NCBI RefSeq assembly: GCF_902809845.1
Contig: NZ_CADDWI010000008.1
Coordinates: 682,001 to 746,000, forward strand
Direction of reading: 5' to 3'
DNA: 64,000 nucleotides
From: Chelativorans sp. Marseille-P2723
Lineage (GTDB): Bacteria; Pseudomonadota; Alphaproteobacteria; Rhizobiales; Rhizobiaceae
Below the pieces are notes generated by a model. That model was given only the letters and a program-made list of their open reading frames with translations, was not told the origin of the DNA and searched no databases. Numbering within the stretch: position 1 is the stretch's first letter; every line of letters begins with the position of its first letter. Both the position numbers and the translations under genes were made by a program. This document shows, in pieces, positions 1-64,000 of the stretch.

Positions 1-1
1 G

Positions 2-322
2 CTGGTAGAAGCCGGAATGGTGCAGACTGTCCGCGGCCGCAATGGCGGGGTGCGTCTTGCCAAGCCTGCCGATGAGATCAATCTCTTTGAGGTTGTGCGC
101 GTGACGGAAGAGAATTTTCACATGGCGGAGTGTTTCGAGAGCGATTCAGAATGTCCACTTGTGGATGGCTGCGGCCTCAACGAGGCTTTGCGCAGGGCGT
201 TGGACGCATTCTTCGACGTATTGGCCTCCTACACGATTCAGGATCTGGTCGACGCGCGGCCCAATATGCGTCACCTGCTCGGAATTGACGTGCTGGAATC
301 ACGGGCGGCAGTAGTGAACTAA
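2..322 (+). CDS. Rrf2-family transcriptional regulator, NsrR-like (5' truncated)
   Basis: The reading frame is open from the first bases of the window (L-V-E-A-G-M-V-Q-T...), so the gene starts upstream and only its last 106 codons are visible. The stretch VRGRNGGVRLAKP is the recognition helix/wing typical of Rrf2 regulators such as NsrR and IscR. Three cysteines spaced C-x6-C-x5-C follow, where NsrR/IscR carry the ligands of an Fe-S cluster. Known role of the family: sensing nitric oxide, iron-sulfur status or redox state and repressing target promoters in the cytoplasm. The gene converges on putA, 15 bp from its stop, so there is no operon link. Which of the Rrf2 subtypes it is cannot be settled without the N-terminal wHTH part; NsrR is the best guess. 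Confidence 0.8.
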   Translation: MVEAGMVQTVRGRNGGVRLAKPADEINLFEVVRVTEENFHMAECFESDSECPLVDGCGLNEALRRALDAFFDVLASYTIQDLVDARPNMRHLLGIDVLESRAAVVN

Positions 323-337
323 GAGGATTCCGGTAAT

Positions 338-3300
338 TCAGGCCGATGCCAACAGGCTTGCGTTGCCGCCTGCCGCAGTTGTATCCACGCACACTGCATG
401 CTCGTTCACATATGCGGAGGGCGCGATGATCTCCGTTACTAATGGCACGATCTGACCTTCACGTGCGGCAAGGGCTCTTCTCAGACGAGCGAGCCAATCA
501 TGCCCCCCGGACGCAGCGACAAGATCGACAGACAGGCGCTCCAGCATTTCCGGCGCAATAGTCCCCTCCAGAACACCTAGCGGAAATTTACCTTGGAGAA
601 GCGGCTGCAGCAGGTTCCCGGCATTATCCCCTACTGCAAGCACCGCATTTCCCGCCGCAATTGCTTGTATCACCTGAGCGGCAAGCGTCTCGCCGTCAGC
701 GCCAAGACACAAGACCCGGCCGCGCGGCACCAGGCGCAATGAATTTACCTCGCCTGTCGGGCCGGGCAGGTCGACCGGGCCGAAATTCAATGCATCCATC
801 GCGGTCATGACATCAGTCCATTGTCCGTGTAGTGCATTGCGCAACATGATGCGCCGATCCGTCCGACTGGCCCACCCGCCTTCTTCTAGCTCGGCCATGG
901 CCCGCGTCACCATCCCCTCATCAGTAAGGGCAGCGCCTGCCGGCACCACGTCGCTGCCGCCCCTTTCCCGGACGAACCGGGAAAGATAATGGGGCCCGCC
1001 CGCCTTGGGGCCGGTACCTGACAGCCCCTCTCCGCCAAATGGCTGGGAACCAACGATGGCACCGATCTGGTTCCGGTTCACATAGATATTGCCGGCCTTG
1101 ACCTTGTCCACTGCCTCCTGAACCCGCACGTCGATGCGTGTGTGAAGGCCGAAAGTTAGCCCATAACCCTTTGCATTTATGGAGAAAATGACTTTATGAA
1201 GTTCATCCGCATCGAAGGTCGCGACATGCAGCACGGGGCCGAAAATCTCCCTTTCCATTTCCTCGATGCCGGAAACCCGGAACGCGATCGGTGCAACAAA
1301 GCGGCCAATGGCCTCGGGCCTTCCGATCTTGGCGATCAGACGACCCTCGCGTTCCATCTCCGCACAATAGCTTGTAATCCCTGAAAGCGCATCATCATCG
1401 ATGACAGGGCCGACATCGGTCGATAGTTGCCAGGGATCGCCCACGACAAGCTCCTGCATTGCGCCTTCAAGCATCCTGAGGAACCTGTCTTCGACGTCCT
1501 TCTGCACATAAAGGATGCGTAGTGCCGAGCAACGCTGACCAGCGCTCTGGAAGGCCGAGGAGAGGATGTCGCGTACCGCCTGCTCCGGCAGCGCAGTGGA
1601 ATCCACGATCATAGCGTTGATACCGCCTGTTTCGGCGATGAACATGGCGTCGGGTGCAGCCGTTCTGGCTAGTTGCTGCTCGATCAGCCGCGCAACCTCT
1701 ATCGAGCCGGTGAAACAGACGCCTGCAATGCGCGGGTCGGCAGTAAGCGGCGCGCCGACGCTCGGCCCGTCGCCGGGTAGAAGATGGAGGACGTCTTTTG
1801 GAATGCCTGCCTCGTGCATCAATGCCGCCGCGCGTGCAGCAATCAGGCAGGTCTGCTCAGCGGGTTTTGACACCACTGTATTTCCGGTGACGAGTGCCGC
1901 GGCGATCTGTCCCGTAAAAATGGCAAGCGGGAAGTTCCAGGGCGAAATACAGGCGATCACTCCCCTCGCCTTTCCTTTCTCCTCCGCATATTCGGCCTGA
2001 TCGGCATAATAGCGGAGGAAGTCCACCGCCTCCCTAATCTCGGCAATGCCATCGGGTATCGTCTTGCCGGCCTCCCGCGCGGCAAGCGCAAGAAACTCGC
2101 CGGTATGGACCTCGTAGAGGTCGGCAATCCTGCGCAGGACCGCCGCGCGTTCGGCGACCGGTTTTGCGGCCCACCCGGCTTGCGCCGATGACGCAACTCC
2201 CACCGCTGCCTTTACCTGATCCGGCGTAGCCTCTTCCACTATCCCGACAACGTCGTCGATGCAGGCAGGGTTGCGTATGGTGCGGGTGCTTCCCCCACCT
2301 TCGATGGTAGTCATCGGCCGCGCATGCCACCTGTAGGGGGAACGGTATGGCTCGCGCATTCTCTCGACCTGAGCAAAGCTCAACGGATCAGTGAGGTCCC
2401 AACCTCTGGAGTTCAAGCGTTGCCCGAAAATCAGCGCAGGCGCCGGTATAGCAGGGTTGGCAGCAGAGACTCCCTTCTCAAGATCTGCGAAAGGGTCGCG
2501 AGCGATGTCCTCCGCACTCACATCATTGTCAACGATCTGGTTGACAAAGGAGGAATTGGCGCCATTCTCAAGCAGACGGCGGACGAGGTAGGCAAGCAGA
2601 TCCTCATGCGCCCCTACCGGCGCGTAAATGCGGCAGCGGGTTCCTTCGCGCCGGCGCACGATCTCGTGCAGGCTCTCGCCCATGCCATGCAGACGCTGGA
2701 GTTCGAAAGATCCGATGTCCTGCGCCATGGCCAGGATGGCGGCGATCGTATGTGCGTTGTGGGTGGCAAATTGCGGATAAATGCGATCCGCCATGAGAAG
2801 CAGCTTGCGTGCGGAGGCTATGTAGGAAATGTCCGTATTGGTTTTGCGCGTAAAGACCGGATAGCCACCCAGTCCCATCACCTGCGCCCGCTTGATTTCC
2901 GTATCCCAATAGGCGCCCTTGACGAGCCGCACCATGATCCGGCGGTCCAGCTTCTGGGCGAGCGCATAAAGCCAGTCGAGCACATACGGCGCGCGCTGGC
3001 CATAGGCTTGAACCACGACGCCAAGACCATCCCACCCGGCAAGGGAGGGGTCCGCCAACACCTGTTCGACGACATCCAGCGAAAGGTCCAGCCGATCCGC
3101 CTCTTCGGCATCGATATTCAGGCCTATGCACGCAGCCTTGGCATGCCGCGCAAGAAGCAGGAGCCGCTCGCAAATCACCGGCAGAACGCGCTCTTTCTGC
3201 ACCGCCTCGTAACGAGGGTGAAGCGCCGAAAGCTTCACCGAAATTCCGGGATTGATGCGCAGGTCCTCGCTTTCTACCTCTCCTTCCAATGTGGCAATCG

Positions 3301-3946
3301 CCTCCCGATAAGCGTCAAAATAGCGGGATGAATCGGCAGCCGTCCGGGCAGCTTCGCCGAGCATGTCGTAGGAGTAGGTGTAGCCTTTCCCGGTCATGTT
3401 GCGCCCCCGTCTGACCGCTTCGCCAATGGTGCGGCCAAGCACGAATTGCTCCCCCATCTCCCGCATGGCAGCGGCCACAGCAGCGCGGATGACGGGCTCT
3501 CCGAGTCGACGCAGCATGCTGCGTAAAGTGGCCTCCACACCGGAGCCGCCCTCGTCCAGCACGCGGCCGGTGAGCATCAATGCCCAGGTGGATGCATTGA
3601 CGAAGATGGAAGCGGATTCGCCCAAATGGGCTGACCAGTCATGCGGCGCGATCTTGTCGCGGATGAGGTCGTCCATGGTGTCTGCATCCGGGACCCTTAG
3701 CAACGCTTCCGCAAGGCACATGAGTGCCACGCCCTCGTTGGTGGAAAGCCCGTATTCGGAAAGAAATGATTCCATCAAACGACGGTCAGAAACCGCCCTT
3801 ACGGATCTGACGAGACCCAATGCCTTACCTGAAATCGCCTGGCGCCGGGCTGCTGAGAGGTCCGCAATGCTGACAAGCCGCCGCATGGCTTCGGCTTCCT
3901 CCGCCAGATAGTTTTTGCGGATTTCCTCGCGCAGGTTCGCCAGCAT
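338..3946 (-). CDS. putA: Bifunctional proline dehydrogenase / L-glutamate gamma-semialdehyde dehydrogenase PutA
   Basis: This 1202-residue enzyme oxidises proline to glutamate in two steps: an FAD-dependent proline dehydrogenase domain (about residues 100-480) and an NAD-dependent P5C dehydrogenase domain (about 555-1000), followed by a C-terminal ALDH-like domain. Visible motifs are LVKGAYWD near residue 342, the R-R-L-E-N-G-A-N-S-S-F segment near 456, the general-base glutamate in AETGG (E772) and the nucleophile in SAGQRCSA (C806). Length fits the long PutA class with the extra C-terminal domain. There is no N-terminal ribbon-helix-helix, so unlike the E. coli protein it should not self-regulate; the divergent Lrp-type gene at 4089 is the expected regulator. 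The start ATG lies at 3944-3946. The product is peripheral on the inner membrane and feeds electrons to the quinone pool (family knowledge). Confidence 0.97.
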   Translation of the reverse strand: MLANLREEIRKNYLAEEAEAMRRLVSIADLSAARRQAISGKALGLVRSVRAVSDRRLMESFLSEYGLSTNEGVALMCLAEALLRVPDADTMDDLIRDKIAPHDWSAHLGESASIFVNASTWALMLTGRVLDEGGSGVEATLRSMLRRLGEPVIRAAVAAAMREMGEQFVLGRTIGEAVRRGRNMTGKGYTYSYDMLGEAARTAADSSRYFDAYREAIATLEGEVESEDLRINPGISVKLSALHPRYEAVQKERVLPVICERLLLLARHAKAACIGLNIDAEEADRLDLSLDVVEQVLADPSLAGWDGLGVVVQAYGQRAPYVLDWLYALAQKLDRRIMVRLVKGAYWDTEIKRAQVMGLGGYPVFTRKTNTDISYIASARKLLLMADRIYPQFATHNAHTIAAILAMAQDIGSFELQRLHGMGESLHEIVRRREGTRCRIYAPVGAHEDLLAYLVRRLLENGANSSFVNQIVDNDVSAEDIARDPFADLEKGVSAANPAIPAPALIFGQRLNSRGWDLTDPLSFAQVERMREPYRSPYRWHARPMTTIEGGGSTRTIRNPACIDDVVGIVEEATPDQVKAAVGVASSAQAGWAAKPVAERAAVLRRIADLYEVHTGEFLALAAREAGKTIPDGIAEIREAVDFLRYYADQAEYAEEKGKARGVIACISPWNFPLAIFTGQIAAALVTGNTVVSKPAEQTCLIAARAAALMHEAGIPKDVLHLLPGDGPSVGAPLTADPRIAGVCFTGSIEVARLIEQQLARTAAPDAMFIAETGGINAMIVDSTALPEQAVRDILSSAFQSAGQRCSALRILYVQKDVEDRFLRMLEGAMQELVVGDPWQLSTDVGPVIDDDALSGITSYCAEMEREGRLIAKIGRPEAIGRFVAPIAFRVSGIEEMEREIFGPVLHVATFDADELHKVIFSINAKGYGLTFGLHTRIDVRVQEAVDKVKAGNIYVNRNQIGAIVGSQPFGGEGLSGTGPKAGGPHYLSRFVRERGGSDVVPAGAALTDEGMVTRAMAELEEGGWASRTDRRIMLRNALHGQWTDVMTAMDALNFGPVDLPGPTGEVNSLRLVPRGRVLCLGADGETLAAQVIQAIAAGNAVLAVGDNAGNLLQPLLQGKFPLGVLEGTIAPEMLERLSVDLVAASGGHDWLARLRRALAAREGQIVPLVTEIIAPSAYVNEHAVCVDTTAAGGNASLLASA

Positions 3947-4088
3947 GGCACCCTATCCTCGCTTATCTCTTCGTGCCATTCATAACATAGGGCACACTTC
4001 TCCATGATCTGAATATGGGGGATTGCCAGAGCAATTGATCTATTTCATACGTCACGTAAAGACCAATAATCCCGTGAATGGAGTTGTG

Positions 4089-4535
4089 TTGGAACGTCTA
4101 GACCGAATTGACCGGCAAATACTGGATGCTTTGTCAAAAAACGGACGGCTTTCAATCGCAGCGTTGGCCGAACGTGTAGGTCTTTCGAAGACACCCGTGC
4201 AGGCACGACTGCGTCGCCTGGAAAAGGAAGAGTTCATACGTGGCTACATGGCCATCATAGACCGCGCCCGCATGGGCGAAGGTCATGTCGCCTTCGTCCA
4301 GGTTAGCCTTTCCGACACCCGTTCAGCGGCGCTTGACGCATTCAACAAGGCCGCGCTTGCCATCCCGGAGATCGAGCAGTGCCACATGATCGCTGGGAAC
4401 TTTGATTACCTGCTGAAGATACGTACCAAGGATATCGCCGCCTATCGGCGCGTTCTTGGCGAGAAGATCTCCAACCTTCCCCACCTGTCGCACACATCCA
4501 CTTTCGTTGCGATGGAAACTGTGAAGGACCATTAA
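4089..4535 (+). CDS. putR: Lrp/AsnC-family regulator, probable proline-responsive PutR
   Basis: The protein has the Lrp architecture: an N-terminal helix-turn-helix (LDRIDRQILDALSKNGRLS, then LAERVGLSKTPVQARLRRLE) and a C-terminal RAM effector domain with GNFDYLLKI. The frame is open further upstream to a TTG at 4023, but homology begins at LERLDRID; I prefer the TTG at 4089, which has GGAG at 4080-4083 five bases before it. GTG at 4086 is the alternative. It is transcribed away from putA with about 140 bp between starts, the arrangement of the rhizobial/Agrobacterium putA-putR pair, where PutR activates putA in response to proline. The assignment to PutR is therefore by family plus context; the effector is inferred. 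Confidence 0.85.
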   Translation: MERLDRIDRQILDALSKNGRLSIAALAERVGLSKTPVQARLRRLEKEEFIRGYMAIIDRARMGEGHVAFVQVSLSDTRSAALDAFNKAALAIPEIEQCHMIAGNFDYLLKIRTKDIAAYRRVLGEKISNLPHLSHTSTFVAMETVKDH

Positions 4536-4553
4536 TCCGGCTGTAAATAGCTC

Positions 4554-4620
4554 GGAATGGAGTGATGGCCGCCTCACCTCCGAAGCCTCTACTCGATGCT
4601 TCGAGTAATCCATTCCTTTG
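4554..4620 (+). terminator. Possible structured terminator after putR
   Basis: Nineteen bases after the putR stop an outer stem GGAATGGA (4554-4561) / TCCATTCC (4609-4616) encloses an inner hairpin ACTCGA-TGCT-TCGAGT (4591-4606). The outer arm is followed by TTTG rather than a real U tract, so termination is only one explanation; it may be an RNA-stabilising structure. Confidence 0.35.
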
Positions 4621-4664
4621 CAAACCTTCAACGGACATGATTAACAAATTATTCCTATAATTTT

Positions 4665-4686
4665 AACGACTTTATACATAGTCGTT
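4665..4686. promoter_or_regulatory. 22-bp inverted repeat AACGACT-N8-AGTCGTT
   Basis: A perfect 7-bp inverted repeat lies in an unusually AT-rich patch (about 4640-4740) upstream of the transglutaminase-like peptidase gene. Two readings fit: an operator for a dimeric regulator acting on the gene starting at 4783, or the stem of a small transcript. Nothing else recognisable occupies 4617-4782. Confidence 0.35.
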
Positions 4687-4782
4687 TCTAATTCCTTTCA
4701 ATAACTATACGATTTATACTTCTGCTTTTTGCTCCCTGTAAATTGGAAGCTGCCATAGTCAACCCTGTACGGGGAGACGACT

Positions 4783-5394
4783 ATGCAACGAAACAGAATG
4801 TCTACGCTGCATTTAGCGGCTGTTGCTTCGATGATGGGTTTGGGGGTAAGCGCCGCCTCTGCATCGGTGTACATGCCCACCGGCGGCTACGCATCGCAGC
4901 CTATTGGCCATTATGAATTCTGCCAGCGTGAGCCAGCCGATTGCCGCGAGATCAGGCCGGTGAAACCTGTGGAGATGACCCGGGACCTGTGGGCCTTGCT
5001 GCTTGACGTAAACAAGAAGGTGAATACCTCCGTCATCCCTCGCACCGACATGCAAATGTGGGGTGTAGAGGAATACTGGTCTTATCCGGACCTATACGGC
5101 GACTGCGAAGACTATGCGCTTGAGAAGCGCCGGCTACTCATTGAGGCAGGTGTGCCGGCAAGCAGTCTGCTGATCGCCGTGGTACTCCAGCCCAATGGCG
5201 ACGGCCATGCGGTGCTCGCAGTTACTACCAGCATGGGTGACTTCATTCTCGACAATATGGATTCCCGCATCCTGCTGTGGACGGAAACAAGCTACCGGTT
5301 CCTAAAGCGCCAATCCGAACGCGGAGGCCACCGTTGGGTGTCCATCGAGGACGGCCGTGACGTTGTTGTCGGCAGCGTACAGTCCAGCCGCTAA
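4783..5394 (+). CDS. Secreted transglutaminase-like cysteine peptidase (BTLCP family)
   Basis: A 203-residue exported protein. Residues 1-28 form a signal peptide (AAVASMMGLGVSAASAS). The mature part carries the bacterial transglutaminase-like cysteine proteinase triad: Cys in YGDCEDYAL, His in GDGHAVLAV and Asp in ILDNMDSR, in that order, matching the Pfam family PF06035 typical of rhizobia. Members are periplasmic; in Pseudomonas the related LapG cleaves a surface adhesin under c-di-GMP control, but no LapD-like partner or large adhesin is visible here, so the substrate is unknown. Many rhizobia carry several paralogues. The start ATG has GGGGAGA upstream. It stands alone, convergent with the carbonic anhydrase gene. 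Confidence 0.9.
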   Translation: MQRNRMSTLHLAAVASMMGLGVSAASASVYMPTGGYASQPIGHYEFCQREPADCREIRPVKPVEMTRDLWALLLDVNKKVNTSVIPRTDMQMWGVEEYWSYPDLYGDCEDYALEKRRLLIEAGVPASSLLIAVVLQPNGDGHAVLAVTTSMGDFILDNMDSRILLWTETSYRFLKRQSERGGHRWVSIEDGRDVVVGSVQSSR

Positions 5395-5503
5395 CCGAAA
5401 CCGAAACCCGGTCGAGTCCCCAACTCCCCGTCCCAAACGACCGGGTCAGGAGCCGGCCCCGCCCAGGGGTCGGCTCCGCCAGCACCATAGATCGCGTACT
5501 TGA

Positions 5504-6034
5504 TCAGTCGCTCAAGGAGAGGTGGTTGCGGAACCGTAGCGCGTTCTCAACGTAGCTGACGGCGGATTGCTGCATTCCTTCACGATCCCTCTCGTCGAGC
5601 GTTCGCACCGCCTTGGCGGGCGAGCCGATAATCAGCGACCGCGGCGGAAATTTCTTCCCCTCCGTCACCAGCGCACCGGCGCCGACCAGACATTCATCCC
5701 CGATCTCAGCACCGTTCAGGACTATTGCACCCATGCCGACCAGGACACCATCCCCTAACGTGCAGCCATGCAGGATGGCCCGATGGCCGATGGTGCAACC
5801 GCGGCCGATGATGAGCGGAAAGCCCATATCGGTATGCATCATGGTATGTTCCTGAACATTGGTGTCGTCGCCGATCGTAATGGGCTCGTTGTCGCCACGC
5901 AGCACGGCACCAAACCAGATACCGACATTACGACCAACAGTCACCTTGCCGATGACAACGGCATCAGGCGCAATCCATCCAGTTTCCGGAGCGGCGAAAT
6001 GAGGGCTATGCCCGTTGAGGGTATAGATCGGCAT
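5504..6034 (-). CDS. Gamma-class carbonic anhydrase-like protein
   Basis: A 176-residue left-handed beta-helix protein built from hexapeptide repeats (IGDDTNVQEH, IGRGCTIGHRAI, VGMGAIVLNG). The candidate metal-binding histidines are in VQEHTMMH and GHRAILHGC, matching the gamma carbonic anhydrase/CaiE/YrdA group. The family binds Zn or Fe between subunits of a trimer; some members hydrate CO2 while others have no demonstrated activity, so function is only assigned at family level. It is the last gene of the minus-strand run that starts with the cold shock gene at 9335, but a 179-bp gap separates it from DUF3126, so co-transcription is uncertain. Confidence 0.9.
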   Translation of the reverse strand: MPIYTLNGHSPHFAAPETGWIAPDAVVIGKVTVGRNVGIWFGAVLRGDNEPITIGDDTNVQEHTMMHTDMGFPLIIGRGCTIGHRAILHGCTLGDGVLVGMGAIVLNGAEIGDECLVGAGALVTEGKKFPPRSLIIGSPAKAVRTLDERDREGMQQSAVSYVENALRFRNHLSLSD

Positions 6035-6213
6035 GGTTTACGGCTCCTAATCGCGGTACAGACACCATGAATGGAAGATCCGGTTGGGCAAGCCGCAGAC
6101 TCGCTCTGCCTTTCAAAGCATCAATGGGACGCATACCGACAATAGGCAAGCGACCGGGCCACAGCCCTTTGCAGCTCCCTGAAGACTGAGCCCCCTGCCG
6201 CTATAAACCCGGA

Positions 6214-6423
6214 TCAATCGAGATCGACGTCGAGGATCGCCATGGAAAAATTATAGGAAAGCTCACCTTCCTCCTCATCCTTGAAGATGATGCCGAGAAA
6301 CTCCTCTCCCAGATAAAGCTCGCAAGAATCATCCTTCCGCGGGCGCGCTTTTACGGTCAGTGAGGGGTTCTGGAAGGTCCGCTTAAAATACGCGTCGAGC
6401 TTCCTGATTTCTTCCGGCTTCAA
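6214..6423 (-). CDS. DUF3126 family protein
   Basis: A 69-residue acidic protein beginning MKPEEIRKLDAYFKRTF and containing the phrase AYLGE-like CELYLGEEFLGIIFKDEEEG; this matches DUF3126, a small conserved alphaproteobacterial family of unknown function. It lies 99 bp downstream of cysE on the same strand, an order frequent in this lineage, which suggests but does not prove a link with cysteine metabolism. No signal peptide or membrane segment is present. Confidence 0.88.
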   Translation of the reverse strand: MKPEEIRKLDAYFKRTFQNPSLTVKARPRKDDSCELYLGEEFLGIIFKDEEEGELSYNFSMAILDVDLD

Positions 6424-6522
6424 AAGACTTCTCCGCTGCCTGTTTGTTCGCTATGGCTTCTGGCACGGTCGATGCGTGACTGTAAAGCCCGAACCTTTCA
6501 CAAGACACGGGACCATCTTCGG

Positions 6523-7341
6523 CTAATCGTCCCGAAGCAGTTGATCCATTGCCCGGGAGGGCTCCTCGCATCCGGCCTCGCCCACAATACGTGCGGGCAC
6601 GCCGGCTACGGTCTTGTTGGGAGGGACGGGCTTCAAGACCACAGAGCCTGCGGCAATCTTGCTACAATGACCGATTTTGATGTTGCCGAGTATCTTTGCC
6701 CCGGCGCCTATCAGAACACCGTGGCCGATCTTCGGATGGCGGTCGTCCATTTCCTTGCCCGTCCCGCCAAGAGTGACATCTTGCAGGATGGAGACATTGT
6801 CCTCCACCACCGCGGTCTCCCCAACGACGAGGCCCGTCGCATGATCGAGGAAAATCCCACGGCCGATGCGTGCGCGCGGATTAATGTCGGTCTGGAACAC
6901 TGCCGATGAACGGCTCTGCAGATAGTAGGCGAAGTCCCTTCGCCCCTGATTGAAGAGCCAGTGGGCCAACCGATGAGTCTGGATGGCGTGGAAGCCCTTG
7001 AAGTAAAGCACCGGCATCAGGAAACGGTCGCACGCCGGATCACGGTCGTAATAGGCCTGGATATCGACCCGTACGGTTGTGGTCCACTCCTGCTCGCTTT
7101 CCCACATGGCGCCAAATGTCTGCCTCAGCAGGTCGGCCCCTAGATCCGGATGGTCGAGGCGCGCGGCAATACGATGGATGACTGCATCTTCCAGGGTCTG
7201 GTGATTCAGAATGGTCGTGTAGAGGAACGCCGACATCATCGGGTCGTTCTCAACGGCGGCCAGAGCTTCTGCGCGTATCTTGGACCAGATGGGATCCATG
7301 GTCTGGGATACGTTCGAGCGTACCGCTTGTCTCCCCGTCAT
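6523..7341 (-). CDS. cysE: Serine O-acetyltransferase CysE
   Basis: The 272-residue enzyme acetylates L-serine with acetyl-CoA to give O-acetylserine, the first committed step of cysteine synthesis in the cytoplasm. The N-terminal helical domain (to about residue 160) carries the hexamer interface; the C-terminal part is a left-handed beta-helix with the expected signatures DINPRARIGRGIFLDHATG (catalytic His in LDHATG), VGETAVVEDNVSILQ and LGGTGKEMDDRHPKIG. The C-terminal tail ends EPSRAMDQLLRDD; a shorter Ile-terminated tail is what docks into CysK in enterics, so complex formation is not predictable here. Same-strand neighbours are an alpha/beta hydrolase upstream and DUF3126 downstream. 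Confidence 0.96.
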   Translation of the reverse strand: MTGRQAVRSNVSQTMDPIWSKIRAEALAAVENDPMMSAFLYTTILNHQTLEDAVIHRIAARLDHPDLGADLLRQTFGAMWESEQEWTTTVRVDIQAYYDRDPACDRFLMPVLYFKGFHAIQTHRLAHWLFNQGRRDFAYYLQSRSSAVFQTDINPRARIGRGIFLDHATGLVVGETAVVEDNVSILQDVTLGGTGKEMDDRHPKIGHGVLIGAGAKILGNIKIGHCSKIAAGSVVLKPVPPNKTVAGVPARIVGEAGCEEPSRAMDQLLRDD

Positions 7342-7434
7342 GATCGTCTCCCGTGCGATATCAACTTGCCCAATCTAGGGCGGGAGCGCCAACTATTAAA
7401 CTTCAAATCAGCGCGCCTCTCGTTCAACTTGCGC

Positions 7435-8211
7435 TCAATATAGCGGATTTTCCTTCAGGAAGGTTAGGACCCGTTCCTTGAAGGTTTTGTCGCCTACGGA
7501 TTTCATATGATCGCGCCGCTCGATCGAGAGGACCTCTCCCTTCGGCAGCAGTGCTGCCAGCGGCTGCGGTGCGCCGGCAATATCGTCCTCTGTTCCGACG
7601 GCAACCAGCGTGGGCTGTGTGATCCGGCCGATGTCTGCCGGCGTCAGCAGGGTGCGCGAGGCAGAGATGCAGGCGGCCAGTGCGCGGCGGTCGCTCTTCG
7701 TCTGATCGGCGAAAGAGCGGAACATGCGCCCACGCTCGTGGGTGATGGTGGTAGGGTCCTCAGCGAGCAGCGCCTCGGCTATGGACTCCCATTCCCCCAT
7801 CCCCTCGGTAATCCCGATGCCAAGCCCGCCGAGAACTAGCGTGGCCGCCTTTTCCGGATGCGCAAGAGCAAGGAAGGCGCAAATTCGGGCACCCATTGAA
7901 TAGCCCATCACGTGAGCGCAGGGGATGGCAAGATGATCGAGCAGCGCCGCCGCGTCGCCGGCCATCTTTGCTGGTGTGTAATCGTCCGGTTCATTGCTCT
8001 TGGAGGATTGGCCATGACCGCGATTGTCGAGCGCGATGACCCGGTAGCCCGCATCCCTCAGCGTCTTTACCCATCCTGGAGCGACCCAGTTGACGAAGTG
8101 GTTGGAGCCGAAACCATGGATGAGCAGTACCGGATCGCCAACGCCCTCATCAATGAAGGCTATTTCGAAGCCAGCATGGGAGAAAAAATGCATAACCTGA
8201 CCAAAATCCAA
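7435..8211 (-). CDS. Alpha/beta hydrolase
   Basis: A 258-residue alpha/beta-hydrolase-fold protein. The oxyanion segment is LLIHGFGSNHF, the nucleophile elbow is GYSMGARIC (Ser near residue 105), a catalytic Asp probably lies in VGTEDDI and the His in ERRDHMKSVGD near the C terminus. No signal peptide, so cytoplasmic. Substrate cannot be told from sequence; relatives are annotated as esterases or lactonases. It starts three bases after the DUF192 gene stop and so is almost certainly co-transcribed with it. Met7 (coding from 8193) is a plausible alternative start, as homology begins at MHFFSHAGFEIAF. Confidence 0.88.
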   Translation of the reverse strand: MDFGQVMHFFSHAGFEIAFIDEGVGDPVLLIHGFGSNHFVNWVAPGWVKTLRDAGYRVIALDNRGHGQSSKSNEPDDYTPAKMAGDAAALLDHLAIPCAHVMGYSMGARICAFLALAHPEKAATLVLGGLGIGITEGMGEWESIAEALLAEDPTTITHERGRMFRSFADQTKSDRRALAACISASRTLLTPADIGRITQPTLVAVGTEDDIAGAPQPLAALLPKGEVLSIERRDHMKSVGDKTFKERVLTFLKENPLY

Positions 8212-8214
8212 ACT

Positions 8215-8703
8215 TTATCCATCACCGGCAACACGGTCGATCAGCGGATGACGTAGGCGATCGCCAATATCGATGCCGGTCTTCTGCGCGGTTCCTGCCT
8301 TCAGTTCAAGTACGAATTGCGCGCTGACGGGAGGCGAGATCGTGTCTGTGGAGAAGGGAACACCGTGCTCGATAGCCCGCACCCGGCCATCCTCGCCTAT
8401 GAAAAGCAGATCGAGCGCTAGTGGTGTGTTCCGCATCCAGAAACCTCGCCGCCGGCTGTCGGAGAAAACGAAAAGCATTCCGCGGTCATCCGCCATCTCC
8501 CGCCGAAACATCAATCCGCGAGCGGACTTCTCTGGATCGTCCGCGACCTCTATGGAAAAGCTTGCCGCGCCGCTTTCGGTCTCTGCCACCAGTAAGACAG
8601 GATGTGCCGGCAGAAGCATGGGTGCCTGGGCGCGCAAAGGCGCGCCCAGCCCAACGGCAAACGCTAACATAAGGACACAGGACCAGACCAAACGCATCAA
8701 CAC
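8215..8703 (-). CDS. DUF192 domain protein, exported
   Basis: The 162-residue product begins with a hydrophobic export signal (WSCVLMLAFAVGLGA) and then the DUF192 fold, recognisable by the sequence ARGLMFRREMADDRGMLFVF and the later FWMRNTPLALDLLFI. DUF192 proteins are small periplasmic/extracytoplasmic proteins of unknown function found across bacteria and archaea. The second Met (8697) is an equally good start. It is followed directly by the alpha/beta hydrolase gene, and the cold shock gene lies 38 bp upstream on the same strand, giving a likely three-gene unit. Confidence 0.9.
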   Translation of the reverse strand: MLMRLVWSCVLMLAFAVGLGAPLRAQAPMLLPAHPVLLVAETESGAASFSIEVADDPEKSARGLMFRREMADDRGMLFVFSDSRRRGFWMRNTPLALDLLFIGEDGRVRAIEHGVPFSTDTISPPVSAQFVLELKAGTAQKTGIDIGDRLRHPLIDRVAGDG

Positions 8704-8741
8704 ATTCCTGGGCCGCGTTCCGGTTCGGCAGTTCCGCAGAC

Positions 8742-9335
8742 CTAGTGGGACACCGGCAGCGTTCCGATATCCGGATGAATTTCAGCAGCCATAAGGCCGC
8801 GTTCGCCACGCCCATAACGCACAAGCACAACCTGTCCGGGGCGCAGTTCGGTGACGCCGAAGCGCCTTAGGGTTTCCATATGAACAAAAATATCATCGGT
8901 ACCTTCGCCGCGCGTCAGGAACCCAAACCCCTTCGTGCGGTTGAACCATTTCACCAGGGCCCGTTCCAACCCGCTTTCGGGAACAACGGACACTCGCGTA
9001 CGGGCAGTCTGGTCTTCGGCGGGATGAACCGCCGTAGAGGTATCCATAGACTGTACTTTGAACGCTTGAAGCCCTTTTTCGCTCCGCCTTGCCAGGCAGA
9101 CGACGCGGGAGCCAGTCAAAGCCGTTTGAAAGCCGTCACGGCGGAGGCAGGAGACATGCAGCAGAACATCCCCCATCTCCAGATTGTCTGGCAGAATGAA
9201 CCCAAACCCTTTTGCCACATCGAACCATTTTATAACGCCGGCAATTTCAATCGCTTCCGATGTGTCCTCACTGGAACCTGCCGCACGGTCCCCATCACTG
9301 CTTGCAAGCCCCCGTGTTGAGGAGTTCTCCTCCAT
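8742..9335 (-). CDS. Cold shock protein with two CSD domains
   Basis: A 197-residue protein with two OB-fold cold shock domains, one near residues 28-95 (IKWFDVAKGFGFILP) and one near 125-190 (VKWFNRTKGFGFLTR, then DIFVHMETLRRFG). In the first domain the second RNP motif is altered (DVLLHVSCL), the usual pattern of the duplicated alphaproteobacterial CspA-like proteins. The family binds single-stranded RNA/DNA and melts structures; a role in cold adaptation or stationary phase is inferred. The N-terminal 25 residues are polar and probably disordered. It begins a likely operon with the DUF192 and hydrolase genes. Confidence 0.92.
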   Translation of the reverse strand: MEENSSTRGLASSDGDRAAGSSEDTSEAIEIAGVIKWFDVAKGFGFILPDNLEMGDVLLHVSCLRRDGFQTALTGSRVVCLARRSEKGLQAFKVQSMDTSTAVHPAEDQTARTRVSVVPESGLERALVKWFNRTKGFGFLTRGEGTDDIFVHMETLRRFGVTELRPGQVVLVRYGRGERGLMAAEIHPDIGTLPVSH

Positions 9336-9545
9336 CCGTCTTGCCTTCCGTTGGATTGATTCTGTACGACGAAGATAGCATCCGAGGCTCGTGTCTTAGC
9401 AAGGCCCACGTGATCCTTTTCAACAGAGGCGGAAGTACTGCGGCGATTTGCTAATGAGTTCATATATGGCGGTAGAGTTTTTTCATTGTCGCCAATGATC
9501 TGAACGCCATATGCTTCGCAACATCATCAGAAAGGAAAATAAGCC

Positions 9546-9986
9546 ATGCGTTATCTTCACACCATGGTTCGGGTTCAAGACCTTGACCGGTCGCTGGATT
9601 TCTACTGCAACAAGCTCGGATTGCGCGAAACACATCGGTCGGAGAATGAAGCCGGCCGTTTTACGCTGGTCTTTCTTGCCGCACCGGAGGATGTGGTCCA
9701 GGCCGAGGAGGTGAAGGCGCCCCTTCTCGAACTCACCTATAATTGGGACCCGGAAGAATATACCGGCGGGCGGAATTTCGGCCATCTTGCCTATGAGGTG
9801 GACGACATCTATGAAACCTGCCAGCGGCTGATGGATAACGACGTGGTGATAAATCGGCCGCCGCGGGATGGCCGCATGGCATTCGTCCGCTCGCCTGACG
9901 GCATTTCCATCGAACTTCTGCAGAAGGGCGAGGCCAGACCGAAGGCCGAACCTTGGGCGTCAATGGAAAACACCGGCACCTGGTAA
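9546..9986 (+). CDS. gloA: Lactoylglutathione lyase (glyoxalase I)
   Basis: This 146-residue enzyme converts the hemithioacetal of methylglyoxal and glutathione to S-lactoylglutathione. Recognisable are the opening [19 protein letters not shown] with the first metal-ligand His, the strand [15 protein letters not shown] with a Glu ligand, [11 protein letters not shown] with the second His, and [11 protein letters not shown] with the second Glu. Length and motif order match the Ni-type single-domain GloA dimer. The start is preceded by AGAAAGGAAAATAAGCC with AAGGA as ribosome binding site. It stands alone between divergent neighbours. Confidence 0.95.
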
Positions 9987-10177
9987 AACGTCTGCGCGCA
10001 GGGCAGGAACGCGCTGGTCTTCAGCGCACAGGAAGGACCATCTCACATCAAGTTGCCTTGGCCGTGTCCGGAAAGTCGTCGGCGTGCAACGACAGCACTT
10101 TTCGCCGAAAGCCAGTTATGGACGCGCCCCCACCTACCGTGAGGGCGCGGCCAGTGAAAGCGCAAACGTCCACTGCT

Positions 10178-10519
10178 TCAGAACGATTTCGGCGGAACGA
10201 ATAAACAGATGGTCCTTGAGTTATCCGCGCCGGCAATGGAACACCAGTGATAGACACCGTCCGGTGACTGTCTCACACGCCGGTCCGAATAAGCCACAAC
10301 CTCCCCCGTCGCATTGATGACATAACCTTCGGGGCGTTCTGATATCAGACTGGCAGGCACTTCGCGGCAATCCTGATCAGAGCAGCAGGCATATGGGTAA
10401 GTCCAGCCGGATTTCGCCTTATGAGCGTGGCCGTTTGTCGAAATTAATAACAGAGCTAGGGGCAACGCCAATCCTGCGGCCGCTTTTCGTGATACAGCAT
10501 AAAGGAGAGAATCTTTCAT
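10178..10519 (-). CDS. Small secreted Cys-rich hypothetical protein
   Basis: A 113-residue protein with a signal peptide ([17 protein letters not shown]-like region up to about residue 33) and then a mature part carrying five cysteines: CC and C in [15 protein letters not shown] in YHWCS and C in TICLF. Their spacing suggests disulfide pairing in the periplasm. I recall similar small exported proteins in rhizobia without function; no Pfam name is claimed. It is divergent from pncB, with about 260 bp between starts, and no co-directional partner is close. Confidence 0.7.
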
Positions 10520-10564
10520 GATTACTCCCAGAGGTTGTCCTCCCGCGGGTTTTCTTCACCCCGG

Positions 10565-10587
10565 GTCGTTAACATTCCGCTAACGAC
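10565..10587. promoter_or_regulatory. Inverted repeat GTCGTTA-N9-TAACGAC upstream of pncB
   Basis: A perfect 7-bp inverted repeat between the divergent small secreted protein gene and pncB, just ahead of a TTGACC hexamer at 10599-10604 that could be a -35 box. It could be an operator for either gene. The half-site AACGAC also occurs in the repeat at 4665-4686, but in the opposite arrangement, so a shared regulator is not claimed. The remainder of 10520-10777 shows nothing else recognisable. Confidence 0.35.
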
Positions 10588-10777
10588 TCTCTCAGCTCTT
10601 GACCGGGGCTGCACAGAAGTTCGAACATTAGCTGCCTGTGAATGTTCCGCATCGCACACTTCCCACCCATCATTGACTTTTTGTTCCAAGAAGTATGGGT
10701 TGGCGGCAACAACGCCGAGCAGACTATCGCAAGGTGCAAATCAGGCGCTTTCAGTTGCGCGAGCCAGGCGGGATGGC

Positions 10778-12085
10778 ATGACCACCAAGACCGACATTGC
10801 TAGACGGGTCTACAACCACACATGGAAACTCGACCCGATCTGCCGCAGTCTGTTGGATACGGACTTTTACAAACTCCTGATGCTGCAGATGATCTGGGGC
10901 CTTTACCCGGATGTCGATGCAACTTTTACCCTCACAAACCGGACGAAGACGGTCCGGCTTGCGGATGAGGTGGACGAGGGGGAACTACGAGAACAGCTCG
11001 ATCATGCCCGCTCCATCAGATTTACCAAGAAGGAGATGATCTGGCTTGCAGGCAACACCTTCTACGGCCGCAAGCAGATATTCCGTCCGGAGTTCCTCGC
11101 TTGGCTGGCTGATTTCCGCCTGCCTGACTACGAACTCACGCACCGCGACGGTCAGTTGGAGCTAAATTTTCATGGCCGCTGGATGGAAACCACCATGTGG
11201 GAGATTCCGGCGCTTGCCATCATCAACGAATTGCGTTCGCGCGCCGCAATGCGTTCGCTCGGCCCCTTCGCGCTCGACGTCCTCTATGCCCGGGCGAAGG
11301 CTAAGGTATGGGAGAAAGTCGAGCGGCTGAAAAAATATCCGGAGATCCGCATTTCCGATTTTGGCACGCGGCGCCGGCACTCCTTCTTGTGGCAGCGCTG
11401 GTGTGTGGAGGCACTCAAGGAAGGAGTCGGCAAATCCTTCACCGGCACCTCCAACGTGAAGCTTGCAATGGACACGGATCTGGAAGCGTTGGGTACAAAC
11501 GCCCACGAGTTGCCTATGGTCCTTGGTGCCCTGGCCGAGACGGATGAGGAGTTGCGAGCCGCGCCCTACCGTGTTCTGGAAGACTGGCAGAGCTACTATT
11601 TCGGCAATCTGCTCATAGTCCTGCCGGATACGTTCGGCACGGAAGCCTTTCTGCGGGATGCCCCCGATTGGGTCGCGGACTGGACGGGTTTCCGCCCCGA
11701 TAGCGCCCCCCCCATCCAAGGGGGAGAACGCATCATCGAATGGTGGAAAGAGCGCGGCCGCGATCCGCGTGAGAAGTTGCTGATCTTCTCCGATGCGCTC
11801 GATGTCGATACGATCGAACGTACCTATCTTCATTTCCGGGGCCGCGTACGCATGGCCTTTGGATGGGGAACCAATCTGACTAATGATTTTGCCGGCTGCG
11901 CCCCGGAGGAAATCAAGAGCCTCAAGGCAATCTCGCTCGTTTGCAAGGTGAGCAAGGCCAATGGCAGGGCCGCTGTGAAGCTCTCGGACAATCCTGAGAA
12001 GTCAACAGGAGATCCAGACGAGATCAAGCGTTACCTCAAGGTGTTCGGCGAGCGGAACATGGTTCGTCAGGCGGTAACCGTTTAG
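10778..12085 (+). CDS. pncB: Nicotinate phosphoribosyltransferase
   Basis: PncB salvages nicotinate with PRPP to nicotinate mononucleotide for NAD synthesis. The 435-residue product has the diagnostic N terminus [20 protein letters not shown], the FGTRRRHSF segment that carries the phosphorylated/phosphate-binding region, and [10 protein letters not shown]. The frame is open 81 codons further upstream, but the family length is about 430 and homology begins at [11 protein letters not shown], so ATG 10778 is chosen. An IS630 copy has inserted 12 bp after the stop without touching the coding region, though it may have displaced the native terminator. nadE elsewhere in the window acts later in the same pathway. 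Confidence 0.96.
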
Positions 12086-12099
12086 GTTTGCAACGACTA

Positions 12100-13146
12100 G
12101 AGTCTTTCATGTTTTGACGGAAGCGTATCCGGCGTTTGCGAGGTAGTTTGCGCATTCGCCGGGTTCGATGGTTGAGACGAGGTGCCCGATGTGACGCCAT
12201 GTGTCCTCGACGGTTCGTTTCTGGGCATGGCGCATCCAGTGCTTGATCTTGGCAAAGGCCTGTTCGATCGGGTTGAGGTCTGGTGAATAGGGCGGCAGGA
12301 ACCAGAGCCTGGCGCCGGCCGCCCGGATTGAAGCTCGGACGGTGGCCGACTTGTGGGAACCCAAATTGTCCATAACGACGATGTCGCCGGGTTTGAGGAC
12401 CGGCACGAGCTGCTGCTCAACATAGGCCCGGAAGCACTGTCCGTTGATTGGTCCGTCAAAGACGCAAGGTGCTGTCAGCCCATCGCAGCGCAGCGCGCCC
12501 ACGAAGGTCAGCGTGCGCCAGTGACCGTGCGGGGCAAAGCCGCGCAGGCGCTTGCCGCGTGGTCCCCAGCCGCGCAGGGGCGCCATGTTGGTCTTGATCC
12601 AGGTTTCGTCGATAAAAACCAGCCGGTGCGGGTCAAGGCTCGCCTGAAAGGAACGCCAGCGCTGACGCCTGCGCGCTATGTCGGCCCGCGCCTGCTCAAG
12701 GGCGAACAGTGTTTTTTTTGAACCGAAGCCCCTCGCGCTGCAGAAACTGCCACACGGCATTGTGCGACACCTTCACCCCGCGCGCAGCCAGTTCATCCTT
12801 GAGCCGGTGCAGCGACAAATGCGGCACCTGATTGATGCGCTCGACGATGAACGCCCGGTGCGGCTCGAGCACCCGCTTTCGGTGGCCGCCCATCTTGCCC
12901 GGCGCGACCGAGCCCGTCGCACGATAACGTTGATGCCACTTCACCACCGAAGAAACCGAGACACCGAACCGGGCGGCCGTCGACCGGCAACTCTCCCCGG
13001 CCTCGATCGCTCCAATCACGCGCTTGCGAAGATCATTGGAAAGAGGTGCTGTCATAAGATGCTGGCCTCCTCTCCAGCCAACATCTTGAATCACAAAAAG
13101 GACCCGATGGGAACCCCAACCGATTCAGACAAAGAATGAACCGCTC
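12100..13146 (-). mobile_element. Complete IS630-family insertion sequence
   Basis: A 1047-bp element bounded by TA on both sides (12098-12099 and 13147-13148), the target duplication expected for IS630. The ends are imperfect inverted repeats of about 28 bp: reading inward from each TA, both give GAG-N3-TTCAT-N2-TTTG-N-C-N-GAA. The two overlapping transposase frames lie inside on the minus strand. Both ends and both frames are present, so the copy may be active if the frameshift is used. It sits between pncB and cckA and interrupts no gene. Confidence 0.93.
12107..13055 (-). CDS. IS630-family transposase, two overlapping frames
   Basis: The upstream frame (13055 to 12696) encodes the helix-turn-helix part, starting [20 protein letters not shown]; the downstream frame (about 12712 to 12107) encodes the DDE catalytic domain with Asp in FIDETW, Asp in [10 protein letters not shown] and Glu in [13 protein letters not shown]. 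The frames join at a run of eight A residues on the coding strand (T run at 12712-12719): with seven A the protein reads continuously through F-K-K-T-L-F-A. Production of the full enzyme of about 315 residues thus needs slippage there. The two-frame layout with an A-run is known in several IS630 members; that it is functional here is inferred. Confidence 0.9.
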
Positions 13147-13252
13147 TAGGTCTGACCGGAGCGGCAAGCACATTCGGTGCCCAAACCAGAAGCAACAAAG
13201 CGCCTTGACTGCAACCACGGCCAGGGCGCACCGGGCTTAAGAGCAACCCGAC

Positions 13253-15838
13253 TTACGCCTTCTCCTCTAGCATTTCCTTGACGACAGTTGCTAACTGTTT
13301 GAGTGAAAAAGGTTTTGGTAAGAAACCAAACTTCGCATCCGATGGCAAATTCCGCGAAAATGCATCCTCTGCATAGCCAGAAACGAAGATGAATTTAACT
13401 TCGGGCTGGACCTTGCGTAGTTCCGTTAGCAGCGTCGGCCCGTCCATCTCTGGCATGACGACGTCAGAAACGACGATATCCACCTTTCCGTCCAGAGACC
13501 TGAAAATCTCCATGGCCTCGATGCCCGAACTGGCCTCGTGCACCTCATAACCTCTGGATGAAAGGGCGCGTACGCTGCCCATCCGCACGGCGTCTTCATC
13601 CTCCACCACCAGCACGCGCGCAGACCCGGAGAGGTCACGATTTACCGCAGGGGCCCTGTGCGCGCCTTCAGCCGCCCCATTCGCCGCCGCCTTCGCCTCG
13701 ATCTCCGATTCAGACGGGATATGGCGGGGCAAGAAGATGCGGAACACGGTTCCCTCACCCAGCTCCGAATCGCAAAAGATGAAGCCGCCCGTCTGTTTGA
13801 CGATGCCGTAGACCATTGAAAGGCCAAGGCCGGTTCCTTTGCCCACTTCCTTGGTCGTAAAGAAGGGTTCGAAGATCTTCTTCAGCGTCTCCTGGGGAAT
13901 GCCGGTGCCCGTATCCTCCACTTCGATCATTACATAATCGGCAGGTATTAGCTCACGATACCCGAAGCGGGTGCACTCCTCACCGGGAACGTTCGTAGTC
14001 CGCACGGCGAGGGTACCGCCGTCGGGCATGGCATCGCGTGCATTGACCGCCAGATTGACGATCACCTGCTCGAACTGCCCGATATCCGCCTTCACCGGCC
14101 AGAGATCGCGGCCATGCTCAATGGCGAGCGTGACGTCGCTTCCGACGAGGCGCGACAGGAGCATTCGGATGTCGGCAAGCACATCTGTCAGGTTCAGGAC
14201 CTCCGGACGCAATGTCTGGCGGCGGGAGAACGCCAGGAGCTGCCGCACCAGCGAGGCAGCGCGGTTCGCGTTCTGCTTGATGTTCATGATGTCTGGGAAC
14301 GATGGATCGGACGGACGGTGGTTCGTCAAAAGCAGGTCCGACGCCATTATGATGGCGGTCAGCACATTGTTGAAGTCATGGGCGATACCGCCGGCAAGCT
14401 GCCCTACCGCCTGCATCTTCTGACTCTGCGCCATCTGCGCCTCAAGTGCCTTCTGCTCCGTCGTCTCGACGGCATAGACGATTGCAGCCTCCTCCACGCC
14501 CTCCCCGGCATCGGCTACGGCGTTGACATAGAAACGCATATGGCGTTCCTCGTCATCGGGCAGCACCGTGTCAATGGGGGCGATATCCGCCTGCCGCTCC
14601 TTGGCTTTTTCCAGTGCCGCCGCAAATTGCTCCCGATCCCGCTCCTGCATCACCGTATCCAGCTTGATGCGCCGGTCCACGGCATCCCGGTCCACCACGC
14701 TGGAAAACAGCGATAGGAAAGGAGCATTGGTGCGCAGGATCCTTCCTTCATGGTCAACGCTGGCTATTGCCATGGGAGTGGAATTGAAAAAGCGGGTGAA
14801 GCGCACCTCCGATGCCCGCAGATCGGCAGAGGCGTCTTCTCCTATCCGGCGGTTGAGCACGATTGTGCGTGTAGGCCCTGTCATACCTTCACGGCTGGCC
14901 GTCACACGATGCATAAAGCGTACCGGCAACGCCTCTCCTCGCATCGTCGCAAGATCGAGGTCGATGACCGCATTGCGAACGGTTCCCTGCTCCGCCTTGA
15001 CGGCGTGAATGAGCGCCATGCCATCGCCCGCGACAATGTCTGAGAGCGTAAGCGCGCCCGGCACGAAATTGACCAGGTCCACACCCAGCCATTCGGCCAA
15101 TGTCGCGTTGATGTAGGTTATGCGGCCCTCCGAGTCGGCTGCGAAGAAGCCGGCAGGCGCATGATCGAGATGGTCAATCGCTTGTTGAAGGTCGAGGAAG
15201 AATTGCTCCTGTTCGGCCCGCTCGTCGGAGATGTCGGTCAAAAGCCAGGCAGAAAGCGGTCTTCGGTGTCCCGGCACCTTGAAGACGCGCGCGCAAGCGC
15301 GATACCAGCGCGCCCCCGGATCGGCCCCCGGCCGGATCGGCCGGGAAAGACGGAACTCTCCGTCCGCCGCCTTTCCGTCCCTCAAACTCGCGGCTAGTCG
15401 TTCAATAACGGGAGCGGCTTCCTGATTGTCGGAGAGTAGGGCTTCAACTGTGGAAACATCGGCCGCGGAAATGGCGCCTGTCAATTCGGCATAGGCCCTG
15501 TTGGCATATAGCAAGCGGCCCTTCGCGTCGGTGACCACAAGCCCCTCGCCCATGGAGTCGATGAAGGAGCGCGAAAGCTCGTCCCCCGTGGAACGCGGCG
15601 CGATCTGGATGAATCCGATCGCGCTGGCAAACAGATAGCCGACGCCGATCATGGCCAGGATGCCGAGAATGCCGAGCAGAAAGTCTTCGCCGAGCTGGTC
15701 CTGGAACAAGGCGAAGACCATGGCCGAGCCAGTAAGGACGAGAATGAAGATGATCAGCCGTGTGATGACGCCTGGCCGAGCGCCCTGATCGATGATAGCC
15801 ACCGATTCTATCTCAGCCCGGCCCTGCCTAGCCCGCAT
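13253..15838 (-). CDS. cckA: Hybrid sensor histidine kinase CckA
   Basis: CckA is the membrane kinase/phosphatase that, through ChpT, controls the cell-cycle regulator CtrA in alphaproteobacteria. The 861-residue protein has two transmembrane helices (about residues 25-75), tandem PAS-type domains (about 90-450), a HisKA region with the phospho-acceptor His in [14 protein letters not shown] (about H487), an ATPase domain with NARDAM, GTGIP and GKGTGLGLS, and a C-terminal receiver domain with Asp in [12 protein letters not shown] (about D792). The frame is open a further 67 codons, but ATG 15838 has GGAG six bases before it and matches the family N terminus. It is divergent from the FliO-like gene, as in other Hyphomicrobiales. 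Confidence 0.96.
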
Positions 15839-16093
15839 CACTATCTCCATGCGGCATGCCCTGAACGTCCTGGCCGGGGGCATGTCTGGGTGAATGCCCT
15901 TCGAGGTGCTCCCGCCGAAAGCAGCTACCGCCTTGCGCCTTAAGGGTCTGCACCGGCGGCATGGCATATGAGAGATGTGGGTATACCATCGTTCCCTGTC
16001 TGTAGCGCCCGACCGTGGCGTGCCCCTTGCTTCTCGCATATATCAGGGCGGCGCGTACGCGCAAGGTCGCAGGCGCCTTCCAGGCCGAGCCGG

Positions 16094-16133
16094 AAGGTGG
16101 GAAACTGTGATTCAGCTTGCTGTTTCCCACCTT
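16094..16133. repeat. 12-bp perfect inverted repeat with 16-bp spacer, cckA/FliO-like intergenic region
   Basis: AAGGTGGGAAAC (16094-16105) is mirrored exactly by GTTTCCCACCTT (16122-16133). It lies in the 342-bp gap between the divergent cckA and FliO-like starts, 48 bp before the latter. As RNA it would be a strong hairpin without a U tract; as DNA it could bind a dimeric regulator shared by both genes. Apart from this repeat I recognise nothing in 15839-16180. Confidence 0.6.
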
Positions 16134-16180
16134 AACAGCGTAGTTTAAGCCATTGATGAAAAAGGACCTGGAGAGCGGCC

Positions 16181-16978
16181 ATGCGTGACTGGTTGGCAAG
16201 CACAGGGGGGGATAACTTCGCGGGAGCGGTCTTCTGGACGATTGTTGCGCTGGCGATCGTCGCAGCAGTCATGATCCTCTTCCGCATATTCCGCAGCGGT
16301 GGCGCTGGAACCTTTATCTCCGGCGGTCGAAGCCGTATCGCGCGGCTTGCGGTGGTGGATGCTGCCGCTATCGATAATCAAAGGCGGCTCGTGCTGGTAC
16401 GCCGCGACGATGTTGAGCACCTTCTGCTGATCGGTGGTTCCAACGACATCGTCATCGAACCGCAAATCCGGGTCAGGCAAGCCGGTGGCCTCCAGCCACA
16501 GGAGCCGCGGCGCGAGGCTGCACCGGCACGCGTCCGGCAGCCGGTTGCGCAACCGCCACAGCCATCCTCAGCTCCGGCAGTCGAGTCCCCCATGCGCAAC
16601 GAGCCGGGTTCTGAAAGATCTTCGCAAGCCGGTAGGCAGCAACCGATGCCATTACCTTCTGTTGATGAAGTTCAGGAGCGGCGTCCTTTGACGGCCGCGC
16701 CAGCCCGCCAGCCGGACGTAGCCCATCCGGAGCCTCCCCGGAATGCACCTCCACCGTATGAATTGGGACGTGAGGCAGAGCCTCGGCTTCCGCCTGCTTC
16801 CGGGGCGGATAGGCTCCTCGCTACGTCCGGAGGTCATGCGCCAGCCAGCGGCCGGCAGCCCACTCGTGCCCATGACATAGCGGCCGCCAGTCCCGCCCAC
16901 GAGCGGCAGAGCTCGATTGAGGAGGAAATGGACCGCTTGCTCAACGAGCTTGCCGAGGGGCGCAATAAACAGGAGTGA
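16181..16978 (+). CDS. FliO-like membrane protein with proline-rich tail
   Basis: A 265-residue protein with one N-terminal transmembrane helix (about residues 13-36, AVFWTIVALAIVAAVMILF) followed by a FliO-type domain: ARLAVVDAAAIDNQRRLVL then VRRDDVEHLLLIGGSNDIV. The rest (about 105-250) is proline/arginine-rich and low-complexity, ending with an acidic helix. FliO helps assemble the flagellar export gate, but no flagellar gene is near, and the cckA-adjacent copy occurs widely in Hyphomicrobiales including non-motile species (family recollection), so a general membrane role is possible. ATG 16181 follows CTGGAGAGCGGCC, with GGAG as ribosome binding site. Confidence 0.78.
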   Translation: MRDWLASTGGDNFAGAVFWTIVALAIVAAVMILFRIFRSGGAGTFISGGRSRIARLAVVDAAAIDNQRRLVLVRRDDVEHLLLIGGSNDIVIEPQIRVRQAGGLQPQEPRREAAPARVRQPVAQPPQPSSAPAVESPMRNEPGSERSSQAGRQQPMPLPSVDEVQERRPLTAAPARQPDVAHPEPPRNAPPPYELGREAEPRLPPASGADRLLATSGGHAPASGRQPTRAHDIAAASPAHERQSSIEEEMDRLLNELAEGRNKQE

Positions 16979-16989
16979 TTCAACAATAA

Positions 16990-18351
16990 TCAGCCTTTTT
17001 GGGCTGCCAGAAGCTTCTGGCGCAGGCTTCTTCCGCGTCCCTCATAAGAGACTTGCCGGGCACGTCCGAACGTCAAGGAATCGTCCGGCGCGTCCTCCGT
17101 TACCACGCTCCCAGCGGCGACATAGGCCCCCGATCCCACCTTTACCGGCGCTACGAGTGACGAGTTGGTGCCGATGAAGGCTTCTGCACCGATTTCGGTG
17201 CGGTGCTTGCTGACGCCATCATAATTGCAGGTGACGGTCCCTGCACCGATATTCGAGCCCCTGCCGATCACTGCGTCTCCGATATAGGAAAGATGCGGCA
17301 CCTTCGCTCCCTGCTCGATACGCGTCTTCTTGGTCTCGCAGAAGCTGCCTATCTTGGCTTTCTCCATGACTTCGCAGCCTCCCCGTAGCCGAGCAAAGGG
17401 CCCGATGGTAGCACCGCTGTCGATCCTGGCATCCTCGATATGACAGAAGGCATGGATCCTGGCGCCACCCTCGACCGTGACGCCGGGCCCAAACCAGACG
17501 TTCGGCTCCACGATCGTGTCCGCGCCAATCACCGTATCGGCGGAGAAAAAGACCGTTTCGGGTGCAATCAGCGTAACGCCCGACAGCATCATCTCGCGCC
17601 GCCTGCGCTCCTGCCAGATTGCCTCGGCAGCAGCTAGTTCCGCACGGTTGTTGACGCCGAGTGCGGTTTCCATGAGCGTTTCGACTGCCTTTACGGGAAG
17701 TCCTTGCGAAGCGGCGATGCCCACAATGTCCGTCAGATAGTATTCGCCCTTCGCATTGCTGTTGCCAACGTTCTCCAAAAAATCCAGCGCGTGCCTGCCT
17801 GCAATAGCCATCGCACCGCCATTGCAATAGGAGATGCTGAGTTCCTCGGGCGAGCAGTCCTTCTCCTCGCGGATCGCAACCAGCATCCCGTCTCGCTCGA
17901 CAAGCCTTCCATAGCCCGCCGGCCGATCGGTGCGGAATCCCATTACGGCAATGGCTGCCCCTTCCTGCAGTGCGGCACGCATCGCTGAAATTGCCTCCAC
18001 ATCAAGAAGCGGCGCATCCCCAAACAGTACGAGTACGTCGTCGTGGCCGCGCCTAAGCGCCTCCCGAGCCGCGAGCACCGCGTGCGCCGTTCCAAGCCGC
18101 TCCATCTGGACAAAAATTTCGGGCTGGGAAGCGGACGGCGCTGAAAGATTTGCCACGGCATCGCGCACCAGCTCGGCACCGGCGCCTGTAACAACAGCCA
18201 GCGAATCGGCGCCAGCCGCCGTCGCCGCATCCATCACATGGGCCAACATGGCGCGCCCGGCGATCGGGTGAAGCACCTTGGGCAGCGAACTCTTCATGCG
18301 GGTGCCTTCACCCGCGGCAAGTATGACGGCAAGGCAGGTACGATTGCTCAT
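16990..18351 (-). CDS. glmU: Bifunctional N-acetylglucosamine-1-phosphate uridyltransferase / glucosamine-1-phosphate acetyltransferase
   Basis: GlmU makes UDP-N-acetylglucosamine for peptidoglycan and LPS. The 453-residue enzyme has the N-terminal nucleotidyltransferase domain ([19 protein letters not shown], then LFGDAPL) to about residue 230 and a C-terminal left-handed beta-helix acetyltransferase ([41 protein letters not shown] with the catalytic-site YIGD/NIGAGT). Length is normal and all key motifs are intact. It converges on the FliO-like gene, ending 11 bp from its stop. ATG 18351 is the natural start. Confidence 0.97.
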
Positions 18352-18425
18352 TGGCGGAAATCCGTTGGTTAGCGTAATGGATGATTTTCCCTACCAGTGC
18401 ATGCAAGCAGCGCAAATGCAAAGTC

Positions 18426-19163
18426 TCATCCAAGGCGGCCAAGCGCCGGGAATGTCTCCAAGAGGAAAAATGCCATGCTTTGCATGCCTCCCGTCAGAAA
18501 CAGGATACCCGCGACAACCAAGAGGCCCCCTATTGCCTTTTCCACGCGTCCCAGATGCGCCCGGAACTGCTGCAGAAAGCGCATGAAGGCACCCGAGAAC
18601 AGCGCTGCGATGAAAAACGGCACTCCAAGTCCTGCCGAGTAGACGGCCAACATCAGGGCCCCCTCCCCCACGGTCTCGCGACCGCCAGCAAGGGTCAGGA
18701 TTGGTCCGAGCACGGGGCCGATGCAGGGGGTCCAGCCAAAGGCGAAGGCGAGCCCCATGAGGTATGCCGCGCCAGTGCTTGCAGGCTTTCCGCCTGTCTG
18801 GAAGCGAGCCTCGCGCGAAAAGAGCGGAATGCGTGCCAGCCCGAGGAAATTGAGGCCCATGACGATGATGAGGAGCCCTGCTGCGATCGCCAGTTCCTGC
18901 TGCCAGGCCCTGAGCACCGCCCCAATGCTGGATGCACCGGCGCCAAGTGCGACAAACACGGTGGAGAAACCAAGCACGAAGGCCAGCGATGCGGTCAGCA
19001 AGGAGAGACGTGTGTTTGCGCCAGCATCCATCCGGCGGAAATCATCGACGGACACACCCGCCATATAGCACAGATATGGCGGTACTAGTGGCAAGACGCA
19101 CGGCGAGAGGAAAGACAGTGCGCCAGCGAAGAGCGCGCTTGTATAGCCAACATCGATCGCCAT
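18426..19163 (-). CDS. ccdA: Cytochrome c biogenesis protein CcdA (DsbD-type membrane thiol transporter)
   Basis: The 245-residue inner-membrane protein has about six transmembrane helices and the hallmark GALSFLSPCVLPLVPPYLCY near the N terminus, plus a second conserved Cys in FGWTPCIGPVLGPIL. CcdA passes reducing equivalents from cytoplasmic thioredoxin across the membrane to periplasmic thioredoxin-like proteins used in cytochrome c maturation. It lies 74 bp downstream of nothing co-directional (glmU follows it on the same strand by 74 bp), so co-transcription with glmU is possible but functionally unrelated. Confidence 0.94.
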   Translation of the reverse strand: MAIDVGYTSALFAGALSFLSPCVLPLVPPYLCYMAGVSVDDFRRMDAGANTRLSLLTASLAFVLGFSTVFVALGAGASSIGAVLRAWQQELAIAAGLLIIVMGLNFLGLARIPLFSREARFQTGGKPASTGAAYLMGLAFAFGWTPCIGPVLGPILTLAGGRETVGEGALMLAVYSAGLGVPFFIAALFSGAFMRFLQQFRAHLGRVEKAIGGLLVVAGILFLTGGMQSMAFFLLETFPALGRLG

Positions 19164-19316
19164 GCGATTCCTTCTGCAACTAACGGTACGACCAATATCT
19201 TTTCAAGTCCTGCATATAGCCGGCGTTGTCCTCGCACTCCAATCACCATCTCGTGGCATAGCGCCGCAGAGAGCGCGCACATCGCAGCAGGCCAGTCAAT
19301 AATCTGGTATTTGCGG

Positions 19317-19345
19317 TTGACCGGGATAAGGAGCCTCACTATGTT
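19317..19345 (+). promoter_or_regulatory. Promoter of tRNA-Lys
   Basis: TTGACC (19317-19322) and TATGTT (19340-19345) are separated by exactly 17 bp, a good vegetative-sigma promoter, and the tRNA begins 33 bp after the -10 box. Confidence 0.65.
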
Positions 19346-19378
19346 CCGCCGCACTTCGCTGGGGTCCATTCCCCGCGC

Positions 19379-19454
19379 GAGCGCGTAGCTCAGCCGGTAG
19401 AGCAACTGACTTTTAATCAGTAGGTCCAGGGTTCGAATCCCTGCGCGCTCACCA
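19379..19454 (+). tRNA. tRNA-Lys (anticodon TTT)
   Basis: A 76-nt cloverleaf with acceptor GAGCGCG (19379-19385) pairing CGCGCTC (19444-19450), anticodon stem CTGAC/GTCAG-type around loop CTTTTAA, T-arm GTTCGAATC, and encoded CCA. The anticodon TTT reads lysine. Confidence 0.97.
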
Positions 19455-19492
19455 TCGACATCATGGCCCGTTCTGGACACATGGGTTACATT

Positions 19493-19600
19493 TTATACCG
19501 ACGACATGGGTAACAACCTTGTGCCGAGCGGGTTGTCGATAGTTTGCAAGGTCGTCTGCTCCAGGTCGCTATATCCCAGATCATAGTGCATGAATCTCAG
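19493..19600 (-). pseudogene. Remnant of IS481-family transposase (C-terminal end)
   Basis: On the minus strand the translation FMHYDLGYSDLEQTTLQ then IDNPLGTRLLPMS resembles the last 35 or so residues of IS481-type integrase-core transposases, and the sequence after the stop contains TGTAACCCATGT, like the terminal repeats of such elements. The rest of the transposase is missing. The fragment begins about 40 bp after the 3' end of tRNA-Lys, a frequent integration boundary. Family match is from memory of the characteristic C terminus. Confidence 0.65.
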
Positions 19601-20014
19601 GGGCGAAATTTCAACGTCCGCCTCCTTTGCTCGGAGGCTTCGACAAGCCGTTGCGCTCGGGACACGGATCGCCCCTGCATGCAGACGCGGCTTCAACCAG
19701 GATATCCTCGTCGTGAAGGCCGGCAGCGCCCAGCCGTCATATCTTCTTGAAGATGGCTGTAGAGCTTCAGCGGTTGCTCATGGCGGGGGGCCAAACGATC
19801 AAAGCGCTCCTGCTGCGGGCATTCGTACCCGCGGCGGTTGTTAGCATATCCAGACCGCATTCCCTGCACTGCTCCAGATCTTGTCGCGCTAACGCAATGC
19901 ATTCGGTACTCCCAAGCAGCCACTCATCCACCTGTTTGACGGCCGTGCCTCTTTACAGGAGGTTGAGCGCGGGCAATCTAGACGTGTATCGCAATTTACT
20001 CAAACAGGTTTGCA
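19601..20014. other. Non-coding or decayed stretch downstream of IS481 remnant
   Basis: About 400 bp with no convincing gene. Short open frames on both strands exist (for example a 76-codon minus-strand frame from 19923) but they match nothing I know and lack ribosome binding sites. Together with the IS481 remnant this looks like the eroded edge of an old insertion next to tRNA-Lys. Confidence 0.5.
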
Positions 20015-20242
20015 ATGGCGCGCAAGAAGTCCGTACAGAAAACGAAAAGCGAAGGGTCCGGCCGCCGGGTGATCCGCACCGCCCATATTCATTGGATCTG
20101 GGTTGCGCTGGCAACAGGGCTGCTGTTCGGAGGTACGTCCGGCTATTTCGTCGGACAGGCGACGTCGAATGGTAACGGCATGATCGTCGACCGTTACGGG
20201 CGCACGCCGGGCAATCCCCATTACGGCCACAACCATCCATGA
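20015..20242 (+). CDS. Small single-pass membrane protein, hypothetical
   Basis: A 75-residue protein: a very basic N terminus (MARKKSVQKTKSEGSGRR), one transmembrane helix (about residues 27-48, WVALATGLLFGGTSGYFVG) with glycine zipper spacing, and a short polar tail rich in His/Gly/Pro. The ribosome-binding region is weak (no clear GGAG before ATG 20015). Positive-inside topology suggests the tail faces the periplasm. Function unknown; I do not recognise a family. It converges on the nnr gene, whose stop is 9 bp beyond. Confidence 0.6.
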   Translation: MARKKSVQKTKSEGSGRRVIRTAHIHWIWVALATGLLFGGTSGYFVGQATSNGNGMIVDRYGRTPGNPHYGHNHP

Positions 20243-20251
20243 TCGGTGGCT

Positions 20252-21743
20252 TCACCGTTCCTGAAGCTGCTCCTTGAGGATACGCGGCAGCAGATCCGGA
20301 AGGTCCTCCGCCACCAAACCCGCACCGAAGAAACGCCCAGCCTCCGCGTGCAGCCAGACAGCGGCCGAGGCTGCATCGAATGCCTCCATCCCCTGCCCCA
20401 CCAGTCCGGCGATCATGCCCGCCAATACGTCCCCCGAGCCTGCGGTTGCAAGATAGGGCGTGCCATTCGTGTTGATGGCAGCCGACCCATCAGGTGCGGC
20501 GATTACCGTATCGGCGCCCTTCAGCACCAGAACGGCACCGCTGCGGGCTGCCGCCTGCCGCGCCCTTTCGAGCTTGGACAGGGTGTCGTCGTCGGCAAGA
20601 TCAGGAAAAAGACGACCAAATTCCCCGCTGTGCGGAGTCAGCACAAGCGCGCCACCGGCCTTCCCGGCGGCCTTGAAGAGGCGTTCCGGCTCGCTTGAAA
20701 ATGCCGTGATACCATCGGCATCCAGCACCAGATGCGCAGCTTCGCTGCCGGTTTGCCCCAGCACGAACTCGGTAAAGGAGCGCGTCCGCTCCCCCACTCC
20801 GAAACCGGGACCCAGCACATAGGCCGCTGGGTTGCGCTCCCGATGGAAACCGATCAGATCGTCCTCGTCCTCGGCGCGGCGAAGCATGATCGCCGTCAGA
20901 TGCATCGCGTTGACGGCAAGCGCGGCAGCGGGCGACAGGACCGTCACCGCTCCTGCGCCGACGCGCGCAGCGCCGCGGCCGCGCCGCCCCCGTCGTCATC
21001 GCTCCTCCGGAGAAAACGGCCACATGGCCGCGCAGATACTTGTGCGCTTCTTCCGCCGGGCGCGGCAGGAGCGACTGCCAAAGGGCTGGCGCATTCTCCC
21101 GACATTTCGGGGCAATCTCTGCAAGAACCACGCTACCAATGCCAATGTCGGCAAGAAGGACCTCACCGCAGAACGCGCGGCCCGGGTAAAGAAGATGCCC
21201 CGGCTTCTTGCGGAAGAAGGTGACCGTAACGTCGGCGGCGGCAGCGGTTCCAAGCACCTGGCCACTCTCACCGGAAATGCCCGATGGCAGGTCGACGGCA
21301 AGCACCGGTACGGAGCTCATCGCGATCCTCTCCAGCGCGTCGGCGTAAACGCCCTCAATCGGCTTTGACAGGCCAGCTCCAAACAGCGCATCTACGACGA
21401 CCCAGCCCGCCTCTGGCCGGAAGCCGGAAAGATCCGACGCACCAACAGGACAGGATGCAGCCGCGCGGGCTGCATCACCACCGGGCCAGGGCTCGGCATG
21501 CCGCCATATCTTTACGGAAAGGCCGCGCTCGTAGAGCAAGCGCGCTACCACATAGCCGTCGCCACCATTGTTTCCAGGTCCGCAGAGAACGTCGAAGCCC
21601 AGTGCCCCGGGAAACCGCTGCAGCAGCTCCGCCGCGATCATTGTGCCGGCATTCAACATGAGGCGATAGGTGTCGAATGGCCCTGCCTTGGCGGTGAGCC
21701 TGTCCGCTTGAGTCATTTCTTGCGGCAACAGAACTTCGTACAT
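20252..21743 (-). pseudogene. nnr: Bifunctional NAD(P)H-hydrate epimerase / ADP-dependent dehydratase, frameshifted
   Basis: This YjeF-type repair enzyme would convert damaged NAD(P)HX back to NAD(P)H. The N-terminal epimerase domain reads normally from ATG 21743 (DVLCGPGNNGGDGYVVARLL; VVDALFGAGLSKP; VLAVDLPSGISGESG). The dehydratase domain begins (KYLRGHVAVFSGGAMTTGAAR) and then leaves frame near 20970-20985; the correct continuation (RVGAGAVTVLSPAAALAVNA, PHSGEFGRLFPDLADDD, TAGSGDVLAGMIAGL) lies in another frame ending at 20252. By comparison with the family motif, about 8 bp seem to be missing inside a GC-only run. Either the gene is broken, leaving an epimerase with a wrong tail, or the assembly has an error there. 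ATG 21743 is preferred because of AGAGAGGC upstream. Confidence 0.88.
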
Positions 21744-21965
21744 GGCTTGCCTCTCTCGCGGCAGAATATGGCCTGCGGAAGCCTCGTCGTAAATCCTGCG
21801 CATGAGATTGCCTAACTTTTCGGCAAAATGCGCAAACTTTCACCATCAGTGAAGGCAGGTTCAAGCGCCCTGTGCCCCTGATGCGGCCCGATTCTCTTCC
21901 TACGCCCTCAAAAAAGATGGCCGTCAGCGAACCTTTCCTCATCTGCCAGCGTCTTGTTCAAAAGT

Positions 21966-21982
21966 GGCATGGATCCTGCTTT
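21966..21982 (+). promoter_or_regulatory. Sigma-54-type promoter of glnBA
   Basis: TGGCATGGATCCTGCTT matches the -24/-12 consensus TGGCACG-N4-TTGC: GG at 21967-21968 and GC at 21979-21980 are separated by exactly 10 bp. Transcription would start about 45 bp before glnB. RpoN/NtrC control of glnBA is well known in rhizobia. No clear NtrC box was found upstream. Confidence 0.7.
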
Positions 21983-22034
21983 GAATCAGCGGAGCGAGGA
22001 TCCAACCGTTTTCTCAGCAATCGGAGTCCGCTGA

Positions 22035-22376
<342 letters not shown>

Positions 22377-22439
22377 CAGACGCCGAACTGGCCAAACAGA
22401 CGATTGTACCCACCATCATTCACGGGGATTAAACGTAAA

Positions 22440-23849
22440 ATGACGACTGCACAGGACATTCTGCAACGTATCAAGGATGAGGATATCAAATTCGTCGACC
22501 TCCGCTTTACGGACCCGAAAGGCAAGCTTCAGCATGTGACCATGGACGTCCAGGGGGTGGACGAGGACATGTTCGCCGACGGCGTGATGTTCGATGGATC
22601 CTCCATCGGCGGTTGGAGAGCCATCAATGAATCCGACATGGTTCTGATGCCGGAGCCCGAGACGGCACACATCGATCCCTTCTACGCTCAATCGACGCTG
22701 GCCATCATCTGCGACATCCTCGACCCGGTTTCCGGCGAAGCCTACAATCGCGATCCACGCGGGACGGCCAAGAAGGCTGAAGCTTATCTGAGGTCCGAGG
22801 GAATTGGCGATACGGCCTTCTTCGGCCCGGAGGCCGAGTTCTTCGTATTCGACGACGTGAAATACAAGGCCGATCCCTACAACACGGGCTTCAAGCTCGA
22901 TTCCACAGAGCTTCCCTCCAATGATGACAGGAACTACGAGACGGGCAATCTCGGTCACCGCCCGCGCGTCAAGGGTGGCTACTTTCCCGTTCCGCCAGTC
23001 GATTCGGCACAGGACATGCGCTCCGAGATGCTCTCCGTTCTGACGGAGATGGGTTTGGTGGTGGAAAAGCATCACCACGAAGTTGCAGCCGCCCAGCACG
23101 AACTTGGCATCAAGTTCGACACGCTGGTGCGCAATGCAGACAAGATGCAGATTTACAAATATGCCGTGCACCAGGTGGCGAATGCCTACGGCAAGACAGC
23201 CACCTTCATGCCCAAGCCCATCTATGGCGACAACGGCTCGGGCATGCACGTCCACCAGTCTATCTGGAAGGACGGCAAGCCTACCTTTGCAGGCAATGAA
23301 TATGCCGGCCTGTCCGAGACTTGCCTTTACTATATCGGCGGCATCATCAAGCATGCCAGGGCGATCAACGCCTTCGCCAACCCGTCCACCAATTCCTACA
23401 AGCGCCTGGTGCCAGGCTTCGAGGCCCCCGTGCTCCTTGCATATTCGGCACGTAACCGGTCGGCCTCCTGCCGCATCCCCTTCGGCTCCTCGCCGAAGTC
23501 CAAGCGCGTGGAAGTGCGCTTCCCCGACCCGATGGCAAATCCCTATCTTGCCTTCGCCGCGCTGCTGATGGCAGGCCTTGACGGTATCAAGAACAAGATA
23601 CATCCCGGCCCAGCAATGGACAAGGATCTCTACGACCTTCCCGCCAAGGAGCTGAAAACGGTGCCCACCGTCTCCAGTTCGCTGCGCGAGGCGCTGATGA
23701 ATCTCGACAAGGATCGCGCTTTCCTGAAGGCTGGCGGGGTCTTCGACGATGACCAGATAGATGCATATATCGAGCTCAAAATGGCGGAAGTATTGCGCTT
23801 CGAAATGACGCCGCACCCGGTCGAGTTCGACATGTACTATTCAGCCTGA
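22440..23849 (+). CDS. glnA: Glutamine synthetase type I
   Basis: GlnA condenses ammonia and glutamate to glutamine with ATP. The 469-residue protein has the beta-grasp N-domain ([19 protein letters not shown]), the catalytic signatures [16 protein letters not shown], the motif [12 protein letters not shown], and NRSASCRIP. The adenylylated tyrosine region is NLDKDR-proximal DLYDLP. The ORF extends 12 codons upstream, but ATG 22440 is the family start. Co-transcribed with glnB; followed by a good terminator. A dodecamer regulated by GlnE adenylylation is expected (family knowledge). Confidence 0.98.
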
Positions 23850-23868
23850 TTTCGCCTCGTCAGTCACG

Positions 23869-23901
23869 AAAAACCCCGGGCATCCCAACCCGGGGTTCTT
23901 T
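23869..23901 (+). terminator. Rho-independent terminator of glnBA
   Basis: Perfect stem CCCCGGG (23874-23880) / CCCGGGG (23889-23895) with an 8-base loop, preceded by AAAAA and followed by TTCTTT, 25 bases after the glnA stop. Confidence 0.85.
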
Positions 23902-23935
23902 CATGCGGAAGGACGACGTTGGCCGCCGTCGAAGT

Positions 23936-24535
23936 TCACATCACCCCGATCGACCACTCGACGATTTCGGCGGCCACAGCCTGGAATGCCCGGTCGAGAG
24001 CGGCCACGAATGCAGGATCGCTCCGTGCGCCTGCAAGGCTTGCCGTTGCGAAGAAGCTGCGCGAGGCCCGGACCTGGCCGTTACGGTCGTTCAGGACGCG
24101 CACGAATAGCTCCACCACGGCCTGCCCTCCGCCTGGGCGTACCTCGAAGCCACGTATCTCAACGATGATCTGATAATCAATAGCCAGCCCGTCGCCCGGT
24201 CGGCCGACACCGCCGAGCGCGCCGGAATGCTGATAGGCCGCAACGAGGCCCGACTGCACCAGGCGCGGCAGCCGGTCCGACCAGCGCGCGCCCTCCAGAA
24301 GCTGCACCGCACCGCCCGGGGTGCGTATGGCGATATCCTCTCCATCGAGAATCTTAAGAGCCGTGGGCTCGGGCACCAGTATTTGCGTGCGTGGCAAGCG
24401 GCGTGGCACCTGTGCAACCGGCGCCGTAAGATCGTAGACATCCACCGGAGCAGGACCGAACCCGGGGATTGCCGCACATCCGCCAAGCATCAGGCTCAAT
24501 GCCAGCAGCCCGCCATTAGCACGTCTTACTGCCAA
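23936..24535 (-). CDS. ABC-type transport auxiliary lipoprotein (PqiC/MlaD-associated)
   Basis: A 199-residue lipoprotein: signal with lipobox LMLGGCAAI, lipidated Cys near residue 20, then the ABC-type transport auxiliary domain (DUF330/PqiC-like) recognised by YDLTAP near the mature N terminus, ILVPEPTAL, and the later FVRVLNDRNGQVRASRSF with alternating strand-helix pattern. These lipoproteins accompany MCE transporters and form an outer-membrane or periplasmic partner of the MlaD-like protein. It is the last gene of the mlaE-mlaF-mlaD-lipoprotein operon, 66 bp after mlaD. Confident at family level; exact localisation is inferred. Confidence 0.88.
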   Translation of the reverse strand: MAVRRANGGLLALSLMLGGCAAIPGFGPAPVDVYDLTAPVAQVPRRLPRTQILVPEPTALKILDGEDIAIRTPGGAVQLLEGARWSDRLPRLVQSGLVAAYQHSGALGGVGRPGDGLAIDYQIIVEIRGFEVRPGGGQAVVELFVRVLNDRNGQVRASRSFFATASLAGARSDPAFVAALDRAFQAVAAEIVEWSIGVM

Positions 24536-24601
24536 CCCGCTGCTCCTGACCCAATGATCCCCCGCTTGGCTCGTTTCTTTTGGGGAGGTGATAGTCGCTT
24601 G

Positions 24602-25975
24602 TCAACGGCGGGTGCGGCTGTCGTAGCGGCGGACCGTGCCTTCCCCCCCGGTAATAATCCTCTGCGGGTTCTGCTCGAATTCCGTGATTGCCCGCTCAAT
24701 CCGGGCGATTGACCGCCGCCCCTCGCTGACCAGCGATTCGATCTCACGCAACCCTTTGCCGGAGAAACGCGACAACCCTTCTGTGATGGGTCCCACCCTC
24801 GAATTGAGCGTTTCTGCCATTTCCCGGAACTCCGCCAGCGTGGCGCTGGCCTCGGCAAAAAGGTCCTCGCCTTCACCCGAACCCAACAGGCTGTCGAGCT
24901 TCGCCAGAACTCCGTCGACCCGCACGGACGCCGCATTGAGGCGGCTGGCAAGCTCGCTTGCGTCCGAGATGAACCGGTCAATATCTTCGGTGCGCCCTCC
25001 CACCGTTTCACTTACCCGCGCAATATCCTCTGACGCGCGGCTGAAGGCGGCGCTTGCATTTTGGAAATTGTCCACCGCGCGCGCTACGCTTTCAGGCTCG
25101 ACCTCCGTCACCAACGTGTCGATTCTGGACAGCGTCTCGTTGGCATTCTGCGCGAAGGTGTTGATGGATGCGACTGTCTCATCCACTCCTGCGATAATGC
25201 CGTTCAGTTGCTCCCCGGCCTCGTTCAGCCGGGTGGTAAACTGGTTCATGTTTTCCACAACTTTTGCGACCTGCTCTCGGTCAACCGCCTCTATGAGGCT
25301 TTCCGCAGCGGACAGGGTCGAATCAAGCCGTTCAGAGACATTGCCGATGGTTCCTGACAGTGCACCCAGATTGTCGAGGAAGCTATCAATCCCATCCGCA
25401 TTGCGCGCCAATGCTTCGGAAAATCTTTCCACGTTCCTAACGGTGTCCGTCACAGGACCGCGAGCATCGGAAAGAATTACATCCAGTGTTTCAAGCACGG
25501 AGTCGGCCCGCGCAAGCACGCTGGGCGCGGTCTGCAGAAGATCGGTCACAGCAGACGGGCTTGCGGTGATCTCGGCAATGCTGCCCTGTTCCTCTGCCAG
25601 ATCCAGTAGGTTCTGCTCCTGCGGATTACCGCCCTTCAGTTCAATATTGGCCTGGCCCGTAAGACCGGCGAGCCCCACATCCGCCCTTGTCGAGGCCGTG
25701 ATCGGTGTCAGCCGATCGACCTGAGCATCGGCGATTGCCACGCTTGGATTGTTGATGTCGAGGTAAACGCGGCGGATGTTGCCGACAGGAACGCCATTGA
25801 ACAGGACAAGACTGCTGGCGCTCAGCCCCGAAGCCGATCCGGGAATGCGGAAACGCAGGGGCGCCTTTTCCCCCCTTTCGCCGATCCCCGCCGTCCAGTA
25901 GACAAAACCGAATGCAGCGAGCACGGCCAGGACGGTGAAGATGCCGACGATAACGTAATTGGCCCTTGTTTCCAT
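24602..25975 (-). CDS. mlaD: MCE-domain periplasmic lipid-transport protein, MlaD-type
   Basis: The 457-residue protein is anchored by one N-terminal helix (VIVGIFTVLAVLAAFGFVY), then an MCE domain (about 40-120, with FRIPGSASGLSASSLVLFNG and LTGQANIELKGG), then a long alpha-helical, Ser/Thr/Asn-rich coil (about 140-430). That layout fits the long-tailed MCE proteins whose helices form a tube across the periplasm, more like PqiB/Mce1A-type than short E. coli MlaD. It presumably carries phospholipid between membranes with the permease and ATPase encoded upstream. The gap to the ATPase gene is 26 bp. Confidence 0.92.
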   Translation of the reverse strand: METRANYVIVGIFTVLAVLAAFGFVYWTAGIGERGEKAPLRFRIPGSASGLSASSLVLFNGVPVGNIRRVYLDINNPSVAIADAQVDRLTPITASTRADVGLAGLTGQANIELKGGNPQEQNLLDLAEEQGSIAEITASPSAVTDLLQTAPSVLARADSVLETLDVILSDARGPVTDTVRNVERFSEALARNADGIDSFLDNLGALSGTIGNVSERLDSTLSAAESLIEAVDREQVAKVVENMNQFTTRLNEAGEQLNGIIAGVDETVASINTFAQNANETLSRIDTLVTEVEPESVARAVDNFQNASAAFSRASEDIARVSETVGGRTEDIDRFISDASELASRLNAASVRVDGVLAKLDSLLGSGEGEDLFAEASATLAEFREMAETLNSRVGPITEGLSRFSGKGLREIESLVSEGRRSIARIERAITEFEQNPQRIITGGEGTVRRYDSRTRR

Positions 25976-26001
25976 TTACCTATACATCTTTCACTGTCAT
26001 C

Positions 26002-26829
26002 TCAGCGTACGATCCTTCTAGCGCGTTTGCCCCGGAAATAGGATTCTACCCACGGCTCCTTGCTCGCCATCATGTCCTCCACCGTACCTTCGAGCAGGAC
26101 GCGCTTCTTGCCGAGGACAGCGATGCGGTCGCAGACTGTCAGCAGGCTGTCGAGGTCGTGCGTAACCATATAGACGGTTAAGCCCATAGTATCCCGCATT
26201 TTTGCAACGAGCTCGTCGAAATCCGCTGCCCCTATCGGATCGAGGCCGGAGGTCGGCTCGTCCAGAAAAACAATATCCGGATCAAGCGCAAGAGCGCGGG
26301 CAAGCGCGGCCCGCTTGATCATTCCGCCCGAAAGCTCGGAGGGGAACTTGGTTGCTGCATCACGCGGCAGGCCGACCAACTCGATCTTGAGCAGCGCCAG
26401 TTCGTTCATCAGCGTCTTGGGCAGGTCGAGATACTCGCGCATGGGCACCTGGATGTTCTCCAGCACCGTGAGGGCAGAAAACAGTGCACCATGCTGAAAC
26501 AAAACGCCCTGACGCATGTCGATCTGCATGCGCTCGGCATCATCGAGCGTTTCCAGCGTATTGCCGAACATCCGAATCGTGCCGGTCTGTTTGGGTACCA
26601 GACCAAGAATGGTTCGCAGCAAGACGGATTTGCCTGAACCCGAAGCACCAACGAAACCCAGTATCTCACCGCGATAGACATCCAGCGACAGGTTCTCAAG
26701 TACCGTCGTCGCGCCAAAGCGAACGGTGATATTCCGGGCCTCCAGAACGGTCTTGCGCTCTTCCGCCTTGCTTCCGCTCTGCATGGCAAGTGCATCGTCG
26801 TTATCGGCGCTTTTTCCTGTCCTGGGCAT
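26002..26829 (-). CDS. mlaF: MlaF-type ABC transporter ATP-binding protein
   Basis: This 275-residue ATPase powers the MCE lipid transporter. Walker A is VGASGSGKSVLL, the signature LSGGMIKRAALARAL, and Walker B DIVFLDEPTSGLDPIG. The open frame runs 106 codons further upstream in nonsense inside mlaE; the true start is ATG 26829, which overlaps the mlaE stop as TGATG, so the pair is translationally coupled. It belongs to the operon with the permease upstream and the MCE protein downstream. Confidence 0.95.
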   Translation of the reverse strand: MPRTGKSADNDDALAMQSGSKAEERKTVLEARNITVRFGATTVLENLSLDVYRGEILGFVGASGSGKSVLLRTILGLVPKQTGTIRMFGNTLETLDDAERMQIDMRQGVLFQHGALFSALTVLENIQVPMREYLDLPKTLMNELALLKIELVGLPRDAATKFPSELSGGMIKRAALARALALDPDIVFLDEPTSGLDPIGAADFDELVAKMRDTMGLTVYMVTHDLDSLLTVCDRIAVLGKKRVLLEGTVEDMMASKEPWVESYFRGKRARRIVR

Positions 26830-28016
26830 CAGAAGTCTATCGCGGCATAGAACATCGCAAACAGCCCATCTACAACGATGACAATGAAGATCGCCTTCAC
26901 GACGGAAGTGGTAACGTGATTTCCTAGCGATTCGGCACTGCCGCCAACCTTCATTCCTTCGACCGAAGCAATAATGCCAACGATCATCGCCATGAAAGGA
27001 GCCTTTATGAGGCCGGCGAAGATGGTGGTCAGGTCGATGGCCCCGCCCAGCCGGTCGACAAACGCCACCGGCGAGATACCCGAATAGAACCAAGCAACCA
27101 TCATGGCCCCGCCAAGGGCGGCGAAATTCGCGACGATGGTAAGGCACGGCAAAACGATGACAAGCGCGACCAGGCGCGGGAAGACAAGCACGCCAATCGG
27201 GTTAAGCCCGATCACCCTCAGCGCATCGACCTCCTCGCGCATCTTCATGGAGCCGATTTCGGCCGTGATTGCACTTCCAGAACGACCCGCAATCATGATT
27301 GCCGTGAGGAGTACGCCTAACTCCCTGAGGATGAGGATACCCACCAGGTCCACTACGAAGATCTCGGCGCCGAAAAAGCGGAGCTGGAATGCTCCCTGCT
27401 GGGCAATAATGGCTCCAACGATGGCCGACATCAGCACGATGATCGGCACCGCGCCAACGCCCATCCGGTCGATCTGATGGACTATTGCCGCCGGGTTCAC
27501 CGCGTGGCCGCGCCCGAGTTTCAGTTGTGCGCCGCTGATCGTCGCTCCGAGCATATGCATCCCATAAAGCAGATCGGCGCGAATGTTGTAGACAGTGGCG
27601 CCTATCGCGGCAAAGAACTCGGATAACATGGAATACCTGCGCCCATCCGGATGCAGTTCCGGCGCCATTGCAGCCGGCCCCACCGCTGCAAGGAGGATTC
27701 GGGCCGCGTCGGACACGCCAGCTAGTTCTACTTCAGCCCCGCGCCTGCGCTGCGCCGAAGCGAGCCGTTCCACCAGCCAGGCACCTGCTGTGTCGAGCTG
27801 ACGAATGCCTGAAAGATCGATGCGCAACCGCTGAAAATCGCGGCGCCTTCCAAGATCGTTCATTTGTCGATCCATGACGCCTGCCGTCTGTGTCGTCCAA
27901 GTGCCGAAAAGCCGGCAGTGAAGGACGTCCCCCTCGGCGTGCAGATCGACGCGCGTCAGATCGGGGGCCGACGGAATGTCGGGCGTAGTTCTTCTTGTCA
28001 GCGCCTTGAACACCAT
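26829..28016 (-). CDS. mlaE: MlaE-family lipid ABC permease with N-terminal STAS-like domain
   Basis: The 395-residue protein combines an N-terminal STAS-like region (about residues 20-115, with LHCRLFGTWTTQTAGVMD and QLDTAGAWLVERLASAQRR) with a MlaE permease domain of five or so transmembrane helices (LGVLLTAIMIAGRSGSAITAE is the signature loop). In E. coli the STAS module is a separate protein, MlaB; fusion to the permease is frequent in alphaproteobacteria. First gene of the operon, divergent from the epimerase gene at 28122. Confidence 0.93.
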   Translation of the reverse strand: MVFKALTRRTTPDIPSAPDLTRVDLHAEGDVLHCRLFGTWTTQTAGVMDRQMNDLGRRRDFQRLRIDLSGIRQLDTAGAWLVERLASAQRRRGAEVELAGVSDAARILLAAVGPAAMAPELHPDGRRYSMLSEFFAAIGATVYNIRADLLYGMHMLGATISGAQLKLGRGHAVNPAAIVHQIDRMGVGAVPIIVLMSAIVGAIIAQQGAFQLRFFGAEIFVVDLVGILILRELGVLLTAIMIAGRSGSAITAEIGSMKMREEVDALRVIGLNPIGVLVFPRLVALVIVLPCLTIVANFAALGGAMMVAWFYSGISPVAFVDRLGGAIDLTTIFAGLIKAPFMAMIVGIIASVEGMKVGGSAESLGNHVTTSVVKAIFIVIVVDGLFAMFYAAIDF

Positions 28017-28121
28017 AACGGCTATCCTTAGAGCGGAGTGGAAGAGAAGAAAACCTGCGTGAGGTAAAAGACGGGCAACAACCGCTCTTCTTCTCCTTCA
28101 CCCCAACTCCCGAGGTTGAGA

Positions 28122-29105
28122 ATGCAGCGAAACTTGACGACGCGTATCGAGAGCTTTCCCATAACCGGGCTGTTCCGCATCTCCCGCGGCGCGCGGACCG
28201 AAGCTCGGGTCGTGACCTGCACGATTACCGAAGGAGGAGCAGCGGGACGTGCCGAATGCGTGCCCTATGCACGTTATGGCGAATCGCTGGAAGGAGTGGT
28301 GGAACAGATTGAGGCTATGAGCGCGAAAATCGCGCAAGGCCTCGACCGGCAGAGCCTGCTCCGGATAATGCCTGCTGGCGCCGCCCGTAATGCGCTCGAC
28401 TGTGCGCTATGGGATCTTGAGGCGAAACTTCTGGGCACCCAGGTTGCAGACGTGATCTGCAGCACTCCTCCGCGCCCGCTCACGACCGCGCAGACCATCT
28501 CGCTCGGCACGCCCGAAGAAATGGCAGAACAGGCCCGGAAGCATGCCCATCGGCCACTGCTGAAGGTCAAGGTTGGTGCCGAGGACGATGATGCACGCAT
28601 TAAGGCCGTTGCGGCTGCCGCACCCGACAGCCGTTTGATCTTGGATGCGAATGAAGGTTGGACGGAAGAAAATCTGGAACGAAACCTGGAGGCTGCGGCA
28701 CGTCTCGGCGTAGCTCTGGTCGAACAGCCTCTGCCTGCCGGTCTCGATGACCTACTTGCTCGGACGTTTCATCCGGTGCCCATCTGCGCCGATGAGAGCC
28801 TGCACACGGCAGAAGATTTGGAGCAACTGCGCGGGCGCTACGAGGCCGTCAACATCAAGCTGGACAAGGCAGGTGGATTGACCGAGGCGCTCGCATTGCG
28901 CGACGCAGCCCGTTCACTGGGCTTTACCGTCATGGTCGGCTGCATGGTGGGCACTTCGCTCGCCATGGCGCCGGCGGTCCTTCTTGCGCAGGACGCGGAT
29001 TTCGTCGACCTGGACGGCCCCCTCCTTCTTGGGCGGGATCGCGTTCCCGGCCTTCGCTATGAGGGTTCGCTGGTCTTCCCGCCGCAACCGGAATTGTGGG
29101 GCTGA
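28122..29105 (+). CDS. Dipeptide epimerase (L-Ala-D/L-Glu epimerase-like, enolase superfamily)
   Basis: A 327-residue enolase-superfamily enzyme of the muconate lactonising subgroup. The active-site lysine motif is LLKVKVG (K-x-K), the metal ligands are D in LILDANEGW, E in ALVEQPLP and D in ICADESL, and the opposing Lys lies in VNIKLDKAGG. The pattern DxD-like motif near DGPLLLG matches dipeptide epimerases, which racemise L-Ala-D-Glu from peptidoglycan turnover. Start: a TTG at 28116 is possible but ATG 28122 has GAGG six bases upstream. Substrate is inferred from subgroup. Divergent from mlaE. Confidence 0.86.
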   Translation: MQRNLTTRIESFPITGLFRISRGARTEARVVTCTITEGGAAGRAECVPYARYGESLEGVVEQIEAMSAKIAQGLDRQSLLRIMPAGAARNALDCALWDLEAKLLGTQVADVICSTPPRPLTTAQTISLGTPEEMAEQARKHAHRPLLKVKVGAEDDDARIKAVAAAAPDSRLILDANEGWTEENLERNLEAAARLGVALVEQPLPAGLDDLLARTFHPVPICADESLHTAEDLEQLRGRYEAVNIKLDKAGGLTEALALRDAARSLGFTVMVGCMVGTSLAMAPAVLLAQDADFVDLDGPLLLGRDRVPGLRYEGSLVFPPQPELWG

Positions 29106-29330
29106 TCAGCCGCATAGCCGCCGAGAGACCTGCCCACCTCGGGCGGCGGTGCGTTTCGTTACCCTTCCAAGCCGGCTGCCTGGAGGTTGCGCCGTCCTCC
29201 CGCTCCCGCTAGACGATCACCATGCATGTGGGGAGCCGGACTTGACGGCGATCACCGTTGGGCGCCCCCTTGCGGGGAGTGTTGGTCTGCCGTCGCGTAT
29301 GTGGCGTTATTTCCGAGAAGGAGGAAAGCT

Positions 29331-30173
29331 TTGAAACTTTTGCGTTTTGGCAACAAGGGTTCCGAAAAACCCGCGGTTCTCCATAGTGACGGCACTATTC
29401 GCGACGTTTCTTCGCTTGTCGCTGACTATACGCCCACAACCATATCGCCCGCCCTAATCCGCATCCTCGAATCGGCGGATATAGGATCGCTGCCCACCGT
29501 TCCGGCGGCGACGCGCATTGGCGCACCACTTGCCCGCACCGGACATTTTCTCGCCATCGGGCTCAATTTCGCAGACCACGCCGCCGAGTCGAACATGCCC
29601 GTGCCTGACGAGCCGATTGTTTTCTCAAAAGCGCCGAGCAGCCTTTCCGGGCCAAATGACGACGTCATGTTGCCAAAGGGCTCGTTAAAGAGCGACTGGG
29701 AAGTCGAACTGGCGGTCGTGATCGGCGAGCGTTGCGATTATGTTTCCGAGGAGGAAGCACTAAGCAAAGTCTTTGGCTACACGATCTGCAATGACGTTTC
29801 TGAACGGGAGTACCAGATCGAGCGCGGAGGCCAATGGATCAAGGGCAAGAGCGCACTCACATTCGGCCCGCTCGGCCCCTGGATCGTCACGCCGGACGAA
29901 GTTCCCGATCCCCAAAATCTCGACATGTTCCTCGACCTTAATGGAAAGCGCACGCAGACCGGCAACACCCGGACCATGATCTTCTCAGTAGCGCATCTCA
30001 TTTCCTACCTGTCCCGCTTCATGGTGCTGGAGCCTGGCGACGTCATCACCACCGGAACGCCGCCCGGCGTCGGCATGGGCATGAACCCGCCGGTCTATCT
30101 GAAGGCGGGGGATGTGATGCGGCTCGGGATAACCGGATTGGGCGAGCAGCAGCAGCGAGTAGTCGCCCGATAA
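29331..30173 (+). CDS. Fumarylacetoacetate hydrolase-family protein
   Basis: A 280-residue FAH-superfamily enzyme beginning at TTG 29331, chosen because AAGGAGG sits at 29318-29324 and homology begins at KLLRFGNKGSEKPAVLHSDG. Family signatures are FLAIGLNFADHAAESNM, SDWEVELAVVIGE, YTICNDVSEREYQ and TGTPPGVGMGM with the metal-binding acidic residues in the E-x-E and D positions. Members include 2,4-diketo-3-deoxy-L-fuconate hydrolase and enzymes annotated ureidoglycolate lyase; sequence does not decide. It lies 29 bp upstream of the malic enzyme gene on the same strand. Nothing recognisable fills 29106-29317. Confidence 0.88.
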   Translation: MKLLRFGNKGSEKPAVLHSDGTIRDVSSLVADYTPTTISPALIRILESADIGSLPTVPAATRIGAPLARTGHFLAIGLNFADHAAESNMPVPDEPIVFSKAPSSLSGPNDDVMLPKGSLKSDWEVELAVVIGERCDYVSEEEALSKVFGYTICNDVSEREYQIERGGQWIKGKSALTFGPLGPWIVTPDEVPDPQNLDMFLDLNGKRTQTGNTRTMIFSVAHLISYLSRFMVLEPGDVITTGTPPGVGMGMNPPVYLKAGDVMRLGITGLGEQQQRVVAR

Positions 30174-30202
30174 AGGATGCGTATAGATGGGAGGGGGGCA
30201 CA

Positions 30203-32527
30203 TTGACGGAAGAAAAGAACGTGAAGGAAAAACTTTCGGACCTCGATGAGGCCGCCCTCTTCTTTCATCGCCATCCTACGCCCGGTAAGCTGGAGATCCA
30301 GCCTACGAAATCACTTGGGAACCAGCGCGATCTGGCGCTTGCCTATTCGCCGGGCGTGGCGGCTCCCTGCCTTGCCATCCAGGAGGACCCGGCAAAGGCT
30401 GCCGATTACACCTCACGCGCCAATCTCGTCGGGGTGGTTTCCAACGGAACGGCAGTGCTCGGCCTGGGAGATATAGGCCCGCTGGCTTCCAAGCCGGTTA
30501 TGGAAGGGAAAGCCGTACTCTTCAAGAAATTCGCCGGGATCAACGTTTTCGATATCGAAATAGATGCTTCTGACGTCGACCATATCGTCGATACGATAGC
30601 CGCATTGGAGCCTACCTTCGGTGGCATCAATTTGGAGGACATTAAGGCTCCCGAGTGCTTCGAGGTGGAGGAACGCCTCAAGGATCGGATGAACATCCCC
30701 GTCTTCCATGACGATCAGCATGGCACCGCCATTATAGTCGCCGCTGCGATACTCAATGGCCTCGAACTGACCGGCAAAGATATTGGCAGCGCAAAGATCG
30801 TCACCTCAGGGGCAGGCGCGGCTGCGCTCGCCTGCCTTAACTTGCTCGTCTCACTGGGTGCGAAGACGGACAATATCTGGATCACCGATCGCCACGGCGT
30901 CGCGTGGACTGGCCGCGTCGAGGAGATGGACCGTTGGAAAGAGCCCTATCTTAAGGACACCCCCGCGCGCTCGCTTGCAGAGGTGATCGGTGGGGCCGAT
31001 GTGTTCCTCGGACTTTCAGCCGGCGGCGTGCTAAAATCTGAAATGCTGAAGGAAATGGCGGATCGGCCGCTCATTCTGGCGCTTGCAAATCCACACCCCG
31101 AAATTATGCCGGACGTAGCGCGGAAAGCACGCCCTGACGCCATGATCTGTACCGGTCGTTCGGATTACCCGAACCAGGTCAACAATGTGCTGTGCTTCCC
31201 CTATATCTTCCGCGGTGCTCTTGATGTTGGCGCAACCGCGATCAACGAGGAGATGAAGCGCGCGGCGGTGCACGCAATCGCGGCCCTTGCCCGGGAAGAA
31301 CCGTCCGACGTTGCAGCGCGCGCCTATTCCGACGAGACGCCAACCTTCGGACCGGACTTCCTGATCCCATCGCCTTTCGATCCTCGGCTCCTACTGCGCA
31401 TCGCGCCTGCCGTTGCCATGGCGGCGATGGAGTCAGGCGTAGCTGCCCGCCCCATTGTCGACATGGACGCCTATCTGGACCGGCTGAATCGGTTTGTCTT
31501 CCGTTCCGGCCTGGTGATGAAGCCTGTCTTCTCCGCCGCCAAGCAGGCCGGCAACAAGCGGGTCATCTACGCCGATGGCGAAGATGAACGTGTTCTGCGG
31601 GCCGCTCAGGTGGTGCTTGAAGAAGGTCTGGCGCAGCCCATCCTCATCGGCCGCCCGAGCGTCGTGGAAACGCGGCTCAAGCGCTACGGCCTGAGAATCA
31701 GGCCGGACAAGGACTTCGAGATCATAAATCCGGAAGACGATCCTCGTTACCGGGATTATGTGGAACTGCTTATCCGAATCGCCGGGCGTCGTGGAATCAC
31801 GACGGAGGTGGCGCGCACGCTCGTACGCACCAACACTACCGTAATTGCGGCGCTTGCAATGATGCGTCAGGAGGCAGATGCCCTGATCTGCGGTCTTGAA
31901 GGCCGTTTCGAACGGCATCTTCGCTATGTCGATGCCATAATCGGCCGACGACCAGGGGTGCAGGAGTTTGCGGCACTCTCGCTGCTTATCGCGCAGCAGA
32001 ATGTCATGTTCTTTACCGATACCTATGTGACACTTGACCCGACCGCCGAGGAAATCGCGGAGACTACAATTCTGGCGGCGGAACAGATTCGCCGTTTCGG
32101 CATAGAGCCCAAAGCGGCGCTGCTCTCCCATTCGGATTTCGGCTCCCGCGAATCGGCAAGCGCGCTCAAGATGCGCGAGGCTGTTGCCATCCTTCACAGA
32201 AACGCGCCGGACCTTGTGGTCGATGGCGAGATGCACGGCGACGCCGCCCTTTCAGAAGAGTTGCGCCGTCGTGTCTTCCCTCACTCGGTCCTCAAGGGAG
32301 AGGCAAATTTGCTGGTTTTCCCCAATCTGGATGCAGCCAATATCACGCTCACTACCGTGAAGGTAATGACTGATGCGTTGCATGTCGGGCCGATTCTACT
32401 CGGGACAGCGCGTCCTGCACACATCCTCACCCCTTCGGTCACCTCACGCGGGGTCGTCAACATGACCGCTCTTGCTGCCGTGGAGGTCTTGCAGAACCAG
32501 AACCGCCAGCTTGTCCTGCCCGCTTGA
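30203..32527 (+). CDS. maeB: NADP-dependent malic enzyme with C-terminal phosphotransacetylase-like domain
   Basis: The 774-residue protein converts malate to pyruvate and CO2 with NADP. Residues 1-430 form the malic enzyme ([45 protein letters not shown] nucleotide-binding loop), and about 440-774 a phosphotransacetylase-like domain ([24 protein letters not shown]) that is thought to be regulatory rather than catalytic in this class. A TTG start with GGGAGGGGGG upstream is used. This large form is the standard one in rhizobia, supplying pyruvate during growth on C4-dicarboxylates. Confidence 0.96.
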
Positions 32528-32552
32528 GAACTACGCAGCCGTTGATTGCGGA

Positions 32553-33923
32553 TCAGGGACGGCGGGACATAGCCGTATCGCGGTTCAATAAAGGCATTAG
32601 ATCGGCGAGTTCCGGCCCCGATTCCTTGCCTGTAAGCGCAAGCCTCAGCGGGCGGAATAGTGCTTTGCCCTTGCGGCCGGTCACCGCCTTGACGCTTTCT
32701 GTCCATGAACGCCATGTATCGCGGTCCCACGGCTCCGGCGGCAGAAGGTCGAACGCTTCACGTACAAAGGAGCGATCCTCATCGGAAAGTTCCGTTTCCC
32801 CTGGGCCTTCCCTGATGATACGCCACCAGAATGCCGCGTCGGCCACCTTTTCCAGATTGCCCCTTACGGCATTCCAGAAAGGTCTTGCGCCCGGACCGGA
32901 AATCCCCATCTCATTGAGTTGCTCCTCGGCTTCCTCATAGGGCATGGTGTGGATGAGGTTGCGGCTTAGCATTGCCAGCTCGGCCGGATCGAACTTGGCC
33001 GCTGATTTTGAACTTGACGCGGGATCGAAGCGCTCGGCCAGTTCGTCCATGTTGCGGCACCCCGTGACCGCCTCCGAGGTGCCGATGAGAACCGCAAGTG
33101 AAGCGACCGCCATAGGCTCGATTCCCGCTTCCCTCAAGCTTGCGATCGATAGCGCGCCTGTACGCTTAGAAAGACCCTCGCCGCTCGCCGTGGTCAACAG
33201 GTTGTGGTGACCGAATACGGGGGGCTCTGCATCCAGCGCCCTGAAGAGGGCGATCTGAGCGCCGGTATTTGTCACATGGTCGTCGCCGCGAATAATATGG
33301 CTGACACCAAGCTCTATGTCGTCCACGACGGAAGGCAGGGTGTAGAGGAACGTCCCATCCTCTCGGACCAGAACCGGGTCCGACATGGAAGCAAGGTCGA
33401 CGGTCTGATGCCCGCGCACAAGATCGTCCCAACGCACTTCCGTCCGTCGTGGCGAAAACGGATCGTCATCGAAATTGGGCAGCAGAAAGCGCCAATGCGG
33501 CTTCCGCCCCTGCGCCTCCACCGCCTGCCGCTCCTCAGAAGTAAGCTTCAATGCCTCCCGGCCGTAGACCGGCGGAAGGCGGCGGGACAGTCTCACCTTG
33601 CGCCGCAGTTCCAGCTCTTCCGGCGTCTCGTAACAAGGATAGAGCAGGCCCTTCTCCGTCAGCTTCTCGACCGCGCGTTCGTAAAGCGGGAAGCGCTCCG
33701 ACTGCCGCACCGTCTTATCCGGCCGGATGCCGAGCCATAAGAGATCTTCTTCTATCTGGTCGGCATATTCCCGCCGTGACCGTTCAAGGTCTGTATCGTC
33801 GAAGCGGAGGATGAATCGCCCGCCGTCTTTCTTCGCGAAAAGCCAGTTAAACAAGGCTGTCCGCGCATTGCCGATGTGGATGTGACCCGTGGGTGATGGA
33901 GCGAAGCGAACGGTGATATTCAT
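32553..33923 (-). CDS. gltX: Glutamate-tRNA ligase
   Basis: The 456-residue class I synthetase charges tRNA-Glu. HIGH signature is [19 protein letters not shown], the KMSKS equivalent is [11 protein letters not shown], and [10 protein letters not shown] follows the Rossmann fold. Hyphomicrobiales commonly carry two gltX genes; this one has the short inserted segment after [15 protein letters not shown] and may be the second copy (GltX2), which in some species preferentially charges tRNA-Gln for transamidation; that is inference. It ends convergently with maeB. Confidence 0.95.
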
Positions 33924-33929
33924 GGCATT

Positions 33930-35174
33930 TCAGCTATCCGAGGCCTCAATCGTTTGCAAGGCTCGGTTGGCGATCCGCCGCGAAACGAGGAACATCAACG
34001 CCATCGCTGCGATACAGTAAAGGCCCATGGCGGCAATCTGCGAGGGATAGGAAACGCCAATATCGATAAGGTATCCGGTCAGCCCCGGCCCCATTGCGGT
34101 TGCCAGCACAGTCACCGCCACGATCAGGGCGCGCACCGATCCGAGATGGCGGACGCCATAGATCTCCGGCCACAGCGCGCCAAGCAATGTGGAGGAAAAG
34201 CCGTTCGACATGCCCAGTAGGCCCATGAAAGCAAAAACGCTCCATTGCCCCTGGAATGAGGCCAGGACAAAACAGGCCAGCGACAAGGGCAGGAGAAAGA
34301 GAGGCAGCATGGCGACCGCTGAAAACCGGTCTATGAGGTAGCCGGAAGTCAGCGCGAATATGATCGTCATCGTCGCGGAAACCATGAAGGCAGATGCGAA
34401 GATTTCGAGCTCCCACCCTCTAAGCTCCACCAGATAGACCTGGTGGAAGGCAATGACGGTGCCGATAAAACCAGGAGCCATGACGCCAAGCAGAAGGCCG
34501 TAGAACAGCGGGTCGCGGAGAACTTCCGCCCGCGTCCAATCACGTCCCGTCGCAAGGCGTGCCTGCGGGTCGGTCGATTGCGGCCTGCGTTCCACGCTCA
34601 TCAGCCAGGCAATGGCCGGAAGTGCAATGACGAGCAGAACAGCAGCGCCAATTAGCCAGCCGTTACGCCATCCCACAAAACTTGCCACCGTAACGAAGGT
34701 TACAGGAAGGATCGCCTCGCCTGCATTGTGGCCGAGTGTCGTGATGGATACCGCACGTCCTCGCTGGGCGGCGAACCATCGACCCATAGCGGTGAAGGCG
34801 TTCTGTGTCATCATGCCTTGGCCAAACAGCCTCAGCAGATAGATGGTCACGCAGAGGAACAGGATCGAGTGGGAAACAGCCATGAACACGCAGGCAAGTG
34901 CCAGCACCGGAACGATGATGCATGTGACCTTCATCACCGAGTAGCGGTCAACGATCTGGCCGAGTCGGGTAAGCGTGAAAGCGCTGGCAAGGGTTGCCAG
35001 CATATAGATCAACCCGAAATCGCCATGCGAAAGCCCGTACTCCGCGCGGATGTTTCCTGCTGAAATCGAGATGAAAAAGGTCTGCCCGAAGGAAGAGAAA
35101 AAGGTGAGCAGAAAGCCGCCTGCAAGCCAGCGCGCATTCGTGCGAAGGAAATCAAAGAACGACATAGGCTTCAT
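33930..35174 (-). CDS. MFS transporter
   Basis: A 414-residue major facilitator with twelve predicted transmembrane helices in two halves, the loop between helices 2 and 3 containing LTRLGQIVDRYSVMKV (the family GxxxDR-like motif) and a cytoplasmic linker near 195-215 (VERRPQSTDPQARLATGRDW). Substrate not predictable; relatives include organic-anion carriers. It begins 6 bp before gltX in the same direction, so the two share a transcript, which is unusual for a transporter and a tRNA synthetase and probably accidental. Confidence 0.9.
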   Translation of the reverse strand: MKPMSFFDFLRTNARWLAGGFLLTFFSSFGQTFFISISAGNIRAEYGLSHGDFGLIYMLATLASAFTLTRLGQIVDRYSVMKVTCIIVPVLALACVFMAVSHSILFLCVTIYLLRLFGQGMMTQNAFTAMGRWFAAQRGRAVSITTLGHNAGEAILPVTFVTVASFVGWRNGWLIGAAVLLVIALPAIAWLMSVERRPQSTDPQARLATGRDWTRAEVLRDPLFYGLLLGVMAPGFIGTVIAFHQVYLVELRGWELEIFASAFMVSATMTIIFALTSGYLIDRFSAVAMLPLFLLPLSLACFVLASFQGQWSVFAFMGLLGMSNGFSSTLLGALWPEIYGVRHLGSVRALIVAVTVLATAMGPGLTGYLIDIGVSYPSQIAAMGLYCIAAMALMFLVSRRIANRALQTIEASDS

Positions 35175-35290
35175 GATGAAGAGCGGCCAGACGCTGTGCG
35201 CGAGGCCAGTTTAAAGGACCGGGCATCCTAGGTGCTTGCTGCTGGGAAGCAAGCCGCCCCCACCAGCACACCTCGTTCGTCGCCGCCCTT

Positions 35291-36970
35291 CTATGTCCGG
35301 TCGCGGAACTTGTTCGTGATCGGGTAGCGCCGGTCCCGCCCGAAATTCTTCCTGGTTATCTTTACGCCCGGCGCGCCCTGACGGCGCTTATATTCCGCAA
35401 CATAAAGAAGGTGCTCCACTTTGTGCACCGTTTCCCGGTCATGGCCAAGGGCCACAATCTCATCCACTCCCATCTCGTTCTCGATAAGACATTCCAGAAT
35501 CTCATCCAGCACTGGATAGGGAGGCAGAGAATCCTGATCGGACTGGTTCTCTCGCAATTCGGCCGACGGTGCCTTGTTGATGATATTCGCCGGTATCACC
35601 TCGCCCGATGGGCCAAGCCCGCCCCGCGGCACATGCCCATTGCGCCAGCGGCTGAGGGCATAGGCCTGCATCTTGTAGACGTCCTTGATCGGATTGAATC
35701 CGCCATTCATGTCGCCATAGAGGGTAGCATAGCCTACCGACATTTCCGACTTGTTGCCGGTGGTAACCACCATGGAGCCAAACTTGTTTGAAATCGCCAT
35801 GAGCAGCGTTCCTCGAGCGCGGCTCTGCAGGTTCTCTTCCGTGATACCTGCCTCTGTTCCCGAGAACATTTGGCCGAGAGCATCGAGGAAGCCCTCGACC
35901 GGTTGGGAGATGGGCACGATGTCGTAGCGGCAACCGAGTGCACGGGCACAGGCCTCTGCATCAGCAAGCGACTCCCCAGTCGTATAGCGGTACGGCATCA
36001 TGACCGTCCTGACGCGCTCCCTGCCGAGCGCATCGACGGCAATCGCCGCGCAAAGCGCTGAGTCAAGCCCACCCGAAAGGCCCAAAACCACGTTATTGAA
36101 GCCGTTCTTGTTCACGTAATCGCGAAGTCCCAGCATACAGGCGCTGTAGTCGGCTTCCTCATTTTCGGGGATAACGGCCATTGGTGCGTCTTCGCATAGC
36201 CAGGTCTCACCGTTTCTGCGCCAGGTAGTCAGCGCCACGGCCTCTTCGAATTGGCTTAGCTGAAAGGCGAGCGACTTGTCCGAATGGATGGCGAAAGACG
36301 CCCCATCGAATACCAATTCATCCTGCCCGCCTATCATGTTGGCATAGATAATGGGCAAACCGTTTTCTATCACTTGCCGGATGACAATCTGCTGGCGCAC
36401 CTCCACCTTGCCACGATAGTAGGGCGAGCCGTTTGGCACGAGGAGGATTTCCGCTCCGGATTCCGCCAAAGTCTCGCAGACACCAACGTGCCCCCAAAGA
36501 TCCTCGCAGATGGGGATGCCGATCCGGACGCCGCGAAAGTTGACCGGCCCCGGAAGGCTGGGGCCAGCCCGAAAGACGCGCTTTTCATCGAACTCGCCAT
36601 AGTTCGGCAGATCGACCTTGTAGCGCTCGGCCACCACCTTTCCATCATCGAGCACAACCACGGAGTTGTGCACGCCACTTTCGCGCTTCAGCGGTGTGCC
36701 GATGACAATGCCTGGCCCACCATCAGCGGTGTCACGGGCCAGCTCCTGGACAGCCGCCTCGCAAGCACTGAGAAAGGCTGGCTTCAGAACCAGGTCCTCA
36801 GGCGGATAGCCGGCGATGAACAACTCCGTGAAAAGGACTAGATCGGCCTTCTGGCGCGCGGCAAGCGCCCGCGCCTCGCGGATCTTGGCGAGGTTACCTG
36901 CTATGTCCCCTACGGTCGGATTAAGCTGGGCGATCGCGATGCGAATTATATCGGGTACGGCATTGTTCAT
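35291..36970 (-). CDS. nadE: Glutamine-dependent NAD+ synthetase
   Basis: NadE converts deamido-NAD to NAD with glutamine-derived ammonia. The 559-residue protein has an N-terminal nitrilase-type glutaminase (Glu in VLFTELFIAGYPPEDL, Lys in YKVDLPNYGEFDEKR, Cys in GIPICEDLWG) and a C-terminal synthetase with the PPi loop LGLSGGLDSALCA and NKSEMSVGYATLYGD. Length is standard for the two-domain form. With pncB this gives two steps of the NAD salvage route in the window, though the genes are far apart. Confidence 0.96.
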   Translation of the reverse strand: MNNAVPDIIRIAIAQLNPTVGDIAGNLAKIREARALAARQKADLVLFTELFIAGYPPEDLVLKPAFLSACEAAVQELARDTADGGPGIVIGTPLKRESGVHNSVVVLDDGKVVAERYKVDLPNYGEFDEKRVFRAGPSLPGPVNFRGVRIGIPICEDLWGHVGVCETLAESGAEILLVPNGSPYYRGKVEVRQQIVIRQVIENGLPIIYANMIGGQDELVFDGASFAIHSDKSLAFQLSQFEEAVALTTWRRNGETWLCEDAPMAVIPENEEADYSACMLGLRDYVNKNGFNNVVLGLSGGLDSALCAAIAVDALGRERVRTVMMPYRYTTGESLADAEACARALGCRYDIVPISQPVEGFLDALGQMFSGTEAGITEENLQSRARGTLLMAISNKFGSMVVTTGNKSEMSVGYATLYGDMNGGFNPIKDVYKMQAYALSRWRNGHVPRGGLGPSGEVIPANIINKAPSAELRENQSDQDSLPPYPVLDEILECLIENEMGVDEIVALGHDRETVHKVEHLLYVAEYKRRQGAPGVKITRKNFGRDRRYPITNKFRDRT

Positions 36971-37008
36971 GAGCAGTCCTGTAGAGCATTTTCCCCGCTA
37001 CCGAAATA

Positions 37009-37142
37009 ACTTCGTCCTGCCAACGAAGTAGAACCGGAAGCAGGAGCGACTTCTTTCGAGATGGTACCCGCTAACGTCCCTCGCGATAGGTCTCTTACAG
37101 CATTGCTTTGAAAACCGGTATCGATTCCGGAAAGCAGAATGG
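37009..37142. repeat. Pair of palindromic repeat-like sequences upstream of nadE
   Basis: The 270-bp gap between nadE and rpoC contains a 7-bp stem ACTTCGT-N7-ACGAAGT (37009-37029) and a longer imperfect palindrome (37097-37142) with CATTGCTTT pairing AAAGCAGAATG around CCGG-N8-CCGG. Sequences of the style AAAACCGG...CCGGAAA are common dispersed palindromes in rhizobial genomes, so I interpret these as degenerate copies. Copy number cannot be judged from one window. Confidence 0.5.
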
Positions 37143-37194
37143 AAGTTTACGAGACCGAACAAAGGTAATCCATTCAGCAGGTAGCCTCGGGAAT

Positions 37195-37224
37195 CAAAAA
37201 GGCCGCCAGTCCGGCGGCCTTTTC
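37195..37224 (-). terminator. Bidirectional-looking terminator downstream of rpoC
   Basis: Perfect GC stem GGCCGCC (37201-37207) / GGCGGCC (37213-37219) flanked by AAAAA on one side and TTTT on the other; on the minus strand it follows the rpoC stop by about 20 bp and gives a U tract. Confidence 0.9.
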
Positions 37225-37240
37225 TTCATTAGCCTTTGGA

Positions 37241-41440
<4,200 letters not shown>

Positions 41441-41587
41441 GCCGATCTCCTTTGCGGGGCCTGCGGGCCCCTTGAAATGACTTGGCGGTGGCGGGTATCA
41501 AGCGACGAAATCACCTCGTTTCGTTTCATCACCTTCCGCCTTCGAGGCGCACCGCGGATGGCCGCGGTGCGCTGATGATGGTTGCAA

Positions 41588-45724
<4,137 letters not shown>

Positions 45725-45782
45725 CGTCGCTCCTTGCCTGCCGCTTGCCTGCCATCACGCGCCGCCCTGCGGGCGGCCAATC

Positions 45783-45830
45783 GAAACGGATAAAAACCCG
45801 TTTCCTGAAAGCCCTTTTCTGGCCCTCAGG
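45783..45830 (-). promoter_or_regulatory. Tandem hairpins in the rplL-rpoB gap
   Basis: Stem GAAACGG/CCGTTTC (45783-45804) adjoins CCTGA/TCAGG (45804-45830) enclosing GGCC/GGGC complementarity. In enterics the same gap holds an attenuator and an RNase III site that set the ratio of L7/L12 to polymerase; an equivalent role here is inferred from position and structure only. Confidence 0.45.
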
Positions 45831-45895
45831 AAAAAGGTTCTTCCTGTCCCTGTCGCATCGGCCCGCGAACATCTGCCCGCGGGCCGAGGCGCAAG

Positions 45896-46273
45896 TTATT
45901 TCAGCTCGACCTTGGCGCCAGCTCCCTCTAGCTGAGCCTTGATCTTCTCTGCCTCGTCCTTTGCCACGCCTTCCTTGACCGGCTTCGGCGCCGCCTCGAC
46001 CAGATCCTTGGCTTCCTTGAGCCCGAGGCCGGTGATGGCGCGCACTTCCTTGATCACGTTGATCTTCTGAGCGCCGGCTTCCGCCAGAATGACGTCGAAC
46101 TCCGTCTTCTCCTCAGCGGCCGCCGCAGGAGCAGCACCACCGGCAGCCGCAGCCACCGCCACAGGCGCTGCCGCGGAGACGCCCCACTTCTCTTCCAGCA
46201 TCTTGGAGAGCTCTGCCGCCTCAAGAACGGTCAAGCTCGAAAGGTCCTCAACGATCTTCGCAAGATCAGCCAT
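45896..46273 (-). CDS. rplL: 50S ribosomal protein L7/L12
   Basis: The 125-residue stalk protein has the N-terminal dimerisation helix ([19 protein letters not shown]), the Ala-rich hinge (about residues 36-55) and the C-terminal factor-binding domain with [18 protein letters not shown]. It recruits EF-Tu, EF-G and other GTPases to the ribosome. Located 53 bp downstream of rplJ, as usual. Confidence 0.99.
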
Positions 46274-46326
46274 TGTTCATTTCCTTCAAAGTTCGAACTG
46301 TGTTGATTTCGGTCTAACGAACGGCC

Positions 46327-46845
46327 TCACGCCGCCTCATCCTTCCGGGCATAGGCGCCAACGACGCGTGCGAGCTGACCCGCGGGTGCGTTGACAACCT
46401 GAGCGATCCGTGTCGCCGGCGTCGAAATCATGCCGACGATCCTGGCCCTCAGCTCGTCGAGCGAGGGCAGCGAGGCAAGAGCCTTCACACCCTCCGCATC
46501 GAGTACGGTCGCGCCCATCGCTCCGCCAAGAATGACGAGATTGTCATTGCCCTTGGCGAAATCATGGGCGACCTTCGCTGCGGCCACCGGATCATCCGAA
46601 TAGGCGATCAGCGTCTGTCCCTGGAACAGCGCCTGCATGCCTTCGGACTTGGTACCCTGAAGAGCGATCTTGGCGAGACGGTTCTTCGCGACCTTGACCG
46701 TTCCTCCCGCCTGCCGCATCTTCGACCTCAGGTCGTTCATCTGCGCGACGGTCAGACCGGCATAATGCGCCACGACCACTGAACCAGTGCTCTCGAACAC
46801 CTGGTTCAGGTTCGCGACGAACTCGCGTTTCTCCGCTCTGTCCAC
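46327..46845 (-). CDS. rplJ: 50S ribosomal protein L10
   Basis: The 172-residue protein anchors L7/L12 dimers to 23S rRNA. Recognised by [35 protein letters not shown] and [14 protein letters not shown], with the C-terminal L12-binding helix near [15 protein letters not shown]. Complexed with L7/L12 it normally represses its own mRNA by binding the leader; a structured leader is visible upstream. Confidence 0.98.
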
Positions 46846-46959
46846 AGCCTTTCTCCAGTTGACGGCCGGTCATCACAAGACCTGCCGCCGGGTTGCCTTT
46901 TGCCGGACGGGCATCCGGTTGGGATCACCCGAACGACGCTCGAGGATCCTGCCCCCTTT

Positions 46960-47105
46960 CGCCGCACCAGACTTCAAGCCGGTTTCGGGCAAAAGGCCAA
47001 CACGGTTCGAACCTTTCATCGACCGGGGAAACCCCGCGCCTCAGATCGGTCTTACCCGTCTCATGCAGGCTCCTTAACGGAATTAAGGCGGGCCGCCTGC
47101 AATCT
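46960..47105 (-). promoter_or_regulatory. Probable L10 leader (rplJL autoregulatory RNA)
   Basis: The 348-bp gap between rplA and rplJ contains, on the coding strand, a long hairpin with stems GCAGGC/GCCTGC and CCTTAA/TTAAGG (47065-47100), followed at once by ATGAGACGGGTAAGACCGAT (47046-47065), which resembles the kink-turn motif of L10 leaders where L10-(L12)4 binds. Match to the Rfam L10 leader was not computed. Nothing else is recognised in the gap, except hairpin-forming GC-rich sequence just after the rplA stop. Confidence 0.55.
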
Positions 47106-47193
47106 CGGACAGGATATCCGGAGGTCTCCCTCCGGGTTTTCAGACCGTTACCGGCCTGAAGAATGCCGGGAAGATGCCCTCCCCGGCTTAACT

Positions 47194-47895
47194 CTATGAA
47201 GCCGCCAGGCTTCCCAGGTCGATCTTCACGCCCGGGCCCATGGTGGATGTGATCGCCACGCGCTTCAGATAGTTCCCCTTGGCGCCGGAGGGCTTTGCCT
47301 TGATCACCGCATCGGCAAAAGCACGCACATTCTCGGTGATCGCCTGATCGTCGAAGGACACCTTGCCTACGCCTGCATGAACGATACCTGCCTTCTCCAC
47401 GCGGAACTCTACAGCTCCACCCTTTGACGCCTTGACTGCCGCCGCCACGTCGGGCGTCACCGTGCCGACCTTGGGGTTGGGCATAAGCCCGCGCGGGCCA
47501 AGCACCTTGCCCAGGCGCCCCACCAGCGGCATCATGTCAGGTGCGGCAATGCAGCGGTCAAAATTAATCTCACCCCTCTGCACCGCTTCGACCAGATCCT
47601 CTGCGCCGACGATATCGGCACCTGCCGCCCGGGCTTCATCGGCCTTCTCGCCCCTGGCAAAGACCGCCACCCGAACTTCACGCCCCGTGCCATTTGGTAG
47701 ATTTACGACGCCGCGCACCATTTGGTCAGCATGCCGGGGATCGACGCCTAGATTCATCGCCACTTCGACCGTCTCGTCGAATTTGGCCGAGGCGCGCTCC
47801 TTGATCAGCTTCACCGCCTCCTCCAGAGGATAGTAGCGGTCCCGGTCAATGCCATCGCGGTTCTTGGCCACGCGCTTGGAAATCTTCCTCGCCAT
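47194..47895 (-). CDS. rplA: 50S ribosomal protein L1
   Basis: The 233-residue L1 binds 23S rRNA at the E-site stalk and can repress its own operon. Starts [15 protein letters not shown], with family signatures [15 protein letters not shown] and [16 protein letters not shown]. The frame extends 47 codons upstream through the end of rplK in another frame, but ATG 47895 is four bases after the rplK stop and is the natural start. Operon rplK-rplA. Confidence 0.98.
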
Positions 47896-47899
47896 TGCC

Positions 47900-48328
47900 C
47901 TACTCCACCACTTCCAAGCCCATCGAACGGGCAGATCCTTCAACCATGCGCATCGCAGCCTCCACGTCATTGGCGTTGAGGTCCGCCATCTTCGCCTCGG
48001 CAATCTGGCGCAGCTTCTCGCGTGAGATCTGACCAACCGTCTGCTTGCCAGGCTCCTTTGCGCCCGACTTCAGCTTCGCTTCCTTCTTCAGGAAGAAAGT
48101 TACCGGCGGCGTCTTCATGGTAAAGGTGAAGGACTTGTCCTGGTAGTAGGTAATCACTACCGGGATGGGCGATCCCTTCTCCATTTCCTGGGTCTGCGCG
48201 TTAAACGCTTTGCAGAACTCCATGATATTAATGCCGCGCTGACCAAGCGCAGGACCGATCGGCGGCGATGGCGTCGCCGCCCCCGCCGGTACCTGCAACT
48301 TGAGCTGGCCTGCGATCTTTTTAGCCAT
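47900..48328 (-). CDS. rplK: 50S ribosomal protein L11
   Basis: The 142-residue L11 forms the GTPase-associated centre with 23S rRNA. N-terminal [20 protein letters not shown] (proline-containing lid that binds factors) and C-terminal RNA-binding [20 protein letters not shown] are conserved. It is 128 bp downstream of nusG and directly upstream of rplA. Confidence 0.98.
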
Positions 48329-48456
48329 GTCTCATCTGCCTTGTTGTAATGCCAACCTCGCGGCTGGCGGTTGCAGCTTGGTGGTGCGGGATACCTGGCC
48401 GCCGGCTAAACGGCCCACCCCTTCCACCGCTCCGTTCCGGATGCCCGGAAAGCCGG

Positions 48457-48984
48457 TCAAGTTTTCTCGACCTGACCAAACTCCAGATCGACGGGTACGG
48501 CGCGCCCGAAGATCGAAACCTCCACCTTGAGCCGAGAACGCTCCTCGTCCACTTCCTGCACATGACCGTTGAAGGAGGCGAAGGGACCATCCGATACACG
48601 CACCTGTTCGCCGATCTCAAATGTAACGGAAGGCTTCGGCCGCTCGACGCCCTCCTGCACCTGAGTCAGGATGCGCTCGGCCTCCGCATCGGTGATCGGA
48701 ACCGGACGCGAATCGCCAAGGAAGCCCGTCACCTTGGGTGTATTCTTGATCAGGCTGAACACGGGGTCCGTAAGATTGGCCTTCACCAGCACATAGCCCG
48801 GGAAAAACTTCCGCTCCGCATCGACTTTGCGCCCGCGACGGACCTCAACGACCTTCTCCGTCGGCACGACAACCTGCTCGATCTGGTCGACAAGCCCTTT
48901 CTGGCGCGCCTGCTCCTGGATAGACTCGGCTACCTTCTTCTCGAAATTGGAATAGGCGTGGACGATGTACCACCGCGCAGTCAT
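48457..48984 (-). CDS. nusG: Transcription antitermination factor NusG
   Basis: The 175-residue protein couples RNA polymerase to ribosome and Rho. NGN domain (MTARWYIVHAYSNFEKKVAE, then FFPGYVLVKANLTD) and C-terminal KOW domain (GEQVRVSDGPFASFNGHVQE) are present. The frame runs 12 codons further to a GTG at 49020 that would overlap secE; ATG 48984 with AAAGGAGAG upstream is preferred. Follows secE by 28 bp. Confidence 0.98.
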   Translation of the reverse strand: MTARWYIVHAYSNFEKKVAESIQEQARQKGLVDQIEQVVVPTEKVVEVRRGRKVDAERKFFPGYVLVKANLTDPVFSLIKNTPKVTGFLGDSRPVPITDAEAERILTQVQEGVERPKPSVTFEIGEQVRVSDGPFASFNGHVQEVDEERSRLKVEVSIFGRAVPVDLEFGQVEKT

Positions 48985-49012
48985 CTTGTAATTCTCTCCT
49001 TTTGTCGCGACG

Positions 49013-49216
49013 TCAGACACCCAGTCCGAGGATCATCTCGATCACCCACGACATTAGCTGGTCAGCGGCAAAGAAGAAGAGTGCAGCCAAAGCAGCAAAC
49101 ACAAGAACCATCACCGTTGAAATGAGTGTCTCCCGCCGGGATGGCCAGGTCACCTTCGCGGTTTCAGACCGCACCTGCTGGAGAAATGTGAAAGGATTCG
49201 TGGTCTTGGAGGCCAT
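49013..49216 (-). CDS. secE: Preprotein translocase subunit SecE
   Basis: The 67-residue single-span SecE clamps SecY. It has the amphipathic FLQQVRSETAKVTWPSRRET motif followed by one transmembrane helix (MVLVFAALAALFFFAADQLM). Positioned between tRNA-Trp and nusG as in most proteobacteria. Confidence 0.97.
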   Translation of the reverse strand: MASKTTNPFTFLQQVRSETAKVTWPSRRETLISTVMVLVFAALAALFFFAADQLMSWVIEMILGLGV

Positions 49217-49448
49217 CTAACGCTCATATTCCTTATACGCCCGGGCAAAACCCGAACTTCAGCCGCGCCGGCATGCAACCAAGCCGCCCCACGGCACGCC
49301 AACCAGACAGCTGGCCAATTCCGCACACGCGACAAAGGCGCGTAAAGCCGACTCCCAGCTCCACGCACCATCTGCTTGCTGCTCTACATAATTCGTCTTC
49401 ACGTACTTCGCAAGTGGCTATGCGGGCAATTGTGTCTAATCAAGGGAA

Positions 49449-49524
<76 letters not shown>

Positions 49525-49739
49525 AGAATGCCAGATTAATGCTTACCTATTTCTTCTTTCCCCGCGGTGCAAGCCCACATTCGGATAAGTGCCGGTTCCG
49601 GTTCCCATTTCCGCAAATCCGTCGATGCTGCCACCACCGCGCAGCCCCGCCGATGGATTCCCGAAAAGCGAACCTGGAGCCATTCCCGGGGAAGCACACG
49701 GGCAGCAAAAGCCGCCCGCATGATGAGTAAGCCTGCTTC

Positions 49740-50915
<1,176 letters not shown>

Positions 50916-50956
50916 CTCACAATCCCCAGGCGACGTGTTTCAGGTTGATTGCGGGG

Positions 50957-50985
50957 CGATTAGCGATAAAGCCCGCAAATTACAA
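50957..50985 (-). promoter_or_regulatory. Promoter of tuf
   Basis: On the minus strand TTGTAA (50980-50985) and TAATCG (50957-50962) are 17 bp apart, giving a start about 35 bases before the tuf ATG. The -10 box is only a moderate match. Confidence 0.5.
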
Positions 50986-51070
50986 GTCCCTTGTGGCCGG
51001 CTGCGGGTGTGGTGCACCCCGATACAGCCAACAGCCCAATCCCCCGTGCCACGCAAAGCGAATGAAACTT

Positions 51071-51559
51071 TCACGCCGCGCTTGCAGCCTCCTTGTCTAA
51101 AACGAGATAATCCAGCGGAAGTTCGGTCGTGTACTTGATTTGCTCCATGGCAAACGTTGAGGAGACGTCATGGATCTCGATCTTTGAGATCAGTTTCTTG
51201 TAGAATGTGTCATAGGCGGCGATATCGGGAACGACAACGCGCAGAAGATAGTCCACGTCACCGCTCATGCGGTAGAATTCCACTACCTCAGGAAACTCCT
51301 TGATAACCTCGGAGAAGCGAAGCAGCCATTCCTGGCTGTGGGCGTTGGTGCGGATCGACACGAAGACCGTAACCTGCGCATTTACCTTGATCGGATCGAG
51401 GATTGCCACGCGGCGGCGGATCACTCCCTCTTCTTCCAGCTTCTGGATGCGGCGCCAGCATGGGGTGGTGGAAAGCCCCACCTTCTTGGCGATATCAGCT
51501 ACTGCAAGCGTTGCATTCTCCTGCAAAAGGCGGAGGATTTTGCGGTCAAGACGGTCCAT
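51071..51559 (-). CDS. Lrp/AsnC-family transcriptional regulator
   Basis: A 162-residue Lrp-type protein: HTH MDRLDRKILRLLQENATLAV then VADIAKKVGLSTTPCWRRIQ, and a RAM domain with SGDVDYLLRVVVPDIAAYD. The PCWRRIQKLEEEGVI phrase places it with the rhizobial Lrp group closest to enteric Lrp. Targets unknown; it stands alone, with no divergent partner within 100 bp other than the broken glycosylase gene upstream on the same strand. Distinct from the putR product at 4089. Confidence 0.93.
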   Translation of the reverse strand: MDRLDRKILRLLQENATLAVADIAKKVGLSTTPCWRRIQKLEEEGVIRRRVAILDPIKVNAQVTVFVSIRTNAHSQEWLLRFSEVIKEFPEVVEFYRMSGDVDYLLRVVVPDIAAYDTFYKKLISKIEIHDVSSTFAMEQIKYTTELPLDYLVLDKEAASAA

Positions 51560-51666
51560 CAGAACTCTCCGTGCAAATATATTCTCCGGATGCCCAAGAA
51601 AGATGCCATTTGCAAGAAAATTTTTCTCTTAAATATATGCAATTGCTGTAGAGAGGCCCCTCTTCC

Positions 51667-52306
51667 TCACAAGTGCGCCTTCACTTCGCTCTTCAAAGCC
51701 GGCAGCAGTTCCTCCTCGAACCACGGGTTTTTTCTGATCCATGCCGTATTGCGCCAGGAAGGGTGCGGCAGCGGGAATATCCGGGGTCGGGCGCGCCTTG
51801 CCAGAAGCTGTTTCCAGGAGCGAACTGTTTCCGTCATATTCTTTTGCGCCAGGTTTGACAGGTGCCAAGCCTGTGCGTAGCGGCCGACAGCCAGCACCAG
51901 TTCAACCTGCGGCATCTCGGCCAGAAGCCTTGGGCGCCATTGCGGTGTGCATTCGCGCCGCGGGGGCAGATCGCCACCGGACTTGTCATATCCTGGGAAG
52001 CAGAAGCCCATTGGAACGATGGCGAATTTGGCGGCATTGTAAAACGTCTGCCGGTCGACGCCCAGCCAGTCGCGCAAGCGGTCCCCCGACCGGTCATCGA
52101 AGGGCAGCCCGGTTGCGTGGACTCGCGCCCCCGGTGCCTGGCCGGCGATCAAGATGCGCGCGCTACGCGAAGCGACAGCGACGCGAAGCGACAGCGACCG
52201 GCCGCGGCTCATGGGGCAGCGTCGGCCCGAGCGGGCTGTCCCTGCAAACTCGGCAGGCCGATATTTCACGAAGCAGAGCTTCCACCGAGTCGCTACTTTC
52301 CGTCAT
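51667..52306 (-). pseudogene. Uracil-DNA glycosylase family gene, frameshifted by a 16-bp tandem duplication
   Basis: The gene starts at ATG 52306 (MTESSDSVEALLREISACRV, continuing CRDSPLGPTLPHEPRPVAVA) and runs into TAG at 52163-52165; the rest of the protein (ARILIAGQAPGARVHATGLP, SGDRLRDWLGVDRQTFYN, PLPHPSWRN) is in another frame to 51667. Between them lies an exact 16-bp tandem duplication. Removing one copy restores a single 208-codon reading frame. The N-terminal Cys pair (CRVC) and GQAPG motif belong to the YqfM-like uracil-DNA glycosylase group that excises uracil. As sequenced, neither half would be active. Confidence 0.9.
52165..52198. repeat. 16-bp exact tandem duplication inside the glycosylase gene
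   Basis: The unit GCGAAGCGACAGCGAC occurs at 52167-52182 and again at 52183-52198; periodicity extends two bases to the left. It contains internal GCGA/CAGCGAC sub-repeats that favour slippage. The duplication adds 16 bp, which is not a multiple of three, and explains the frameshift. Confidence 0.97.
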
Positions 52307-52327
52307 GGAGCCTTGTGCTGCCGCCAA

Positions 52328-52939
52328 TCAGGCTGAGGCGCTGGGACGTGCGGCCACGTTCTCATACCATCGCCGCAGGTGAACAAGCTCGGCCGGCACC
52401 TCGATGTGAGCGAGCTTCATGAACTGAACGGAAACCAGTCCTGTAATGTCCGCGATGGTGAACCTCTCGCCTGCAATGAAAGGCCTGCGGGTGAGCTCTT
52501 CATCAAGAAAGCGCATGAACTCCAGCGCCTTGGGCTTGTTTGCCTCGCCCCACTCCGGCACCTGCGGCACTTCCCACTCCTTCATTGCCGGGTGCAGATG
52601 TCGAAAAGCAGCGGCGACCGGCGCGTAAAGGCCGAATTCGATTCGCCTCTGCCACATCTCCACTAATGCATGTTCGCGCACTCCAACGCCGAAAAGCGGC
52701 GGCTCCGGGTGCAGCTCTTCGAAATACCTGCATATGGCAACAGATTCGGTGATCACCGTCCCATCGTCGAGCTCCAGCACCGGCAGGCGCTGCAGGGGAT
52801 TGAGCCGTGAAAGCTTTTCGCCACGATGTTCCATGGCTGCCATGTCCACCGGAACGAGCGGTATTTCCAATTCCTTTTCGGCAAGGAAGATGCGTACGCG
52901 TCGGGGATTTGGTGCGCGGCCACCGTCATAAAGCTTCAT
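52328..52939 (-). CDS. Glutathione S-transferase
   Basis: A 203-residue GST: thioredoxin-fold N domain (MKLYDGGRAPNPRRVRIFL; the cis-Pro region RLPVLELDDGTVITES) and all-helical C domain. The usual N-terminal catalytic residue position carries A-P-N-P, typical of the rhizobial beta/theta-like group, where Ser/Cys/Asn assignments vary. Substrate is unknown. Its start overlaps the stop of the upstream nuclease gene by four bases (ATGA), so they are co-translated; it is 22 bp upstream of the broken glycosylase gene. Confidence 0.9.
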   Translation of the reverse strand: MKLYDGGRAPNPRRVRIFLAEKELEIPLVPVDMAAMEHRGEKLSRLNPLQRLPVLELDDGTVITESVAICRYFEELHPEPPLFGVGVREHALVEMWQRRIEFGLYAPVAAAFRHLHPAMKEWEVPQVPEWGEANKPKALEFMRFLDEELTRRPFIAGERFTIADITGLVSVQFMKLAHIEVPAELVHLRRWYENVAARPSASA

Positions 52940-53598
52940 TCACTTTCTCCCATGCTGCCTGGCAGCCCCTCACCCGCTTTCCAGAATAATTGTCTAAGCA
53001 TGCTTATCAGGCGACCGATCCCGGTATGAGGCTCCTCCCTGGCCTGACCTTTTCGCGCACGCCAGTCTTTGGGGCGCTCGAAGGTGCCTGCCCAAAGCCC
53101 CCCGCGCTTGGAACGAGCATCCGCCTCTGCCTCATGGTAGTCACCATAAGCAATCGCCCATCCTGCTTCCACCATTGCATGGTTGAGATCAAGGCCCCCT
53201 GCACGGCAGCGGGCTAGCAGCCGGCCGTAGCGGTCGCGCTCCCGACCTTCGCAGATGAGTTCGCCGTGTCGCACCAGCTTCGCCAGCGCACGCCGGGCCT
53301 CGTTGCCGCAGGCGTAAGTCTGTCCGCCGGCAACGCATTGCTGGCCGAGTTCCGGCGCATCTATTCCTCGCAGGCGAATGCGTTCTCCGGCAAGAGTCAA
53401 GCTATCCCCGTCTCCGACCGAAAACGGCCCGGTAAGCTGCCGCACCGCAAGCTGATCGAATCTTGCGGCCAGAAGCATGAGCAGCAGGAGGATCGCGCCC
53501 GCGAGCATGATATCTGCAAGCGGTCTCCTCCGCGCTGCCTGATGGCGGCGCAACCGCAGGGTGCGGTAGCCCGAGCCGCGGAAGGGTCTTTTAATCAT
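52936..53598 (-). CDS. Membrane-anchored thermonuclease-family (SNase-like) protein
   Basis: A 220-residue protein with a basic N terminus, one transmembrane segment (about residues 29-46, ADIMLAGAILLLLMLLAA) and an SNase domain: VGDGDSLTLAGERIRLRGID with the Asp/Arg of the active site, APELGQQC, and RERDRYGRLLARC with the second catalytic Arg. Ca-dependent nuclease activity outside the cytoplasm is the family role. Four-base overlap with the GST gene; divergent from the histidine kinase with only 39 bp between starts. Confidence 0.9.
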   Translation of the reverse strand: MIKRPFRGSGYRTLRLRRHQAARRRPLADIMLAGAILLLLMLLAARFDQLAVRQLTGPFSVGDGDSLTLAGERIRLRGIDAPELGQQCVAGGQTYACGNEARRALAKLVRHGELICEGRERDRYGRLLARCRAGGLDLNHAMVEAGWAIAYGDYHEAEADARSKRGGLWAGTFERPKDWRARKGQAREEPHTGIGRLISMLRQLFWKAGEGLPGSMGESE

Positions 53599-53637
53599 TG
53601 TAAAATAGATTCATGCACAAACGCGGGTTGTACAGTG

Positions 53638-55173
53638 ATGGCGCTGAGGGAAAGTATTTCGGCGGACAAATTTATAGTGGACCGCAGAAGGCCCCGCCGC
53701 AATGGTGACGTGGCGCGCACGGTCCGCCGCACGCGCGACCGGCTGTCCGAGGCGCTGTCCGAGGCCGCTGCCGAGGCCCCGGCGTTTGACCGCGAAATGC
53801 TCAAGATCCATGCACACACGATCATCAGCGCTTCCCCCTGGGAGCTGGCCATCGTGCTTACCCTTGCGGCCGTGGGCCTTGCCTCCGGCATGTTGCGGGA
53901 TACCTTATTCTGGATTCTGCTGGCGACAGCCGGCTACGCAGCGCTCTATCTTCTTTCACGTCGCGTGAAACGTCTGGACCTTACCGAAATCAACCAGCAC
54001 GGACTCGAACGTCAATATCTGTTTCTGCATTTTCTGAGCGGTATCGGATGGGCATATCTCGCCTTCCTCGACTGCGCTGACTGCGGTTTCGGTCATGCCC
54101 CGGTTCTCATTGCCATCATCCTTCTGATGATGATCGCCTTCACTGCGCTTGTAACGTCTTCTCTAGGGGGAGCCATCACGGCCACCTTCTTCCTGCCGGT
54201 GGCTGCCTACGCATTTCTCTATACCCGGTTGCCGGTGAACGTGGAGACGATCATGGCCGGTCTTCTGGTTCTATCCCTCCCCTTCTTCACCTATGTCGCT
54301 CACCACCGCAACCGAGCCGCCATCAGCCTGCTTTCCTTTCGCAGCCAAAAGGACGGGCTCATCGCGGAACTGGAGACTGCTAAGGCTCTTTCCGACGAAG
54401 CGCGCAGGCGCGCGGAGGAAGCCAATCTGGCGAAGTCCCGCTTTCTTGCTTCCATCAGCCATGAACTGCGTACCCCGCTCAATGCGATCCTAGGCTTCTC
54501 GGAGGTCATGGCAAAGGAGGTCCTGGGCCCGATCGAGAACGACACCTACCGCGAATATGCCCGCGACGTGCACGATTCGGGACAGCACCTGCTTCAGCTC
54601 ATCAACGAGATTCTCGATCTGTCGCGCATCGAGGAGGGCCGTTACCAGCTCAACGAGGAGCCGCTTTTACTCAGCGATATCGTGCAGGAGTGTTGCCGCA
54701 TGATGGAACTGAAGATAAAGGCAAAGGAAATCCGCCTTGTCCTGCAATTCGAGCCTTCCTTGCCCCAACTGCTGGGGGATGAGCGGGCCATGCGCCAGAT
54801 CACGCTAAACCTTCTCTCAAATGCGGTGAAATTCACCCCCGCTTCGGGCGAGATCCGCGTGCGGGTGGGATGGACTGCCGGTGGTGGAGAATACATCTCC
54901 GTCAAGGATAATGGACCAGGGATCCCGGAGGATGAAATTCCCGTGGTGCTTGCCGCCTTCGGCCAAGGCACCATCGCGATCAAGAGCGCCGAACAGGGGA
55001 CGGGACTTGGCCTGCCCATCGTGCAGGGCCTTGCACGCCTTCACGAAGGTGTATTCGAGCTAAAATCCAGGCTCCGCGAGGGCACCGAAGCGATCGTCGC
55101 CTTTCCACGCAGCCGGGTGATCACGAGTTCCCCGGCACTCGGGGCGAACGACGCCGGCCGTGCCAGCGTCTAA
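53638..55173 (+). CDS. Membrane sensor histidine kinase, DivJ/PleC-like
   Basis: A 511-residue kinase. After a charged cytoplasmic N terminus come about six transmembrane helices (residues 60-235), a short coiled coil, HisKA with SISHELRTPLNAILGFSE (phospho-acceptor His275) and HATPase with NLLSNAVKFTP, DNGPGIPEDEI and GTGLGLPIVQGL. The HisKA sequence is of the DivJ/PleC/PdhS type that targets DivK in alphaproteobacteria, but the sensor is integral-membrane without a PAS, so the partner is a guess. The frame is open another 124 codons upstream; ATG 53638 is the first start free of the divergent nuclease gene. No response regulator is adjacent. Confidence 0.9.
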   Translation: MALRESISADKFIVDRRRPRRNGDVARTVRRTRDRLSEALSEAAAEAPAFDREMLKIHAHTIISASPWELAIVLTLAAVGLASGMLRDTLFWILLATAGYAALYLLSRRVKRLDLTEINQHGLERQYLFLHFLSGIGWAYLAFLDCADCGFGHAPVLIAIILLMMIAFTALVTSSLGGAITATFFLPVAAYAFLYTRLPVNVETIMAGLLVLSLPFFTYVAHHRNRAAISLLSFRSQKDGLIAELETAKALSDEARRRAEEANLAKSRFLASISHELRTPLNAILGFSEVMAKEVLGPIENDTYREYARDVHDSGQHLLQLINEILDLSRIEEGRYQLNEEPLLLSDIVQECCRMMELKIKAKEIRLVLQFEPSLPQLLGDERAMRQITLNLLSNAVKFTPASGEIRVRVGWTAGGGEYISVKDNGPGIPEDEIPVVLAAFGQGTIAIKSAEQGTGLGLPIVQGLARLHEGVFELKSRLREGTEAIVAFPRSRVITSSPALGANDAGRASV

Positions 55174-55192
55174 GGCTTTACCGCAAACCGGA

Positions 55193-56152
55193 TCAGCCCT
55201 TCCTGCGGCGGACTTCGGAAAGGCCGGTGGAAACATCTCCGGCGGATTTGATAAGCCCCGCCGTAAGGGCCGCCCCAACGCCGCCCGACCCGGAAGACTT
55301 GAGATCAAGCAATGGTTCAAGACCGATCCGCGCCGCCGCCTTTCGGTGCGTATCACTCACGGCGGAAGCAAGGCAGCAATGGGTCAGCGCCTCCGGATTG
55401 AGCTTATGAAGAACCTTCGCGGCGGCGGTGGCCGCCAGCCCATCCAGCACCACAGCCACATCCTGCATGCGCGCTGCGAGGATAGCGCCAGCCAAAGCAG
55501 CAATCTCGCGCCCGCCCAGCCTGCTCATCGCTTCCAGTGGATCGCCCAGGTGGCCGGTATGGCTGGCCAGTGCTTCCTTGATGACCTCTCCGCGCTTTTC
55601 CCACTCAGCGCCATCCGTCTCCATGATAGCGCTGATGAGGGCCATGGCCGAGATGTCGGAGGCTGCATCGACGGTGCCAAGGCCGATGAGATCGGCACCG
55701 CTCGCTAAAACTTCCATGCCGAACGCCATTGTCGCAGCAGCCGCCTTTTCGTCAAGTGCAGGTCGGCGCGTGATGTCCTCCACCGGCATATCCAGGGCAA
55801 GATCGAACACATTGAGGCCAAGGCCAGCCGCCGCGCAGAGATGGCTGACCGGTGCGGCGCCCGAAGCGATTGCTTCCATGGCGGCCCGCGCTCCCGGAAC
55901 GGGATCTGTCCCGGTCAAGCGCGCCGTGAGCGCATGGGTTGCCGCGAAAAGGGCGATCCTGGGCCTAGCCACATGCGCATGCCCGGTGGCTTCAGCGAAC
56001 CACACAGCAAGTTCCCCAAGGCGACCGAGCTCCTCGTGCGATCCTGATGCGGACAGCCCTGCCCGAACCTGCCCCGCCGCAGGACCGTGCCCCCACGGAA
56101 GGCGGCTGGCAAGATCGCGGATATCATCGAATGGCTGGCCCATCGTCATCAT
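55193..56152 (-). CDS. CobT-like protein lacking conserved active-site motifs
   Basis: A 319-residue protein of the CobT (nicotinate-nucleotide:dimethylbenzimidazole phosphoribosyltransferase) fold: FDDIRDLASRLP at the start, GLNVFDLALDMPVEDITRRP, ALDEKAAAATMAFGMEVL, LGGREIAALAGAILAARMQD and VVLDGLAATAAAKVLHK all read as CobT. But the catalytic parts are changed: the usual N-H-G-V loop reads ATHALTARL; the GEMGIGNTT phosphate loop reads GTVDAASDISA; and the C-terminal GEGTGAAL with the catalytic Glu reads KSSGSGGVGAAL. The frame is intact. Met at 56152 follows GAAAGGGCG; Met 56149 or 56143 are alternatives. It is followed upstream, divergently, by DUF1289 as at normal rhizobial cobT loci. I suggest a pseudoenzyme or changed function rather than active CobT. 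Confidence 0.8.
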   Translation of the reverse strand: MMTMGQPFDDIRDLASRLPWGHGPAAGQVRAGLSASGSHEELGRLGELAVWFAEATGHAHVARPRIALFAATHALTARLTGTDPVPGARAAMEAIASGAAPVSHLCAAAGLGLNVFDLALDMPVEDITRRPALDEKAAAATMAFGMEVLASGADLIGLGTVDAASDISAMALISAIMETDGAEWEKRGEVIKEALASHTGHLGDPLEAMSRLGGREIAALAGAILAARMQDVAVVLDGLAATAAAKVLHKLNPEALTHCCLASAVSDTHRKAAARIGLEPLLDLKSSGSGGVGAALTAGLIKSAGDVSTGLSEVRRRKG

Positions 56153-56264
56153 CGCCCTTTCAGTGAGAGGATGCCCCCGCATAACGGCAGCCACGACCCG
56201 AGGCAATGCCCGCGGGCTTGCTTTCGTGCCCGAACGGTTTCATGTGGAAGCAAGGAAGGCGCTG

Positions 56265-56501
56265 ATGACAACTATCGAATCCCCCTGCATTCTCGTTTGC
56301 TCCATCGACGAAAGAACCGGCTACTGCTTCGGCTGTGGCCGCACGAGGGGCGAGATCGCCGCGTGGCTCTTAATGTCTCAGGCCGAGCGCCGGGAGGTGA
56401 TGGAAGTGCTTCCTTCGCGCCTCCAATCCGTCGAGCGCCGCCCCCGCCGCGAAACTCGCCGCGCCCGGCTTGCCCGCGAGCGCGGCGAGCAAAAGGGTTA
56501 A
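56265..56501 (+). CDS. DUF1289 family protein
   Basis: A 78-residue protein beginning MTTIESPCILVCSIDERTGY, then CFGCGRTRGEIAAW: the four-Cys DUF1289 pattern (C-x3-C, C-x2-C), probably binding a metal. The arginine-rich tail (RRPRRETRRARLARERG) may bind nucleic acid. ATG 56265 is preceded by AAGGAAGG. It lies 3 bp upstream of the aspartic protease gene, so the two are an operon; DUF1289 genes commonly sit beside cobT and this protease in Hyphomicrobiales. Function unknown. Confidence 0.9.
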   Translation: MTTIESPCILVCSIDERTGYCFGCGRTRGEIAAWLLMSQAERREVMEVLPSRLQSVERRPRRETRRARLARERGEQKG

Positions 56502-56504
56502 GCG

Positions 56505-57203
56505 ATGCGGCTTTTCTGGATCGTAATGGCTGTTCTTGCCGGCGGCCTTGGCTTGCTTGTGGCCACCCATGACCGCGGCTCCGTTTTCGGGCTCGAAAGC
56601 AGCGTTTTCGCCTCGGTCCTTTATCTCGGCCTATGGGCCGCCGTTCTCATCGTCGCCATCTTCGGCGCTCGCACCCGCTTCCGGGACATGGCCCGGGATC
56701 TGGCCTACTGGCTGCTCATCCTGCTCGTTCTGATGACCGGCTACCAGTACCGCTATGAATTGCAGGACGTGGCGAGCCGACTGACAGCAGGGCTCGTGCC
56801 CGGAAGCCCCATCACGATCTCCGGCTCCTCGCGCGCTGCAGTGATGCTGGAAAAATCCGCCAACGGTCATTTCGAGGTTTGGATGATGGTGAATGGCGCC
56901 AGGGTGCTGGCCTTGGTGGACACGGGCGCCTCCACGACGGTGCTGTCAGCGGCGGATGCTGCTCGCGCGGGCCTTGCGGTGGAAGACCTTGCGTTCGCCG
57001 TTCCGGTCATGACTGCCAATGGCCGGGCGCTCGCTGCACGGGCAAAGGTGGAGACTCTGAAAATCGGGCCAATCGAGCGGTCAGGCGTTCCGGTACTCGT
57101 CGCGCAGGAAGGACGGCTTGAACAAAGCCTGCTCGGCATGCAGTTCCTTGCAAGCCTTTCCGGGTTCGAGATACGCGGCGACCGCCTGTTTCTCACCGAC
57201 TGA
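56505..57203 (+). CDS. Membrane-bound retropepsin-like aspartic protease (TIGR02281 type)
   Basis: A 232-residue protein with three transmembrane helices in the first 80 residues and a C-terminal single-lobe aspartic protease domain with the active-site LALVDTGASTTVLS (Asp139). Only one lobe is encoded, so it must dimerise to be active. The domain would face the periplasm or cytoplasm depending on topology; three helices with a basic loop after helix 2 suggest periplasm. Clan AA, TIGR02281 family, no known substrate. Operon with DUF1289; converges on the TauE gene. Confidence 0.9.
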   Translation: MRLFWIVMAVLAGGLGLLVATHDRGSVFGLESSVFASVLYLGLWAAVLIVAIFGARTRFRDMARDLAYWLLILLVLMTGYQYRYELQDVASRLTAGLVPGSPITISGSSRAAVMLEKSANGHFEVWMMVNGARVLALVDTGASTTVLSAADAARAGLAVEDLAFAVPVMTANGRALAARAKVETLKIGPIERSGVPVLVAQEGRLEQSLLGMQFLASLSGFEIRGDRLFLTD

Positions 57204-57205
57204 GA

Positions 57206-58027
57206 TCACAAGAGGCTCCAGGCGAAACGCGCGGACACGAAAAGCGCAAAGGCGCCGAAGCCAATCTCCAGATGCCGCCGCTGAAGCGCATGCGCCATGC
57301 GCACGCCGAGCGGCGTCACGAGCAGCGTTATGGGAATGACCAGCGCGACCGCAATCCAGTTCACGAATCCGGTCGATCCGATGGGCAGGCCCGGTGCTCC
57401 CCAGCCGGCCCAGATGTAGCCCAGGAACCCCGGAATGGAGATCAGCACGCCAACCCCCGAGGAAGTCGCCACCGCCTGGTGAATGGGACGCCCGAAGAGC
57501 GTCATGAAGCTGTTGTTCAGAATACCACCCCCGATGCCGAGCAGGGTGGAAAGATAGCCGATAAGAAAGCCGACCATCCCTCGGATCGGATTTCCCGGGA
57601 TATCGCCTTTGATGTGCCATTGGCGATGATTGAACATCAGCTTGAGACCGAGAAGCCCAAGAACAGCGGCGAAGATCACTCTTAATCCAGCGCTGGATAG
57701 GTGCGCCGCCGTTATCGAGGCAATGACGACCCCGATGGGCACCGAGATGACAAAGCTGCGCAAGAGGCTCATGTCAACGGCCCCCCGCGTATAATGCGCC
57801 CGCCATGAACGCAGCGAGGTGGGCACGATGATGGCAAGCGACGTTCCAACGGAAAGATGCATCCGCACCGCTTCATCGACATCCAGAAGCCCGAAGATCT
57901 GATAGAAGACGGGCACCAGTACCGCGCCCCCACCAATACCGAAAAGCCCGGCAAGAATTCCTGCGACCACCGCCGCGCCGGAAATCGCCGCCACGAATGT
58001 CGCGATCTCGCTCAAAGGAATGTCCAT
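57206..58027 (-). CDS. TauE/SafE-family sulfite/organosulfonate exporter
   Basis: A 273-residue membrane protein with about eight helices in two repeats. The repeat signatures GILAGLFGIGGGAVLVPVFY and GYLSTLLGIGGGILNNSFM are diagnostic of TauE/SafE permeases, which move sulfite, sulfoacetate or other small anions. ATG 58027 (MDIPLSEIATFVAAISG) is chosen, following GGGGGCCCGATGG-type sequence with GGGGG as ribosome site; the frame extends 67 codons further but without homology. Nearest same-strand gene is dusA, 82 bp upstream. Confidence 0.92.
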   Translation of the reverse strand: MDIPLSEIATFVAAISGAAVVAGILAGLFGIGGGAVLVPVFYQIFGLLDVDEAVRMHLSVGTSLAIIVPTSLRSWRAHYTRGAVDMSLLRSFVISVPIGVVIASITAAHLSSAGLRVIFAAVLGLLGLKLMFNHRQWHIKGDIPGNPIRGMVGFLIGYLSTLLGIGGGILNNSFMTLFGRPIHQAVATSSGVGVLISIPGFLGYIWAGWGAPGLPIGSTGFVNWIAVALVIPITLLVTPLGVRMAHALQRRHLEIGFGAFALFVSARFAWSLL

Positions 58028-58109
58028 CGGGCCCCCTTTCCACTTGCTGTGCGGACCAGTGGCTATAGTGGGGCCGGGAGAAAGTAAATCGCTTGGCCGA
58101 CTGCGCAGC

Positions 58110-59117
58110 TCAGGCAGCCTTGTCGCGGGCGGAAAGGTCGATTGCGGAGATGGCCCGGAGCAGAACCTCAGGGCCCGCACCTGGGCGCGTTGCCTCAGTG
58201 GCAAGGATCTGGCGGTAGCGCCGGGCACCGGGCAATCCGTGGAAAAGTCCTGTCATGTGACGAGTGATTTGGGAAAGCCGCCCGCCGCTGGCAATATGCT
58301 GCGCCGCGTAATCCGCCATCGCATGCACAACCGATTCAAGGTCCGCCGGCTCATCCGCCTTGCCATATATGCGCGAATCCACTGCAGCCAGGATGACCGG
58401 CTCATGATAAGCCGCCCGCCCGATCATCACGCCGTCGACATTGGCAAGATGCGCCTCGACCTCCTCAACGCTGCGGATGCCGCCATTGATTCCCACGAAC
58501 CTTTCAGGATACGCCCTCTTCAGGCGATAGACCCGATCGTAGTCGAGCGGCGGAATATCCCGGTTTTCACGCGGGCTAAGACCCTGCAGCCAAGCCTTGC
58601 GCGCATGCACCCATAATGCGTCAGTTCCTGCAGCAAAGACCGCGTCTGCAATTACTGCGAGCGCCTCCTCCGGGTCTTGATCGTCAACGCCGATGCGGCA
58701 TTTCACTGTCACCGGAACCGCTACGGCCTGCTTCATTGCCGAAACGCAATCGGCCACAAGTTGCGGGGTCTTCATCAGGCAAGCACCGAAGGTGCCAGAT
58801 TGCACCCGGTCCGAGGGGCAACCGACATTCAGATTGATCTCGTCATACCCGAAATTTGCGCCAATGCGTGCCGCCTTCGCTAGTTTCTCCGGTTCGCTAC
58901 CGCCAAGCTGAAGCGCCACCGGATGCTCCACCGAGCCGAAGCCGAGGAGGCGCTCGCGGTCCCCATGGATCACGGCATCCGCCACCACCATTTCCGTATA
59001 AAGCAGCGTGCTTTGCGAAAATTGCCGGTGGAAGAAGCGGCAATGCCGGTCCGTCCAGTCCATCATCGGCGCGATGGCAAGCCTGTGCCCGTAAGAGCTA
59101 GAACCCATATCTGTCAC
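58110..59117 (-). CDS. dusA: tRNA-dihydrouridine(20/20a) synthase DusA
   Basis: The 335-residue flavoprotein reduces U20/U20a in the tRNA D-loop. Features: LAIAPMMDWTDRHCRFFHR at the FMN-binding start, LNVGCPSDRVQSGTFGACLM with the proton-donating Cys, VKCRIGVDDQDP and the GINGGIRSVEEVEAHL segment. DusA subtype fits because the 20/20a group carries DWTDRHCRYF. Located 82 bp upstream of the TauE gene and near tRNA-Ser, which it may modify. Confidence 0.95.
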   Translation of the reverse strand: MTDMGSSSYGHRLAIAPMMDWTDRHCRFFHRQFSQSTLLYTEMVVADAVIHGDRERLLGFGSVEHPVALQLGGSEPEKLAKAARIGANFGYDEINLNVGCPSDRVQSGTFGACLMKTPQLVADCVSAMKQAVAVPVTVKCRIGVDDQDPEEALAVIADAVFAAGTDALWVHARKAWLQGLSPRENRDIPPLDYDRVYRLKRAYPERFVGINGGIRSVEEVEAHLANVDGVMIGRAAYHEPVILAAVDSRIYGKADEPADLESVVHAMADYAAQHIASGGRLSQITRHMTGLFHGLPGARRYRQILATEATRPGAGPEVLLRAISAIDLSARDKAA

Positions 59118-59296
59118 CCGCGTATAATCGCAAGCTCCGCTATATCAAAACTTCCGGGGCTGTTCACAAGCGATGCTGGAATGATTCGGTAGATGTTGCG
59201 CGTTGCCGTTTAGGTCTCCATAGACAAGCCTTCACATGGCGCGCGTTGTCTGGAAGTGCAAGGCTGAACGCGAAACCGCGTTCTGTAGAGCGGAGG

Positions 59297-59386
59297 TGGC
59301 GGAAGCGGTGGGATTCGAACCCACGAACGAGTTGCCCCGTTGCTGGTTTTCAAGACCAGTGCCTTCAACCACTCGGCCACGCTTCC
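59297..59386 (-). tRNA. tRNA-Ser (anticodon TGA)
   Basis: A 90-nt class II cloverleaf on the minus strand: acceptor GGAAGCG, D-arm GGCCGAGTGGTTGAAGGC, anticodon loop CTTGAAA giving TGA (Ser), long variable arm, T-arm GGTTCGAATCC, encoded CCA. Confidence 0.97.
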
Positions 59387-59549
59387 ATAAAGCACATGAA
59401 TACCGTTTCTTGCGCAGGACAAGGTCAACGGTGCTCATCCTCGGCTTTACCGCGCCGCTATTAACGGCGTCAACCATTCTGCCACGTCAATGACGGTGAA
59501 TAGCCAACTGACGCCCTAAGGTGGTGCCCCGGCGTGGCCCTCTGGCGGG

Positions 59550-59608
59550 GTTTCCGTGGTGCATCTGCTCAGATAATGTTTCCGTGGTACCTTTACATCT
59601 GTTCAGAT
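59550..59608 (+). promoter_or_regulatory. Twin palindromes ATCTG-NT-CAGAT in direct repeats
   Basis: ATCTGCTCAGAT (59563-59574) and ATCTGTTCAGAT (59597-59608) are perfect 5-bp arm palindromes 34 bp apart, each preceded by the same GTTTCCGTGGT (59550-59560 and 59578-59588). The pair lies 47 bp upstream of a 37-codon ORF with a good ribosome binding site. Two spaced palindromes on the same face resemble an operator array; the cognate regulator is unknown. Confidence 0.55.
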
Positions 59609-59654
59609 AGTATTGCGCCGGCGGGAAAGGAACCATCCCCATCTGGAGGCTTGC

Positions 59655-59768
59655 ATGTCGTGGTTCTTTCTCGGTTTGGGATTGGGGGCATTGCTCGGCT
59701 GCCTAACCGGTGCCGCAGCTGTCTATTGGTATGTCGCTGCTCGTTGGTCGCATCTGGACAGGCAATAA
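59655..59768 (+). CDS. 37-residue membrane microprotein
   Basis: ATG 59655 is preceded by CTGGAGGCTTGC, a strong GGAGG at five-base spacing. The product is MSWFFLGLGLGALLGCLTGA followed by AAVYWYVAARWSHLDRQ: one transmembrane helix with GxxxG-type small-residue spacing and a short basic-polar tail. It is below the usual ORF length cut-off but its start signal and hydrophobic pattern are convincing. It is convergent with yihY. No homologue recognised. Confidence 0.65.
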   Translation: MSWFFLGLGLGALLGCLTGAAAVYWYVAARWSHLDRQ

Positions 59769-59884
59769 CGATTAACTAACCGAAAGCGCGCACGAACTTC
59801 CTGAAAGAAGCGGCAGGAGCGTAGCGCCTGGCATGGGTCATGACCCTCAGCATTCGAGGCTCGCAATGTCCCTGGCTCAGGAAA

Positions 59885-60949
59885 CTACCCCTCCTCCTCC
59901 TTGCTATCTGCCGCCAGATGATCGGCCATATACGCTCCGCGCTGCCCCATGGGCTTTCCCTCGCCGGTCGTTGTATCCTTCGCGGTCTGGTGCTCCATCT
60001 CCGCATTGAGTTCCGCCCCGACGAGGAGGATCATCACCGATATCCAGATCCACATCATGAAGCCGATCGCCGCCCCGAGCGTGCCATAGGTGGCGTTGTA
60101 ATCGGCAAAGTTCTGAAGATAGAAAGAAAAACCGACAGAAGCGGCGACCCAGACGATGACCGCGAGCAAGCTGCCCGCACTTACCCATTGCCAGCGTGCA
60201 TCCTCCCGGCTGGGGCCCACCCTGTAGAGGACGCTCACGGCAAAGAAGGCAAACGCAAGGAAAATCACCCAGCGCCCCGCCCGCACGAGAATGTCCCCCA
60301 CCGGTCCCAGTTCGGCAAAGGCAAGGACCACCGGTACGCCCCCGATCAGAATGGACAGCAACACCGCTGCGATCATGGCGCCAATGGTGCAGGCGAAGGA
60401 AATCGCGGTAAGCCTGATGAAGCCGCGCTTTTCACGTTCATTGTAAGCGATGTTCATGCCTTCGAAGAGGGCCTTGATCCCGTTATTGGCGCTCCAGAAG
60501 GAGAAAGCAAAGGAGATGAGGAAGCCTATGCCCAATGCCTGATTATTTTGGGAGGCAAGCTCCATGAGCTGGCCACCAATAAGATCGAGAGCGGCCTGCG
60601 GCAGCACGCCTTGCATCATGTTGAGATACTCGGCCACTTGTCCAGCGTCGGCAAATAGCCCGTAAAGGGAAACGAAGGCAGCCAGTGCAGGGAAGAGCGC
60701 AAGGACCAGGTAAAACGTGATGCCGCCTGCGACCAGCGTCAGGCGATCTTTCCCGAGCCGGGCGAAGACGCGGCGCAAAATATCCACCCAGCCGCGCCAG
60801 GGAATATCGCGAACTCTGCGCGCCTGCCTCCCCCTTCCATTCTCCTTTAACCGCTCACGCGCACCCATCTGCTCGTTCGCAGCGCGGGACTCTTGTCGCA
60901 GTGTGCTCTCCCATTGCTTCGACCCATGGCCCTTTCGCACAACCAACAA
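59885..60949 (-). CDS. YihY/BrkB-family inner-membrane protein
   Basis: A 354-residue protein with about six transmembrane helices; signatures LVAGGITFYLVLALFPALAAF and NYNATYGTLGAAIGFMMWIW-like repeats are typical of YihY/BrkB (formerly mis-annotated RNase BN). The role in the membrane is unclear. The start is uncertain: the frame opens at TTG 60949, while Met28 (60868) and nearby positions lack clear ribosome sites. The C-terminal tail is hydrophilic (EMEHQTAKDTTTGEGKPMGQ). Confidence 0.88.
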   Translation of the reverse strand: MLVVRKGHGSKQWESTLRQESRAANEQMGARERLKENGRGRQARRVRDIPWRGWVDILRRVFARLGKDRLTLVAGGITFYLVLALFPALAAFVSLYGLFADAGQVAEYLNMMQGVLPQAALDLIGGQLMELASQNNQALGIGFLISFAFSFWSANNGIKALFEGMNIAYNEREKRGFIRLTAISFACTIGAMIAAVLLSILIGGVPVVLAFAELGPVGDILVRAGRWVIFLAFAFFAVSVLYRVGPSREDARWQWVSAGSLLAVIVWVAASVGFSFYLQNFADYNATYGTLGAAIGFMMWIWISVMILLVGAELNAEMEHQTAKDTTTGEGKPMGQRGAYMADHLAADSKEEEG

Positions 60950-60993
60950 GGCTTCAATGCCGCTTGTTCCGAAGGGGCCGGATGTCGATGCTC

Positions 60994-61581
60994 TTAGAAC
61001 CGGTAACCGATGCGGATGCCCGTCGCCTCCGCCCCGTTATTCACGCTGCTGCAAAGGCCGCCATGGGAGAAGTGGTCGGTGTAAGCCTGAACGGTCCAGC
61101 GCTCGCTGAAATCATAGCCGACGGCCGCACCCAGGTGAAACAAGGCGCGGCAGCCGAGGGCCTTGTAATTGCTTGGGTTCTTCAGATCTTCGGCTGTTGT
61201 CACGGCGCCTCCCAAGCTGAGTCCGAGATAGATCCGGTCACTGATCCGGAAATCCCAGTTAAGGCCGCCGTATACGAAGTGAATGGGATCATCCGCTATA
61301 GCAACGTCAAACCCGATATAAGGCCTGGGCGAACCGACGGGGCGGAGAAATTCCGGCGAGCGGAAAACGTACTCACCGTTGATCACTACACCGCTGAAGT
61401 CGTCCGTAGAGAAAAAGCCTCTGTCGTAGGCGAGCACACCGAACCGCACCTCCTGCCAATGTGCATGGACACCCGGCTGCAAAAAGCGCCTTTCCCCCGC
61501 GCCGGTTTCCGTTTGCGCAAGAGCCGGCGCTCCTTGGTAGAGGGACAAAAGGAACGCAAGGAAAAGGACACGCCGCGACAT
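60994..61581 (-). CDS. Lipid A 3-O-deacylase PagL-like outer-membrane protein
   Basis: A 195-residue protein with signal peptide (VLFLAFLLSLYQGAPALA) and a beta-barrel of alternating aromatic/polar strands ending in GIRIGYRF, with the C-terminal aromatic typical of outer-membrane proteins. The candidate catalytic His/Ser are in TDHFSHGGL with a following acidic residue (EATGIRIG), as in PagL. Such enzymes trim the 3-acyl chain of lipid A, altering TLR4 recognition and permeability. Activity is inferred from family. It is divergent from the speD region with about 240 bp between starts. Confidence 0.82.
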   Translation of the reverse strand: MSRRVLFLAFLLSLYQGAPALAQTETGAGERRFLQPGVHAHWQEVRFGVLAYDRGFFSTDDFSGVVINGEYVFRSPEFLRPVGSPRPYIGFDVAIADDPIHFVYGGLNWDFRISDRIYLGLSLGGAVTTAEDLKNPSNYKALGCRALFHLGAAVGYDFSERWTVQAYTDHFSHGGLCSSVNNGAEATGIRIGYRF

Positions 61582-61745
61582 TCCCGCCCCGTCACAGATG
61601 GTGCTTAGCCTTGCCGTCAGGTACCCGGCGGTTCAGCGATTCGCCATAGTATATCAGATAAGTATTTCCGCCGCGCGCGTACTCTTCTGCAGATTTTCTC
61701 CTTTCCACCCATCTCTGAAACCCTGTGGCTGCTTGCCCTAACCGG

Positions 61746-61774
61746 TTGTACCCCCGCTTTCGTCCACCTATATA
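61746..61774 (+). promoter_or_regulatory. Promoter of speDE
   Basis: TTGTAC (61746-61751) and TATATA (61769-61774) are separated by 17 bp, the best vegetative-sigma promoter match in the window's spacer regions, giving a start about 42 bases before speD. Confidence 0.65.
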
Positions 61775-61822
61775 GACCCTGCTTTTAAAAGATTGCCACA
61801 TCTGCTGGTTGGAGAGGACGCC

Positions 61823-62296
61823 ATGCTGAAAGACGCCCTTTTCCAATTGGGGATGGATTCAGCGCGCCTGAACACCGCCCAAACGGAACAAGAGGATAAA
61901 ACGGTCCTACAGGAAAGGGACCGACCGGACCATTTCATCGAAAAGGATGGGGTGGTATGCGCGGGTGCGCATTTGATCGTAGATCTATACGAGGCAAAGC
62001 GCCTTGACGATTTGCCCTATATCCGTCGCACGCTCATCGATTGCGTGGAGGCGGCCGGCGCCACGCTGCTGCACATCCACCTTCATCCCTTCGAGCCTAA
62101 TGGCGGGGTGAGCGGTGTCGCCGTGCTGGCGGAAAGCCATATCTCAATTCATTCCTGGCCGGAGCGGGGCTACGCCGCGCTCGACATCTTCATGTGCGGG
62201 GATGCCGAGCCCGACCGCTGCATCGACGTTCTCAAGAACGCTTTCCATCCCGGCCGCATGGAGGTTAAGGAGCTGCTGCGGGGAGAAAGCGTATGA
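61823..62296 (+). CDS. speD: S-adenosylmethionine decarboxylase proenzyme
   Basis: SpeD makes decarboxylated SAM, the aminopropyl donor for spermidine. The 157-residue class-1B enzyme self-cleaves to form a pyruvoyl group: in VLAESHISIHSWPERGYAA the predicted new N-terminal Ser is S105, with processing/catalytic His110 and Cys125 (DIFMCGD) at the +5 and +20 positions seen in Thermotoga and Bacillus SpeD. An N-terminal extension of about 35 residues, absent from the short thermophile forms, is present. ATG 61823 is chosen because it lies 8 bp after GGAGAGG. It overlaps speE by four bases. Confidence 0.95.
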   Translation: MLKDALFQLGMDSARLNTAQTEQEDKTVLQERDRPDHFIEKDGVVCAGAHLIVDLYEAKRLDDLPYIRRTLIDCVEAAGATLLHIHLHPFEPNGGVSGVAVLAESHISIHSWPERGYAALDIFMCGDAEPDRCIDVLKNAFHPGRMEVKELLRGESV

Positions 62297-63156
62297 GCGG
62301 CCGGACGACCTTTTCCGAGACCCTTCATGGGGATGTGCTGCTCTCCTTTACCGCGGACGAGGTCCTGCATGAAGAGGCGACGGAGCATCACCGGCTTGAG
62401 CTGATCCGCAACGCGGTGTTCGGCAAGGTCCTCTTGCTCGACGGCGCGGTACAGGTCACCAGCGCCGACGAGTTCATGTATCACGAGATGATGGCGCATG
62501 TGCCTCTTGCGTCCCACCCCGACCCTGCAGATGTGCTTATCATCGGTGGCGGGGATTGCGGATTGGCGGAGGAGGTGCTGAAGCACAACCGGGTCAAGTC
62601 GCTGACACAGGTGGAAATCGATCAATCCGTGCTCGACTTTTCGCGCCGGCATTTCTCCGAGTTCAACGCGCCCGTCTTTGAAGATCCCCGCTTTGAAGTA
62701 CGGATCGCCGATGGTGCGGCATTTGCGGCGCAAACGGAGGATCGATTCGACGTGGCAATTGTGGACTCCACCGATCCCACCGGCCCCGGCGCAGCGCTTT
62801 TCGCTCCTTCTTTCTATGCTAATTTGAAGCGCATTCTCAAACCCGGCGGCATTGCGGTTACGCAGAACGGCGTTCCTTTTCTTCAGCGGGACGAATACTT
62901 GGCGGCATTTGGTGCATTGGCTACGGTGTTCCGGCACGTCCAAAGCTACCTGGTCACCGTGCCTACCTATTTCGGTGGGCACATGACGCTCGGATGGGCA
63001 AGTGAGGATGTCGATCCGGCCAATGTCGATGAGGCGGTGTTGGCCAAAAGAACGAAGGATATTTCCACGCACTATTATACGCCGGCCCATCATCGGGCAG
63101 CGTTCGTGCTGCCGCGCTACATCCAGGAGCTTCTGGATGAGGCAAAGGCTCGATGA
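62293..63156 (+). CDS. speE: Spermidine synthase (polyamine aminopropyltransferase)
   Basis: The 287-residue enzyme transfers the aminopropyl group from decarboxylated SAM to putrescine. The Rossmann motif reads IIGGGDCGLAEEVLKHN, followed by VEIDQSVLDFSRRHF, and DVAIVDSTDPTGPG forms the substrate-binding loop. In most bacterial SpeE the first loop is GGGDGG, so the Cys is a deviation, although the fold is otherwise complete and length normal. ATGA overlap with speD couples translation. Confidence 0.95.
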   Translation: MSGRTTFSETLHGDVLLSFTADEVLHEEATEHHRLELIRNAVFGKVLLLDGAVQVTSADEFMYHEMMAHVPLASHPDPADVLIIGGGDCGLAEEVLKHNRVKSLTQVEIDQSVLDFSRRHFSEFNAPVFEDPRFEVRIADGAAFAAQTEDRFDVAIVDSTDPTGPGAALFAPSFYANLKRILKPGGIAVTQNGVPFLQRDEYLAAFGALATVFRHVQSYLVTVPTYFGGHMTLGWASEDVDPANVDEAVLAKRTKDISTHYYTPAHHRAAFVLPRYIQELLDEAKAR

Positions 63157-63450
63157 AGCCTGACTATGCGCTTGCCTGGCTCTTTGCTAAGAAACTGCGG
63201 AGGGCGGGTATCTTGGCTGCAAGTTCCATATAGCGCCCGGCGCTGCGCCGGCAGGCGGAACCATCCGTCGTGGGGCGATATAGTCGTGAAGACTGCCACC
63301 GGCAGAAGCTTTGCCACATTCATCGTGAAATGGATGCCGCTCCCCAAGATCACATAGCCAGGGTAAAACGATCGCGGGCGCGGGCCTTCTGACAGCTTCC
63401 AGTCAGGAGGCAGTGACCCGGTCTAGCCGGATCCTCACCATCACATGGTG
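63157..63450. other. Intergenic stretch between speE and the quinone oxidoreductase gene
   Basis: About 290 bp without a convincing gene; minus-strand and plus-strand short frames match nothing recognised. It contains several GC-rich inverted sequences, for example GGCGCTGCGCC (63239-63249). Confidence 0.5.
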
Positions 63451-63508
63451 TTGGTAATCGCCCCCTCAGGGAATCAGATTGGTAATCGCCCCCCTTTAGG
63501 GAATCAGA
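63451..63508. repeat. Tandem duplication of the 3' end of the oxidoreductase gene
   Basis: TTGGTAATCGCCCCCTCAGG GAATCAGA (63451-63478) is followed directly by a near-copy (63479-63508) with two extra bases. The second copy includes the codons V-L-I-P and the TAA stop of the minus-strand gene; the first copy carries a second stop in the corresponding place. Confidence 0.9.
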
Positions 63509-63999
63509 ACGGTGGCTCCAGTCGTACGGCGCTCTTCAAGATCCTGATGTGCCCGCGCCGCTTCCGCAAGCCGGTAGCGTTGGTTGATCGTGCTCTTCAC
63601 CACCCCGGAACGGATTGCCGAGAACAGCGCCGCAGCCGCCGCCTCAAGGTCCTTTCTTTCCGCAATATAGGTGAAGAGCATCGGCCGTGTGGCAAAAAGC
63701 GAGCCTTTCTGGGCCAGTAGACCTAGATTGAACGTTGGTACGATACCGGATGACTGGCCGAAGCTTACGAACATGCCAAGCGCCCGCAGGCAGTCAAGCG
63801 ATCCCGGAAACGTGTCCTTGCCAACGGAATCATAGACAACGTCGCACATCCGCCCTTCGGTGATTTCCCGCACCGCGGTTACGAAATCGTCTTTCCTGTA
63901 GTCGATCACATGGTCAAAACCATGCGCGAGGGCGCGTTTCACTTTCTCCGGTCCCCCTGCCGTTCCGATCACAGTTGCGCCAAGATGCTTTGCCCATTG
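63496..63999 (-). CDS. Quinone oxidoreductase / zinc-independent alcohol dehydrogenase family (N terminus beyond window)
   Basis: The minus-strand frame is open from the window edge (QWAKHLGATVIGTAGGPEK) and gives the C-terminal 167 residues of a medium-chain dehydrogenase. The GATVIGTAGG segment is the NADP-binding end of the Rossmann fold, and the GRMCDVVYDSVGKDTF and LVSFGQSSG-type FVSFGQSSGIVPTFN segments match quinone oxidoreductases (Qor). No zinc-binding cysteines are in the visible part. Known members reduce quinones with NADPH in the cytoplasm. Its 3' end is tandemly duplicated beyond the stop. Confidence 0.88.
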   Translation of the reverse strand, partial: QWAKHLGATVIGTAGGPEKVKRALAHGFDHVIDYRKDDFVTAVREITEGRMCDVVYDSVGKDTFPGSLDCLRALGMFVSFGQSSGIVPTFNLGLLAQKGSLFATRPMLFTYIAERKDLEAAAAALFSAIRSGVVKSTINQRYRLAEAARAHQDLEERRTTGATVLIP

Positions 64000-64000
64000 C

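Follow-up and report, generated by a model that had tools for sequence, protein, structure and literature searches.

The closest described relative of the protein analysed here is CobT, the NaMN:DMB phosphoribosyltransferase of vitamin B12 synthesis (PF02277, EC 2.4.2.21). E317 of Salmonella CobT is described as the general base and E174 as contacting the ribose 2'-hydroxyl, and the CobT of M. jannaschii as carrying a valine at the 317 position and using Asp 52 instead (PMC9561151). The CobT fold is also found in ArsA and ArsB of Sporomusa ovata, which are encoded by tandem cobT-homologous genes and work jointly as ArsAB (PMC6461909). In rhizobial naming, "CobT" can also denote a cobaltochelatase subunit, as in PMC7717549.

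The window, a stretch of 64,000 nucleotides from Chelativorans sp. Marseille-P2723, encodes a protein that is like CobT in predicted fold, locus and ancestry. Unlike the enzyme, however, it lacks the active-site residues, is kept without CobS and scores under the NCBIfam cut-offs for CobT. ArsA and ArsB are among its best structural and sequence matches, but in contrast to the tandem ArsAB genes its gene is single and is the only CobT-family gene found in the genome. Among the matches listed, we recognised no description of a degenerate CobT of these bacteria in the titles and abstract openings of the open-licence literature.

Locus, predicted fold and active site

The gene and its immediate neighbours are arranged as follows:

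53266..55173 (+): histidine kinase (HisKA, HATPase_c), convergent neighbour, true start uncertain; from family scan and synteny
55193..56152 (-): degenerate protein of CobT fold, 319 aa; positional orthologue of rhizobial cobT
56265..56501 (+): DUF1289 protein, divergent neighbour; from family scan
56505..57203 (+): TIGR02281 clan AA aspartic protease; from family scan

The open frame spans 319 codons, and its start, MMTMGQPFDDIR, agrees with the N-terminus of relatives in the alignment. The encoded protein matches PF02277 with 147.5 bits against a cut-off of 22.6 and misses both NCBIfam CobT models, with 151.9 against 306 bits for one and 128.6 against 319.3 bits for the other (TIGR03160). 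Its predicted structure is a confident CobT fold; the alignment that fed the model contained canonical rows, from which the model confidence may gain. A preliminary description of this DNA had reported an uninterrupted frame, well-kept CobT scaffold segments and the position of the cobT orthologue, and had proposed a structure prediction and a search for a canonical cobT and cobS elsewhere. The frame was borne out and the segments are present as quoted. The search returned neither gene, with a single PF02277 match and no match to CobS (PF02654) in the organism's own genome (3.77 Mb, 99.8% complete, 13 contigs). The orthologous position was likewise upheld, since most of the native canonical cobT loci that were read have the same histidine kinase, DUF1289 and aspartic protease genes as flanking genes.

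The shared surroundings extend further, with genes for the histidine kinase, DUF1289, the TIGR02281 protease, Dus, GST, SNase and UDG common, wholly or partly, to most native canonical and degenerate loci. At native canonical loci (e.g., G032) a divergently oriented cobS separates cobT from DUF1289; at degenerate loci no cobS was found between the cobT-like gene and DUF1289. A functional link to the neighbouring histidine kinase was considered and rejected, since this gene also adjoins cobT at native canonical loci and was not found in the stretches surrounding cobT in six Bartonella loci without CobS (L082, L083, L084, L086, L109, and L125). The synteny is therefore ancestral and uninformative on function.

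Residue equivalence was established by alignment to the canonical rhizobial CobT L023, and the following segments of the 319-residue protein depart from the canonical sequence in that alignment:

55916..55945 (-): residues 70-79, AATHALTARL; AGNHGVT in native canonical CobT
55649..55678 (-): residues 159-168, GTVDAASDIS; GEMGIGNTT (E174 equivalent) in canonical CobT
55589..55603 (-): residues 184-188, WEKRG, then a gap in place of the GTG phosphate loop and the lysine after it
55265..55300 (-): residues 285-296, KSSGSGGVGAAL; RLGEGTGAAL (E317 equivalent) in canonical CobT

The column of the general base E317 is occupied by a glycine. The preliminary description had pointed to three rewritten loops and had taken them as the loss of only the catalytic residues. 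The three loop sequences (AATHALTARL, GTVDAASDIS and KSSGSGGVGAAL) read as it gave them, and no GEMGIGNT-like loop appeared in the alignment. Its account of the N-H-G-V loop held in part: the Asn of this motif is not universal, being replaced by Ser in 12/12 rows of tandem canonical copies, and the His is retained. The losses go beyond three loops, because a deletion removes most of the segment with the GTG phosphate loop and the lysine after it, which we take to be K213 in Salmonella numbering, and LTKPxGSLGR has lost its K-P. The restriction to catalytic residues was also too strong, as the genus retains 41 of the 98 positions that are invariant in both canonical sets.

None of the 15 genus rows in the alignment retains the E174 or K213 equivalent, and only one carries Glu at the E317 column. 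In degenerate rows of other genera the loss is less complete, with the lysine present in 2/10 and a Glu at the E317 column in 3/10. Because M. jannaschii CobT has a valine at the 317 position, loss of E317 by itself would be no proof of inactivity; it is all the losses taken together that make the case.

Distribution, phylogeny and association with CobS

Our sample comprised 60 relatives in addition to the organism's own genome, and 56 of these 61 genomes contained a PF02277 match. Proteins with neither GEMG nor GEIG were classed as degenerate, which applied to 23 of the 67 aligned sequences. All but one of these motif-lacking rows (22/23) grouped together with an ultrafast bootstrap of 100 and SH-aLRT of 99, and the clade, which has long branches, persisted at 100/95 once the active-site columns were removed; on these trees the degenerate copies of the 22-row clade have one origin. 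All 22 copies are open frames of 310-334 aa that share 35 invariant columns. No premature stop, which the preliminary description had named as a mark of decay, was found among them, and the one stop flag (L033) is that gene's own terminal stop by coordinates. The sole motif-lacking row outside the clade is L067, which comes from a genome of 2.0 Mb and represents a separate instance. L113 and L121 likewise are altered CobT-like genes that do not group with the main clade; the genomes of L113, L121 and L067 gave no CobS match, and as a set these are likely independent cases. A second CobT-like gene of Bradyrhizobium sp. CSA207 (L145:4974-6011) falls inside the Phyllobacteriaceae clade, with the tested flanking genes absent nearby, and its transfer is possible.

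Of the 15 other genomes sampled from the genus (Chelativorans-like), 14 have the degenerate copy, seven of them alone and seven together with a canonical copy. The remaining genome, G013, has a canonical copy only, and the gene most similar to the neighbouring kinase there reaches 39% identity; the native locus thus seems to have been lost in G013 and would not be indispensable. In the genus, the canonical copy is found at another place in the genome and adjoins cobS in 8/8 genomes that have one. These copies form, with those of G022, G023, G030 and G033 from four other genera, a tandem canonical clade of 12 rows (95/86), outside which the canonical copy of G025 falls. Among the two-copy genomes reached through named loci, cobS adjoins the canonical cobT in 18/19, whereas in G448 the two are ~20 kb apart. 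On a reading of the ORFs only, the canonical copy of G001 is surrounded by what resembles a cob gene cluster. We infer that the second, canonical cobT-cobS copy was gained by horizontal transfer.

CobS is absent from 8/8 genus genomes that carry the degenerate copy only, the organism's own included, and present in 7/7 with both copies as well as in G013. The same division was seen in 26 genomes reached through named loci, where CobS was absent from 7/7 with a single PF02277 gene and present in 19/19 with two; three of these genomes (G429, G450, and G451) repeat genus genomes, and the single copies of G439, G442 and G449 lie outside the main clade. In a chosen set of 54 genomes with a PF02277 match, which were picked from the best family matches listed for a weak family score or a small genome, do not include all such genomes and contain G439 again, 45 had no CobS match. 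The presence of the degenerate CobT is independent of CobS, which would use the product of CobT. A Pfam CobT match is no guarantee of the B12 lower-ligand step, as the protein described here far exceeds the PF02277 cut-off although its genome gave no CobS match. Among the matches listed, six of the eight named Bartonella genomes also have a CobT-like gene and no match to CobS; these are the six loci named above, and they retain the E174, Lys and E317 equivalents. At least one glycine of the phosphate loop is lost in five of the six, and L125 keeps both, like the two Bartonella with CobS.

A milder form of the protein, with GDLGVxNST or a near variant, was identified in Mesorhizobium, Aminobacter and one Pseudaminobacter among the matches listed, and L033, within the 22-row clade, is likewise milder. 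We know of no name for the form encoded at the native locus of Mesorhizobium and Aminobacter. Its survey (INTERMEDIATES) covered the best 80 loci of one profile scan of genome contigs and does not represent a prevalence. In a tree built by a quick method from 88 chosen rows, the milder form fell in the same clade as the degenerate copies (SH-aLRT 100, 45 rows among the matches listed). It resembles them further in locus and in having no adjoining cobS, and it is accompanied by a second canonical cobT and CobS elsewhere, as are the degenerate copies of two-copy genomes. Unlike them, it keeps much of the site: among the matches listed, the lysine is retained in 19/19 milder rows and the E317 equivalent in 17/19, whereas the E174 equivalent is an Asp in 19/19.

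Selection and possible roles

The preliminary description had proposed dN/dS among close relatives as a check. Within the genus, dN/dS (NG86) of the degenerate copy is well below 1, at 0.150-0.206 in 9/9 pairs, some of which have high dS and some of which share genomes. Neutrality was rejected for each of the four pairs that were tested, with p from 3e-8 to 2e-24 (two of them share a row), and these ratios argue against neutral decay. Values for the neighbouring genes range over 0.035-0.381, with the histidine kinase left out and one UDG value undefined. The ratio is 0.056-0.155 for the tandem canonical copy (4 pairs), 0.005-0.035 for native canonical cobT (3 pairs), 0.065-0.109 for the Mesorhizobium-type form (6 pairs, among the matches listed) and 0.080 for a degenerate Nitratireductor pair at a saturated dS of 2.6. 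As the degenerate copy lies above native canonical cobT and its branches are long, its constraint has evidently been relaxed; judged from these ratios, it is weaker than on the enzyme, yet real.

The invariant positions of 25 native canonical rows were split by their presence in the 12 tandem canonical rows, with seven rows (L005, L006, L067, L113, L121, L145, and L146) outside all classes of this comparison. Against the 41/98 shared (universal) invariants that it retains, the genus keeps 25/36 of the rhizobial-specific ones (Fisher p 0.006), and all 25 degenerate rows together retain 33/98 and 23/36, respectively (p 0.003). The milder form is unbiased, with 72/98 and 27/36 (p 1.0). Since invariant positions are not independent of each other, these p values serve only as a guide. 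Conserved elements of the degenerate rows include, among others, the N-terminal PFDDxRxL, C106, TxAFGME and H258-C259. Positions kept in rhizobial but not in tandem CobT number 26, and the rhizobial-specific positions that are kept could be fold or dimer positions.

Locus, tree and alignment show that the degenerate protein is the native rhizobial CobT without its aligned active-site residues, with its predicted fold kept and under purifying selection. Its retention under selection among these soil and water bacteria, even where the rest of the B12 step is gone, suggests that it probably has another job. From these sequence comparisons we consider it probable that the protein, while of CobT fold, serves a non-catalytic purpose that does not depend on B12 assembly and may be an old second function. 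Selection for another role (scaffold, ligand sensor or different phosphoribosyl chemistry) instead of simple decay, as the preliminary description had proposed, gains support from the dN/dS values, the intact frames, the confident fold prediction and the lack of canonical cobT and CobS matches in the genome. In the course of events that we envisage, native cobT would have parted from the adjoining cobS and given up catalysis, a duty that would have passed to the second cobT-cobS pair or vanished with the loss of B12 assembly. The degenerate protein would then have stopped making alpha-ribazole phosphate and may bind a partner or ligand through its surface or a remodelled pocket. The non-catalytic role might already have been present in rhizobial CobT and later have become its only one. 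We put forward more tentatively, as a possibility that is open to some doubt, that rhizobial CobT has an old second non-catalytic function, separate from B12 assembly and exposed once catalysis had gone; this would apply to the Chelativorans-Nitratireductor line and other Phyllobacteriaceae, and perhaps to Bartonella with its CobT-like genes kept without CobS.

Alternatively, the CobT fold could have been rebuilt to act on another substrate, starting from a Mesorhizobium-like form of changed specificity. The retained lysine, E317 equivalent and Asp of that form and its low dN/dS would agree with such an origin, as would the use of a different base residue by M. jannaschii CobT. However, what has become newly fixed in the degenerate rows (residues L105, L195, A262, and L278) includes no new candidate catalytic residue, and the loops differ in sequence and length between species. 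This favours a non-catalytic role over new chemistry, which we regard as unlikely. Slow decay of a redundant, drifting gene would account for a dN/dS above that of native canonical cobT, the long branches and the apparent loss of the locus in G013, but it is difficult to reconcile with the rejection of neutrality in all pairs tested and with 22/22 clade copies that are open, similar in length and alike in 35 columns; we judge it improbable.

A further reading, in which the protein is the inactive half of a heterodimer with canonical CobT in the manner of ArsAB, draws on the presence of ArsA and ArsB among the closest solved structures and on the joint working of those tandem homologues. It is rejected for the organism's own genome, which has no second PF02277 match. 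Seven other sampled genus genomes also have no canonical copy, and where the genus has both copies they are never adjacent, so that this arrangement seems very improbable in general. The CobT fold itself, and the replaced E317 base of an archaeal CobT, might be taken to indicate a working CobT with an unusual site, but the protein also lacks the phosphate loop and the equivalents of E174 and K213, and there is no CobS match in the genome to use the product; we give this reading almost no weight. For the favoured non-catalytic role, the value of the locus lies in the series that it presents, which begins with an enzyme that looks active, passes through the E-to-D form and ends with a fold that lacks the active site and is still under selection. 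This series makes a hidden second function of CobT open to a gene-deletion test in a free-living strain without cobS.

Cobalamin-related and other genes of the genome

The organism's own genome contains three cobalamin riboswitches (L172, L173, and L174), located before nrdAB, metE and a gene for a BtuB-like TonB receptor. The receptor gene is followed by genes for a periplasmic binding protein, a BtuC-like permease and an ABC ATPase. The BtuB-like receptor and the BtuC-like permease score under the NCBIfam cut-offs for BtuB and BtuC, and BluB is also under its cut-off (49.7 against 150 bits). From these matches the genome may be read as that of a B12 importer with B12-independent backups. With the MetH model, three separate stretches match and none reaches the cut-off (G000:C8:1090399-1091085, 650929-651804, and 566521-567291); they look like split methionine synthase genes or parts of related methyltransferases. 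In the same genus, G013, with its canonical cobT-cobS and no native-locus copy, has six cobalamin riboswitches. On contig C9 of the organism's own genome (L172:8843-10658 and 11142-13724), a CRISPR array lies beside Cas1 and Cas7-family genes and consists of at least 27 repeats with a spacing of 65-67.
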